Part shown: positions 1 through 64,000 of the stretch, one piece after another
Layout: every line of letters starts with the position of its first letter
Position numbering within the stretch: the stretch's first letter is position 1
Assembly: GCA_026874595.1 (NCBI GenBank)
Contig: CM049314.1
Coordinates: 58,578,300-58,642,299, forward strand
Direction of reading: 5' to 3'
DNA: 64,000 nucleotides
Source of the DNA: Sipunculus nudus
Taxonomy: Eukaryota; Annelida; Sipuncula; Golfingiida; Sipunculidae
Notes under the pieces: model-generated
The model's input: the letters and a program-made list of their open reading frames with translations, nothing else
Told to the model about the DNA's origin: nothing
Database searches by the model: none
Program-made: the position numbers and the translations under genes

Positions 1-336
1 CCATATGCAGCTGTTGTGGGTGCCATCTTCACGGCGTTGAATATGAAATCCCTAAATTAGACGACAACTTGCGGGTTCTCACGTTTACGTGTCACAAAGA
101 AAGAAAGAACGTTTTCGTGCGTACCTTGGATCGGGATCTTATAGTGCAGCTGTCGAAACTGACTGCCTGTGTTTACCCGTGGCAGACATCCCCTAGAAGA
201 ACTGATTAACCATCTTAATGTTTTATTATTATTTACAAAATATCATGAGATTTAATTAGTTGGTTAGTTGGAGGCCCAGGTAAATTACATATTTATCTTT
301 AAATCATTAATATAACATCACTAGGCAAGTAGTTTC

Positions 337-369
337 TCCCTCTCTCTCTCTTTCTCTCTCTCTCTCTCC

Positions 370-413
<44 letters not shown>

Positions 414-418
414 ATGTG
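337..418. repeat. (TC)n-(TA)n-(TG)n compound microsatellite
   Basis: A run of TC dinucleotides passes directly into TA and then TG dinucleotides. The equivalent place in duplicon copy B lacks it, so it expanded, or was lost, after duplication. Confidence 0.95.
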
Positions 419-2592
419 TAGTACTTTGCCGTGAACTATATGTGAAAGAAAATCGTGTCAGGACAAAGACGGTACCTAATACAAAATTAAATCAGTAATG
501 ATGTGACCTGCTTACGTCATCACGTACTCGGGTGAAACTACCATATGTATGCTTACCAGTGCAGTAAATTACCACTCGACCTGGACTCGACAACGGATAA
601 GAAAAATATCACACCATGTGTTATCTTTATAAAAAGCAGATATGATCTACCCCAAAGGTAGTCAACGTCAGTGCACTGGTTGGAAGGTGAGGGGTTGGGG
701 CACTCTTCATAAGAGGGTTTATTGGACAAGTGCTTTCAGAAAAATGTCACTTTATCTTAATTTAATTTAGAAAGGGCCTTCCTTGACACATGCGATTTTA
801 TTATATGAAGTTTCTGATTTCACCTGACTTCAGAATAGCTATTCCTTCGTGTGAAATACATTTAGTCATTATTTAGCGCAATCCCGCACATAGAACGAGG
901 TACCAACAGTTAAACAGTAATGAGTAAAAGGTAAACGTCGCCGAGGTAATAACATTTGTGATAATATAGTGCCACACATTATATACCCTCTCTACACAGC
1001 GCTTTACATATTGGCGTCCTACCTGTATCGTAAGCACTGTTTGTTTTGACCTCGTAGCGTGAATTCCTACACCAGAGGGGAGCACTGTATTTTGGTCCAA
1101 TCAGATGAGACCCTGTGCTGGAAGACAAAACGGTTTACCTGCCAAGCGAGGAATACACGGAGCCAATGTTGTTCATTTCGTTTTGAGTGACAGCTCATTG
1201 CCCCGGCAACCGTGTGGACAGGCCACAGGCTCAAAGAGAATGGTCCAACAATTGGTTTCTTGGCGGAGCCTGATGCCTGTCGAGTGTTTGTTGACCACCA
1301 TTTGGTTGGCTGCTAGTGACATCAGCAGTTTTTTTTTTTCAGCAGACAGGTACAACGCCCGGTGTTAAGTGCATCATAAACAGTCAAATCAGGCAGCGGG
1401 AAAGTCAGTAGCTTCTCCATAAGCGCACGATTCCCGATGCCTCGGGAGCGTACACATTATAATTAACTAACACTGCTCGATATTAGAATATTAAAGTTCC
1501 TTGAAAGTGCTCAGTCTGAATAGGACTGCCTTCTCATAAAATACTCATAAACTTCTTTATCAAAGTATCATAACTGATAAATACTGCTCTTATAATGATC
1601 ACTTTTCAACCAGGAACATGATCAAATTGAAAAGTTTTTTCCCCTCTGTAACTACTGGCAGCTTAATAAGTGATAATAAGTTATATAATGCATGCTGATG
1701 AGTTTATGTTTTCAGTGTGAGAACATAAGATAAAAGCTGTGACAATTGTTATGATTTATAATACTGGGACTCGGTTCCAATAAGTTTTGATTTACTCGTT
1801 AGTATACCGTTTAGATCCGATTTAAAAGAAAAAAAGTCACCTTATGTATTGAAGAAACGCACATCCTGGCCAGTAGATAAAAACTTCCGAGGTAATCGTA
1901 ACTGATGAACCTTATTACCTAGCAAAATTTACATTACGAAATCGTATAACTCAGCATACAGAAACAAAATAATTAGGATCAAATACACATTTATCACACT
2001 GACTGAAGATGCAATTCTCATGAGCAATTCTCGAAAAGTACTTGCTCATCCGACTAAAATAAAACACGCGTATTGAGAGAACACTTACAAAGGACAGCGA
2101 ACAGCATCCCTGAACCTGTGGTCATCTTTACAACCTAATTGCTGTCAGGTGGACTGCTGGCTTACATCGTGTATGAGACTTATAAAGGGAGAAAACACCT
2201 TGCTTTTTCTCACATTTTTTGTGCCTAAGATCGGGAGAGGCTTCATATCATATCGTGCAACTGGGAATATTAAGTGCATGTGGTTTCTACGCACGGCCAA
2301 AAATCAAATTTCCTTTTACCATTAAAGGTACCAGAATTAAAGGATTTGTGCGTGGCCACAACAAGTTACACCACTCTGAAGTCACCCGATGCATGCCCCA
2401 TTGCCACTTAGCGGATACATTCTCTCCTGGACACTGTCCTTCGAGTATTTCCATGTATATATAATTCGTTTCGTTATTCTAGCATACCATGATGATTAAG
2501 TAATAACTGATTGGCTTTACCAGGAATCACATCCATGTGAAAACAAATGATCACTTGTTCCCGGTAATTTTTGTTTTGTTCAGAGATTTCAG

Positions 2593-2696
2593 TATCTATT
2601 GGGAGTGACACTACTACAATGGTCTGGATGCACCTGATAAATGTGAGGATTTGGTCTTTTTAATCGCTGTCTGTCATTCCAACAGACCATCCTCAG
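2593..2696 (+). pseudogene. Exon-like segment in duplicon A, frame and donor broken
   Basis: This aligns with 50,005-50,109 of copy B. The upstream acceptor-like TTCAG is present, but one base is missing near the GTCTGGATGCACC stretch. The base pair that forms a GT donor in copy B reads GG here. If copy B is a real exon, this is its degenerate paralogue. The alternative is that neither copy is coding. No protein family was recognised. Confidence 0.25.
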
Positions 2697-3800
2697 GAAA
2701 ACTATCAAACTATAAATTTACTTTAAATCAGAGCCAACCTAAAGATTATGTGGTTTTCGTTTGCACAGAATCAAATTTTAGTTTCAGATTCAACTAACTG
2801 AACTCAGCACGAAGGATATTGCAAGAGCAAACTAGTAAAAACCAGAACAAAACAATTCTTCTGTACTGAATTGACACTATTCCAGATCCAGGAAAAAATA
2901 TAGTTATAATGCTGATTTTCTTTAGCATATGCTCCACCGTTTCGATAAAACGTTTTCTGGAAGTCGTTTCAGCAGTTATTGGATAATTCAACTACCAATA
3001 AACCAGAGCAATAAAAAAATCACGCATGGTAAAAAACATAACCTGCGTGACGGGGCAATTAAACATTTAATTTAATTAAATTACAATCGCCAGGTCAATG
3101 TGTACTCTGGTCGAACGCTCCTATACACGAGCTACAAATGCACTTGACAACCTGTCGACCTAGACGATGAAATCGCTAAATATATCTCATTGTGTAATTT
3201 TTATAAACAGCAGATGTGCCTTGCGTTGTTTTTTCCGAAGATGATTAACGTACCAGACACTGGCTGGCACTAGAGGGAAGGTGAAACTCCTTATATCTCA
3301 GTAGGTCAAGATGTTGTGTCACCTTCACAGAGGTTCCTTGGACTAGAAGGCTGACTCAAAGGAAAGGTCTCTCTCTGATCACCAAAAAAAGCTTGCGTTG
3401 TTTTTATTTTTGTATTGAAGCCATCACATTGGACTTTTTTAATTTTTGTAATTTTTGTAAATAGCCGTTACTTTGTTATTCAAATAGAGCATGTATTCTG
3501 TTAAAGTACCATAACACAAATCTTACATATGTGATGTATTATGTCTGGTGTAAGTATATACACATCACAACCATTCATATTTTTGGGGGAAAGTTTTGAT
3601 CAAATATCTTGTCGGTGGGCGTTCTGTTTTAATCCACAGTGAATAACCATCGGATACAATTATTTTTTTTGTTCTTGCAAATCTCAAATACGGGTAAAAT
3701 CACATATTTGCAACTTATATTCATTTTTGACCTTGACCTGATACCATTCGTCCTACACACCGACACCCCGTTATCGCGTCCCCACGTATGACCTGTGCTC

Positions 3801-4185
3801 ACTGCACTGCAAGAAAGAAAATGAGGCTGGGTCTGGAAATGTTCGTATTTAGACCCTACCCAATAGGCATCCCCGATACATCAGTAATTGTTCGGAAATG
3901 TTCGGTTATGAAACTGCAACAGTTCTGGGTTGCCAAAAAGATGCTGGGAAGCCATCCTAAAGTTCCCAGGATAATCATAATTCAAATTTATTATTGGACT
4001 GTTCCTTTTTACCCGCAAGCAGGCTCAGCCCATCGCCAAACTTTCTAGTCACCGAACATCACAAGAAGCCAAAACCCAAGCGGGGCTTAGGCATAACGTA
4101 ATTTTTACGTAATAAAGGTCAATTTCAATGTCAAGGAAATGAGAAAACGAAATTCTACAATCACTACAAAACCACGATCAATAAC
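3801..4185. other. No feature seen
   Basis: Single-copy-looking AT-rich sequence between the end of duplicon A and a TA microsatellite. I see no gene, motif or repeat here. Confidence 0.5.
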
Positions 4186-4188
4186 GTG

Positions 4189-4189
<1 letters not shown>

Positions 4190-4254
<65 letters not shown>
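4190..4254. repeat. (TA)n microsatellite
   Basis: Uninterrupted AT/TA dinucleotides. The Ile-Tyr repeat frame it creates on the minus strand is not a gene. Confidence 0.97.
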
Positions 4255-4257
<3 letters not shown>

Positions 4258-4378
4258 CATTACGTACACGACAGTGGGGGATGTTTATTTGACAATACCG
4301 AACAGTCCATAATGTTAAACTGAGTCTTATTTTTGCTAGAGGCAACCGCCTACATTTCATTGCTAGCGTAACTTAATA

Positions 4379-4545
4379 CAGTAGAACCTCTCCTGATTGG
4401 CACCAATGTTGCTAAGGCACCTCCTATTTACGGCAGTCCCTTGAAAGTAGGTCCCAAAATATATAACCTCGCTACCAAGTGCACCTCTCTTTTGCTGGCA
4501 AAATGTCGAGTCCCCTTAGTGTCCGTCATGTGGAGGTTCTCTTGT
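4379..4545. mobile_element. MITE remnant with CAGTAGAACCTC end (pogo/Tigger-like)
   Basis: The left end reads CAGTAGAACCTC just after a TA, and about 165 bases later the inverted form GAGGTTCTCTTG appears. A second copy of the same layout is at 11,641-11,800. CAGT(A/G)AAACCTC termini with TA insertion sites are typical of short pogo/Tigger-derived elements. No transposase is present. The family name is an inference from the ends only. Confidence 0.5.
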
Positions 4546-4639
4546 ATATGTATATCTACAGAATTCAACTCCAGTATCGGACTACAGGGCAGTTTCACCA
4601 GCCTCCTTTCACTTTATATCCTGGTGTTCACGAGATACG

Positions 4640-4880
4640 GTTGCTAGAGTACCCTCAGTGTAATCATGCCCATAGCTTGGTCAAGCTACCGAGAAACCGG
4701 CGATGAGGGCGGTTGTTCGTTAGAAAAACATGCCCGATGGGTACGGCCTTCCCATTAAGCCTGCAGAGCGCACACCCTAGATGGTGGCCCGCCATGAAAA
4801 CTCTCACTGTCTCGGCTGAGATTCGAACCCCTGATCTCATGGCTTTGTGTCCTGTGCTCTACCCCTGACCCACAGTAGTC
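4640..4880 (-). mobile_element. tRNA-derived SINE, family 2, minus-strand copy
   Basis: Read on the minus strand, this begins with an A-box-like stretch (GTGGGTCAGGGGTAGAGCAC). About 35 bases later comes a B box, GGTTCGAATCTC. The body (CTCTGCAGGCTTAATGGGAA and GGTTTCTCGGT) matches the plus-strand copy at 26,318-26,695. The tRNA-like head is a polymerase III promoter relic, not a working tRNA: the anticodon arm and acceptor stem do not close. Confidence 0.75.
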
Positions 4881-5339
4881 GGTCTTGTGTTAGCAGCACA
4901 ATAACTTTATACCAAGGTCAGCCGTATCAACCGTACCATGAATTTCGCTTGCTACAAAATGGCAGTAGTCGATTATTATAGTCAAAGTTATTCCACATAT
5001 GGGCAACAAGCATTTTAAAGACCTTTCCTCGATCAATTGAGGACACTAGCAAGCCTAGCCTAGCCTAAACACATTTAAGCGAAGGCCTTTTGACTGGTCT
5101 CCAACTGACCCATTCTCCAAATACAGGTGCTGATGTGCGTAATGTTAGGCAAGTTATTTTTTAAATATTTTACTTTAATATTCTTAATATTTTTCAAGGA
5201 GCTATGAAAATTAATACAAGGCACTCTCCATGGCTCCAATAGTTGCGTTAGGTATTCTGTAGATAACAATTAAAAACCAGTAAACAGGAAGTCAACAAGT
5301 CACTACGTGTTTCCTCCGAAAACAGAGTTGTTTGGGTCA
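4881..5339. other. No feature seen
   Basis: AT-rich sequence with no recognisable gene. Contains a short CTAGC-rich direct repeat near 5,050 (AGCCTAGCCTAGCC) and nothing else of note. Confidence 0.5.
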
Positions 5340-6140
5340 AGTGAAATAGAGTGAGGTGTGTTGCATAAACATGATTGTAGATGGCGTGACCTGACATTTG
5401 ATAGAGGAAGCTCTCCCAGGTGTAAAACATGCAAAATTTCAGGGGGATATGTTGAACCACTGCTGAGATATGAGTGATTTTGACCCTAAGCAGATGAACA
5501 TATGGCAACAGGCAAAAAATGGTTTTAGGTTGGGCCTCTGAATTTGTATTAGCTATAAAGCAATATGATGTCGACTTTAAGGCCGATACGTCAAACCCGA
5601 CCTGAGGAATTAGCATGTATGTCTGCTGTGTACACGGGTCTATAGGTTGCGCCACCTGCATACGCAACGAAACATCTATCCATGATGTATTTACAAGTTA
5701 GATTTCAGGCGGGTAATTCAAACCACTGCCTATATTTGAGTGAATTAAACCAATGGTTGAGTAACAAATGAACACATAAAAATAGTTGTAGGTTGGGCCA
5801 TCAAATTTATAATAAATGTAGGGTGAAGTAAGATCTATATACATGCAACATTTCAGGCCTATATATCCAACCAGTTCTGAGATATTACCATACATGTCTG
5901 CTGGGTAAACGTGTTTATATGGGGCGCCGACTGCCATCTCAACGAAAAATCTATCCAAGATGTATACACATGCTAAATATCAGGAGGATAAACAAACCAC
6001 TGCTGAGATATGAGTTGATTTAAACAAGCTATAAAGCTATCCAGGATCCATATCTATGCCTAATTTCAGTCCGATTGATCAAACGTGTCCCAAGATATGT
6101 GTGTTATGTGTAAAAACAGACGCCCATATGGAGACATTGC
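5340..6140. repeat. Degenerate ~270-bp tandem repeat
   Basis: The phrase ATTTCAGG..GGATA..AAACCACTGC..GAGATATGAGT recurs at about 5,433, 5,701 and 5,975, a spacing of roughly 268-274 bases. An intercalated half-unit (GCATGTATGTCTGCTG followed by a TTGCGCCACCTGC-type tail) occurs at about 5,610 and 5,888. A related dispersed copy is at 31,680-31,960. The long minus-strand frame over 5,248-5,667 follows the repeat and is not a gene. Confidence 0.65.
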
Positions 6141-6292
6141 AAAAGAAAAAGGTCAACCCTGAATGAGGACGCAGCAGTTCACATGTGGCCTGATCACAAT
6201 TCCTAGCTTCATTAAGTTCCGTCCAGTTGTTACGGAGGAGTTCTCCGGAAATCTATGTGGCGGCGGCGTTTCCCGGCTTAAATTTCCATTTG

Positions 6293-6515
6293 CCGCTGCA
6301 GTAAAGGGCTTTATGTGACCTCGCTACCTTGTGGGGTGACCCAATGGTTGTTTGTTGTAGTTTAACTGGTGATATATTTCATCATTTTCCTAAGTGGAGG
6401 TTCCTTACGGTCCCATTGACCAATGGGGAATTAGCATTTCAGTTACTCCTGATAAGGGTCAGGGGGTATACTTGATTTTACCTCTTTCTTCGGTGCAGCC
6501 AGCATACACAATTTT
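6293..6515 (+). repeat. Left direct repeat of the DIRS-like element
   Basis: Matches 10,699-10,945. Shared stretches include CTACCTTGTGGGGTGACC and TGACCAATGGGGAATTAGCA. The left copy lacks about 16 bases (an AAATCTCCCC block) present in the right copy. Confidence 0.9.
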
Positions 6516-6783
6516 ACTCAGTTTTTATCGTTATTTTCCGTATTTGGGACTTCGTTGCAATATATATATAAATACATATTTTCTGTATCATTATCTGGGC
6601 TGGTTGATGTGTGTTCCACCTTATTTTCTTCAACTTTTTATCATGATGTGTGTCCTGACTTTTTTTCGTAATTTTGTACCAATTGGTTTGGTATATTTGC
6701 TGGTGGCAAAATATTCTGGATATGTATCTCACCCTGACATTAAGGGTATATGTCTTGGAAGGTATCCTGTTGCGGTTTCGCTT

Positions 6784-7560
6784 TATTTTGCAGATGCCAC
6801 AATGGAAGCGACGTGCCCCTCAGAGACTGGTTGAGGAGGATGAGCCATCCACTATTGGGACCAACAGCCCAGCTTCAACTTCTATCACTAAAGAGGACTT
6901 GCAGGCCATGCTAGACAGTATGTCCACCTGCTTAACAAATGACCTGGACAAGCTACTGGATGAGAAGCTGGTGGAGAAGGATCTGGTTCCACCAGATGGC
7001 GGCCTGGATGGTCCAAGCCTACAAGTTGCGGCAGAAATAGCGGGTGAGTTGTCCTCATCTCCATCTCATCCCGACAACGAAGACATTATCAGCCTTGCTG
7101 ATAAATTTGCTGAGACCAGGGCGAAGATCTGGAGTGGGGAGTTTTTTGAGATGTCTACAATCGCTTCCATTCTACCGAAGGACAGCACCAACAGCTGTGT
7201 ACGTATATGGATGCTATCCGACACCTGCATGATAAAGAGTGTCAGTGGCATCAGTATAATGTGAAGTTCCGGAAGTTGCGCGAGCGCAGAGGTACGCGCT
7301 GGGATATGCGGCATACAGACCTCTGGATGGATGCCTTATCCTCCAAAGAGCGCCCTTTCGATAACAAGCAGAACCAGCCCTTTCGTGGGAACGCCTCATG
7401 CTGGGCCTTCAATAAGGACAGACCCTGCCCCAAAATTCCGTGTCCGTTTCGACTGTGAATTCAAGCATCCTACCACGAGTTGTAGATTAAAACCACCATT
7501 TCACCACAAGGGGATCGCCAGGTACCCCCCCCCCCCCCAAGGAGCCTCAGCCATCTAGTA
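6784..7560 (+). pseudogene. Gag-like protein of DIRS-like element, frameshifted
   Basis: A charged N-terminal region begins PQWKRRAPQRL. It leads into a stretch with WHQYNVKFRKLRERRG and then a cysteine-rich tail, CWAFNKDRPC followed by CEFKHPTTSC, resembling the zinc-binding C-terminus of DIRS-type gag proteins. The frame shifts at about 7,205 and again near 7,455. A run of 13 Cs at about 7,506-7,519 may add another shift. The assignment rests on position and the Cys/His cluster; gag sequences are poorly conserved. Confidence 0.6.
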
Positions 7561-7608
7561 GACTAACACAACCTAGATCTTCAATCCAACAACCATCTAC
7601 CGACATCA

Positions 7609-8900
7609 TTGGAAGTGGACAAGGTAGATAGGCTACACCTAGACTATTTTTACGAAAATGGTCTCCGCCAACAATTTATTAAGGGTTTTCGTTTTGGTTT
7701 TTGTGTAGGAAGTGTCAACACACCAGTAAGTGACAGCAAAATTAATCACCTATCTTCCGTGGTAATTCAACGGTGGTTGATCGGAAATTATCCTCTGGAT
7801 AATAAGCCTCTGGTCGCATAGCGGGTCCGTTTTATAAACCTCCCTTTTCCAAATTTGTGTGTTCTCCACTTAGAGTTATTCCCAAAAACAGGAAGGCCAA
7901 TTCAGGCTAATCCATAAGTTGTTCATCTTCCTGTCAGTTATTTGAAATGTTCAGATCTTCTCCTGAATTTGCCGCTCGTAAAATAGTCCATTCGGATAGA
8001 ATTATTCATGTGTTAGATGATTTTTTGTTTATTGGTGAATCTGCATGTGATGTATTTTATAATATGTTGCAGAGTTTGTTATCAATGTGTGCAAATATCA
8101 AGGTTCTTATTGCTCATGAAAAGGTGAAGGTCCCAGTCAAGTCTTGACATTTTTAGGCATTGAAATTGATATTGCTCATCAGTGTTTAAGGTTACCCATG
8201 GATAAATGAGTGAAGGCCAGTAAACAACTCTAATTCTTATTAGGTAAAGAGAAAGTTACGTTAAGGCAACTAAAGGCAACTTGGTTATGGGCTTCCTCAA
8301 TTTTGCATGTTTTGTTATCATTACAGAAAGAGCTTTCCTCCGGCGCTTGGTTGACTATACCTGTGGTATCAAGAAGCTGCATCACCATGTTTGCTTCAAA
8401 AAAGAAATCAGATTAGACCTGGTCTTGTGGCTCAGTTTCTTAAAAAAATTAATGGCAAATCATTTTTCTTTGATGAAATGTGGCTTTCAAATGCAAATCT
8501 TTAGCTGTTTACAGATGCTTCACAAGGCATAGGTTATGGGGCTATTTTTCAAAATTAATAATTGGTTTGCCCGGTCTTGGCCAGCTAGTTGGCGCAACAT
8601 TAACATTTTTACACAAGAACTCTATCGAATTGTGATAGCGCTTGAAATTTGAGGTTCTCAACTGTCAAACAAGCGGATACGCTTAATGTGTGACAATCAA
8701 GCTCTTGTATTTATTATCAATAAACAGTCAACACCTTATAAGCCTACCATGCAGCTGGTTAGACGCCTTGTGATCGCAGCGATGAATTTTAATATTTATT
8801 TAGGGCTCAATATCTTGCAGGTATCTCAAATGGCATAGCTGATTCTCTTTCTCGCTTGCAGATAGCGCATTTCAGAGAGCTGGCTCCCACGGCAGATCTT
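7609..8900 (+). pseudogene. Reverse transcriptase-RNase H of DIRS-like element, deleted and frameshifted
   Basis: The start contains a region that resolves across frames into AGPFYKPPF and SPLRVIPK (about 7,818-7,900), normal for the RT fingers of DIRS elements. The text then jumps directly to IIHVLDDFLFIGES (8,000-8,040), the catalytic LDD box, so roughly a hundred residues of RT palm are missing. RNase H follows with LFTDASQGIGYGAIF (about 8,505-8,550), CDNQALVFIINKQ (about 8,690) and IADSLSRLQ (about 8,838-8,865). At least four frame changes or stops interrupt it. It would have copied the element's RNA into DNA. Confidence 0.8.
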
Positions 8901-8924
8901 CAGGCAATAACAATTCCATCTGTC

Positions 8925-9608
8925 CCAAGTACGCTTCCTTGACGGCTGCTGACCAACACCTTATTCTTTGTAGTTTGTCAACTCAAACAAAGAGAACTTA
9001 TCAGGGTGTATGGTCAGTGTCACTCGGAATGGGCAGCCCTCCATGTTTCCAGTTTTACTATATTCCTTTCTTTTTAGTGAGTGTTCGCTCTCTGGACTTC
9101 CGGGCAGTTCCCTTGGAGCTATGGCATCTGCCATATCATTACCACACAAGTTACCAATCTATCTGACCCTAACAATACAGAAGCTTTTCGGTGTCTATTT
9201 TTGGGCGCAAGGAAATTAACTAAGAAGGCTGACATCCGTCTCCCCATTTACCGAAACATACATCACAGTTTGGCCGTTGCCCTTTGCTTTGCAACACAAT
9301 CTCCTTACCCACTGGCTCCTTTTAAAGCTCTGTACTTGTGTTGTTTTCATGGATTTTTCCGGTTTGGCGAGTTAATTCCCCGTTGCAAAGCAGATTTGGT
9401 CAAAGCCACTTTCAATGCACAGCTTACAGGTGATCTAATGTTTTGTAGTTTAAATTATAACAAATTTAAAGGCCACAGTTTCCGAATAGGTGCTACAACT
9501 GAAGCAGCTGCAGCAGGGCAAACTGATGCCCAAATCCGACACCTAGGAGGGTGGAATTCCAACACATTTCATAAGTATATAAGACTTCATTGTCACAATA
9601 ATGGTTAA
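8925..9608 (+). pseudogene. Tyrosine recombinase of DIRS-like element
   Basis: The N-terminal part reads SLSTQTKRTYQGVW (8,965-9,010), typical of the core-binding domain start, and then frameshifts near 9,030. The catalytic domain is open from about 9,081 to the stop at 9,606. It shows FFRFGEL (first catalytic Arg), KGHSFRIGATT (His-x-x-Arg), HLGGW and YIRL (nucleophile Tyr). The distance between the first Arg and HSFR is short for the family, suggesting an internal deletion. In these elements the enzyme integrates circular cDNA without making a target-site duplication. Confidence 0.8.
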
Positions 9609-9689
9609 GTACGAATGCATATATATTTTAATATACCATCTAAATATTTTTATCATATACAAGTTTTAGTTGAGTTATTTAGGTTGACC

Positions 9690-10130
9690 AAAGAAATCGT
9701 ACAGTATCCCAAGTGAGCATTGGTATTGTTGCTTCCCATTGGGTTCTTCCCAATTATATATGTTTATACCATTATCACTTCGATTTTTTCTCGGTCGAAC
9801 TAAGTAATACTACAATATCTAATATGGGCATTTATATTGTTGCCTCTAATTGTGTACATCTCACTATATATATACCGTTTTCAAGGTTAAACAAGTAATA
9901 GTACAATATCCCAAGTGGACATTTGAATTCTTGCTTCCAATTGTTAGCTTATTTCATATCATCTCAATTATATATATTGTATACCTTTTTCGCTTAAAAT
10001 TTGCTATGTTCAGCACGTGATAATACAATATCTCAAGTGGGCATTTGTATTTCTGCTTCCACGTAATATTTGGCTGCCAATAGCTATAGTATATCTCTTA
10101 CAATATCTGAAGCATTGCCGAGTAACTCAA
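9690..10130. repeat. Tandem ~90-120-bp repeats in the DIRS 3' region
   Basis: The phrase ACAATATCCCAAGTGGGCATT, with variants, recurs at about 9,701, 9,811, 9,903 and 10,025. It is followed each time by a TTGCTTCC(A)ATT-like segment and an ATATATAT-rich spacer. Unit lengths are uneven (roughly 110, 92 and 122). It lies between the recombinase stop and the right direct repeat, so it belongs to the element's 3' non-coding part. Confidence 0.75.
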
Positions 10131-10698
10131 GTGAGCATCTCGTGCTTTGCAGTAGAATATAATGTTTTTGAGTGTTTATGTCACTGTGCCAATACCGGCG
10201 CAACCCTGGGCTACTTATTACCTGTTATACATGGTTATATATCTTTGTATGTTATATACATTTGCTTGATATATTTTTAGTCGGAATTAATCTGGTGTAT
10301 ACCCTAGTAAGATACATTTACAGGCTTATTCTTACAGGCTGTTATATAGGTTCAGGAGAATGAGTGTAAAGCGGAAAATTTTGTCAGTTATGGCACTTAT
10401 TTTCCAGTGCGTCAAGTGGTGATCCCAAGTGGGTAGCTGCTGAAGTAACTGCAATTTGTATATACATATATATTGATATCTATAGAGGTTAGGATTAGAA
10501 CAGTTAAAATCTCGAGTTAGTACAGCCATGTATATGTAGTCATACCCATTCTGTTTTCAATTATTTGATCTAGTCTGTTGCATTGCTTGTCCTTGTATAC
10601 AATACAGCAAATTTTGCTTATTTATGCACTTTCTCAATTCGGTTGAGCATTTTCCTTATTTTTGAATGTTGATTAATAATGTTAATGTATGTTGATTT

Positions 10699-10945
10699 AC
10701 CACTGCGATATAGGACTTTATGCGAACTTACTACCTTGTGGGGTGACCAAATGGTTTATTGTTATAGTTTAACTGGTACTATATTTCGTCATTTTCCAAA
10801 GGGGAGTTTCCTTGCGGTCTCCTTGACCAATGGGGAATTAGCATTTCAGTTACTCCTGATTAGGGTCATGGGGGTATATAAATCTCCCCAATACTTGATT
10901 TGATCTCTTCGTTCGTGCCACCAGCAACCCAGTTTTACCACCGCA
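10699..10945 (+). repeat. Right direct repeat of the DIRS-like element
   Basis: Second copy of the 6,293-6,515 repeat, in the same orientation. It extends further at its 3' end with a CCAGCAACCCAG segment related to the left copy's CCAGCATACACA. Confidence 0.9.
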
Positions 10946-11640
10946 ACCCTACCATCCTCCCACCTAAGAAGGATATTTGCATTCATCATTTTCTTTGTTA
11001 TAGTCAATATATTTTATTAATATAAGCTCATTTATATATAAGCTCATATAAAGATGTGTTGACACTTACAGTTATTGTGTATTTGCTGATAATATATGCA
11101 ACTTTATTTCGTGATGCAATTTTTTTAATGGCGATTCGGCCCAAACCATGCATTTATTCCTGTCATTCATAATCAAAAGAGGGAAATTTAGTCACTGATT
11201 ATCCCTCTGTCCCTTAATGTACTTTAATAAAATTTATTAACTGGCCCCACGGGGCCCTTTACGACAATCTTCATTTTCTGTCATTTGTGCATGAGTGCAG
11301 CGAATGAGCATACAACATAGTATCCGCAAACTCTACTGGCGGATACAGTTACTTAAAACAGCTTTTGTTTAGATGTATAAACAATTGTGAATAAGCGAAT
11401 GGTCATTGAGATTGTAAAATAGGAATGTATGGCAACAGCTGCAAGGGCAAAATGCTCGCCAAACTGTAAAGAGCCGGGTTGCTGTTTTAAAACCAGCGGA
11501 ATGTTGAATGTCGACCAGGTTTTGCGCCACCACAGTGGATTTTATATAAGACAATGTGATATTCACAGATGTTATTATGTTTTTATAGCCGCTGGTTGGT
11601 TGGTTTGTTGGCTACTTCCTTGATTTGTCTGTTAGCAAAT
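10946..11640. other. No feature seen
   Basis: AT-rich sequence. A duplicated ATAAGCTCATTTATATATAAGCTCAT at about 11,022-11,048 is the only local structure noted. Confidence 0.4.
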
Positions 11641-11800
11641 ACAGTGAAACCTCTATTATGTCGGCATGCACCTTATTTGGCCATTGTATGGAAGTAAAGA
11701 CAGAAAAACAAACAATGAGAGAAAATGGAATTGTTAAAACTGCTCACTATATAGAGGTGCCAAATTTATGAGGGTGGCACTGATGGAGGTTCCATGGAAA
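11641..11800. mobile_element. MITE remnant with CAGTGAAACCTC end (pogo/Tigger-like)
   Basis: Left end CAGTGAAACCTCTATT after a TA; the right side has the inverted GGAGGTTCCATGG about 160 bases on. Same size and end sequence as the element at 4,379-4,545. Non-coding. Confidence 0.5.
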
Positions 11801-12771
11801 TATTAACAAGATATAAACCAATTTTGATTAAATTTATCAAATGAACTTTAATATTAAAACGAATAGTATCACCACTTAGCATGTATTACTAACGCAAGTA
11901 AAATATTAAATAGTTTCTTGTTTGTTTGGAAGGGTGCAAAGTCGGGACTAATTAATGTCGGGAGAAGTGTTCTTAAAAAAAATGTTATGGTAATACCTGG
12001 TAATTATGGTAATATTATGGTCATCATGTTACGGGGAATTGTGTATATAGGATTACCACAACTACAAGTGGTTACACATCTCAGGGACCATGGATAAGTA
12101 TATTGCGTAAGTCTGATATCCAGTTGTCACAGTTTTGAATCACCGAGCTTATCATTATGCTTAACTTTTATTGTAATGCCATGTTGTTTAAAGTAAAATT
12201 AATGGATACTTGTTTTGATTTTCTATTTGTTACAGAATAACAATCCTTAATAATGTTATCTTTTAAACATATATCTCACAAAGAACATATGGATTACCAA
12301 AGTCTTTTACAAAATATTAAAAGATATGATTTTTTTACCAATTTACCAACACAATTTTTTTTACATATAGCCAACTTGCAGTAAGGATAAACAAGTATCC
12401 TAGTTTTCTCGATGGGGCAAATGAGTAACACAAATCCTTTTTCAATGATAATTTTCAGAAAAATAGTTACTCATAACTGATATACGTACTGCTTCTTTTG
12501 TATATGAAAGATAAAACCAACGAAAAATAAAATGGTTTTCATTCAATACATAATAATGATCCATGAACAACAGATGTTTATAAATTTCGGTTCCGTTGAT
12601 TATATATTTCTGGTGTACTCCTACAAAACAAAAGATCCAAAAATTTTTTTTAAGAAGCATCCATATTTAGTACTGTGTTGATTTATAATAAAACAAATAT
12701 GTTATTTGCACGCAATGGAAAAACAAGAGGTAACAGTTGTGCTAGAACCACTGTGAAAGGATATGGTAAAT

Positions 12772-12775
<4 letters not shown>
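11801..12775. other. No feature seen
   Basis: AT-rich sequence without recognisable genes. A minor repetition of GGTAAT(A/T)(A/C) occurs around 11,985-12,020. Confidence 0.4.

Positions 12776-12841
<66 letters not shown>
12776..12841. repeat. (TA)n microsatellite
   Basis: TA repeat with one ATACAT interruption. The overlapping minus-strand Tyr-Ile frames are artefacts of it. Confidence 0.97.
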
Positions 12842-13669
12842 ATATTTGTATATGCGTGTGGTAGTTTCCATTAAAGAACAAATCACGTGTCGAATACTTT
12901 TTCATCTCTTAATTTTATTTAAACCTCCTGGGTTTTATCCCGTCATTTTGTGTTGACCTTTAATTTTCCAGACAAAGGAGGCCAGGGTCATAACTTCTTC
13001 ACATCGTAGTACACTTGGGTTGGTTTCCTGTTGGGAATTTTGTTACCTTAAACGTACCAGTTTGCTGTTCATTAGGTTATTTTCCCATTTAAATTGCTGA
13101 GACGACTTAACTATGAGAAATTTTGAGCGAATATACTAATGTTCTGACTTTAATGCATTAATTACGATATAGTAACAATAATACTATTTCATCACCTTTT
13201 TGCTTATATCTTTACAACCAGCGATTCGATTCTTCTGTTTTCTCTACCGATGACAAACAGAAGAGATATTTTTTTCTTTGATATTGGAAATATTTATATA
13301 TGACAAGACAATATACCCTTTATTTCAGGAACAGGTGCAAAAATGAGGAGGGTAAGACCTTTTTTAATTGTAAAAATGCAAATATTAGTCATGCAAATGA
13401 GGAATACTTACAAGTTTAGAGTGAATGAAGCCGTTTAATTAAGAAAAAAGGAGATTCTGAATACATGTCATTTTAACAATTAAATTTGCATATTTCTGAA
13501 TATATCGTTGTATTATGTTGTATTATGTTGTGTCAGAAATCATTTCATGTAAGAAACCCCTCTCCATTGGCTGCATTTTTTTGTTTAATTCAACTTCTTA
13601 TGTTGATTTTGAACAGATTTGTGGCCATTTATTTGAAAACTTCGATATAAATAATGTGGTTGAATTTTT
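12842..13669. other. No feature seen
   Basis: AT-rich sequence, no gene recognised. TTGTATTATG is repeated twice at about 13,508-13,528. Confidence 0.4.
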
Positions 13670-14440
13670 AACAAAAGGTTGCCATGGAAACTAGCTCATA
13701 TGTTACACAGTGTCACCATCCTGGTCATTAATAAAGTAATTTACTTAAATTTTTTTATTAAGATTCCAAATGCTGATTGAATAACATCCTCGACAGCATT
13801 TGTCATTGATTTTGTGCTGACTTGCCTTGTTTTTAGGTCTGCCTAGTAGAGAAGCAGTAACACATGCAGAAAAATGCATATTTTGGAGGCTATATTAAAA
13901 ATTAAGATGGCAGCCAACAGAGGGCGCGAAATTTTCGGGTCTATTTTTTTTCAAAGATGGCTAGGGGCAGTTGTATCCATGTGCAAAGTTTAATGCCTTC
14001 TGTAAAATGTTTGCAATAGTTTAAGGCCATATATTTTATCACTTTGATATTAATAAAATTATGGCACAATTAAATAACGATGCCATGGAAACCAGCTCAT
14101 CTGTTACACAATGGTACCGTCCTTGCACTTTAATCAAGCATTTTTATAATGCAGAGCCCAAACCATGACTAAATATTAACATCCTCGACAGCATTTTCTT
14201 CCTCCTTTTGTGCTGATCGGCCATGTTTCTAGGTGTGTGTGATTGAAAAGAAGTGTCACAGATGGGAGAAAATGCACATTTTGGCGGCCACTTTTTTAAT
14301 CAAGATGGCGGCTGCAAGAAGGCTTGAATTTTTTGGGTCTATTTTTTTAAAGATCCCTAGAGGCAGTAGTAACACTGGGCAAAGTTTCCTGCTTTCTGCA
14401 AAATTTGAGCACTTCTGGTGCTTAGCCGCTGTACTTTTAT
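13670..14440. repeat. Two-copy tandem duplication, ~405-bp period
   Basis: 13,675-14,040 and 14,082-14,430 share, in order: TGCCATGGAAAC(T/C)AGCTCAT, ACATCCTCGACAGCATTT, a TTTTGTGCTGA segment, a CATATTTTGG/CACATTTTGG segment, AAGATGGC(A/G)GC, GGGTCTATTTTTTT and GCAAAGTTT..GC(C)TTCTG. Divergence is substantial, so the duplication is old. GTTGCCATGGAAAC at the start of each copy resembles an X-box half palindrome. Confidence 0.8.
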
Positions 14441-17150
14441 TCAGACAATTGACATATAATGTGTGGCAGAGTTTATATCTATATACATATTTTATTTGAA
14501 TCGCTGCAGTAAAAAAAAAAACTAGAAATATATTTTCTCTAGTCTTGTACTTCTTTTACATTCCGGCTCGGAATACGTATTCCCTCTCCGTAACTCACCT
14601 TAATGTTGATTTATCTTCCCGAGACAAAATTTTAATGGATTCAATACTGGAGTCATTTCGGTTTTCCATCATATCAAACTGTTAAATGGCGTGGACCCGC
14701 CTATGTTTATGAAATGGCATATCAATCTAGCCTCCTTTATAAGAAATCTAAAAGTTTACACATAGGATGCATGGAATATGTTAGCCTATCGTGTTCAGTT
14801 ATACTTATGTGTTTTAAGGAGATTTGGCAAAAGAAGTATGTATATAGTTTAATAATTTACGACACCTTCCTCTATGTGCCGCAGTAAAACATTTGAGGTT
14901 TGGTTATTGCTTATTAAAATCGATCCTCTGTATCAACTTATTAGAAAAGTATATTTGTGCTATGCTTCAGTTGAGAATGTTTGAGCCAGACAAGTGTGGG
15001 CGGAAAAAATGGTCAATAAGAGAAAAATGAAGCCTTGACATTACTGTCGTAATAATATGTGATGTTAACCTGCTTTCAGATATGCCTTATTTCACATTGA
15101 ATGGCAGGCAATTTCGCAACGCATCATGGAAGAGTCGTACATTGGTATATCTAAAGTAAACCTGTATGCGAGTCTGCCGTCGTAAGAAATGAAATACTGA
15201 CGCCCAGTGATTTATATTAAAACAAGCATGAGTAGGCCAATTTGCAGGATCCTCATTTAAGAATAAAATTAATTAGATTGGGGAGAGACTACCAATCAGT
15301 AATTAAACGGAAGATTCAATGTCGCAAGTAGAAAAAAGCTTTTGGCCACCTAAGCTATATGAAAATGCATTGAGATTTATTTTATATCCTTGCTTGTTCA
15401 TTAAAACATTTTCGATAAAGCGATTCTAAAATTTTGGGTGAATTATTGTGGAACCACAACGTACTAGTAAAGGCGTAAAGACGCTTCAGTCTATGAATTT
15501 GTGTTCGTTTCAACCTATATTGAAACATATCAACATATAATATGGACGTTCCCTGAAGTGTTTATTGCCGCTTTTTGAAGAGTTGTTTCCCTGCATTGAT
15601 GTCGTGAATAAAAACCTAGAATGAAACAAAACTAATACACAATTTTAGGTAATTGAATTCCATCAAGTTCTTCCAATAATATTTAAACGGATTTCATAGT
15701 ATGCCTGATATCATAACTGTTGTTTATATAGGTCCGCCTTCAGATGATATACAGACACTGTTCATGGATATATTTCCTGTCAAATACGAATACCTGTTCT
15801 TGATATTAATATCACAAAGGACATTTTGAAATTACAACACCCAATTCATGAATATACTAGAATATAAAGAAATATAACTCCATTTTTTATCGTTATGTTG
15901 CAGTTAGGGTTGCCATTAGCCTCTGCATCGCCACAAAAGCTGTCTTTATCTGCGAGAGTTGTGATATCATATATTGGAGTATGTTTGTATGAGACTTATG
16001 TTTCCCACATATACAGGCTAAAACAGAATCCAAGTAGTAATATATTATTTTGTTATAAATTATTTTTGTTCTGACAAATGTTTTAGAATAGACTTTGAGG
16101 GAATATATGTGTTAATCCGTCTAAGACTAGTGTTTGCTTCTGCGCGTATCATCTGAGCAGACACAGCACGCAAACGTGGTCGATTTGTGTATATGTTGCA
16201 TTCATTTGTAGTCTGATCCTTGAATGAAGTAACACGTTGGTATCAACTATACAGAGGCTTTCATGTTTGTGTTCTCTTTCATTTCTCAAAATACCGACAC
16301 TTTTGGCGTCTTCAGAAATAAACTAATTGAAGAAAATGTACTTTATTTTTATTTAAGATGTAGGAAGTATACGATAAGAAATTGGAAAACACTAGTCTTA
16401 AAATACTGCCTGAATATGAGTTAATAATAAGATATAACATCAACGATTTTCGTTTATACGTGATCTGTTTCCATTTAAGAACTGGTTGATATTATGTAAC
16501 AGGAGTCTTTATATAATTATACCCCGAAAATGTTAATGTGTTGTTTAAAAAAGCACCATATATATACATATATGTATATATATATATATTTATATATATG
16601 CTTAGCTGTTATGTTCAACCGGAAGATGTAGGCTAAATCTACAGCCGGAATGTGTATCCTAAACGCTAACCATAAACCCGTAACAATGTGCATGACATTC
16701 AGCTGAACTATGTATCTTCGATGTAGAGCTAGAATGTGACTCATAAGGTCAACAGGAGCCAGTATCTGAATTGTTCAACTGTGAAGCTGTAAGTGTGATG
16801 TTCAATAGAATACACCGTGTTGAAGTATCAAGTACTCCTACTTCAAGGAATAAACTTAGTACAACAACAACTTTGTCATATGATATCATTAATAATTGTT
16901 GTTTAAATCGGAATTAACACGATACTCCTTCTTAGCAGCTAGACTATAGGTGCAAGGCAATAGTCTTATTTGACCATGACTGTCATTTCTAACATGATTC
17001 TTCCAAGGTATCCTTAAAATTCTCATGAAAAATGGACTAAATTTTACCTTGTTCATTAACACTATTTATATGTTTGGTTTAATTAATTTTCCTTTTCCTT
17101 GACACAAAACAATTGAGTAAATATTCACTTATTGCGTCTCCGTATGTATT
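14441..17150. other. Long stretch with no feature seen
   Basis: About 2.7 kb of AT-rich sequence. I found no coding region, repeat family or RNA gene, apart from a short TA-rich patch at about 16,556-16,600. Confidence 0.4.
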
Positions 17151-17154
17151 TTAG

Positions 17155-17400
17155 TTTCTAAAGAGGAAACAGAGTCGCCCACTTCACTGGCAGTTGAGGA
17201 AGAAAATACTTGGTGCTCTCCGCTTACTTCCCGGGGTTCGATCTCTGGCGTGACTGACAGAGTGGGTTCATGTGACCAGTCCAAGGCAGCTCGTTTTTTT
17301 TCCGGTTTTACTCCACCTTTGGACACTCCCGAACGCCTTCACGTGGGCCATAGAGAATACCTTGACTAGTTATAATAACTTATTGTACAAACTCGTTCTG
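17155..17400 (+). mobile_element. tRNA-derived SINE, family 1
   Basis: Contains a B-box-like GGGTTCGATCTC (about 17,233) followed by GGCGTGACTGACAGAGTGGG and GACCAGTCCAAGGC. It ends in TTATAATAACTTATTGTA. The same series appears at 25,880-26,110, with the same kind of TTATAATAAATAT tail. A plus-strand pol III-type head plus shared tail supports a SINE. The A box is weak here, so the copy is old. Confidence 0.65.
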
Positions 17401-18041
17401 TATTCTTATGTCCCAGAGTAAGTAGAACAATGTATTTTCTTTGTTTCAGTTGCTTCTCCAACTGAACCCATTTTCAATATGTTCTCGTCTATCCCGCCAG
17501 ATATCGCTGCTTTTCATGTCTGTCTTTTAAGTTTCGTGGGACCACGAATGTTTTTATCTGCAGTGTTGTGAATTAGAATAAAAACTATATGTCAGTAAAC
17601 TTTTAGATTTGTCGAGTGAATTAACATTTTGCTTACTAATGTACCTAAATAAAAAAAAAGTGCCATAGGTCAACAAAGCATCGAAATGTCATAAATAATA
17701 GGTGCTCCTTTCAATTTTGTATTTCAATATTTGAACTATTAAGTCAATAATACTCTCATATTTAAATAAATTAAATGCAGTCTTTCGGACGAAAAATCAA
17801 AACAAGGCCAATTCTTTAATTGATCACCCGTTTCCATCACATTGTCATATCTACATATCCACAATATATTGCAAAAGGACATTACATGGACAAATGTTGT
17901 GTCACATACTATAAAGACGTATGTAGATGTGCGACTAACAGTATATTCAAATATAATAACACTATACGTACCAAGCTTTGCGCAGCATCTGGAGATATAA
18001 ATATTGTAATCATCATAGTAAAAGCATGTTTGAACTGACTT
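17401..18041. other. No feature seen
   Basis: AT-rich sequence leading up to the LINE insertion. No gene recognised on either strand. Confidence 0.4.
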
Positions 18042-18058
18042 AAGAGTAGACATGATGG
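18042..18058 (+). repeat. LINE target-site duplication, left copy
   Basis: AAGAGTAGACATGATGG, identical to 24,553-24,569. The second copy sits immediately after an A-rich tail, as expected from target-primed reverse transcription. Confidence 0.93.
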
Positions 18059-18133
18059 AGACTTCCGGTCACATGACTGAAGGTTGAGGGTGCGTGGTTA
18101 GAGGCTCCCACAAAATTGTCTAAAATAAATACA

Positions 18134-19127
18134 AATGTCGCCAAAGTGGATAACAATATGACCAGAGGTAAACGTACTGGAAAGAAGACGTCGCAATCAG
18201 TTGGTGATATGGACAAATATGTGGAGAAGGACACCGAAAAACAAGCAACAGGTAGGCCTTCTCAGATAACACAAGAGACAAGCAATATGGACGGTACCGT
18301 GGACTTAAATGCGCAGTTGCAAACTGACTGCTCTTGCTGAAATTAAATTAGTACTGAGCTCTAACAGAGAGATCAAAGACCAAATTGAAAATATGCACAC
18401 AGACTTAAAGAAACAACTAGACGATTTGTCAACAGAGCAATCGAACATAAAACAAAACATCCAGGGTCTTGAAAATAATCTAGAGTCCCTGGATAAATCT
18501 GTTGATAGTCTGAAAGGGCAGAAAGATCAGCTTGTTAGTGAGGTTGCAGAACTAAGAAAAGAAATGACAGAATGACAGAATCAAAATAAGGAGAAGGAAT
18601 TACTGATAAATAAACTTCAGGAACAAATATCATTTGAACTAAATAAACAAGAAAGATACCTAAGAGAATGGAATCTGAGAATTGTGGGAGTAGGGGAGAT
18701 AGGGGATATAGAAAACTGTAAAAATACAGCTGCCAGAATCATATCTCAAAATAAACTGGTAAATATGAGTGAGGATGAGGTGAAAAAAGCCATAGAGACG
18801 GCTCACAGATCTGGAAAGAAGGGCACACGGCCACGGCATATCGTAGTGAGGTTGCACAACAGACCACTAAGAAATGAAATTATCGTAGGGAGCAAAAAAA
18901 AACTGAAAAACAAAAGCATTCGAATAGTCGAAGATTTAAAATTGAAAGACCTGCTGTTAAAACAAAGGGCTAAACCGCAAATGGCCGTTGCCTATAACGA
19001 CGGTGATCGAGTAAGGTTCTGCCGTGGACGGCTCTACGTCAACGACAAGCCGGTACCCATTCAGGATCCTGCCCCTCGCTCGATCCACGAGAGATCAGCA
19101 GCACAAAGCGACACAACAACAGACTGA
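18134..19127 (+). pseudogene. LINE ORF1 (L1 ORF1p / Transposase_22-like), broken
   Basis: ORF1p is an RNA-binding chaperone that packages the LINE transcript. The first ~65 residues are basic and disordered (TRGKRTGKKTSQ). A frameshift lies near 18,325-18,335. A long heptad coiled coil follows (about 18,340-18,570, for example LENNLESLDKSVDSLKGQ) and is interrupted by an in-frame TGA at 18,573. The same frame then continues into an RRM-like segment, NLRIVGVGEIGDIENCKNTA, and a basic C-terminal domain with AHRSGKKGTRPRHIVVRL and LRNEIIVGSKKKLKNK, ending at 19,127. The domain order matches L1-clade ORF1 proteins. Confidence 0.88.
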
Positions 19128-20121
19128 CGGCTGTTTTTACATATCCAATCCATAGGTTTGTGACGCATTCTACAATGACGGAGCTGCCACGTAGTGCACG
19201 AACTGCGCATGTGCAGGAGGAGCCACTATAAGTGAGAAACTTTATAGACAGGCGGCGACACTTTCGTATATTTAGTGACAAAGCTGATAGGTGGCAGCAC
19301 ATTGAAGTTCAAGGACGTTACTCACCTTGGCGACTCGTAAACATGAGCGAATATGTGGGATGCTGACAATGACATGGTTTCTAAAGACTGGATTGTATAG
19401 TAAGACTCAGAACGCAGTTAAAGTCATGTGGGGAACTTGTAAGTTTTTATTGTTATATGTAACTATGTACTTTTTGTTTTATGTTCATACAGTACGAGTC
19501 TCGTTAGCTTTAATTATTCCACTCAAGCTTGGATATTACCCTGACCCTTCTGCACATACAATGTTTATAATTATATCAACATCAGTAAGAATAATATTAA
19601 TAGCATGCAGTTACTCTTACTATTCCAACCCACGGCAATACCATGCCTCTGATATTATACATAAAATAACCAGAGGATCTAACGTACGATATTTACTGAA
19701 ATTTACACAGTGTATAATTAAATACATTAGTGATCTGATGATAATATATCATATTTTTAATTATATCAGGATCTGTATTGTGTCACCTCAATTTCCACAC
19801 GACAGTAATATAATTAATTTTAACATGTCACACTTTACAAATTTAGTCTGTTGTTCTGACATAAGTGTTTTTACTACAATTGAAAGATGTACTTTATATC
19901 TGTTGTCGAAATATTGTCTTCTCGTTTGGAGAACAAATGTTTCTTTGGCCAAATAACCGTGCAATTTTATGTATTTTCTGCCCATCAGGTGGCTATTTTG
20001 TATAGCATAAACAGTTATACCAACTTATTCTCTAAGTCACATGTGAGTGTCATACACAAATTAACTCTTCCTTATAGCTGTGAAGCATACCTATTTTTTT
20101 CTCTTCTTTTGATATAATTAT
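19128..20121 (+). other. LINE inter-ORF spacer, unusually long
   Basis: About 1 kb between the ORF1 stop and the start of the endonuclease. It includes an open frame of about 209 codons (19,327-19,956) with Ile/Tyr/Leu-rich, membrane-like composition and no recognisable domain. It is either spacer that happens to be open, or foreign sequence inserted between the ORFs. Confidence 0.5.
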
Positions 20122-23100
20122 AATGGTGGATTTAAGTATACTTTCAATGTGAGAGGCTTAAACAACTACAACAAACGCAGACAGGGGTTTTATTGGCTGC
20201 AGCAAAAAGATCATGGAATAATATTTTTGCAGGAAACTCATAGTTCCCCTGCTACCGCTGCTCAATGGAGAGCAGAATGGGGACACATTTTCATTTTTAA
20301 TCATGGCAGCTCCAATGCCCGGGGTGTGGCAATTATGATAAAGAACAGAGTGTCACATGAAATTCATAATGTATACAAAGATGAAGATGGTAGGGTTATT
20401 ATAATTGACATCACCATTGGGAATGTGCGGTTAAACTTAACAAATATATATGGTCCAAATATAATGAATGTAAAATTTTATTCAAACATTTTTTTATAAA
20501 ATTGAGAACAGCCATAACAACAGTAATGTGATAGGTGGTGATTGAAATATAGTTTTAAATCCAGCATGTGATAGAACAAGTAATTGCACCACAAGAAACC
20601 AGGTAATTAAATCAGTTAATGAATGGATGGATGAACTAGATCTGATCGACATATGGCGATATATCAATCCAAAGAAAAAACAGTACACTTGGATGCGTCT
20701 AATCCCTAACTATACTGCAAGTAGGTTAGATTATTTTCTGTTATCTAGAGATCTAACCACTCAGCTATCGATATAAATATCACATATTCCCAAAACCAGA
20801 GAGGTCCTGGGTTCTGGAAATTTAATGTTTCCCTATTAAATGATGAAGAATTCGTGAAGAAAATTAAAAACTGTATACAGACAACAGTCGAAGAAAATAA
20901 AGATGCGAATCCATCCTTGTTATGGGACACCATAAAAAATGGCAATAAGAAGAACAAGTATTAGTCATGGTATCATAAAGCAGAAACACATTAAAAATCA
21001 GATATCTGAATTAGAACAAGATTTGATAAAATTAAAAAATGCTAATATTCAGAATGAAGACACACAAAAAGGAAGTTAAAGAATTAGAAAAAAAAGCTTA
21101 ATAAATTCATAGAAGAAAAAACTAAAGGTGCTATTATTAGAAGTAAAATCAGATGGTATGGAGAAGGTGAGAAATCAACAAAATATTTTTTTAATTTGGA
21201 AAAACGCAACTTCAATAAAAAAGTGATAAGCAATTTGAACATAAACGGTAAAATAATATCAGATCCAAATGAGATACTACATGAAGAAAAGTACTTTTAT
21301 GAAAAACTTTATACATCAGATAAAACGCATAACATCAGCAATCTTTTTTCTTTTATAAAAAAATATAATTTACAAGTTAAGAAAGTACAAAAGATTACAT
21401 GGCCAACAGAATTGACAGAAAATGAATTGTTCAATAGCTTAAAATCTTTTTCGAATGGTAAATCGCCTGGATCTGATGGCCTACAAGCAGAATTTTATAA
21501 ATATTTTTGGAGCGATCTTAAAAAGTATTTTACGAATGCACTCAATTATTGTTTTAGAACTGGTTCATTATCGATAACACAAAGACAGGGAATAATTAGC
21601 CTATTGCCTAAAAAAGGGAAAAACCTTCAATATTTGAAAAACTGGCGGCCACTGACACTACTAAATTGTGATTACAAGATAATTTCAAAAACTATTGCAA
21701 ATAGGATAAAACAAATAATTAAACAATTAGTTGATGATGACCAGACTGGATTTATCAAAGGGAGGTATATAGGAGAAAATATTAATAAAGTGCTTACTCT
21801 AATAGACCATGTAAAGTATAATAATCAAAAAGCCTTTCTTATGACAATCGATTTTGAAAAAGCCTTTGATTTTTTTAGAATGGGACTATATATATACAGC
21901 TTTGGAAATTATGAACATTGACAAAAATATAATATCAATGATAAAAACTCTTTATCATAACATAAGCAGCTGTGTGACTAATGATGGATATTTCTCTGAA
22001 TTTTTTTCAGTATCTAGAGGAGTACGTCAAGGGTGTCCTGTTTCTCCATATTTATTTTTACTTTGTGTGGAGTTATTGGCTGATGCAGTGAGAGCAAATA
22101 AGAAAATAAAAGGTATTAATATTCAAAATAATATGATTAAAATTGCACAATATGCAGATGATACCATTTTATTAGTAACAGATACTGAAAGTATGAAAGA
22201 AGCACTCCATACTATAAAGGAATTCAGTATGTTTTCTGGTTTGAGGATTAACCTAGATAAAACAACAATAATGCCTCTTAAAAAGGGCAATAATGTAGAA
22301 GAAGATGAAGTCAAAAAACTAAATCTAAAATGGTGTAATGAACAGGTCAGTGTATTAGGCATAACTATCACTCCATCATCGCAAAATAGAATTAATATTA
22401 ATTACTTACCAAAAATAGAAAAAATAAAAAAATTAATAACTGTGTGGTCTCAGAGAAAACTGACCCCAATTGGAAGGATAACAATAACAACAAGTTTAAT
22501 AATTTCTCAATTTATTTAATTTTTATCAGTCCTTCCAAACCCACCGAAAGAAATCTATAGTCAGGTTGAGAAAATGTTATTCAGATTTATTTGGCATTAT
22601 GGAAGAGAACTGGTGAAGAGAAACACATTAATTTCTGCTCCCAAAAATGGGGGATTGAACATGATACATTTATTAACCCAAAGTACAGCACTAAAAATCT
22701 CATGGATTAAAAGGTTGATAAGGAAATCTGAGAATAATGCATGGAGGTAATTTGTTTTGTCTTATCTTAAATTGGGTACCCATTCTTTTCGTTGTAACAT
22801 TGCACCAGAGGATATAAAACACATATTGAATAAGCCTTCAACATTCTGGGAAGATGTAATGTTCCAGTGGTGTTACTATAACCATAAAGCTCCGTTAAAT
22901 TTTGCTGATATTATGTCACAATCTCTTTGGTTTAATTCATATATCAAGAGAGGGAGACAGATAATATTTATAAAGAAACTCTACTCAGCAGGGGTTTTAT
23001 ATATCCCTGACTTGGTCACAAAAATAGGAAATAATATCTCATGGTTAAGTCACCATGCATTTTGTAAAAAAATATAAAGTGCACATTGATTTTGTAAGCT

Positions 23101-23840
23101 ATAATGGTTTACTTCGCTCCATCCCTCTTAGCTGGACAAATGTTATCAAGCAACACCATGAACAAAACCAGGTAAAACAACATGTTTTCAAAATAGATAA
23201 TCTTATGACAATGGAAAGACCTGTCAAGTTAACTTATAATGATTTAATAATGCAGAAAGCAGTATTGCCTGAAAAAATCACTGCCAAATGGAAGGCAGAG
23301 TTAGATCTAGATTCAGATGTCAATGTTTATAAGGGCTTTAAACACATTTATTTTTCAACCATATCAGTTCCACTCAGATATTTTCAATTCCGGTTACTAC
23401 ATCGCTTTGTAACTCTGAACCCTTTTTAACATAAAATTAACAAAATTGATTCAGCTGAATGCACTTTTTGTAAAAATGAAAAAGAATCTCTGTTGCATTT
23501 ATTCTGGGATTGTCCATTTTCAAAATATTTATGGAATGAAATAATTATACAATTAAAACTATTCGGCTTTTTAGACAATTCTCTTCAGTTGACAGCTGAA
23601 ACTGCAATGCTGGGATGTTATGATAATGAATCGATAAACCTACTGACTCTACTAGTGAGGAGACATATATATGTGAGCAGATGCAATAAACAAAAACCAA
23701 CAGTTGTGACTCTGAAAGAATTCATCAGTGAAATACATACAGTAGAAAAATATATAGCTGTCAGGAAAAACAAACTGGATCACCACGAGAAAAAGTGGTC
23801 ACCAATGAAATGTTTTATTCCTCATACTCTACAAACTTAG
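20122..23840 (+). pseudogene. LINE ORF2 (endonuclease-reverse transcriptase), broken
   Basis: The AP-endonuclease-like domain starts at FNVRGLNNYNKR and has FLQETHSS, GVAIMIKN and LTNIYGPN. It frameshifts near 20,495 and continues with ASRLDYFLLS. Reverse transcriptase spans 21,100-22,520: GEKSTKYFFNLEK, NGKSPGSDGLQAEFYKYFW, LKNWRPLTLLNCDYKI, IDFEKAFD, RGVRQGCPVSPYLF and catalytic QYADDTILL. One frameshift lies near 21,870. A stop at 22,517, an in-frame TAA at 22,748, a frameshift near 23,065 and a stop at 23,428 follow. The C-terminus has a Cys-Cys-His-Cys knuckle, CTFCKNEKESLLHLFWDC. These motifs fit the L1/Tx1 clade. It would nick the target and copy the element into DNA. Confidence 0.93.
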
Positions 23841-24552
23841 TTTCAATTCCACTAAAATTTGCTATTCTTTCATTTTTTTTTTTAGTTTATCATATTTTTA
23901 GTATATCTTAAATTAAATTTGAGTATTTTGTTTAAATATTTTATTTTACTGAGACACAGATATACTAGTATTATCATCATGAGATTGTGTGGGGTTTTAC
24001 AAATATTACATTCATCTATCTGCAGAAAACAGCCTTTGATGTTAATTATTAAGCATGCGTTTTTGTTTTCATACTGTACACAGTTAAAAAGATCATCACT
24101 ATAAATCTATACAGCGCTGTTCAGGAGATACCATTACGTTCTTTAACATACTTGATCATAATTTTTATAAACAACTATAATCCAATTCATGATGAATGTT
24201 AGGTATCCTGAACAGAGACTTTAGATATAAGAATAATATTATCCAGGTGTATTATGTAGAAGAATTATATTGAATGTCGTAAGTTGTATACTGTCTTTAT
24301 GTTTTTGTTATATGTATTCTTTTGTAAATTAATACAGAACATATTCTTGGACATATTGGATCATAGTATTATTAACAACTATAATCAAATTCATGATGGA
24401 CATGATGTTAGGTATCCGGAACAGAGACTTTTGATTTAAGAATAATACGATCCAGATTTATTACGTAGAAGTAATATATTTTATGTTGTATGTTGTATAC
24501 TGTCTTTATGTTCTTGTTTTATGTATTTTTGGTTTAATAAAAAAAAAAAAAA
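23841..24552 (+). other. LINE 3' UTR with tandem duplication and A-tail
   Basis: Two related blocks at about 24,138-24,335 and 24,342-24,535 share AACAACTATAATC, TTCATGATG, GTTAGGTATCC, GAACAGAGACTTT and TTGTATACTGTCTTTATGTT, with a spacing of about 204 bases. An AATAAA leads into the terminal run of As that abuts the target-site duplication. Confidence 0.85.
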
Positions 24553-24569
24553 AGAGTAGACATGATGGT
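24553..24569 (+). repeat. LINE target-site duplication, right copy
   Basis: Identical 17-mer to 18,042-18,058, directly after the A-rich tail. Confidence 0.93.
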
Positions 24570-24609
24570 CTGAATTTTCCATTTTAAACTGCTTTATAAG
24601 GATATTTGT

Positions 24610-24750
24610 ATTGGACTCGGACTGAGACTTAAACTCGGGTTCCAAATGATTCGGAATCAAAGGAGGTGGACATGGACTCGAACCTAAAGGACACGGACTT
24701 CGAATCAATTGGACTGGAATCGGACTCTTATGGTGTGGACTCGACTGCAT
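24610..24750. repeat. Degenerate GGACTCG-type short repeat
   Basis: GGACTCGGACT, GACTCGAACC, ACGGACTTCGAATC, TGGAATCGGACTC and GGACTCGACTGC follow one another. They look like variants of a GACTCG/GAATCG unit of about 6-12 bases. This is a decayed minisatellite, not a gene. Confidence 0.5.
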
Positions 24751-25879
24751 CACTACACATAATGAACCAGATGCAGAGTGACTATGCTTGGCTTAACTGT
24801 AAAGAACCATTATCCGTTATGCAACTGAGTTTCTCTAGGGATCGAACCTGTAGGCTATCAAATTATTGTACAGTTTATAAAATGTTAACTTGACTAAAAA
24901 GTTCTTAACCCCTGGATTAGAGTTTGATGCGATTTATCTATAATGCAGTAAAGAGGAAAGCTACGATTATCAATGGGTAAGACAAGAATCGATCCGAATT
25001 TTAAAAGGATATAACAAAAATAAACAAAATCTAACAAATTTGTTGCACAAAATCGAACACGTTTTTATATTTTTTTCAAATGTTTTTAATAGTCTCTCTA
25101 GATATTGCAGATAAATAAACAGAGCGGTTGATGCTATATTATATAAATACATGTAAACTTCTTCTTATCAAACATCAGACTGAATAGTAGGATGGCTATA
25201 ACTCAAACAGTGGTGAACGTCCAGACAGAAAAATTGAAAAACTACCGAACAGCAAACTAATTAAAAAACCGCGGTCAGATATTTTGCCATTTTCTCGTCA
25301 GATGGCAGCAAGGCCTGATTACCGGGATGCTTGCAAAATGATAACGCTGTTTTCAGATTTCACCATAGTATCATCTTAAATATTCAGTAGGGTTTTTCTA
25401 ATAGTCGTTGTTCAAAGAAAAATCCTCAACAACATAAACACTGTCTTTATAATTTAAGGTATCTTTGCAATTCAAACTTTTAAACCTAAACCATTCCGAA
25501 TCAAATAATATAAACGACGCAGCAATTGAACTGAATGAAGTAGCACAATAGGGTGTTATGTGTATATTGCAGGCTTGAAAGTTCCATGTTTCAAGTGCTT
25601 TAGGGACAAGTATAACAATATAATATCTTCAATATATATTTTTATTGCGTCTTTGATCCAGTTTTACTCAGGATTATACACAAGTTTAATTATTCACATA
25701 TGATTCTAGTCATAGTCTTTCAGGTTTAATATCACATCGATCATCATATGGAAATACAAAAGAGTATTTCATGGGTTATCGTTCCTGTAGTAGGCAAGTA
25801 TGGACACTCAATATTCTGTGTCATGTATTTTTATAGAGTCAGATGATGGCTTTTTTGTATGTTTTAAAGGGTTACGGTA
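24751..25879. other. No feature seen
   Basis: AT-rich sequence, no recognisable gene or repeat on either strand. Confidence 0.4.
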
Positions 25880-26110
25880 GGTGCAGATGCACGCCTTGAT
25901 ACAGTCATGGACAGTCGAGAGGTAACACGCTCGGCTTTCTCCGCTTGCGCCCCGAGTTCGATTACCGGCGTGGCAATAAGAGCGGGTTGTAGTTGCCAGT
26001 CCGAGGCCGGTGGTATATGCTCTGGTTTCCTCACCGCAGCTTCAAACCTTTACCGTACGCAGCAACATAAGCCGCGGAGAGTGCCTAGATAGGTTATAAT
26101 AAATATCTGT
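25880..26110 (+). mobile_element. tRNA-derived SINE, family 1, second copy
   Basis: The head has an A-box-like segment (CAGTCGAGAGGTAACACGCTC) and a B-box-like CGAGTTCGATTACC about 40 bases later. The body has GGCGTGGCAATAAGAGCGGG, CCAGTCCGAGGC and CTGGTTTCCTCACC, and the tail TTATAATAAATATCTGTA. Shares its layout with 17,155-17,400. Confidence 0.7.
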
Positions 26111-26317
26111 ATAATCAATGTAATATATAAAATGTTTATATTTTTTATTATATATTCAATATATCTAAACGCGCAATTTACAAAATATAATAACGTGTAT
26201 ATTTTCTTATTTATATTTTCATGATTTAACATCAAAGCAGTATTTGTTCCCATGTTTGTAAATTAACAAGTAGCTTTCGTTGTATCTGTGTTCTTGTAAG
26301 TAAAGAAATTATATAAC

Positions 26318-26740
26318 CGGATTCTGTGGCTAAGGGGTAGAACATAGGGCTCAAAGCCGGGAGATCGTGAGTTCGAATGTCAGCCAAGTCTGTGAGATAT
26401 TTCAGGGTCAGCCCCCACCCAGGGTGAGCGCTCTGCAGGTTTCATGGGAAGGCCGTGCCCAACGACCATGTTTCACCCACAAACGAGTGTGTCTTTCGGG
26501 GGTTTCTCGGTGTTATGATCGATCGAACTAGCAGTGAGGGGATGACACACACCCAGAAGCCACAGGAGTGATACACCGAGTCTGGTTGACGCCATAATTA
26601 TCGCGTGTAAGCCCCTGTAAAGTAGTCGGAAACCAGAATTGAATCCTGCAGATGAACATAATACTTGGTTAAGCCAGCATTAAAAAAAATTGGAGGCGGT
26701 TACCTCCACCCACCTCCAAAATAAAACTTTAAAAAATGGA
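26318..26740 (+). mobile_element. tRNA-derived SINE, family 2, plus-strand copy
   Basis: A box GTGGCTAAGGGGTAGAAC, B box GAGTTCGAATGTC, then GCGCTCTGCAGGTTTCATGG, GGAAGGCCGTGCCCAACG and GGTTTCTCGGTG. All have counterparts in the minus-strand copy at 4,640-4,880. The 3' end holds GTAAGCCCCTGTAAAGTAG and an A-run, then GGAGGCGGTTACCTCC, a motif repeated at about 28,050. Confidence 0.8.
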
Positions 26741-27069
26741 AAAAAGAAGACTATTTTGTAATGTGTAAGATATATGTTTAACATATTTAAGACTGATAAA
26801 AATTCGACTTAAGTTCAGAACTTTAAAGTAAGTCAGAGGAGCTTCAGTTGGTGGGGGTCGCGTTCATTCTCGTTTGTGTGTGTGTCCGTTTATGTGTTTG
26901 TTCAAAACATTAAAAAGTCAAAACGAATCCCATAACATTTTAAGGTCACCTCGGGAATGGGCCTATGAAAACTTGATGAGATTTTGGTTTTGTGAGGCTC
27001 ATAACCGGGACTTCCAAGAACATTGACAAATGTGCAGTCACAAACGTAGTTATAAACATGGGAATATGG
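26741..27069. other. No feature seen
   Basis: AT-rich sequence with a short TG run near 26,877. Nothing else recognised. Confidence 0.4.
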
Positions 27070-27267
27070 TTAAATAAGTAAATTCAAACACTTGTTTGGG
27101 AACTTTTGCACCAATGGATCAGCGTTTATTCTGTGAATAAGTGAATGAAAATACGGGTTGTGGAGTACACCCACATTGAGGGCCATCCACATGGCGGAGT
27201 CCTTAATTCCTGAAGATGCATATTTGTAGTTTTGTCTTCCAGGCTTCGACGCCCTGAAAAGTACATG
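27070..27267 (-). CDS. Possible terminal exon of an unidentified gene
   Basis: On the minus strand a clean acceptor (CATTATTGCAG) is followed by an open frame of 65 codons ending in TAA. It contains SKPGRQNYKYASSGIKD and MWMALNVGVLHNP. Composition is less biased than in the chance frames nearby, and the acceptor falls in phase. I do not recognise the family and could not find upstream exons. It lies on the same strand as the C1q gene but 3.6 kb beyond that gene's stop. It could equally be a transposon relic or chance. Confidence 0.25.
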   Translation of the reverse strand, partial: HVLFRASKPGRQNYKYASSGIKDSAMWMALNVGVLHNPYFHSLIHRINADPLVQKFPNKCLNLLI

Positions 27268-27289
27268 CTGCAATAATGACAAAAGTAAA

Positions 27290-29750
27290 CCTCAAATTAT
27301 AATTTTTTTTAAATTGTTCGTGCTGGATTCATATTCAATCATTTTAATAAGGTGAAAACCATATATAATTCGTGTCTTACATTAATTTATACTAAATATC
27401 TAATATTATCAATATGTTTATACAGTTTGCTGAGATTCGATGGGTATTTCTTTAATCTATTCATACATGTATATCTACACGAATGCGTATTTATATGCAA
27501 CATTTTACCAAGAATAGCCGGCATCTTTATTAGGGGAATTAACATATCTTTTATTTGTTATTTTTGTTAGAGGCATAAGCAAAATAGGACGGTGTTATAA
27601 CTTCAACCATGGAAGACCAAAACTATCAAAAAATCTTATTATGTAATTATGTTTGCGGTATTTGCTGCAATACAAATACTGTATTATGTTTGTGTTTGTT
27701 CAAATATGATTACGACGAGTTCACAAAATTTGGTCACATTAGCGTGACGATATATTCAATTATGACTTTTTTGGTGATACTTTTTACACAATTTCACCGA
27801 ATTCCGTGGATATCGGGTGGAGCCCCATATCGCACATACGTTTAGAGAGACGCTCACCAGAGAGACACGCTCGCCGGATGACCACATCCATGACCTGCAG
27901 GTGCGATAGATGCAGGGCTTGGGTGACACTTGAATGTAAAATAAAATGACAAGAAGCGTATGTTTCCTCCCTGTCATGTAGTCCCAAACCGACATATAAA
28001 AATTTAAATACATAGCATAAGAATCAGATAAGTAAGCATTAAAAGAACGGAGGCGGTTACCTCCGGTAAAATGTATGCTACACGGTAAAATTTCAGTTCC
28101 TACTGGTCCCTCAAGATGCAGTGATTGGCATCTTTAGACTGCTGTCAGAGATTACTCCACCACATCAAAATTGATTGGGGAATATCCACTGTTTCAGATC
28201 ACCATTTCGAAAAGTAAATTCTTTGTGTTATTTACGTAAAATTATTTTACTATCTCTTCTGGAATTTTCATTTTAGCTTCAATCTATAGATATGTTATGT
28301 TAAAGAGAAGGTGTCACGCGCTTTGATGGTGTGTTTGAGTCTTTACTTAGTATAGTTAACAATAGAATTAACATTTTGCGGCAATTGGTTTTTTTTTGTC
28401 ATAGATTGTTAGGTTATCCTAATATTTTGCGTATGCAGCTTGATTGGTCTCATGGCATTTATATTATTTTTTTTCTATTTCAAACAAGCATCCTTTCCGC
28501 TTAAGTACATGGGACCTCACAGAGGATATAGTCTGAACAGTTGGTGTTCATGAAAAGAGTAAGAAAAAAATTTGAAAACAAATTGTGGCTATTTACTCAG
28601 AATCATTTCCTTAATGATAATCTACTTCAAACGTGGATATCAACACTTTTTTATTCTTACCTGCAGCCATGAGTTGAAGATTCGTATTTATTTTCCAATA
28701 ATATGTATATCATCACACGTTATACACTACCTTTAGCTGGGGACAAACGTTTTAGAGAAAAACGATCTCGGCTTATATCTTCAGTTCAAGAGGTGAGCAG
28801 AGGTCCGGATCACACAGCGACAATTCCCAATAAAAAAAGTGTAAGACACATGAAAGAAGAAACATGGAGTAATCACTTTTTTTTTTATTTTGCGTCACGA
28901 ATAGAGCCCGGTGCAATTTTTTTCCAACGCGCAAGAGTAGGAAAAAGGTTTTTTAACTGGCAGGGTAGGCCATGGCCCCACCAATATCTTTGGCAAACAA
29001 GGATTAAAAAACCACATAGTTTCCGTTAGCCTAAAATGTAAAGACTCGATCGACGATCCATCTATGATGGATTGGGAGGGTACACCATTTTGTATTTTGA
29101 GGGACCTTTTACTGAAATACCAGTGATTGTTGTGCGATAGAGAAGCAATCTTATATTCATATAAAGAAATAAACTTAATATGTATCAACTTTATCAACGA
29201 TATATCACCCTTCTACTAGCATGCGCCTGTAAATGTTTTAATCCTTTGTACTCCCGGAGTTCATTTGTTTCCGTCCTTCCATGAGGGAGTCGCAATGTCC
29301 GACGGAGACGAAGCAGTATCTGATTTCATTCAGAGTAAGTGCCCATACTATCTCACATACTGATCATTCGGCTAAAGTGTTGGTCCCAGCGGAGTCTTAA
29401 CATCTGTATCAATGATAATAGGGGGTGGGGGAGTGTGTGTGTCGGGGGGGGGGGGGGTTACTGAATTCCTCACGCTACACAAGGCATATACGTGTCTGAC
29501 GGTTTGCATGGATCCGTGTAAACTTGCATTGTATAAATTGTTCCCGCCAGGGGCTGGAGCGCTTGAAACTGGTTTACATTTTCTCAGCGCTGTAGACTTA
29601 TTTAAAACAAGGTTCCCCACAACCGGGTCTCATACCAACCGACAATATTAGGCTTCATCGTCTGAAGATGAAAACACGCTGTGCGCATGACTTTCCCTGT
29701 GGTACAGAATAACTACTAAAAAAAATGCCTAAAAAATAGTTCATTATAAT
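27290..29750. other. Long stretch with no supported gene
   Basis: Two kilobases and more of mostly AT-rich DNA. Open frames here (for example 28,703-29,029 on the plus strand and 28,895-29,197 on the minus) have no recognisable domains and overlap one another. A G-run occurs at about 29,443-29,457. Confidence 0.4.
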
Positions 29751-29753
29751 AAA

Positions 29754-29757
<4 letters not shown>

Positions 29758-29817
<60 letters not shown>
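29758..29817. repeat. (TC)n-(TA)n microsatellite
   Basis: TC dinucleotides followed directly by TA dinucleotides, the same arrangement as at 337-418. Confidence 0.97.
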
Positions 29818-29819
<2 letters not shown>

Positions 29820-29829
29820 AATTATATGT

Positions 29830-30870
29830 GTGTATACAAGAAGTGAAAGTGCTAGGTACACTGCGTGACACACGGGTTCCATTTAATAAATTAGGTCCAT
29901 CAACGACCAAGCAAAAAAAATCTGTGTGAAAAATTAGGATGTGGGTTGATCAGTGTTGCTTTTTTCATTATTTCATGTCTGTGTACACTATTCATACGTG
30001 TGTGTATATATTAAAATTGACAAACATGCGTTATGTTGGAATCGCTCATGATGCCATAAATTACTTAGTTGCCAAGGCATTAGGTATTCTGTTATATGAG
30101 ATGTAAAAAAATGTATACATACAGCCCAAGCCGGCATAAGAATCACAATGAATTGTCTTGCATGGTTGCTGATTAACGATACAGGATTTGGTACTTATCT
30201 CGAGATTTCTAAATATATATCGAGATATTGAGATATTGATTTTTTCTTGAGATATTTTCGCGCCCTCGAAACAAGTTTAGATATTTAGAACATAATTTCC
30301 TCTTTCCCAGCAATTTATTGCACAGCCTTTGATAAGGAAACCCCATCAAAGAAAGAAATAGAAAGATTTAAGGAAAAATACCACTACTTCATGGTGAACT
30401 GGAAATGAGATGGTTAATATGTATATATTTTTAAATTGTTTATCTGATTTAGATTTGTAGACTGGTTATCTTGGATATAGTCCTAGACAGTTGTCCGTTC
30501 GATAGCGGGGCAAGATTCATTACTGTTACTTGTAATTCGGACTGTCGGCGTGATAGCCTTTGCAACCGCCGGACCATAAGGTTATGTCGTGTTTCAAGTG
30601 TATGAAAAAAAATACCTGAAAAGAATGGTAACGCAGAACTGGGTTCCTTTGGATAGGAAGGGAAGTATATAAAACAAATAAAGTAAATGATTTTCCGAGG
30701 AGCTATTTAAGCCTTGCCGGAATAAAACGGACCTTGTAAATATATAACACAACATAGAGACAAACAAAAGTTAAATACATAATGAACTACAGGCTACATT
30801 AAAATTTCCAAATGAAAATCATTTAGAGATAAAAATATTCCAACAGCTGAGGAAGATTAAGGTCTTTTTA
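29830..30870. other. No feature seen; downstream flank of C1q gene
   Basis: AT-rich sequence. A GAGATAT-rich patch at about 30,200-30,255 is the only structure. No convincing polyadenylation signal was fixed for the minus-strand gene; a TTTATT (AATAAA on the minus strand) overlaps the stop codon at 30,868-30,873. Confidence 0.4.
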
Positions 30871-30871
30871 T

Positions 30872-31066
30872 TTATGCGAACATGTAAAACCCTAGAAAGT
30901 TGATGTCTCTTGACGTGTCACCTGTGTATGCCCTTCCTTCTGCCCTCACTCTGATAGTCTCGCCCGCTGAACATTCGACAATCATCGACTTGCTCACAGT
31001 TTCGAAGCTCCCTGGTAAGTTAAAACGAACTCCCCCGACAAATTCGTTATTCTTCATTACAAGGAG
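30872..31066 (-). CDS. C1q gene terminal exon, 195 bp
   Basis: Acceptor TTTACTTTCAG; encodes 64 residues and a TAA stop. It begins LLVMKNNEFVGGVRF and ends FLGFYMFA, the last strands of domain 3. The phase-0 junction joins it to the previous exon at ...FAPFG. Confidence 0.9.
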   Translation of the reverse strand, partial: LLVMKNNEFVGGVRFNLPGSFETVSKSMIVECSAGETIRVRAEGRAYTGDTSRDINFLGFYMFA

Positions 31067-34000
31067 CTGAAAGTAAAGGATAAAAATATGATAAATGTTC
31101 ACAAAAACCTCTTGAGGTGCTTTGATAAATGTTTTAATATTTTCTCGCGTTGCTTGATAAGTGTTTGAATATTCTGTTTTACTATTTTGAAAACAGTTTA
31201 AATATTATTTCGCAGTGCTTTGATAATTTTTCATAAATTTCCTCGTGGTGATTTAATAAATGTATAAATATTTGCTTTTGGTGTTCTGATAAATATTAGA
31301 CAAGGCCTACAGGCAAGATACGAACCTGTGCAATGGGATATACATCAGGTATAATGCTTCCATGCTTGACAGTATCTATTGAAGTATATGTGTGACATGT
31401 GTATGTACAATGCAAGCACTGAACAATTTGAACCCGAGTGCATGCACCAATTACACGAGAATCACTGATGAAATACTGGAATAGGTGCACACAAAACAAA
31501 AATGAACGTGAGTGGAAACACCAGTCTTTTATACGAGAAAGCATTAAGGATGTATGGATTTAAACAATTTCAGGCTTCACACAACACTCCCGCTATGTGC
31601 ACAGATTCAGGGAACAACTTGATACAGGTAGTCGAAAGCAAATACGTGTATCCGCCAAAATCAAAGTAGTACAGGTGAAGTATGGCATGGATTGAGTGGT
31701 AAGGTAAAATATTTCAGTTTGATGGATGTCTTCCACGTAAACATGATTGTAGGTTGCACCCCAATAGCCTATACTGCAAGTCAATCCTGAGAAAAAAAGG
31801 GAATTCAACAAAAACGGAAAGGTAAGTGGCGCCATCTGTCTTGTTTATTTGAAAACTTTCTCAGACGGATGAACATGCCAAATGTCAGACCAATACCTTT
31901 ATCGACTCTTGAGAAATTGGCAATTTTCACCCAAAGTATATGTATGGATGGACGCCACAGGAGAGCCTACGCAGCTAATATATGTGAATAATAACTAAAT
32001 TCAGTCTCCATAATTCAGCCAAATATCATTCATGTGGAACCATTAAAGACAATTATTATAAGAATTATTGTGGGGATTATTCCTGTAAAATATTAAACAA
32101 ATTTGCTTCAGTGGCGTCAAACGAAAAACGGTTTGCAGGTTTATAGCTCATAACGGAAGTTACAGCTAATCGGTTAAGTTCAGCTAACTCAGCTAACTCA
32201 GCCAAAAATCACTGAACTAAAACCATTTTTACAAACTTGAACTATCAACATCTGAGGATAATTAATATGTAAGATAAAATGCTTCCCAGATAAGTCAATG
32301 GATGATAAAATAGTGATTTCGGTTTATATTATATAGGTTGGAAAGGAAGAGTGTCCTGAAAGAAGGCCAGTCTAGATAGGTCATGCGTCCTGCCCCGATA
32401 TCACCTCAATATGTCCCAAATCTAATGTTAACACACACACACACACAATCACACACACACACACACACATATATATCTATATTTATAGATATATATATAT
32501 ATATTGTCAACACTTCCCCCGATGTGCCCCCTTATTATCCCCGTTGTTGTGACAATATGAGGTCGGGACACAAGGGGTGATGCGGAAGAGTGGCCTCACC
32601 CCGAATGGCGCAAATTCTGATGTCACCCCGCTGATGTGCACGTAGTAGAGACCAGTGAAGGCACAGACTGCTTGGTTCTCCTGCCAGGCCCCGCCCTCGT
32701 TCACTTCGGTGTGATCAAATACTAGAGGGTCTTGGTTTGACGTCACCGGACTTCCGCGAAAAACGGACCAGGCCGTACGGATAGGTCGCTGTGTGCTGTA
32801 CTGGAAGCCCCCAAAAGTCGTCAGAAAATTACTGTTGGAAAAGCCTTCGTATTCAGAATACAACTGGACTGTATCGCCTGCGAACATGCTCAGCATTATG
32901 GACCTCTGGAAGCTGTCCACGTCGACTGCGACGTCGGGATGCCTGTGTACACGATACACATCAACACCATTTATCCGTAAATGCAGGTCTGCCCTGTTCC
33001 CTGCTGCAACCCCTGTTGAGAAGGTGAAATAATAGATCCCCGTGTCGGGTACTGTGAAGGTATTGGTGTTGTAATTCCATGCCCCGATGCTATCTGCAAA
33101 TATCGTATCAAACATGACCTGACCAGAGGTGAAATTTGTGCTCTTGCCCACCGAAAACCCTACCGTCGTTTGCATCAGTCCGGATAGAGACAGCGTTCCC
33201 CATGATGTGGCGAGGGTGTCCACGGAACTCATCAGTCTTGGCCCATCAGATCTGATGGACAGTTGGTCGTAGTAGTTGAACGAAGTGATGAAGTCTTTTC
33301 CCATCACGGACTCGTCGAAAGTATCACCCGATGCATCACGATAAATGGCGGTCATGGTGGTGGTTCCTCGCTGAAGCTTGTAATTTGTTAAGCTGTTTCC
33401 GGGATGCCCAGCTGACAAACTAATGAGATACAGGCCCGAATAAGGAATGGTCAGCCTCCACGTGTCCTGGTTTAAGTGACCGCCGCTGTTGATTACGAGT
33501 GCATCAAAGTTAGCCGGATCCCTGGCACCGTCATGAGAGTAAATGTTGGCGGCAAAGGAGGCCTGGTCTGTAAGAATAGTTAAAATGCTTATAATCACAT
33601 GCGAAATGTGTATATTAAGCGTCTCATTCACTATGCTAAACAATGAGCTCAAAAGAATGTTAGCAGCCTCTACAACAATATCAGAAAATACAGATACAGC
33701 ATTAACACAAAGCAGAAAATTATTAAATACATCTACGATGAACTTTCTTAGATATCAAAGGTACTTAGCCAAATCGTGTATGTTGTAATGTAAAACTCTG
33801 GCTTTTATCGAATTTCCATAAATTTTTGCAAACATGCTTCCATTCAAAACTTTGGACCATTATGTAACTTAAAATCGATGGTTGCACATTTCTTCCGCCA
33901 TGTAGGATAATTGGCGTCCACATTAAACCCTGGTCAATGGCTTTTCGGATTATGAGGTCAGTCTGTAGTTTTACGCCATTACATAGATAAATTTGCCAAT

Positions 34001-34190
34001 TCATTACTAGAGGGTGCAACTGGAGGATGAAATTAATACCTAAGTTAGCAGCAAAACCATTTAATTACTCTAAATATAAGCTTCCAAATAACACACATTT
34101 AAAGCAAAAAAAAACAAAGAAAATCCTATTGGATTCGAGATTACCATGGGATATATGCATAAATACATATGTAAATTAACTGATAAATGA

Positions 34191-34240
<50 letters not shown>

Positions 34241-37200
34241 AAATGACAATATAATTAATGTAACGGCTAATAGGTTAACAATAAGAAATTATTTCTCATA
34301 TGATGTTTTTAAAAAACCTTCTAAAATATTAAGTTCTCCCAATATGAATAATGCATCTTCGTGCTGATAAGTGAAAATATTATTTTATACAAGAGTATGT
34401 TATTTTGATCACATTTTTATATTCTTAAATCTGAAATACAGTGCTTTAAGGTGTTCTAATTTAAGCAAATTGTCACCTAAATTATGTATGATTAATAAGT
34501 CGGTGGCACAAATCGATTCTACTAAAAAGTAGGTCTACCATAGAGGTAACACAGAAAGGTTTCCTGCTGAGGATTATGGCATTGTTCTTTGTTTAGTGCT
34601 GAGTGATATTTTGCCCCCGTTTATCCCACCCTCATCACGCGGCGCGTTATACACTACAGTGGCCCCAGATTTCCATCGCTTTTAAAATTGTTTTAGCAAG
34701 TTTTTTTTCAGGATTTCAACACAAAGGTAAGTAAAAATGCAATAATACATAATATAATGTAGACGGACAATGCGATATCACGCTCTCATTGGTCGGATCT
34801 GGTTTTGAAAAAGCAGAAAATGATTAAATTATGCCCAGAATTATAACCTAGTTGTAGAAAATATTCTGTCAACGTCTTATTTTGACATCTATTTCCATGA
34901 TTGCTAGCTTACCGCACTAATATGCTGATGATATGCATATAGAAAAAAATAGTTCCTTTTTACAATATTTATTCAATTTTAATGCTTTAGTTAGAAAGAC
35001 AAGTTCGCTGATAACCGAGACTATTACCCTCACAGTCAGCCTAAGGCTTTGGCTGTTTTCGTTAAGATTTGCAGCAAATGCACGGTTAGCAACTCAATAG
35101 ATCAACAGAAAGCTTCGGGACTTGTGGCTTTCTGCGAATACAAAGTAAATTCAAGTCCAGACCCAAGTCCTACATCTCTAATTGAATAATGCTTATTCCA
35201 TTTTTTTTTCTTTAAATTGTGAAGAATACTAAAGAAAGTGGATCTTTTAACTACCACTCTCAACCAACTATTTTTAAATTAATACATACACGTACGCATC
35301 CTACCATGCATTAAACATATTTTAAACTTGTTCGGTACATTTTACACTATAAGTAAATTCTAACATGGATAACAATGGTGACATTCTTATGTGTGACACA
35401 GTTATTATATATGTCATATCGAAAGAAGTTCCAAGTTTAGCTTTCTCGGAGCGTGCCATATTGGATACCACAGTGGCACGACCCCATATTACTATATGAG
35501 AAAGCAATAACCTTCTCTTGCCTATATTGCCTGCTTTCGAGATATGCTTCCAAGGCCGTGATTACACCAGTCAGTTGTCATTTAATTTTGGCTGGTTAGC
35601 CTAAGTGATGTCGTAATACAAGTCATACGAAGGAATGTACTGCAGTAGTCTTCCATCCTGTCGCATTGATATCGTGGTAGACAGTCATTTATCTTCAAAT
35701 TAGGCTTCTACGAATGACGCATTTACTCAAATGAATACTTGTAAACTCGCATCCAAAACTTAAAATCCTTCTCCATGGTAACGAGCCATTTTCTAAATCG
35801 CCTACAAGTTGGCTCTCAACCAGTAACCCGCGTGAGCCATGGTTGCATTCAGGCTTGCAAAAATGCAGAGGGATTTACAAATATGATGACTTAAAACAAT
35901 ATTTTTCTCGCACATGGTAGGTCATGATAGAAAGTGTGCTTAAAAGCAAAATATTTGATTTGTTTTTGTCAAATGACAGCGTACTTGTAGTCCATGAGGG
36001 ATTGTCAAAAATGACGAAAATATTTGCATCATCATAGTCTCACTCTGATGCTAGTACGCTTGTCGTAGACTCTGCAATGTCAGAGAGCCAAAAATTAGAT
36101 AATAATCCCCAGAAGCTAAGAAAAGTTACAAGAATAAACCAGACCAGGAACTCAGTGTGAAGTCTTACGATTAATCCTCAGTTATATTGTACCCCCCCCC
36201 TCCCCCCCCCCCCCCCAATCAAGTGCCTTGCAGAACGGCTATATTTACTTTCGAAAGAAAAATCGCCAAATTGCAATCAATACACACTGGCGGAACAGAT
36301 TTTAACTAGAATGCTTTGTTTTTGCACTTGCAAAACAGATCCCCCCCCCCCCGGCCGATTTCGGCAGATTTGACCTTGAAGTTGACAGAGAAGGTCACCG
36401 GGTTTCCAACTCGTCCTAGATTTTCATAGGAACAATCAATGGTTTTAATTTGGGAGGAAAACAAGCAGCCCTTCAAATGTTAACCCTTTCACAATATATC
36501 CTACAGACGAGGGCGACAGACGAATGACGACGACAGATGACGACGGCACTGAAAACAACATGTCTCTCCTAGGGAGACATAATTATTCCATACAGTTAAG
36601 TTATAAATACTTGCCAATTGGAGGTGGTGCGGTAGTCGTTGTTTCCGGGAATGTCCCTAAAACAATAAATATAATTACAGACTATATTGTTCATGTCAGA
36701 TAAACAATGTCAAATTGAATGCGTTTACACTTATATAAATAATACATTACAAGGAAACTTTAACTTCATATATTTCCTTTCAATGCGAATGTGCAGGACA
36801 GAATGAAATAGCGTGATGTAAGGGTTGACCATATATAGAATTTCATTTCTAAACTAGCCCTTTTTTTAGCCAGAGGGCTCCAGTTCGGCAGTTTGGTATA
36901 CCCAGTAAGTTGTTGGTGACTAATACGGGCAAACGAAAACCAATAAACAAATGACATAAATGAAGGTTCAGCTTTGGTTTTTGGACAAAGTAGACAACTT
37001 GCGCTAAAAATGACCAATACTACATTTTCCCAAAATTCTCTTTAAACATAGAAGCAAAGTCTTCATTGGTATACATATATTTAAAACACCTAACCAAAAT
37101 TCCAGACAACATTCAATATGTTCCACATAACAAGTTTTTATTCCAATTAAAATATCGGTTGTACAAAATGAATAAATAAATAAAAAAAATAATGTTTGCT

Positions 37201-39800
37201 CTATCAAACCTCAAGAAATGTATGGTTATCAATAAACAGTACATCAGTTACTACATGTGCAATGCGTACATGTTTCACAGACATCTCAGCCCTCTAAAAA
37301 GTTTTTATGTAGATAATGTTTCCCTGGATGTCGTACCCCTGGCAAACTCCACTATGACACCCTGAGGATCAATCTCAATGTCTTTGTGCCCTGACACTGG
37401 TGCCAGACCAGTGAGTCTCCCATCCTTAGTTGTTTTGTAGACAATTTAATCAAGAGGAATTCCGGGAGGACGGGGAGTATTGATGCGATGGGGAGGAGGA
37501 GATGGGTCTATGGCCCCTGCGATCCTCCTAGGCTACGCCTCTGTTAGGATAGGACTCTGATAGCATATTACCAAAGGAATATACCTTAAAACCCGTGCTC
37601 CTTCTCTTTATTTCTATTATCTTTATCTCAAGACCATTTTATTATTTTATCACAGACGTCAAATGGCAAACATAATTTTGGCATAACAAATTGGAAGCTA
37701 TTATAATCTAATGAGACAAGTTAAATGGCAAGATGGTCTTTCGAATTTTACAAAAATTTCAGAGGTATATATATATACCAACCTGTGTACGCTTCTGAAT
37801 TTCCTGGCGTGTACACTGAAAAAAAAGTTAAAGTATTATTACTCTACATAATATTCCCCATGTGTTTAATTTACAACCATTTTTAGACCATTTCTTTGAT
37901 TGTTCTTATTATAACAATATTGCTACATGTTGCACGGTTAAGGTCTTGGAAAATAAGCCCCAGATAAACCCCGATCCCCATCCCTACCCCTTGCCCCCAC
38001 CATTCCCTTCCGCCCAAGCTAGTATCCCGATATCCCACACCGTGCATACGAAACAACTTATCCCCAGGCCAAACACACTCCGACAATTTATCCCCTCGGA
38101 AAGTTACCCTCGCATAATTATCAAAGGGAACACGTATCTTATTGTTATGTATTATTATATACGGTAACGGTATTCTGTCGAATTTTCATACAGATATTTG
38201 CAAACAAACTTTTTTCTCAAAATTTTGGATCATGATATAACTTTACAGCGATATCTGCAATCACCCCCCCCCCCCCGGGCCATCTTGGATAAGCGCAGAC
38301 ATACTTCACATAAACAGGGCTGACTCGAGAACAATTGGATTATCCCCAATAGAAAACTTGTCTAATGTATCAATTTCTGCTCCCTAAAATGTTGTATTTT
38401 AAATATTTAATGAGATAATTTGTAAACATGCACATATAAATGTGCACATATAAAAAATGCACTTAATTATATATTAGTTTAAACATTGATTTTTTTTTGT
38501 CTGTTCTAGAAAGAGTAAAGCCGTTCGGGTACAAAATATAAAATTTGATAAGATTTTACGTTTGTCTATATTAATTCTTATATTCTTTAATTAATAAAAT
38601 GCAGATAAATTAATTAAATCAGTCAAATTATTGTAAAGGTAGTGGTTTTTCTAAAGAAAATCATGAAGAAAATAGTTGCTCATTATTTTGTTTTTTAACT
38701 CGTAATATATATTGTTTTTAAATTTAAAGCTTATTTACATATTTGCGTTATTTATAAACTAATTTGCAAATATAAATAGTACATGTTAAATGTGTGTAGC
38801 GATGCTAAATCGAAAATTAAAAAAAAAAAAAGAAAAGATATTTGAGAGCATATATTCAGTGTGACTATGCAGTATGTCTGCCACCCAGTCCAGTTTACCA
38901 GTTAATATATAATTTTCTAAAGTTTACATGTATTTAGCAGCAAGAATGAATCATTATCAGTCATGGGGTGTTTGGTACGAATTAATGCATCCATTGGTTA
39001 TTGTGTCAAGGTATGAGAAGCAAAGATTGTACATGCACTTTATAATAAAATTTCACTTGATGCTCCAATTTTTAGGAAATAAATTAATTCATATCTGTAT
39101 AATTAAACGAAATAAGGATCAGAGGAACTACTGATGGTCGTGTGATATCTGGCCGAACGTGGATTAATATATCGATTTATGTTTGCAGTGTATGCCTTTG
39201 GGTATATTTACAGGAGCTTCTTTGGAAAAAAGCACTTTGAACGAAAAGGCAGATTTCAATAGAATGTAGCATAGAGCGTACACATGACTCCGGATGATGT
39301 GTACACAGGAAAATGCTTCTTCGCTTCCAAGTAGTAAGTCATTATGGTCAAAGAATAACGATAATGTGAACAATGTGAGTAAGAGCAGTAATAAAACTCC
39401 TTGTAATCACTGCTGCTAAATATAGGTTACTCTTTTCATACATAATTAAAAAAAAACACACAATGTTTGAGTTAACGTCAATGAAAAATGGTGATAAGTG
39501 GTTGATGAAACGACACTTGAAGATAAATGTGTAAATACAAGGATGTTAATATATTTGGATATAAGGCTAATACATAAGAGTCTATTATTCTTGATAGATC
39601 AGAAGATATACCCTTAAAGGACATTTATTCCAACGTTACATGTTATAGAAATATAAACTTTCAGTTTACAGTAGGCTGTACGCATCGTAGCAGATGCATA
39701 TAAATGTATTCCCTACAATTACGGCTGGGTATTGCCTACAAATTTCGTATTGAAATATATTGCGGTCTGTGGCAACGTATCGCGATATTTTAATTGTATT

Positions 39801-39859
<59 letters not shown>

Positions 39860-40283
39860 GATAAATTTGATAAATTCGATAAATTCTAAATTCTAGCACA
39901 TGAGTAAATTTGTATTCAACTTGCAATATGTTATTTCCCCTAATTTTGTAAAAACGATTATATTTGGCTTATTCTTGCAAACATTGACATCCCATATTAT
40001 CAACAGCGATGTCAGGATTGATTTGAGGTAGAATTGGATATTATAGTGGATATATAATACAAACAATTACTCAATATAATGGGGTAATGCCTTTTTTAAA
40101 GATAATTTTAAATATAAGCCATATATACCCTGATTTTGCCTTTGTAATGAGGCATAAGACTTGTAAATATGTGTTTGAATGCTCTAGTTTACCTGACGAC
40201 GTACACAACTTCATGAATGACGGTATGGAGGACTACACACTTTTCCATTACATTTTCCCGATTTCAACTGTGCTATATTAAGA

Positions 40284-40334
<51 letters not shown>

Positions 40335-42428
40335 AAATAACCCTTATTTTTGCTTATTTATACATCTGTTCATTATATTTATAATACTATTTATTCAAAA
40401 TCATTTTAAATATTTTGATTAATAATGCTTTACTAAAAAAAAAACCTGCTAAAATGTACTATTACCACAACTAGTACACCTTGATATAAATAACCGAATA
40501 ATGCAGTATTATACGCATCATAAATCAAGCGATTATCATGATAAGACCGCTTGCTCATAACATATGCAATTAAGCTAATTATATATACGGGAAAATTAAG
40601 GGGACGAACAATTACGTTAGTAAGTAGACATCCCATTTAAACACACTTTATATATGCTCCTGGATTACATTCATTTAAAAAGAGGGCAGGATTGTTAGTC
40701 CCGTTGGAAATATAATAAAACGTAATTATATAAATAATTTAACGGCGCTCTTAGGTAAATCAGCTTAAAAATGGAAAAATACAAATAAATGAATTATTAA
40801 GCATCTAAGCATCGAAGTTCTTATTAAGAGACCACTACCTTACATCCCAATAATTTGTCTAATTTACATAATAGGTTTGCAATTTGTTAATTAAAAAAAA
40901 CACAAGATTTAATATAGATCTACGTAAACACTTGTCAAAATATAAACCTTTTGAATATATTGAAATCCGAAATTCTGTACTCTTTCTATGAAACGCCATA
41001 TAATCAATGTATTTATTTATTATATAATTCATTCCACTTATTTATTCATATATGCAAGTGTATTATCTAAAAAAATATACATAAAACATCATTTGTGGTA
41101 GCAGATCTTGATTCTACAGGACAAAGTATTCCAAACCAACTACGAAAATTGTTCTTAAGTTAGCCCTGTCTATTATGACTGTTTTCCAGTGATGTATAGC
41201 CTTGGGTTTTATATGACCGTGACTTAGATAACTCAAGAAAAACGCAAACATCGATGTTTAGTTCCATTATGATCCATCATTTAAAAAAGTATGTTTCAAA
41301 TATCTACATGAAAATCATACAGACTCCAGAATTTAGACATAAACGCATACACTATATACTGTCCCTTATCTATCCTGGAACTTAATGCTTAAGGTAAGAA
41401 AACTCAGATGAGCGTCGGTTTCTTTCATATTGCAGTAAATCTTGGGAAATTCAAATATTTTGATCTTGAGAAAACAAAAAAAAAATTTTTTACAATCTTA
41501 TATCATATTAAACATATGTAAAGAGGGCTTTTGTTAAATACATAAAAATCCATTACATTAAATATCTTTGTTCTTCAAATGGCACTTATTACATTGGTTT
41601 AAAGCATACTAATCATGTTATATGTGTTCTTTTAGTCATTGTAATACTGTGTAAATTTAACTAAAACAATCATACTATAATAACATTTGGCATAATTAAA
41701 TTTAATTTTATTGCAATTTAAGCATTTTCTTTTTGTTTTAGCTTTTGGCATTTAAGTCTCGACCAAACCCAAATGCATACAATATATATTTATGGTTCAC
41801 AATACACATTTCATGGAATATATTATTTATTCCAGGGGGTCATTCAAGGAGGATATTTGTCCTATATTAGTTATCGAGTGAGATATTTTAGGGGGTTAAT
41901 TTTGTCGCGGGTAGTCTAAGGGGCTTATTGTAGGGGTAATTAAATATGAAGAACTAGATATAGGACACTACAAAAATAAATAAAGTCTTACCCAAAAAAG
42001 CACACAAAAAAGTCAACAGGTTAACACGTTTTCAAATTACATATGAGATGTTATATATACATATTGATAGGACAAAGATGGTATAGTTCCAATACAGCCT
42101 CATTGAATATAAAAGTCAAATATCACACACTCAATTGAGGGAAAATGCAACAGAAATATAATATATAACATATAATAATTTTATTGTAATAATGCATAAG
42201 ATGTTTATTTAATTGATATAATCTACAATAGATATTCGGTTAATTGTTTTGTAATGTATAAATTATATTTTGCATTATTATAATCTAAAGAAATACATTT
42301 ATTGTATTTTAACAATATAAAATACACACACACATATATACATATATATATCTTATGTATATGTATGTGAACAAGAAAATGATACGTACCAGACGTGAAT
42401 GCCAGAGTCGTGCAGAGGAAACTCGAAC
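30872..42428 (-). CDS. Secreted protein with three C1q-like domains (gene model, 5' incomplete)
   Basis: Five exons join in one continuous frame: 42,428-42,390; 37,815-37,783; 36,656-36,615; 33,567-32,600; 31,066-30,872. The 424-residue product lacks only its start. It begins with a hydrophobic stretch ending LCTTLAFTS, probably the end of a signal peptide. A short linker containing PETTTTAPPPI follows, then three C1q/TNF-type beta-sandwich domains. Domain 1 has IPYSGLYLISLSAG; domain 2 has VPDTGIYYFTFSTG and closes with FGGFQYS; domain 3 has AFTGLYYVHISG and closes with FLGFYMF. C1q-domain proteins in molluscs are secreted pattern-recognition lectin-like proteins; the specific ligand here is unknown. 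The first coding exon was not located. Confidence 0.85.
31067..32599 (-). other. C1q gene last intron
   Basis: Starts GTGAGG and ends TTTCAG on the minus strand. It contains a (CA)n-(TA)n microsatellite at 32,430-32,505 and a dispersed repeat fragment at 31,680-31,960 related to 5,340-6,140. A motif GACAGATGGCGCC (minus strand, about 31,830) resembles the CTCF-like core seen in the 51-60 kb array. Confidence 0.7.
32600..33567 (-). CDS. C1q gene exon with domains 1, 2 and first part of 3, 968 bp
   Basis: Acceptor CTTACAG, donor GGG|GTGAGG. It encodes 322 whole codons: domain 1 (about residues 1-130 of the exon), domain 2 (about 131-250) and the first half of domain 3. Domains 1 and 2 sit in one exon without an intron between them. 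Reading past the donor gives a short run with no C1q character, supporting the splice. Confidence 0.9.
33568..36614 (-). other. C1q gene intron with repeats
   Basis: On the minus strand it runs from the GC donor to CTTACAG. It carries a (TA)n tract at 34,197-34,238, C-runs at about 36,191-36,216 and 36,341-36,351, and a degenerate repeat at 36,360-36,590 with GACGACGAC-type stretches and CTAGGGAGACATAATTATT. No further exon was recognised. Confidence 0.6.
36615..36656 (-). CDS. C1q gene micro-exon with GC donor, 42 bp
   Basis: Acceptor TTGTTTTAG; encodes TFPETTTTAPPPI. The donor is G|GCAAGT, a strong GC-AG consensus. The nearby GT (four bases further on) would put the downstream C1q domains out of frame. 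With the GC donor, the split codon G+AC gives Asp and the frame runs on. Confidence 0.7.
37783..37815 (-). CDS. C1q gene micro-exon, 33 bp
   Basis: Acceptor with a long pyrimidine run ending TTTTTTCAG; donor GTTGGT. It encodes YTPGNSEAYT plus split codons at both ends. The phase (two bases in, one base out) matches both neighbours. Confidence 0.7.
37816..42389 (-). other. C1q gene 5' intron, very AT-rich
   Basis: About 4.6 kb with (TA)n tracts at 39,817-39,860 and 40,288-40,330, a C-run at about 38,264-38,276, and no recognisable coding sequence. Additional phase-neutral micro-exons cannot be excluded. Confidence 0.5.
42390..42428 (-). CDS. C1q gene exon (signal-peptide end), 39 bp
   Basis: Acceptor TTATACAG and donor GTACGT flank 39 bases. 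In the frame that keeps all later junctions in phase it encodes SSFLCTTLAFTS. It starts after the first base of a codon and ends with one spare base (G). It has no ATG, so at least one further exon lies upstream. Confidence 0.65.
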
Positions 42429-44320
42429 CTGTATAACAAAATGACGTAAGGCTTTTACTGAATGGTATAGAAAAAAAACGCTAGTTTTTAATTACTTTAT
42501 GTATCCAAGTGAAACGAAGGGCAAAATAACTCAACAAACCTGTAGCATTAAAACATTTTAACAACCCTGTCAAGAGGGTCATGATAGTCTGTTTGTTTGT
42601 CGGTTTGATTTCTGTTTGTAAGCAAAGTATGCAAGACATTTTCCAGACCAACTGTGATAGTGCTCTGTGCTTGGCAAACGTTTATTTAATAACCGATCAT
42701 TACGTGTTGGATCTAATGTTCCTAGATCAATGTCACATGAAAATTGCCTGAATCCAACCGATCAGTTAAAGTTGTGATACGGTTCCTTTCGAAGAAGGTA
42801 CTACTACTAGTCCGGCAGCTAAGTGCAAAATACTAAAGTTGGTGATACAAACACCAAATTTGGTATGTGAATTCCTCAGGGCCTATCTAAATCATAAACA
42901 ACCGTTAGCCAGCACGAATTTTAAGATGGCAGTCATTTTTTTTCTAGAAGGTTGCAATTCGTCGCTGTTATATCAGGCTTTTGGACAGAAAACATGACTC
43001 ATTTATTTTAATTAACAGGATTTAGGACATTCTTAATCCAATTCAAACCCAACAAATGCTCATGCAGGCTTGCATATATTAGTTTTGTTATATTAAACGT
43101 AAGTAAGCTGACTTTCATGCCAAATTGTCATTTAATCTTCTACATGTTGCTTCGTTGTTTGCTTAAAATTCCATTTGTTGTTGGAATTTTACATCTGCCA
43201 TAATAAATACATCCTGAAAGCAGTTAAGCACCTGGGCGTGGTCAAAACAAAGAATTTCACAGCGTTACTGAGTTAAAGAAATCTGGGGATCTTTACATGT
43301 CGTAGCTCAAAAGCGGATTACCGATAATTGTTTTAACATGCACTATGAAAATAAATACACATTTCTGTTACTTCAAAATAATGAACAGCAAACAATGTGA
43401 TATATTTATAAGGTTGTTAACATCTCAGAGGAAGATTATATATATTGAAAATGCAAAAGTCTTAATGCGACCTTAATGATTATCTTGCGACAAACATTAA
43501 GGGCTGGAGTTTGCTTCTTTGAGTAGTCAATTGTTCTCAAGAAGTAAGCGATAGGTTCGTGAATGGGCCGAGAAATAACTTCAAACTTCGTTGCTTTGGC
43601 TTGACATTCTCAAAACCGTCGAAATCTGTTTACGATGTTATTGGGTAGATAATGCAAATATATGACGAAGCTTGTTAGATATTTCCGAGACTTCATCATG
43701 AGCAAATCACGACTTGGAATTCTTGAAACGATCGCAAGAAATGTCTAACTTTTTTGTTAGATTCCCGCCAAACTTAAAGCGAGACCAACATGAACAGCTG
43801 ACCGTACTTACGAACCCCCCTGAATGTTGGCGAGACTTTGAAGCCTAGATTACAAGTGACTTTTTATTATTTTTTTCGCATTCCCACCCTTCAATGAATC
43901 TTTTGCTTTCCCCGTGAAAACCTATTTCTCTGTGAGACGGTGTGCTGTTATTCGAACCGAAATGCTACAGCTTAAGGTTTAAGTATGAACAGATAGTTAA
44001 CAAAGATGGATATCCATTCGCTTAAGTCTACAGACTATTACAAGCCCTTGTCTCACTGTGTCTGGGACTGTTGGCAACTAGTTGGAAATACAAAATTGCA
44101 AAAAAATACGTGAATTAACGACAATTTCAACTTGGAATCATACTGAATTTGAGAATCCCTTTTCGAGTCTTTAGGAACCTCCCTCTCGAACGCCTTTCGG
44201 AATTAGTCACAACCTTGTTCTTCCAGTAAAAATAGGATTGAACCCGAAACAAATTGTTATAGAAATAAGACCAAGTGTATTTTTACTCAGAAACCTTTTA
44301 AGAATAACATTTCAAAAGTC
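42429..44320. other. Upstream flank of C1q gene; missing first exon expected nearby
   Basis: About 1.9 kb in which I could not identify a minus-strand exon carrying an ATG and ending one base into a codon. A strong donor (TTC|GTAAGTACGG, minus strand, about 43,810) has no open ATG frame before it. The first exon may lie further upstream. Confidence 0.4.
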
Positions 44321-44508
44321 ACAAAGCGTCCCATTGGGAGAAAGTCATTTGCTTTGATGATTTTAATTGGCTAATTGACTATTAAGTTTTACTTAACTCA
44401 TCTATATATTGTCATGTTAAATTTGATCAGTATCCAAATATCTTAAAAGTTTATTAGCCAATAAAAAATAAAAATAACTTTCTCCAATGGGACTTTTTGG
44501 GATTTTGT
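44321..44508. mobile_element. Foldback MITE
   Basis: Left arm ACAAAGCGTCCCATTGGGAG followed by AAAGTCATTT and ATTGGCTAAT. The right arm, read on the other strand, is CAAAAAGTCCCATTGG, AGAAAGTTATTT and ATTGGCTAAT. The arms extend about 60-70 bases each around a short centre, with no coding capacity. It lies just outside the left edge of duplicon copy B. Confidence 0.75.
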
Positions 44509-44627
44509 TATGTTATTATCCAGAATTGTTGTTGTCATTATTATCATTTCTGTCCCAATTCGTTTAGGGTTTGGCGTAAATGTCAAATAATATGACTAGA
44601 CTAAGTGAGATACGGGCTTATGCGGAT

Positions 44628-45871
44628 GGCTATGCAGCCATGTTGTGTGTGCAATCTTCATGGCGTCGAATATGAGATTTCTAAATTAGACGACAGCTTG
44701 CGGGTTCCAACGTTTACGTGTCACAAAGAAAGAAAGAACATTTTCATCGCACCTTGGATCAGGATCTTATAGTGTAGCTGTAGACACTGACAGCCTGTGT
44801 TTGCTTGTGAATGGACATGCTCTAGAACAATTGATTAACCATCTTAATGTTTTATTAATTAAAAAATGTCATGATATTTAATTATCTAGGTAGTTGTTGG
44901 GTCTTCTAAATTATAGTCATCTTTAAATCATTAAATATAATATAACTAGAAAAGTAGTCTCTTGTCGTGTACTATATATGAAAAAATCGTGCTAGGACAA
45001 AGACGGTCCCTAATAGATAATTAATTGAGTGAAAATGTGACCCTGCTTACGTCATCACGTACTCGGATTTAAACCATACGTATGCTTTACCGGTGCAGTA
45101 AATAATCACTCGACCTGGACTCGACCACGGTTTAGCTAAATATCTAATTGTGTGTAATCTTTATTAAAGGCAGATGTGATATAAATGTAAATTTTCCAAA
45201 GGTAGTTTACATCAGTGCACTGGTTATAACGTGAGGGGTTGGGGCACTCATCAAGAGAGGGTTTACGGGACTAGTTTTTTCAGAAAGATGTCACAATTTC
45301 TAAATTTTATTTAGAAAGGGCCTTCTTTGAAACATGTAATTTTATTTTATGATGTTAGAACCATGGCTTGTTGGGAGCACTTTTCACGGGGGCCACCGTA
45401 AAAAATCTCCCCGCCTCGCTGAGATTAACACTCACGAGCTTCCGATTCTGGGTTCTTACCCCAGCCCCGAGAAAGTGAAGCAGGGATTCTGGGTTTATTT
45501 GCAAGCGGTAAAAAATAACCCAGAGGTCATAATATCTTACCAAAACGTTAGAGCCAATCGAAATTGACCACGTTCTGCTGGGAACGGTCTACGCAAATGA
45601 GCATTTCATTCCCAAGGACATTTCAAACTGCTTAATGTTTTCATATACATTCATAATACTAAATATGATATACAATTCATGTATTATAGCCTTCTATATT
45701 TCTTAAACCCATACGTTATTGATAGAGCGTATGGCTGGGACCCGTCGGACTCGGACCCATCAAGATGGGAATGAAAAAAAATCGACCCGTCTAGCTGAAA
45801 CCCGTCCATTTGGGATGACACCAGTCTCTCTCTGTCTCTATCTATCTCTGTGTTTCTCTCTATCTATCTCC

Positions 45872-45925
<54 letters not shown>

Positions 45926-46199
45926 GCATTTAGTTTTTATAGGTTGATGTTGACCTACGACCTATCTGACTTCAGCGTGGTTCTCCATTCCTGTGAAATC
46001 ATTTAGTTATAATTTTGTGATACCCCGCTCATTGAAAATAACGGGACACCAACAGTTAAAGAGAAAACATAGAAGTAAAACATAACACTGCTCAAGATTA
46101 GTGAATTATGGTCCCTTGTAAGGGCTCAGTCTTAGTGGGACTGCCTACTCATAAAATACTCATAAACTTTTTAATCCAATTATCGTATTTGATACATAC
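44628..46199 (+). repeat. Segmental duplication, copy B, part 1
   Basis: Matches 1-1,600. The copies part where copy B is interrupted by the CAGTGGCGGATCC element at 46,200. A local expansion at about 45,830-45,922 (CTCT-rich) and a GACCCGTC-type short repeat at about 45,735-45,810 are specific to this copy. Confidence 0.85.
45877..45922. repeat. (TC)n microsatellite
   Basis: Uninterrupted TC run preceded by imperfect TCTATC repeats; no equivalent in duplicon copy A. Confidence 0.95.
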
Positions 46200-46300
46200 C
46201 AGTGGCGGATCCAGAATTTCAGGAACAGGGGGGCGCTAATTTTGGTTTAGCGATTGATGGGTCTTTAGCAATATATATACATGAAATATTATTTTACTCA
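46200..46300 (+). mobile_element. hAT-like element end (CAGTGGCGGATCCAG)
   Basis: CAGTGGCGGATCCAG followed by a G-run (AGGGGGGCGC) is a common terminus of non-autonomous hAT elements. Only this end was found; the other may be lost or hidden by the nested insertion that follows. Confidence 0.5.
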
Positions 46301-46306
46301 TATATA

Positions 46307-46341
<35 letters not shown>

Positions 46342-46344
<3 letters not shown>

Positions 46345-47883
46345 GGTTGGGTTTTAGGCTGCCTAAAACTTGTTTTCGGCAGGGCAGAGCCTAAAACCTG
46401 CCTTTCACTGCCTAAAATAGGTTATAACCTGCCTTAAACTGCCTTTAACTGCCTAAAACCTTACATACCCTCACCTTTGACTTGTAGTTTAACTATGTTT
46501 TATTGTTACACAACTAAATGCATTAAAGAAATATGCTCAACAAATTAAAAGTGAACATTTTATTTAAACTAAATAAATTAAACTATGCTACAAAAAAGCA
46601 TCAAATGAATACAACACTACTTCAGGTTTTCTCTGACAGTTTTAGCTTGTATACCCGAATTATGGTCTGAGGTCTCCCACCTTCATTACTACCATTACTG
46701 CCAATTTATAAAAAGAATGCTCATACTGTAAGCTTATAACCAGATAGTTTGATTGGCTTTATGATCACAAGGGATTAAATATTGTTATATTTGCAAAAGA
46801 ATGTTTCCTAAATTAAGTTGTTCCATTTACACTGATGAATAGCCCTGTATACTGTAGTCTCACTAATATATTATGTATGTTTTGTATGTCTGTAGCTTCA
46901 AATGGCACAAAGTAAAAGATTGATGTTTTAAATAATATCAGAATATATCTTTTATGCTAGTTATCAACTAAAAATATGATATCTTTTACATTATCTGATA
47001 ATGAACAAGGTTGTTTATTCCCTTAGCTAGATCATGCTTTGTCAAATTTTAAGATTTTGTGCACATTCTTATCGTGTATATAATGATCGATATGCCCTGA
47101 TAACTGTATGATAAGATTGTGAAAGGTTTACCTTGTGAAAATGGAACCCTCATGAAACACTAAATTAGTATAAAACTGAAAATATGAAAATAATGTGAAT
47201 ATGTTGCAAACCACAGAATATTCATAATCACTTTCGGACTGTGTTCAACCTAAAGGCCTGAGAAACCTACAAGCCAGAGGCCCTGACTGCATCACCCAGT
47301 AAAAAGTTTGACTCAAGAACAGTTTTCAGGGCAAGGGCTTTGATTACATCATCCTTTTATGAAAGTTCACATGAACATCTACAAGGACACTGCAGTGGGA
47401 CTTCTGACCATTGGGTCTTATGACCCCACCACCCTGATAAATAGTAATTAACTCGTAAATCAAGCGTGGCCTCCCCTTCTGATACTGGAGGCTCTGTTAC
47501 ATAATTCCTGGTAGCAGGGCACTCATCAGCAAACCCAAAGGGTCCTGATAATGACACTACCTTGGCCAATGAAACCATGTGCCACACAAATATGGTTTTA
47601 TGCTCAAGAAACCTATACAGGCTCTTTGAAGACTGCATGATACCATCCAACAGGAAATTATGCATTCCTTATACCTGAAATCTTCCAGAAGCAAAACAAA
47701 GCCTTGTGACTGCATCACCATTTCCAGTTTGATAGTTTTATAGATCTTTAGGTCAAAATTCAAACAAATACAGGTTTTAGGCACATTTGGTGCCAAAAAC
47801 CTGCCTAAAACCTGTTTTAGGCGGGGCAGTTTTAACCAGGTTATAACCTATGGTTAAACCTTCCTGCCTAAAACTTGCCAACC

Positions 47884-47886
<3 letters not shown>
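46342..47886. mobile_element. Non-autonomous hAT-like DNA transposon, 1.5 kb
   Basis: Perfect 9-bp ends CAGGGTTGG...CCAACCCTG sit inside a (TA)n tract, consistent with an 8-bp ATATATAT target duplication (not provable in TA repeats). Just inside both ends are arrays of the short unit CCTGCCTAAAAC/GTTTTAGGCAGG in opposing orientation, giving imperfect subterminal inverted repeats of about 100 bases. The centre is AT-rich and holds no transposase. Confidence 0.75.
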
Positions 47887-47959
<73 letters not shown>

Positions 47960-47965
47960 ATATTT
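47887..47965. repeat. (TA)n microsatellite
   Basis: Continues the TA tract that was the target of the 46,342-47,886 insertion; the other part is at 46,302-46,341. Confidence 0.95.
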
Positions 47966-48293
47966 GCTTTATATTTATCTCCATAAATAAAATCCCAAGC
48001 CATATTCGTTTGAAAATTTAATTACAGGTACAGATGGAGAGTTTCGGACGGGGTGTCCCCCTCCCATATTGAGAAAATTTATAAATATGCAATGTAAAGA
48101 GGACACCTTTGAGGCAACTTTTATAAACAAAATATGAGGATTTTCTGTTTCTCAACTACTGCTCTCTTAAATATCTTTGCATGACGTAATCAAACTTCAG
48201 AGGGTGGGAGTTCACTTGTGGACGGCCATAATATTATATTTCTTCAAATTTGGATATTAACTGGAAAGTCTAAACAAGCAATGATTTGTAACA

Positions 48294-48297
<4 letters not shown>
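47966..48297. other. No gene seen
   Basis: Sequence between a TA tract and the LTR, containing GGTGTCCCCCTCCCATATT, possibly a remnant of the CAGTGGCGGATCC-type element. Nothing else recognised. Confidence 0.35.

Positions 48298-48341
<44 letters not shown>
48298..48341. repeat. (TA)n microsatellite
   Basis: TA run just upstream of the solo-LTR-like sequence. Confidence 0.95.
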
Positions 48342-48342
<1 letters not shown>

Positions 48343-48362
48343 ATAAACATACATATTTATAT

Positions 48363-49096
48363 TGTAACAGGTGCTCTTTTTATTGTGTGACACGGGCGTA
48401 ACTCGTGTTGTGGCACTCGTGTCTGGCAACGTATTACATTCTCTGTTTAATCCATACTGATTGAACTCTCGGTGTCATGCTAGCTAGGGGCTTTCTCGCC
48501 TGGCGGAGATCACGTGGGAACCCTAGTGTGTGGAGGCACAGTTACGTTTTTCTATATGATTCCTGTAACGCGTGGTTACCATGTATAATGTATTATTCTT
48601 CAGAAGCTCGAGAAATAGTAGCTTCCCGGCTTGAGGTGAAAAGTTATATAAGGGGGCTGTGTTTAAGATCCGAGAGAGACAGCAGAGAAGATTCCAGCTG
48701 ACGCAGAAGCGTGTGTGTCAGTTTCTGGGACCTTATCCGATGAGTGCAGCAATTATAGATTTTCTCCTGGACCTTTTGGAGAGTCTTGTTTGGACTTCAG
48801 TACTTTCGGGATTGTTACAAGAGCTTTACACTGGACTGTCATTCTCCGAGTGTATACATTTAAAGAACTAATCGTTGTGACGGTGGTGGTATCCAGGTAC
48901 TGTGCACATTGTTTATTTTACTGTGTGATTGTATTGATTTGTTTTTATACCGCTAATATACTGTTTAATTGTATTGATTTAGTGTATTGTAATGTTAGGG
49001 TTGTTTTAAGAATAAATTATGGCATTTGTTAACCAAAAAAAAAACACTGACTTCTTTATTCATTCCCCTAGACATTTCACGCTGCCTAGTGTTACA
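48363..49096 (+). mobile_element. Solo LTR-like sequence of the Gmr1-like family
   Basis: Starts TGTAACAGGTGCTC and ends GCCTAGTGTTACA, so the termini form TGTAACA/TGTTACA. It aligns with 61,185-61,757, next to the integrase-RT fragment: both have CTTTTTATTGTG, a TATA-like patch (TTATATAAG here, CTATAAATAAC there), GTGTGTCAGTTT/GTGAGTCAGTTT and a TTTAAAGRACT end. An AATAAA occurs at about 49,012. No obvious 5-bp target duplication was found; TA expansion next to it may have erased it. Confidence 0.65.
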
Positions 49097-49174
49097 GAAT
49101 CTGATTTTTGTTATCTCCATCACAAAAGTGTGTGTTCATCTCGCATACGTGATCTGTTTATATTAGGTTCCTCA

Positions 49175-49175
49175 A

Positions 49176-49226
<51 letters not shown>
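49175..49226. repeat. (TA)n-(TG)n microsatellite
   Basis: TA dinucleotides followed by TG dinucleotides. Confidence 0.95.
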
Positions 49227-49227
<1 letters not shown>

Positions 49228-49424
49228 TGAAAATGCGCGTCCACAACATCTATAAATGTATTCCTCGTGGTAATATAATTGAATATGCTCAAGTCGCAAG
49301 TTAAACTTCGCATTTTACCGGCTTCTATGCCAACTCACTGCAGATAGTTGCAGACTATCTTAGGCATGCTTATATGCACCTTCGGGCTAGGTCTACTTTT
49401 AACACTACATCAACTCGAAACGTT

Positions 49425-50978
49425 GGACATGTGCAATTCTAGAAAAGTACTTGCTCATCCAACTTAAAAATAAACACGGCGTGTTAAGAGAACACTTACA
49501 AAGGACAGCGAACAGCATCCCTGAACCAGTGGTCATCTTTACAGCGTGCAGTTGTTGTCAGGCGGACTGCTGCTTTACACCGTGTATGAGATTTATAAAG
49601 TGAGAAAACACCTTGCCTTTTCTCACATTTTTTATGACTAAGATCCGGAAAGGCTTCATATCATATCGTGCAACTAGGGATATTGAGTGCATGTGGTTCT
49701 TACACACGGTCAAAATCAAATTTCCATTTACCAATAATCGTACAATAATTAAAGGATGTAGGCGTGGCCACAACAATTTACACCACTCAAAAATCACCCG
49801 ATGCACGGAACTTGCCTTTTCGCGGATACATTTCCTCCTGGACTCTGTCCCATGAGTAGTTTATTGTATATATCATTCTTGCCGTTATTCTAACAGACCA
49901 TGATGATTAAGTAATTACTAATTTGCTTCATGAGGAATCACATCCTTGTGAGAAACAATGTTCACTTGTTCCCGGTAATTTTTGTTTTGTTCTAAAAATC
50001 TCAGTATCTTTTGGGAGTGACACTACTACAATGGTCTCTGACGCACATGATAAATGTGAAGATTTCGTCTTTTTAATCGCTGTCTACCATTCTAACAGAC
50101 CACCCTTAGGTAAACTATCCAAATAAATGTCCTTTTAACCAGAGCCTACCCAAGGAGTATGTGGTCTTCATTTGCACAGAATAAAATTTTAGTTGCAGAA
50201 TCTGCTTACAATTGGCAACACGTAAGATATTGCAAGAAAAACAATTAAAACCAGGGCAGAACAATTCTTCAGTACTGATTTGACCCTTTTCCACATCCAG
50301 GACAAACTATGATTTTCTTTAGCACATGCACCACCGTTTCTTTAAACATTTCTTGGATGTCGTGTCAGCAGTTTCTGCATAATCCAACTACCAATAAAAC
50401 AAAGCGATAACAAAATCACGAATGGCAGGGAACGTAACCTGCGTGGCGGGGGCAATTAAAAGTTTAAATAAATTACAATCTCCGGTCAGTGTGTACTTTG
50501 GTTGAATGCTCCTATGCACGAGCTACAAATGCACCGGAAAACCCGTCGACCTAGACGATGAAATCGCTAAATGTATCTCAGTGTGTTATTTTATAAAGAG
50601 CAGATGTGCTTTGCGTTTTATTTTCCCGGAGATATGTAACGTACCAGACACTGGCTGGCACTAGAGGGAAGGTGACGCTCCTTTTTATCCCAGTAGGTCA
50701 AGATATGTGTCACTTTCATTGAGTTCACTTCGCGGAAGAGACGAAGGTCTTGAAGGTTGACTCAAAGGAAAGGTCTCCGTCTTGAAACGTGACCACTATG
50801 AAGCTTGTGTTATTTTGTTTACAGTTAAAATTTGGAAGATTGAATAAAAAAAAACTGTCGATTGTTTATTCAAATAGAGCGTATATTTTGTTAAAGGAAC
50901 CATAAAACAGAGCTTACATTTATGACATATTAAGTATCTGGTGTTAGTATATACACATCACAACCTTTCATGTTTTTT

Positions 50979-51009
<31 letters not shown>

Positions 51010-51150
51010 GGGGTCATTTTTATCAGATGTCTTGCGGGTGGGCTTTCCGCTTTAATCCTTAGGGAATAACCATCGGTTACAATTTGTTTTATTTTTTCTT
51101 ACAAACCTCAAATACGGATGAAGTGACATATTTGTACCTTATATTTATTG
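49425..51150 (+). repeat. Segmental duplication, copy B, part 2
   Basis: Matches 2,010-3,725 throughout, including CCCGGTAATTTTTGTTTTGTT, GACACTGGCTGGCACTAGAG and TATACACATCACAACC. A run of T then about 24 G at 50,972-51,013 replaces a short TTTTTGGGGG in copy A. Confidence 0.9.
50005..50109 (+). CDS. Possible exon in duplicon B, unidentified
   Basis: An acceptor-like AAAAATCTCAG and a donor GTAAAC bound 105 bases that are open in one frame, encoding SFGSDTTTMVSDAHDK and, further on, VYHSNRPPL. Both ends have the same phase, as in a modular exon. The copy A counterpart is frameshifted and lacks the donor. There is no recognised domain and no further exons were found, so this may be chance. 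Confidence 0.25.
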
Positions 51151-52469
51151 TTTGCCGGAAATCTTCGATTTCGGCAAGTTGGTTGGTCAGTCGCGTATGT
51201 CTGTCTGTCTGTTTGTTGCTTGCCGGAATCAAAGATTCGGCAAGCATGTTGATCACCTGCGTATGTTTGTTGCTTGCCGGAAATCTTCGATTTTCGCAAG
51301 CTGGTTGGTCAGTCGCGGATGTCTGTCTGTTTGTCTGTCATCTCTCTACAGGTCTCAATTTTGCACCAATCACTTTCAAACTTACACACTTTATAGATAA
51401 TCAAAAATGCAAGAAGCCTATTGTTTTTGGTCAACATTGCTCTAAGGTCAAGGGTCAAGGTCACGACAGGTATGGTTAACGGTTTTTGCACTATAACTTC
51501 GCCATAATTAGGCTTATCCACTTCTGCAATAGTTCATTTTTTTTCGTCATCACCTGGCCTTTCTTTTGACATGTAGCTTACTTAAATTTGCTGTTACCAT
51601 GGTTACGCAATTTTGGGGAGAAATCATGGAATTTCGTGATATTTTTCAAATTTGCAGCAATCGTACTGATTCTGAGATATTTTATGTAACACAAGAATAT
51701 CTCGAAATTGTTTTTTCAGATTTTTGAAAAGGCCGCCAGGGGGCGTTGCAGATGAAAAAACATGAAATTTTTTTTTGGTGCTATACCTCCAGAACTATTA
51801 AACATTGGGCCATTTCCATCACAGCACCTTCTACTGGGGTCCATGGGCTTATTTTTGCGCATAGGTGCCAAAGTGCGCTATTGCCAGATTTCTCTATTTT
51901 CGGGGTAAAACTTTTGAATTTTGAAAATATGCAGTTTTCAGCTTCTAACTCTGTCTAGTTTTTATGGTGAGTTCTCGGTGATCCAATCAAAAATCTTGCA
52001 AAATCTCGCACCGTTTCTCGTCAAACGAGAGTCTTCGATATTTCATTAAATATGACCTACAGGTTGCATTTTTTTAACAATGGCTTTGAAATTGATATAT
52101 TTTGTGTTATTTATAAATATCTCGAAATCAGTTTTCATTTTTTGGAAATAGCCACCAGGGGGCGTGGTACCTGAAACACTGTAACATATCATTTTTCTGC
52201 AATATCTAAAAAAATTTTAAATATGGCACAATTTTTATCGTTGTATTTTAAACTAGGAACATTGGCTTATTCCTCCGCACATGTAGCTTTGTGCTGCCGT
52301 TACCATGGTTACCAAATTTGTGGGTTAAACTTGACGATCTGAAAATATGCAGTTTTTGGCTTCTATCTCGGTTAATATTTATGTTTCAAGGGTCTAGTTT
52401 TTTGCATAAGGCTGCTTCCCCTTGGTTCTAAGTCATTCAATTGCAAGTCTCGTCAAATTTCGCTCGGTT

Positions 52470-53550
52470 TATCGTCAAACGAGAAAAAACGAGATTTCAC
52501 GGAAATGCTTATAACTCGGCGACTTTTACAGCTACACAGGTCTAGTTTTCGGCATTTCAAAACATATGACCAGCTTGACACGCCAGAAAAGAAATCAGGC
52601 CGAATCTCGCACCATATCTCGTCAAGCGAGAAAAAAACAAGATATCATGGAAATGCTTATAACTAGGCGACTTTTACAGCTACTCAGGTCTAGTTTTTGG
52701 CATTTGGTAACATTTGGCCAACTTGACATAGTAAAACTGCGATACTTGGTGAAATCTCGCACTATATCTGGTCAAATGTGGAAAAACGAGATTTCACAGA
52801 AATGCATATAAGTCGGCGACTTTCACGGCTAGACAGGTCTAGTTTTTGGCATTCATTAACATTTGGACGGCTTGACATGACAAACCTGCAAGACTGGCCA
52901 AATCTCGCACCATATCTCGTCAAACGATAAAAAAGGAGATTTCACAGAAATGCTAATAACTCGGCGACTTTTACAGCTAGACAGATGTAGTTTTCGCCAT
53001 TTCATAACATTTAGAGAGTTTGATATGACAAATCTACAAGACTGGCCAAATCCTGCACCATATCTCGTCAAACGAGAAAACACGAGAGTACACGGAAATG
53101 CTCATAACTCGGCGACTTTTACAGCTAGACGGATCTAGTTTTCGCCATTTCGTAACGTTTAGCCGTCTTGACATAATAAAACTGCTCGTCTTGCCAAATC
53201 TCGTACTATATCTCGTCAAGCGAGAAAAAAACATGATTTCACGTAAATGCTGATAACACGGCGACTTTTGCAGCTAGACAGGTCTAGTTTCCGGCATTTT
53301 GTAATATTTGACAAACCTGACATGAAAAAACTGGAAATCTCGCCAAAGCTCGCACCATTTCCCGTCAAACGAGAAAACACGAGATTTCATGCAAATGCTT
53401 ATAACTCAGCGGCTTTTATAGCTAGACAGGTCTAGTTTTCGGCATTTCATATCATTTGGCCAGCTTGACATGACAAACCTGAAAACGTCTCACTGCTTCT
53501 TGTCAAACGAGATTAACGGGATTTCATGAAAAAATGTTGAACTTGGTCCC
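52470..53550 (+). repeat. ~148-bp tandem subrepeat, about seven copies
   Basis: The phrase ACTCGGCGACTTTTACAGCTA recurs about every 148 bases (near 52,513, 52,661, 52,810, 52,960, 53,107, 53,257 and 53,404). Each copy includes GGTCTAGTTTTCGGCATTT and a CTCGTCAAACGAG hairpin. Located in the first higher-order unit. Confidence 0.9.
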
Positions 53551-53907
53551 TTTTACACTAGAAAGATATGCAGCTGTTAAAGGTCAGCATGCATAAATAA
53601 ACATATTATCCGTTTCTGCTGCCCCCACAATGTTTCTCATTCATATATGTTTCTACATGCACTCTCTGTCTATCTGTGTGTATCATTTCCATTTCCGGCA
53701 AGCGCGTGACCTCTGGTCAACCTGTTGCTTGCCGGAATCAAAGATTTCGGCAAGCATATTGGTCAGTTGCGTATGTCTGTTTGTCTGTTTGTCTGTCTGT
53801 TTGTTTGTCTGCACTCTCCTGGCCACAATTTTGCCACAATCACCTTGAAACTTTCAGAGATGATGGAGAATTAAATTTCTAGGTGCCCTATTGTTTTTGG
53901 TCAAAAT

Positions 53908-53933
53908 AGGTCAAAGGTCAAGGTCAAGGTCAT
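53908..53933 (+). promoter_or_regulatory. AGGTCA direct-repeat cluster (nuclear-receptor-like)
   Basis: AGGTCAAAGGTCAAGGTCA followed by another AAGGTCA: a DR1-spaced pair and TCAAGGTCA extended half-sites. Counterparts are at about 51,440-51,467, 56,519-56,540 (degenerate) and 59,449-59,474. Function is inferred from the motif. Confidence 0.35.
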
Positions 53934-54339
53934 CAAAACTTCTCAAAACAGTTTTTTCTTCATATCTTTGTGACTAATAGTCGTATCTACTTCAACAATA
54001 GCTCATTTTAATCGTCATTCCAAGGCCTGTCATCTGGTGTGTAGCTGACTCAAATTTGCCGTAACCATGGTTACAAATTTTGGGGGAAAAGTCATGATAT
54101 TCGAAATTAAGGGGCCTTATTTTTCTAACTTTGTCAGTTTTAAAGCTAGAGAGACCTAGTTTATTGCATCAGGTAGCATTCAACTAGTACTACAAGATTT
54201 TATTACAAGTCTTGCAGTATCTCGTAAAATATCTCGTGAATAGAGATATTTCGAGATTTCATTCATCTTGCGCCAAAGGCCACATTATTGCAGGAATCTT
54301 TTTGAAACTGACATATCATAAGTCCTACACTAGTATCTC

Positions 54340-56160
54340 GAAATTGTTTTTTCATTTTTTGAATATGGCTGCTAGGGGGCGCTGTACACGAGCCTCACAC
54401 ATATATCATTACATTGGCCATATCTCTAAAACCCAAAGCCTTAATTACATAAACTATAGTTTATTTTTTTTTCTCTGAGTCTTCTCCATAAACTGATAAT
54501 GTCATCTGGTCTCAATCTTGTGTCACTTTGTCAGTGTGTCTGTCTGTTTCTCAGTTGTCCTGAAATTCGCCTGCTTGCTGGTTCTTGCGTCTAACAATAG
54601 CATTCTACAGGCCACAGTTTTTAAAGAAGCATTTGTAAATTGATGCATATTATATTTTACAGAAATATCTCAAAACTTATTTTTCATTTTCCAGATATGG
54701 CCGCTAGGTGGCGCTGCACATGACCCTCGCACACATATCATTATATTGACCATATCTCTAAAACCCAAAGCCTCAATTACAGAAACTATGGCTTATTTTC
54801 TTTCCCTGAGTCTTCTCCATGATCTAGTAATGTCATTTGGTCTCAATCTTGTGTCATTTTGTCAGTGTGTCTGTCTGTTTCTCAGTTGTCCTCAAATTCG
54901 CCTGCTTGCTGGTTCTTGCGTCTCACAATAGCATTCTACAGGCCACAGTTTTTAAAGAAGCATTTGAAAACTGATGCATATTATGTTTTACAGAAATATC
55001 TCAAAACATATTTTTCATTTTCTGGATATGGCCGCTAGGTGGCGCTGCACATGACCCTCACACACATATCATTATATTGACCATATCTCTAAAACCCAAA
55101 GCCTCAATTACAGAAACTATGGCTTATTTTCTTTCCCCGAGTCCACTCCATGATTTAGTAATGTCATCTGGTCTCAATCTTGTGTCACTTTGTCAGTGTG
55201 TCCGTCTGTTTGTCAGTTGTCCTCAAATTCGCCTGCTTGCTCTTGCGTCTCTCATATAGCATTCTACAGGCCGCAGTTTTGAAAGAATCCTTTTGTTATT
55301 ATTACATCTTAATTCTTACACTAATATCTCGAAACTAATTTTTCATTTTCCGGATATGGCCGCTAGGGGGCGCTGATCTCAAACCTCTCCCAACATATCA
55401 TGCTTTGGCAATATCTCCAAAACTTTAAACCTCAGTTACATAAACTGTAGCTTTTTTTCTTCCTTTGAGTCTTCTCCATAACCTGGAGTAGTCATCTGGA
55501 CTCAATCTTGAGTCACTTTGTCAGTGTGTCCGTCTGTTTGTCAGTTGTGCTTATATTCGCCTGCTTGCTGGTTCTTGCGTCTCACATATAGCATTCTATA
55601 GGCCACAGTTTTGACGGAATCCTTTTGAAACTATTACATCTTATGTCTTACACTAATATCTAGAAATAACTTTTTCATTATCGGGATATGGCCACTAGTG
55701 GGCGCTGCACACGACCCTCACACACATACCATTGTATTGGCCATATCTCTACACCCAAAGCCTCAGTTACATAAACTATAGCTTATTTTCTTCCTTTGAG
55801 TCTTCTCCAAAACCTGATTAAGGCATCTGGTTTCAATCTTCTGTCACTTTGTCAGTGTGTCCATCTGTTTGTCCGTTATCCTCAAAGTCGCCTGCTTGCT
55901 GGTTCTTACGCCTTACATATAGCATTCTACAGGCCACAGCTTTGACGGAATCCTTTTGAAACTGGGACATCTCATGTCATACACTAATAATACGAAACGC
56001 ATTTGTCGTCTTCGGAATATGTCCGCCAGAGGGCGCTACAGTCGAGCCTCCCAAGTATATCATTAATTCGCCATACCTCCAAAACTAAAAATCTAAATTA
56101 CATAAATCATAACTCATTTTTCTTCCTTTGAATCTTCTCCATAACTAGATTAAGTCATCT
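54340..56160 (+). repeat. ~330-bp tandem subrepeat, six copies
   Basis: GGCCGCTAGGTGGCGCTGCA and variants recur near 54,368, 54,700, 55,031, 55,360, 55,692 and 56,023. Each is followed by CACACATATCATTATATTG, CATATCTCTAAAACCCAAAG, a GTCACTTTGTCAGTGTGTC segment and CGCCTGCTTGCTGGTTCTTG. Two more copies are in the fourth unit (59,912 and 60,243). Confidence 0.92.
54701..54718 (+). promoter_or_regulatory. CTCF-like core motif, representative of ~15 in the array
   Basis: CCGCTAGGTGGCGCTGCA closely resembles the bilaterian CTCF core (CC-N-S-Y-AG-R-K-GGCGC). Other same-strand matches start near 51,733, 52,152, 54,368, 55,032, 55,360, 55,692, 56,023, 56,970, 58,154, 58,361 (shortened), 58,573, 59,161, 59,912 and 60,243. 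Binding is an inference from the motif only. Confidence 0.45.
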
Positions 56161-57116
56161 GGTGTCAATCTTGTCTCACAAAGTCAGTATGTCTGTCTGT
56201 TCGTCTTTTGTTGTCAGCTTTGTCTGCTTGCCTGTTCTTTTGTCTCATATGTCATTCTACGGGCCACATATTCTCAGCAATATCCCTGAGAGTCATTCCA
56301 TTAATAGAAAACCGACAATATGTTCTGTCTGTCCGTCTGTGTTTCACTTCCGATTTCCGGCAAGCGTTCTACCTATGGTCGTCTAGTTTGTTTGTTTGTC
56401 TGTCTGTCTGTATGTCCCCGCTCTACAGGCCACAATTTTGCACCAATCGTCCAGAAACTTATAGATAGAGTGTATAATCGGTTCTTCTCGGAGCCTATTG
56501 TTTTTGGCCATGGTCGGTTCAAGGTCAAGGCCAGTGTCACCGAAAAACCTTAAAACGGTTTTTCCTTCATATCTGTGTCAATAATTATCGTAGCGGCTTA
56601 ATCTTTAGCTCATTTTATTCCTCATTTTGTTGCCTTTTCACATGCCAGCAAATTGTCCCGATCAATGATTACCATGGTAACGTATTTTGGGGGAAAACGT
56701 CACAAAATTTGAATTTTTTTTTCTAATTTTTCCATTTTTGGAGCTAGAGACGTCTGGTTTTTTTGCATTAGGAAGTTTTCAATCAGGTGTTCATCATAAT
56801 GTACCAAGTCTCGTAGAATCTCGTGCCATTACTCGTCAAACGAGATTTTTCGAGATTTCATTAAATATGACCTTGAGGTCGCAATTTTTTTAACTATGGC
56901 TTTGAAAATGACATATTTTGTGTTATTTATAAATATCTCGAAATCAATTTTTCTTTTCTTTGGAAATAGCCACTAGGGGGCGTGGTACCTGAAACACTGT
57001 AACATATTATTTTTCTGCAATATCTAAAAAAATATTAAAGGTGACACAATGTTTATTGTCTTATCTGAAACTAGGATCATTGGCTTATTCCTGCGTACAT
57101 GTAGCTTTGTGCTGCT

Positions 57117-57130
57117 GTTACCATGGTAAC
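57117..57130. promoter_or_regulatory. X-box-like palindrome, representative of six
   Basis: GTTACCATGGTAAC is a perfect palindrome matching the RFX X-box consensus. Related copies are at 51,593, 52,299, 54,061 (GTAACCATGGTTAC), 56,668 and 59,602. Function is inferred from the motif. Confidence 0.4.
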
Positions 57131-58079
57131 CAAATTTTGGGGTAAAACTTAACAATCTGAAAATAATTAGTTTTTTTGCTTCTATCTCTGTTGATATTTA
57201 TACTACAAGGGTCTAGTTTTCTGCATGAGGTAGCATTCCTTTGGCTCTAATCCAGTCAATTGGAAGTCTCGTAGAATCTCGATCTGTATTTCCGTCAAAC
57301 GAGAAATTACGAGATTTCGCAGAAATGCTGATAACTCGATCACGTTTTAGGTTAAAGAGTATACGGTTTCAGCCTCTGGTAGCCTTTCGGAAGCTTAACA
57401 TGATCAAACTGCAAATCTCGCCAAATCTCGCATCATCTCCCGCCAAACGAGAATATTCGATATTTTTAACAAAATATTCAACAAATGTCTATATCTCTTT
57501 CAATTTTATGCTAGAGATTTCATTTTTCTACTGTTCAACAATCATTAGATTAGTGTTAAGTGATATAAGTGAATATCTCGTTATATCTCGCACCATTTGT
57601 CGTCAAACGAGAACAGTGGACCATTTAAACAAATGCCTATTATGCTGTCATTTTATCCCCTACAGACATATAGTTTTCGGCATTTGACAGCGTCTGACAC
57701 TCTCATTCACATCATGTGATTTTATTGCAATTCTCGTCAAATCTTGCCTCGTTTTTCATCAAATGATGAAAATACATCCAATTGCCGTGAGCACAAGTGG
57801 CTTCAGGGTTGACTGGTAAGTGCCGGCAAGGCTATTACAGTTGCATGTTGGCGTCCGCGGTCATGCATGAATCTCACAAAGCAGCATTGAATAGAGGACA
57901 AAAGCCGCTAAATGTGGAGTGAACACACCTGTGATTTTTATTGTGTCCTCTTGTGCGGCCACTTGTGTTGCCAGGAACCACTGGCAAATCTTTGAAACCA
58001 GGGACGGATCCCCGATTTTGTAGTTGGGTGTGTCAAAATATGGGCTGATCCCTGGTTTAGCAGTTGGGGGCAGGAGTAA

Positions 58080-59230
58080 AATTTTAATTATACATCAAAT
58101 ATATATATTAAAATAAAATATCTGGAAACTTTTTTTTTCCTTTTAGAAAATAGCCCCCAGATGGCGCTGCAGCAATCATTAATGTGCCATATCTCCAAAA
58201 CTATAGACAGTGTCACAACATTGATTGCAGCTTCTGAAACTAGATTTAGAGCGTTTAACCTCGTTGGGACTCTGTCGTATTCCGCGGGGGTTAAATTTTA
58301 ATTATACATAAAATATATATTATTAAAAATAAAATATCTCGAAACTATTTTTTTTCCTTTCAGATGGCGCTGCAGTAATCATTATTGTGCCATATCTCCA
58401 AAACTATTGACGGTGTCACAACATTGATTGCAGCTTCTGAACCTAGATTTATACGTTTTCCTCGTGGGGACATTGTCATATTCAGCAGAAGTTTAAATTT
58501 AATTATACATCAAATATTTATTATAAAAAAATAAAATATCTCGAAACTTATTTTTTGTCCTTTTAATAATAGCCCCCAGATGGCGCTGCAGCAATCATTA
58601 TTTAGCCATATCTATAAAACTATAGATAGTGTCACAACATTGATTTCAGCATCTGAAACTAGATGGGTTTATCCTCGTGAAGACTCTGTCATATTATTCC
58701 GTTACCTTCGGGGCCTAATATAGGTTACAATTAAATTCTTCTTTTTCCTGAAATTCAAAATATGAAGATTTATTCTAATTGACTGACGCTTATTTTATTT
58801 ATGCTTTCCATTCTCCATGACAGGAGTACATTGCCTACACATGGAGTTATTTTCCGTCTGTCTGTCTACTCATTTGTGGCTATTGAAAATCAGCGAAATC
58901 ACATAAAAATGTGCTTCCATTTTAACCATGATAGCGGTTGTTCATTTGATCAGATCCAAACGTTCCCTGTCTGTCTGCCTAGTAACTGTCCGTCTGTTTT
59001 GCTGTCTTATTTCCGGCCATTTCCGGAACTAGATTTAATGCATTTAACCTCGTGGGGACTCTGTCGTATTCTGCGGGGGTTAAATTTTAATTATACATCA
59101 AATATATATAATAAAAAAATAAAATATCTCGAAACTTATTTTTTGTCCTTTTAGAAATAGCCGCCAGATGGCGCTGCAGCATTCATCATTGTGCCATATC
59201 TCCAAAACAATAGACAGTGTAATACGTTCC
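58080..59230 (+). repeat. ~205-bp subrepeat with CCAGATGGCGCTGCAG
   Basis: Copies near 58,154, 58,361, 58,573 and 59,161 share AATATCTCGAAACT, CCCCCAGATGGCGCTGCAG, CATATCTCCAAAACTA and a TAATTATACATCAAATAT segment. The last copy is displaced by inserted leader-like sequence at about 58,760-59,030. Confidence 0.8.
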
Positions 59231-60597
59231 CTGTCTGTCTGCCTAGTAACTGTCTGTCTGATTCGCTGTCTTATTACCGGCCATTTCCAGCAAGCGTTCG
59301 ACCTCTGGTCGTCTAGTTTGTTTGTTTGTTTGTTTATTTGTTTGTCTGTGGACTCTCTACAGGCCACAATTTTACAGGAATTGCTTTCAAACTCACACAG
59401 CTGGTCAATAATCAAAATTTCAGGAAGCCTATTGTTTTTGGGCACAATAGGTCAAAGGTCAAGGTCAAGGTCATCAAAAGTATACAAAACGGTTTTTTCT
59501 TCATATCTTTGTTACTATTAGTGGTATCTTCTTCAAACATAGCTCATTTTAAACGTCATTCCAAGGCCTTTCTTCAAGTGTGTAGCTCTTTCAAATTTGC
59601 CGTAACCATGGTTACGCATTTTTTAGGGAAAAAGTCATGATATTCTGAAATAAGGGGTCTTATTTTTCTAACTTTGTCATTTTTAAAGCTAGAGAGGTGT
59701 AGTTTTTTGCATCAGGTAGCATTTAACAAGTACTGCAAGATTTTATTAAGAGTCCCGCGATATCTCGTATAATATCTCGTCAAACGAGATATTTCGAGAT
59801 TTCAGTAATCTTGCCCTGGAGGTCACAGTTTTGCAGGAATCTTTTTGAAACTTTCATATCGTAAGTCCTACACTATTATCTCGAAATCGTTTTTCCATTT
59901 TTTGAATGCAGCCACTAGGTGGCGCTGTATGCAAACCTCCCCAACTTATCATGTTTTGGCCATATCTCCAAAACTGTGAGCCTCAATTACATAAACCATA
60001 GCTTATTTTCTTCCTCTGAGTCTTTTCAAAATTCTGGTGGAGTCATTTTGACATAATCTTGAGTCACTTTGTCAGTGTGTCCGTCTGTTTCTCAGTTGTC
60101 CTCAAATCCGCCTGCTTACCGGTTCTTGCGTCTCACATATAGCATTCTACAGGCCACAGTTTTAAAAGATTCCTTTTAAAACTATTACATCTTATGTCTT
60201 ACACTAATATCTCGAAACAAATTTTTCATTTTCCAGAATTGGCCGCTAGGCGGCGGTGCACTCAAACTTGCACAATATATCATTTTTTGGCCATATCTCC
60301 AAAACTATAAACCTCATTTACATAAACTATAGCTTATTATCTTCCTCTGAGGTTTCTCCATCACATGATTAAGTCAACTGGTCTCAATCTTGGGTCAGTT
60401 TGTCAGTATGTTTGTCAGTTGTCCTCAAGGTGATCAAAACATATCAACATTTATTTTCTTCAGAACTTTGTTAATATTGATCCTATCTTTACAAACTAGG
60501 GATTATTTTCTTTCACTTTGACATTGATCGTTTATCTGACTAACTTTACGTCATTTCCGGCAAGCGCGTGACCTCTGGTCATCTAGTTTTTTTTTTT

Positions 60598-60670
60598 ACC
60601 TTGACCTGATACCATCGGTCCTACACCCCGACTCCCCATTATCGCGTCCCCACGTATGACTTGTACTCAA
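60598..60670 (+). repeat. Segmental duplication, copy B, part 3
   Basis: ACCTTGACCTGATACCAT, CCTACAC and TTATCGCGTCCCCACGTATG match 3,731-3,800; the similarity then ends in both copies. This short tract proves that the 51,150-60,597 block interrupts the duplicon. Confidence 0.88.
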
Positions 60671-61184
60671 TTACAGACTTACTTCCCTGCTAAGTCGTGT
60701 TATAACAAGTTAATACCTAAATGTTTTAAAAAAATATGTGATACCGACCTCCATGTTTAGCTCTAAATCTTAGAGGGGCCGAATCATCCTTCTGACCTTT
60801 ATAAACTAAAAGTAATACCTTGGAGCTGTCATACAAAATATAGCCCAGAACACGGGGATTTCACCGCACAAAGGCTGCTTGTTTTGTTTTATATAAACGG
60901 GTTTATAATTTGTGGGGGCCAGCCAAAATAATCAAAACAAATTGAAAAAAATGCATCTGGTAGCAAGTCCGAAAAGCCAGATCTTTGCAAATGGCGTTTT
61001 GCATCAAGTGACCTTTCTACCCCCCGCATATTTGCAACCTACCACCTTAGTTCCATGTTTTCCCGTTTGTCAACATTGCTGTATCTACAAACATGTTGTT
61101 GATAAACAAGTTGACACATCCTCCACGAAGGCCTAAGTAGTAGAACTTTTAACAACCAAAATTATCCTTAAATCTTCGATATAT
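60671..61184. other. No feature seen
   Basis: AT-rich sequence between the duplicon end and the LTR-like sequence. No gene or repeat recognised. Confidence 0.4.
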
Positions 61185-61757
61185 TGTTACAGGTGTCTCT
61201 TTTATTGTGCGCTGTTGACATTCTGATTCGTGTAAGGCAGGCCCTGGTTTATTATGCCAAGGGTCTTGCGTGTGTTGGGCATGCATAGTTCGTTGCCATT
61301 GAAGACGTACGAGTCTGGCTGGCCCAAGTGTGGGGTCTGATGTGTAGAATACAGGGTTCTTTGCTCTAGATGTTTAAAGTTTGTTCCTATAACGTGTGTA
61401 TTGTTCTATCGAGTTCACCATTTCTAGAATTTTCGGATGAAAAAGCTATAAATAACTGTGTTTAGAGCCAAGGGGGTGGGGGGGGGGGGGAGAAATGTTC
61501 CAGCGTACACGGAAGAGTGTGAGTCAGTTTGTGGACCTTTCCGATAATTGAAGCATTTATAGATATTCTTCGAACTTTGTAACAGATTTTATTCAGTGTT
61601 CAGTTTGCCTTTGGGACTATTAGCAGAACTTCACTTTTAGATTACACTGGATAGATTTCGAGATTGAATTGGACTATTATTCTCTGAGGAGATGTAGGTG
61701 AACTTTTTATCTGGATTATATGTTTTAAAGGACTTGTTGAGCTGTGACAGTGGTTTC
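61185..61757 (+). repeat. 5' LTR-like segment, 3'-truncated
   Basis: Starts TGTTACAGGTGTCTC and aligns with 48,363-48,935, including a TATA-like CTATAAATAAC at about 61,448 and GAGTCAGTTTGTGGACC. The alignment stops in TGTGACAGTGGTTTCAAG, about 160 bases before the LTR end seen in the solo copy. A G-run lies at about 61,483-61,491. Confidence 0.65.
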
Positions 61758-62338
61758 AAGAAAAGCCTGTTTGCCATTCCATCCTAAAAGCCAGGGCGCC
61801 CTCGAGCATTTTCACCTGACAATAATAAACATGACAGGGACTTATTGCTATGACACACAGAAAGACTGTGATGAAGGAAACCACCTATCGCTGTTTGCTG
61901 TCAGAGAATCATTTCAAGAGTCCTTGGGTTTTAGTCCCTATGAACTAGTTTTCGGACAATCAGTTCGACGTCCTTTAAAACTGCTTAAAGAAAAACTCTT
62001 GTGTGAAAAATTCTGATTCTCTTATTTATAGTTTATTGCAGTATGTTTCAGACTTTTGCACTAAACTAAACGATGCTTATGAGATTGCCAAGTCTAATCT
62101 AAAATCTGCACAAAGTAAAATGAAAACAAAGTATGACAAGCACAGTGTAAGAAGGACGTTTGAGCCTCGTGAAAAGGGCCTTGCCTTACTACCTATTCCT
62201 GGCAGACCTCTGCAAGCTGGGAATATTGGTCCTTACATTGTTTACAAGAAAGTCAGTGATTTAAATACATACCGTTAACACCAAATAGGCGTAAGAAAAA
62301 ACAACTGTATCATGTTAACATATTGAAACCATATTGAG
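61758..62338 (+). pseudogene. Integrase, C-terminal part, frameshifted
   Basis: Integrase inserts retroelement DNA into the genome. The end of the catalytic core is visible as FHPKSQGALEHFH, whose Glu fits the third acidic residue of the DDE triad. LFAVRESFQESLGFSPYELV and FGQSVRRPL follow. After a frameshift near 62,013 the C-terminal domain reads FEPREKGLALLPIPGRPL and GNIGPYIVYKKVSD. After another shift near 62,270 a short HVNILKPY ends the domain. The zinc-binding N-terminus and the first two catalytic Asp residues are absent, lost in the deletion. Confidence 0.85.
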
Positions 62339-62387
62339 ACAGAAGTGGCACATCAGATGTTGTGCATAGTGTTGCTGCTGTAATTGT

Positions 62388-63895
62388 GTGGGAACTAACC
62401 CTGAACCAGTTAAAGTAGATACTGATTGTAGGTTTTCTGTAGACGTTCAGTGTGGAACAGTACCACTAAAAAACTCAGACGTGTTTAACAAACTGGATAC
62501 CAAACTGTCACACCTCATCGCACTGCAACATCAAGAACTCAAGAACCTGCTGCAGAATTATGAACATTTGTTAAGTGACATTCCAGCGCAAACTTACATA
62601 TTATGCCAAGACGTCGATGTTGGCGGGGCAGGCGCTGTCAAGCAGCATCCTTATAGACTGAATCCAGAAAAGCATAAGTATCCACAAGATGAGGTTCAAT
62701 TTTTGCTGGACATGGATTTTATTGAACCTGGTGTCAGTAACTGGAGTTCACCATGTATTCTTGTGCCGAAACCCGATGAAAGTTACCGTATGTGCACGGA
62801 TTGTCGATAACTGAACTCTGTCACCAAGACTGACACGTTCCCGATTCCGAGGAGAGATGATTGTATTGAGAGAGTCGGTAGCTCCAGATACGTCTCCAAG
62901 TTTGACTTACTAGAAGGGTTCTTGCAAGTTCCGCTGGCAGGGCGAGCGAAAGAAGTGTCTGCATTTATGGCACCGCAAGGACTGTGCCAGTATAAAGTCA
63001 TGCCGTTTGGCATGAGGAGCTCGCCAGCCACGTTCCGGTGCCTAATCCATATGGTTGTCAAGGACATCTAATGCTGCGACGCATGTATTGATGACCTAGT
63101 CGTGTACAGTGACACTTTGGAGAAACATCTGCAGGTCCTTCGCTAACCTCTTCGAAAGACTCAGCGGAGCAGGTCTGACCGTCAACTTGGTTAAATCTGA
63201 GTTTTGTCACGCACAAGTAACATCTTTTGGTCATATTGGAGGACAGGGTCAACTAAAACCTGTTGATGCTAAAATAAGTGCTATTTCTGCATTTCCTGGA
63301 CCAGAAAACAGAAGCAAATAATGTGTTTTCTTGGTGTGGTTGGATACTACAAGAAGTTTTGTCTAAATTTTTTGGTTGTAGCTGAATCTTTGACTGATTT
63401 CTTAAAGAACAAGCAAGGGTTTGTGTGGAATATTCAGTGTGAAGGTGCGTTTCGGAATTTGAAGGGTTTCTGCAAAGTTCACCAGTTTCGGCAGCTCCAG
63501 ACTTTTCTATACCTTTTAAGTTAGCTGTAGATGCTATTGATACTGCTGTTGATGCTGTGTTGTTACAGAAAGGCGGTGATGGCATGGATCATCCAATTTG
63601 TTATTTTTCAGGAAAGTTTAATGCAAGACAGAGAAACTACTCCGTTATTGAAAAAGGGTGTTTGGCTTTGATTTTGGCATTGCAGCATTTTGGGGTTTAT
63701 GTTGCTTCATCAGTCAAGCCTATCATTGTCTTCAGTGGTCACAATCCCCTCGCGTTCATGAACAAGTTGAAGTGTAAAAATCAAAGATTGTTGAGATAGA
63801 GTTTGTTTTTACAGGATTACAATATTGAAATCAGACACAGTAGGGGGAAAGACAATGTAATAGCTGATTGCTTATCGAGATGTTTAGGTAATGTT
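62388..63895 (+). pseudogene. Reverse transcriptase-RNase H, gypsy type, broken
   Basis: A linker with LQNYEHLLSDIPAQT leads into RT: KQHPYRLNPEKHKYPQDEV, FIEPGVSNWSSPCILVPKPD, a stop at 62,808, then SKFDLLEGFLQVPL, YKVMPFGMRSSPATF, a stop at 63,069 and catalytic CIDDLVVYSD. Frame changes occur near 63,140 and 63,320 (then MCFLGVVGYYKKF). RNase H follows another shift near 63,480: FKLAVDAIDTAVDAVLLQKG and RNYSVIEKGCLALILALQ. A stop at 63,797 precedes RGKDNVIADCLSRC. Domain order and motifs are those of Ty3/gypsy pol. The region sits downstream of integrase rather than upstream, which is the notable point. Confidence 0.9.
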
Positions 63896-64000
63896 GTAAA
63901 TAAAATTATTTTTGAAATATTGTAAAAAATTAAGGGATTGTGATCGCAAAAAGAAAGGTTTTTGACAAAACATTCTTTTTGTTTTTTTACAGGAGGGGGA

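Follow-up and report, generated by a model that had tools for sequence, protein, structure and literature searches.

Within the window, the 64,000-nucleotide stretch of Sipunculus nudus DNA analysed here, positions 51,149-60,586 are occupied by four HINE-type elements (non-autonomous Helentrons) lying end to end (Table 1). This region had been described as one 9.4-kb repeat array, a description that gives way to four elements of a dispersed family. The HINE-type features are sub-terminal repeats, a GTCT/GTTT microsatellite, central repeats of about 331 bp, a 3' palindrome and CTAG-type ends, an anatomy that matches the description of HINEs in general in PMC4067079. The 3' sub-terminal repeat and palindrome occur in all four elements (at most one mismatch in the repeat and two in the palindrome), and the 5' sub-terminal repeat with its adjacent inverted partner in elements 1 and 2, as well as in the single element L036. 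The tandem repeats comprise 331-bp (5.9 copies), 203-bp (2.8 copies), 148-bp (6.8 copies) and GTTT-type arrays. Element 2 matches L031, on a different contig, at 97.3% over 53,725-56,389 (BLAST). The longest stop-to-stop frame within the array is 152 aa, and T-rich sequence abuts the element ends.

Table 1. Coordinates of elements, CTCF-like sites and the C1q-domain ORF in the window
Feature	Position	Strand	Details
C1q-domain ORF	32,507-33,754	-	about 17 kb from the array
HINE-type element 1	51,149-53,724	+	3' end CCTG
Element 1, 5' sub-terminal repeat	51,152-51,160		inverted partner 51,169-51,177; more copies at 51,220 and 51,274
Element 1, interior			GTCT/GTTT microsatellite, then central repeats including 148-bp sub-array 52,472-53,484
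Element 1, 3' sub-terminal repeat	53,693-53,701		palindrome 53,708-53,718
HINE-type element 2	53,725-56,386	+	end CTAG 56,383-56,386
Element 2, 5' sub-terminal repeat	53,729-53,737		inverted partner 53,745-53,753, then microsatellite
Element 2, central part			six 331-bp repeats, one CTCF-like site apiece
Element 2, 3' sub-terminal repeat	56,355-56,363		near-palindrome 56,370-56,380
HINE-type element 3	56,387-59,316	+	begins at microsatellite, without 5' sub-terminal repeat; end CTAG
Element 3, short repeat type	58,070-58,664		about 203 bp
Element 3, 3' sub-terminal repeat	59,285-59,293		palindrome 59,300-59,310
HINE-type element 4	59,317-60,586	+	begins at microsatellite, without 5' sub-terminal repeat; two 331-bp repeats; end CTAG 60,583-60,586
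Element 4, 3' sub-terminal repeat	60,555-60,563		palindrome 60,570-60,580
CTCF-like site AGGCCGCCAGGGGGCGTTG	51,730-51,748	+	21.4 bits
CTCF-like site TAGCCACCAGGGGGCGTGG	52,149-52,167	+	22.7 bits
CTCF-like site TGGCTGCTAGGGGGCGCTG	54,366-54,384	+	18.0 bits; T at position 5
CTCF-like site TGGCCGCTAGGTGGCGCTG	54,698-54,716	+	25.6 bits
CTCF-like site TGGCCGCTAGGTGGCGCTG	55,029-55,047	+	25.6 bits
CTCF-like site TGGCCGCTAGGGGGCGCTG	55,357-55,375	+	27.0 bits
CTCF-like site TGGCCACTAGTGGGCGCTG	55,689-55,707	+	23.1 bits
CTCF-like site TGTCCGCCAGAGGGCGCTA	56,020-56,038	+	23.9 bits
CTCF-like site TAGCCACTAGGGGGCGTGG	56,967-56,985	+	21.5 bits
CTCF-like site TAGCCCCCAGATGGCGCTG	58,151-58,169	+	20.9 bits
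Truncated CTCF-like site CAGATGGCGCTGC	58,361-58,373	+	5' half gone
CTCF-like site TAGCCCCCAGATGGCGCTG	58,570-58,588	+	20.9 bits
CTCF-like site TAGCCGCCAGATGGCGCTG	59,158-59,176	+	23.2 bits
CTCF-like site CAGCCACTAGGTGGCGCTG	59,909-59,927	+	26.4 bits
CTCF-like site TGGCCGCTAGGCGGCGGTG	60,240-60,258	+	21.1 bits

Positions 51,100-60,600 were scanned with the CTCF matrix of vertebrates (JASPAR MA0139.1). The scan returned 14 sites above 14 bits, all on the + strand and none on the - strand, with scores of 18-27 bits; together with one truncated site they span 51,730-60,258, about 8.5 kb. In 100 dinucleotide shuffles of the same region the mean number of such sites was 0.02 and the maximum 1, and positions 1-51,100 hold two, against 0.52 expected from shuffles. 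The original prediction counted about fifteen same-strand motifs and called for a scan against shuffled sequence; the count and the excess both hold, and its four quoted examples are present at their positions. A chance origin of the motif is ruled out by the shuffles together with the genome-wide recurrence of the repeat. The spacing of the sites is irregular (328-332, 419, 588, 751, 947, 1184 and 2217 bp) because the stretch consists of four HINE-type elements end to end. Forms of the CTCF-type motif written in this work are CCRCYAGRKGGCGCTG and CCRCYAGRKGGCGC.

A CTCF orthologue, which the species was to be checked for, is encoded at C11:67037578-67038510. It matches at 56% over the zinc fingers (308 of 312 query residues), and its best PDB match is CTCF (7w1m, E 2e-109). 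The recognition residues are unchanged in fingers 3 and 5, show one conservative change in finger 4 and are partly changed in fingers 6 and 7.

The repeat is dispersed throughout the genome. A box-to-box pattern that ignores the motif matches the central repeat 4,040 times genome-wide, in both orientations, and the reversed pattern 0 times; an earlier reversed-pattern control is weaker because reversal alters the CpG make-up. Exact HINE 3' ends number 344 (control 0), and the best 41 non-self matches of one 361-bp unit, with 40 of 3,032 candidate places scored, show 93-97% identity and are spread over 15 contigs. A motif above 14 bits is present in 147 of 166 copies found by their flanks, in 98 of the first 100 of 1,177 motif-blind matches and in 60 of 62 rows drawn from 100 listed of the 4,040 matches, while for two of four element ends picked motif-blind the roughly 2.4 kb upstream hold no site that exceeds 12 bits. 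As to a possible autonomous Helentron partner sharing these ends, the genome holds at least 143 matches to Helitron_like_N, with 150 of 195 candidates scored, and several of them fall within open frames of more than 2,000 aa.

These counts bear on the proposal that the locus is a dedicated DXZ4-like CTCF insulator or boundary whose target would be the C1q-domain gene or a duplicon. Fifteen same-strand sites within 8.5 kb, in a species that has CTCF, would suit such a role. However, the same repeat recurs elsewhere at similar site density (at least 2 of 20 comparison loci, L025 with 15 sites and L026 with 16 in 9.5 kb each), the elements are heterogeneous and interrupted rather than a homogeneous array, single copies show no sign of constraint, and the nearest C1q-domain ORF found lies about 17 kb off. 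We regard this role as very improbable. A unique macrosatellite array was rejected on the dispersal of the repeat, and neither the DXZ4-like single-locus boundary nor the insulator next to C1q envisaged in the original prediction is supported. The single orientation of the motifs stands for this stretch, but it fits the polarity of the elements, the family being present in both orientations genome-wide.

A tree test was made on 141 copies collected by their flanks, counting tip (terminal) and internal changes per 19 columns. The motif was omitted from its tree, and each of 21 overlapping control windows was likewise omitted from its own, a check against a tree artefact; the copies are related and able to exchange sequence, and 20 loci of the sample were picked through a motif hit. 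The motif shows 66 terminal and 36 internal changes, against control means of 67.9 and 81.7. Its internal share is 0.35, the controls range from 0.47 to 0.64, and 0 of the 21 windows are as low. Among nine windows the motif ranks lowest, both with every locus included and in each of the 22 leave-one-locus-out sets, and against the eight pooled non-overlapping windows (share 0.56) the difference is strong (Fisher 6e-5). A GC artefact was set aside, as the top internal share, 0.64, belongs to the control window richest in GC. At matrix positions above 1 bit, with the 19 motif-selected copies dropped, there are 1.38 internal changes per column against 4.54 (Fisher 1.6e-4). Only this mechanical set was used, since a 'core' set (1.12 internal changes per column) had been chosen post hoc. 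In the set of all 160 copies, internal changes are as few as at the motif's high-information positions in 5 of 123 slid windows, and deep changes in 13 of 123; the deep contrast is not significant in this set (p 0.14).

The picture differs in single young copies. In a young subfamily on C1 (71 copies) the motif carries 14 kinds of change (23 copies) and the adjacent 19-bp spacer also 14 (28 copies), and 10 of the 14 motif kinds affect matrix positions above 1 bit. A second subfamily, with 35 distinct rows, has 0.47 kinds of change per motif column, against 0.56 and 0.54 per column beside the motif. Simple constraint on every copy was rejected, as in young copies the motif is lost at the same rate as the spacer. 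The expectation of slower substitution inside the motif than outside is split by these results: it fails in young copies, which equal the spacer, and holds in multiplying lineages, which are slower than 21 of 21 controls. The tree pattern is consistent with selection that acts on the site at the level of multiplying lineages rather than of individual insertions.

The same young subfamilies, and the common descent of all copies, would also be expected if the motif were a passenger, derived from the founding repeat, spread by transposition and tandem amplification and of no use to element or host. Nevertheless, changes at the lineage level number under half the control mean, whereas those at the tips are on a par with it, and this result holds on removal of any locus. 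Moreover, three flank CpGs show 18, 31 and 29 changes and the CpG at motif positions 15-16 shows 7; this last CpG is retained in 152 of 160 copies, in agreement with the nearly constant GGCG(C) noted originally. We consider a pure passenger unlikely.

Position by position, the agreement with CTCF is uneven. Position 5, almost invariantly C in the vertebrate matrix, is T in 29 of 160 copies (11 changes) and is looser than vertebrate CTCF allows, as judged from the copies, and position 16 is G in 157 of 160. Matrix information correlates with internal changes at rho -0.44 (p 0.06) or, in a second analysis, -0.47 (p 0.04), and internal changes weaken the matrix match less than terminal changes do, though only at p 0.04 in one analysis and 0.08 in another. 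A tidy match to the vertebrate matrix at each position was set aside. The claim that variation falls where CTCF tolerates it survives in part at the lineage level, but not at positions 5 and 16 or in young copies.

These departures from vertebrate CTCF raise a further possibility, in which the box, with two neighbours, serves the element through another DNA-binding protein, rolling-circle transposition or tandem amplification. The conserved boxes AATATCTCGAAAC and GGCCATATCTCCAAAAC flank the CTCF-like box at near-fixed spacing and equal it in overall conservation. Their internal shares are 0.45 and 0.50, respectively, and that of the first box, which lies nearer to the motif, is not separable from the motif's own (p 0.25). 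Two common conserved segments are likewise reported for oyster HINE monomer groups whose repeats are otherwise dissimilar (PMC7492417). However, the tip/lineage contrast peaks in the CTCF-like box, and the two other boxes show no significant departure from the controls (p 0.11 and 0.27). The CTCF matrix is matched strongly over a long motif, with up to 27 bits in the stretch, and in L007, L008 and L028 the motif is present at a second place in the unit too, with different flanks. A route independent of CTCF seems unlikely.

The explanation that we prefer, which comes close to an even chance, is that Helentron-borne CTCF-type sites are kept since they help the element to spread, probably via host CTCF. 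Host CTCF would bind the site in the germ line, and binding may keep these copies open or protect them from silencing, which would favour the spread of lineages whose site is intact. Many CTCF-type sites would then be scattered as a by-product, with most inserted copies, this array included, free to decay. A stronger form, in which a Helentron lineage exploits host CTCF, intact-site copies out-propagate and thousands of tandem sites were sown by selection on the transposon and not on the host, appears rather doubtful.

The architectural role of CTCF outside vertebrates is unsettled. Thousands of CTCF-type sites in tandem, borne by one transposon family, offer a natural experiment, since copies both intact and decayed lie in either orientation at numerous loci, and the tip-versus-lineage contrast is a means of telling selection on the transposon from selection on the host. 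According to PMC10658181, direct evidence that loop extrusion or compartments form domains is lacking in invertebrates; its authors know of one spiralian study tying CTCF sites to domain borders.

Close counterparts in structure are the Pacific oyster's Cg_HINE elements, non-autonomous Helentrons whose central repeats resemble satellites (PMC7492417). As described there, they share with the present elements the 5' sub-terminal repeat and its inverted partner, a GTCY-type microsatellite, central tandem repeats, the 3' sub-terminal repeat, the 3' palindrome and dispersal in both orientations. The oyster units are predominantly 140-180 bp, whereas the main unit here is 331 bp and carries a CTCF-type site; the main text of the oyster paper makes no mention of CTCF (PMC7492417). 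DXZ4, like the present stretch, has same-strand CTCF-type sites in tandem units, and beyond New World monkeys its reported conservation is limited to the promoter and CTCF site; however, its 3-kb units form one X-linked array without interruption, in contrast to a dispersed, heterogeneous transposon family (PMC3218863). A CTCF site within an invertebrate mobile element is also described for Drosophila R1, as one ChIP-confirmed site near the R1 start in rDNA, whereas the sites here are predicted and lie in tandem repeats (PMC3024428). Mammalian retroelements likewise spread a CTCF motif genome-wide, with binding shown (PMC3368268). The present case differs from theirs in being a rolling-circle DNA element with several predicted sites per copy, and in that selection on element lineages was tested (PMC3368268).

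A scan with the vertebrate CTCF matrix located 14 sites that score above 14 bits, every one on the + strand and within 51,730-60,258, compared with 0.02 expected in shuffles of the array sequence and only two in 1-51,100. Together with one truncated copy, they bear out the original prediction of about 15 same-strand CTCF-like motifs, whose quoted sequences and positions are correct. Mean pairwise identity among the 14 copies is 0.78 in motif columns versus 0.58 in other columns.

The array had been taken for a single 9.4-kb repeat array, but its repeated ends do not agree with this. End structures recur around the tandem units: TTGCCGGAA with an inverted partner, and TTCCGGCAA-type repeats, after each of which come, in order, the palindrome GACCTCTGGTC (exact or nearly so) and CCTG or CTAG. 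Positions 53,725-56,389, which span the complete second element and three bases more, are 97.3% identical by BLAST to a locus on contig C8, and a single element elsewhere in the genome (L036) has the same plan. The plans described for HINEs in general (PMC4067079) and for oyster Cg_HINE elements (PMC7492417) match it as well. The window array is therefore four HINE-type elements in a row. Helitron_like_N proteins have at least 143 matches in the genome, several in open frames of >2,000 aa; none was tied to the ends of window-type elements. Within the elements, we also observed GTTACCATGGTTAC palindromes, resembling RFX X-box sites; GGTCAAAGGTCAAGG-type direct repeats, one per element, which resemble nuclear-receptor sites; and eleven copies of the palindrome CTCGTCAAACGAGA, over half of them within or adjoining the 148-bp sub-array. 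Elsewhere in the window, an identical 29-bp stretch at 3254-3282 and, 47 kb away, at 50645-50673 suggests that a segment was duplicated.

Features of the window and their coordinates
Feature	Position	Strand	Detail
Truncated CTCF-like copy	58,361		additional to the 14 full sites
331-bp tandem unit	54,326-56,268		Tandem Repeats Finder
203-bp tandem unit	58,070-58,664		Tandem Repeats Finder
148-bp tandem unit	52,472-53,484		Tandem Repeats Finder
TTGCCGGAA and inverted partner	51,152/51,169; 53,729/53,745
TTCCGGCAA-type repeats	53,693; 56,355; 59,285; 60,555
GTTACCATGGTTAC palindromes	51593; 52299; 54061; 56668; 57117; 59602		<=1 mismatch
GGTCAAAGGTCAAGG-type direct repeats	51439; 53909; 56516; 59450		<=2 mismatches
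CTCGTCAAACGAGA palindromes	52017-53512; 56832; 57599; 59776		<=1 mismatch
Retroelement-like ORFs	20113-23840	+	RVT_1 reverse-transcriptase domain in 21088-21921, E 4e-15; inferred non-LTR type
415-residue open frame with C1q domain	32507-33754	-	E 2.3e-20, two stretches

Across the genome (1.43 Gb, 153 contigs), the pattern CCASYAGRKGGCGCTG has 1,190 matches and its reversal one. Twenty loci picked from these matches on contig C1 (L011-L030) contain 25 of them; flank models place family flanks at 18, and by eye four of the other seven (L016, L020, L026, L028) resemble divergent copies of the family and three (L023, L024, L029) do not. A pattern whose only anchors are the two boxes flanking the motif gave 4,040 matches (control 0), and a second motif-ignoring pattern gave 1,177 (control 0), the first 100 of which keep a >14-bit site in 98 cases. 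Among four element 3' ends chosen blind to the motif, two have CTCF-like sites upstream and two have no such site, one of the latter (L036) retaining a remnant. In diverged repeats (L007 at 1500 and 1644; L028 at 4424, 4571, 4871 and 5020), the site occurs at two different places, ~147 bp apart, with different flanks. A 7 Mb region of C1 (~61-68 Mb) holds 36 of the first 100 C1 CTCF-pattern matches listed and several Helitron_like_N matches. At G000:C1:7645181-7654199, eight central repeats at exact 1,274-bp spacing are a higher-order tandem array built from the element.

Flank models alone gathered 166 copies from one genome, mostly one contig and with 20 loci selected by motif hit; 147 have a >14-bit site. 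The motif was left out of the approximate FastTree tree, which joins 160 distinct copies, including array copies that may exchange sequence. On this tree, Fitch parsimony counted 5.8 changes per column in the motif versus 8.3 in the flanks (Mann-Whitney p 0.011). The split between terminal changes and internal ones, kept in multiplying lineages, is more telling than this overall rate. After removal of 19 copies possibly favoured by locus choice, the motif columns of the remaining 141 show 66 terminal and 36 internal changes, against means of 67.9 and 81.7 in 21 overlapping control windows, each excluded from its own tree; none of the 21 has an internal count or share as low. The internal share is 0.35 in the motif versus 0.56 in eight non-overlapping windows outside motif and boxes (Fisher 6e-5), and it is lowest in the motif among nine windows in the full set and all 22 leave-one-locus-out sets. 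One flanking box, at 0.45, lies between motif and controls (p 0.11 versus controls, 0.25 versus motif); the other is at 0.50 (p 0.27 and 0.04, respectively). Motif positions above 1 bit have 3.75 terminal changes per column, and 1.38 internal versus 4.54 in the rest. The predicted slower substitution in the motif thus holds on internal branches but not in young copies (n=71), where the motif is without protection: 14 kinds of change, as in the adjoining 19-bp spacer. Motif and neighbouring-column figures in a second subfamily are similar.

By sequence comparison, this genome encodes the CTCF orthologue that the prediction presupposed: C11:67037578-67038510 matches the human fingers at 56% over query residues 2-309 of 312, inside a 989-residue open frame (906 in the fetched piece), and the best PDB match of the protein is CTCF 7w1m (E 2e-109). 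In alignments, recognition residues are unchanged in fingers 3 and 5, show one conservative change in finger 4 and differ partly in fingers 6 and 7. Variation had been described as falling where the CTCF core tolerates it, with GGCG nearly constant. The CpG at 15-16 is indeed kept, with just 7 changes versus 18, 31 and 29 at flank CpGs, but several results speak against the CTCF reading. In the 160-copy tree, 11 changes fall on position 5, which is near-invariant in the vertebrate matrix. Position 6 changes 16 times, and the CpG at 5-6, with 27 changes, decays like the flank CpGs. The constancy of the CpG at 15-16 contrasts with the vertebrate matrix, which tolerates A at position 16; a fly-type motif, with G at 6 and a strong GGCGC, would fit the position pattern better. 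Matrix information has a rank correlation of -0.44 (p 0.06) or -0.47 (p 0.04) with internal changes and ~0 with terminal changes. When all 160 copies are included, high-information positions show a weaker contrast (Fisher p 0.016 internal, 0.14 deep changes), which is equalled by 5/123 slid windows for internal and 13/123 for deep changes.

The tree pattern asks for a benefit during element multiplication, not after landing. The simplest candidate would be CTCF binding in germ cells, the place where a transposition must happen if it is to be inherited; such binding might keep the repeat open or shielded, and rolling-circle amplification and unequal exchange could then multiply units with an intact site. 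A host role, such as the putative insulator at C1q, is neither needed to explain the pattern nor shown. Among the titles and abstract openings listed in literature searches of a partial library, none dealt with CTCF sites in the repeats of Helentrons or of bivalve satellite DNA. Domain borders in the squid Euprymna are enriched for a CTCF-like motif (PMC9023564), and the Drosophila R1 element, which contains a CTCF site, provides a precedent (PMC3024428).
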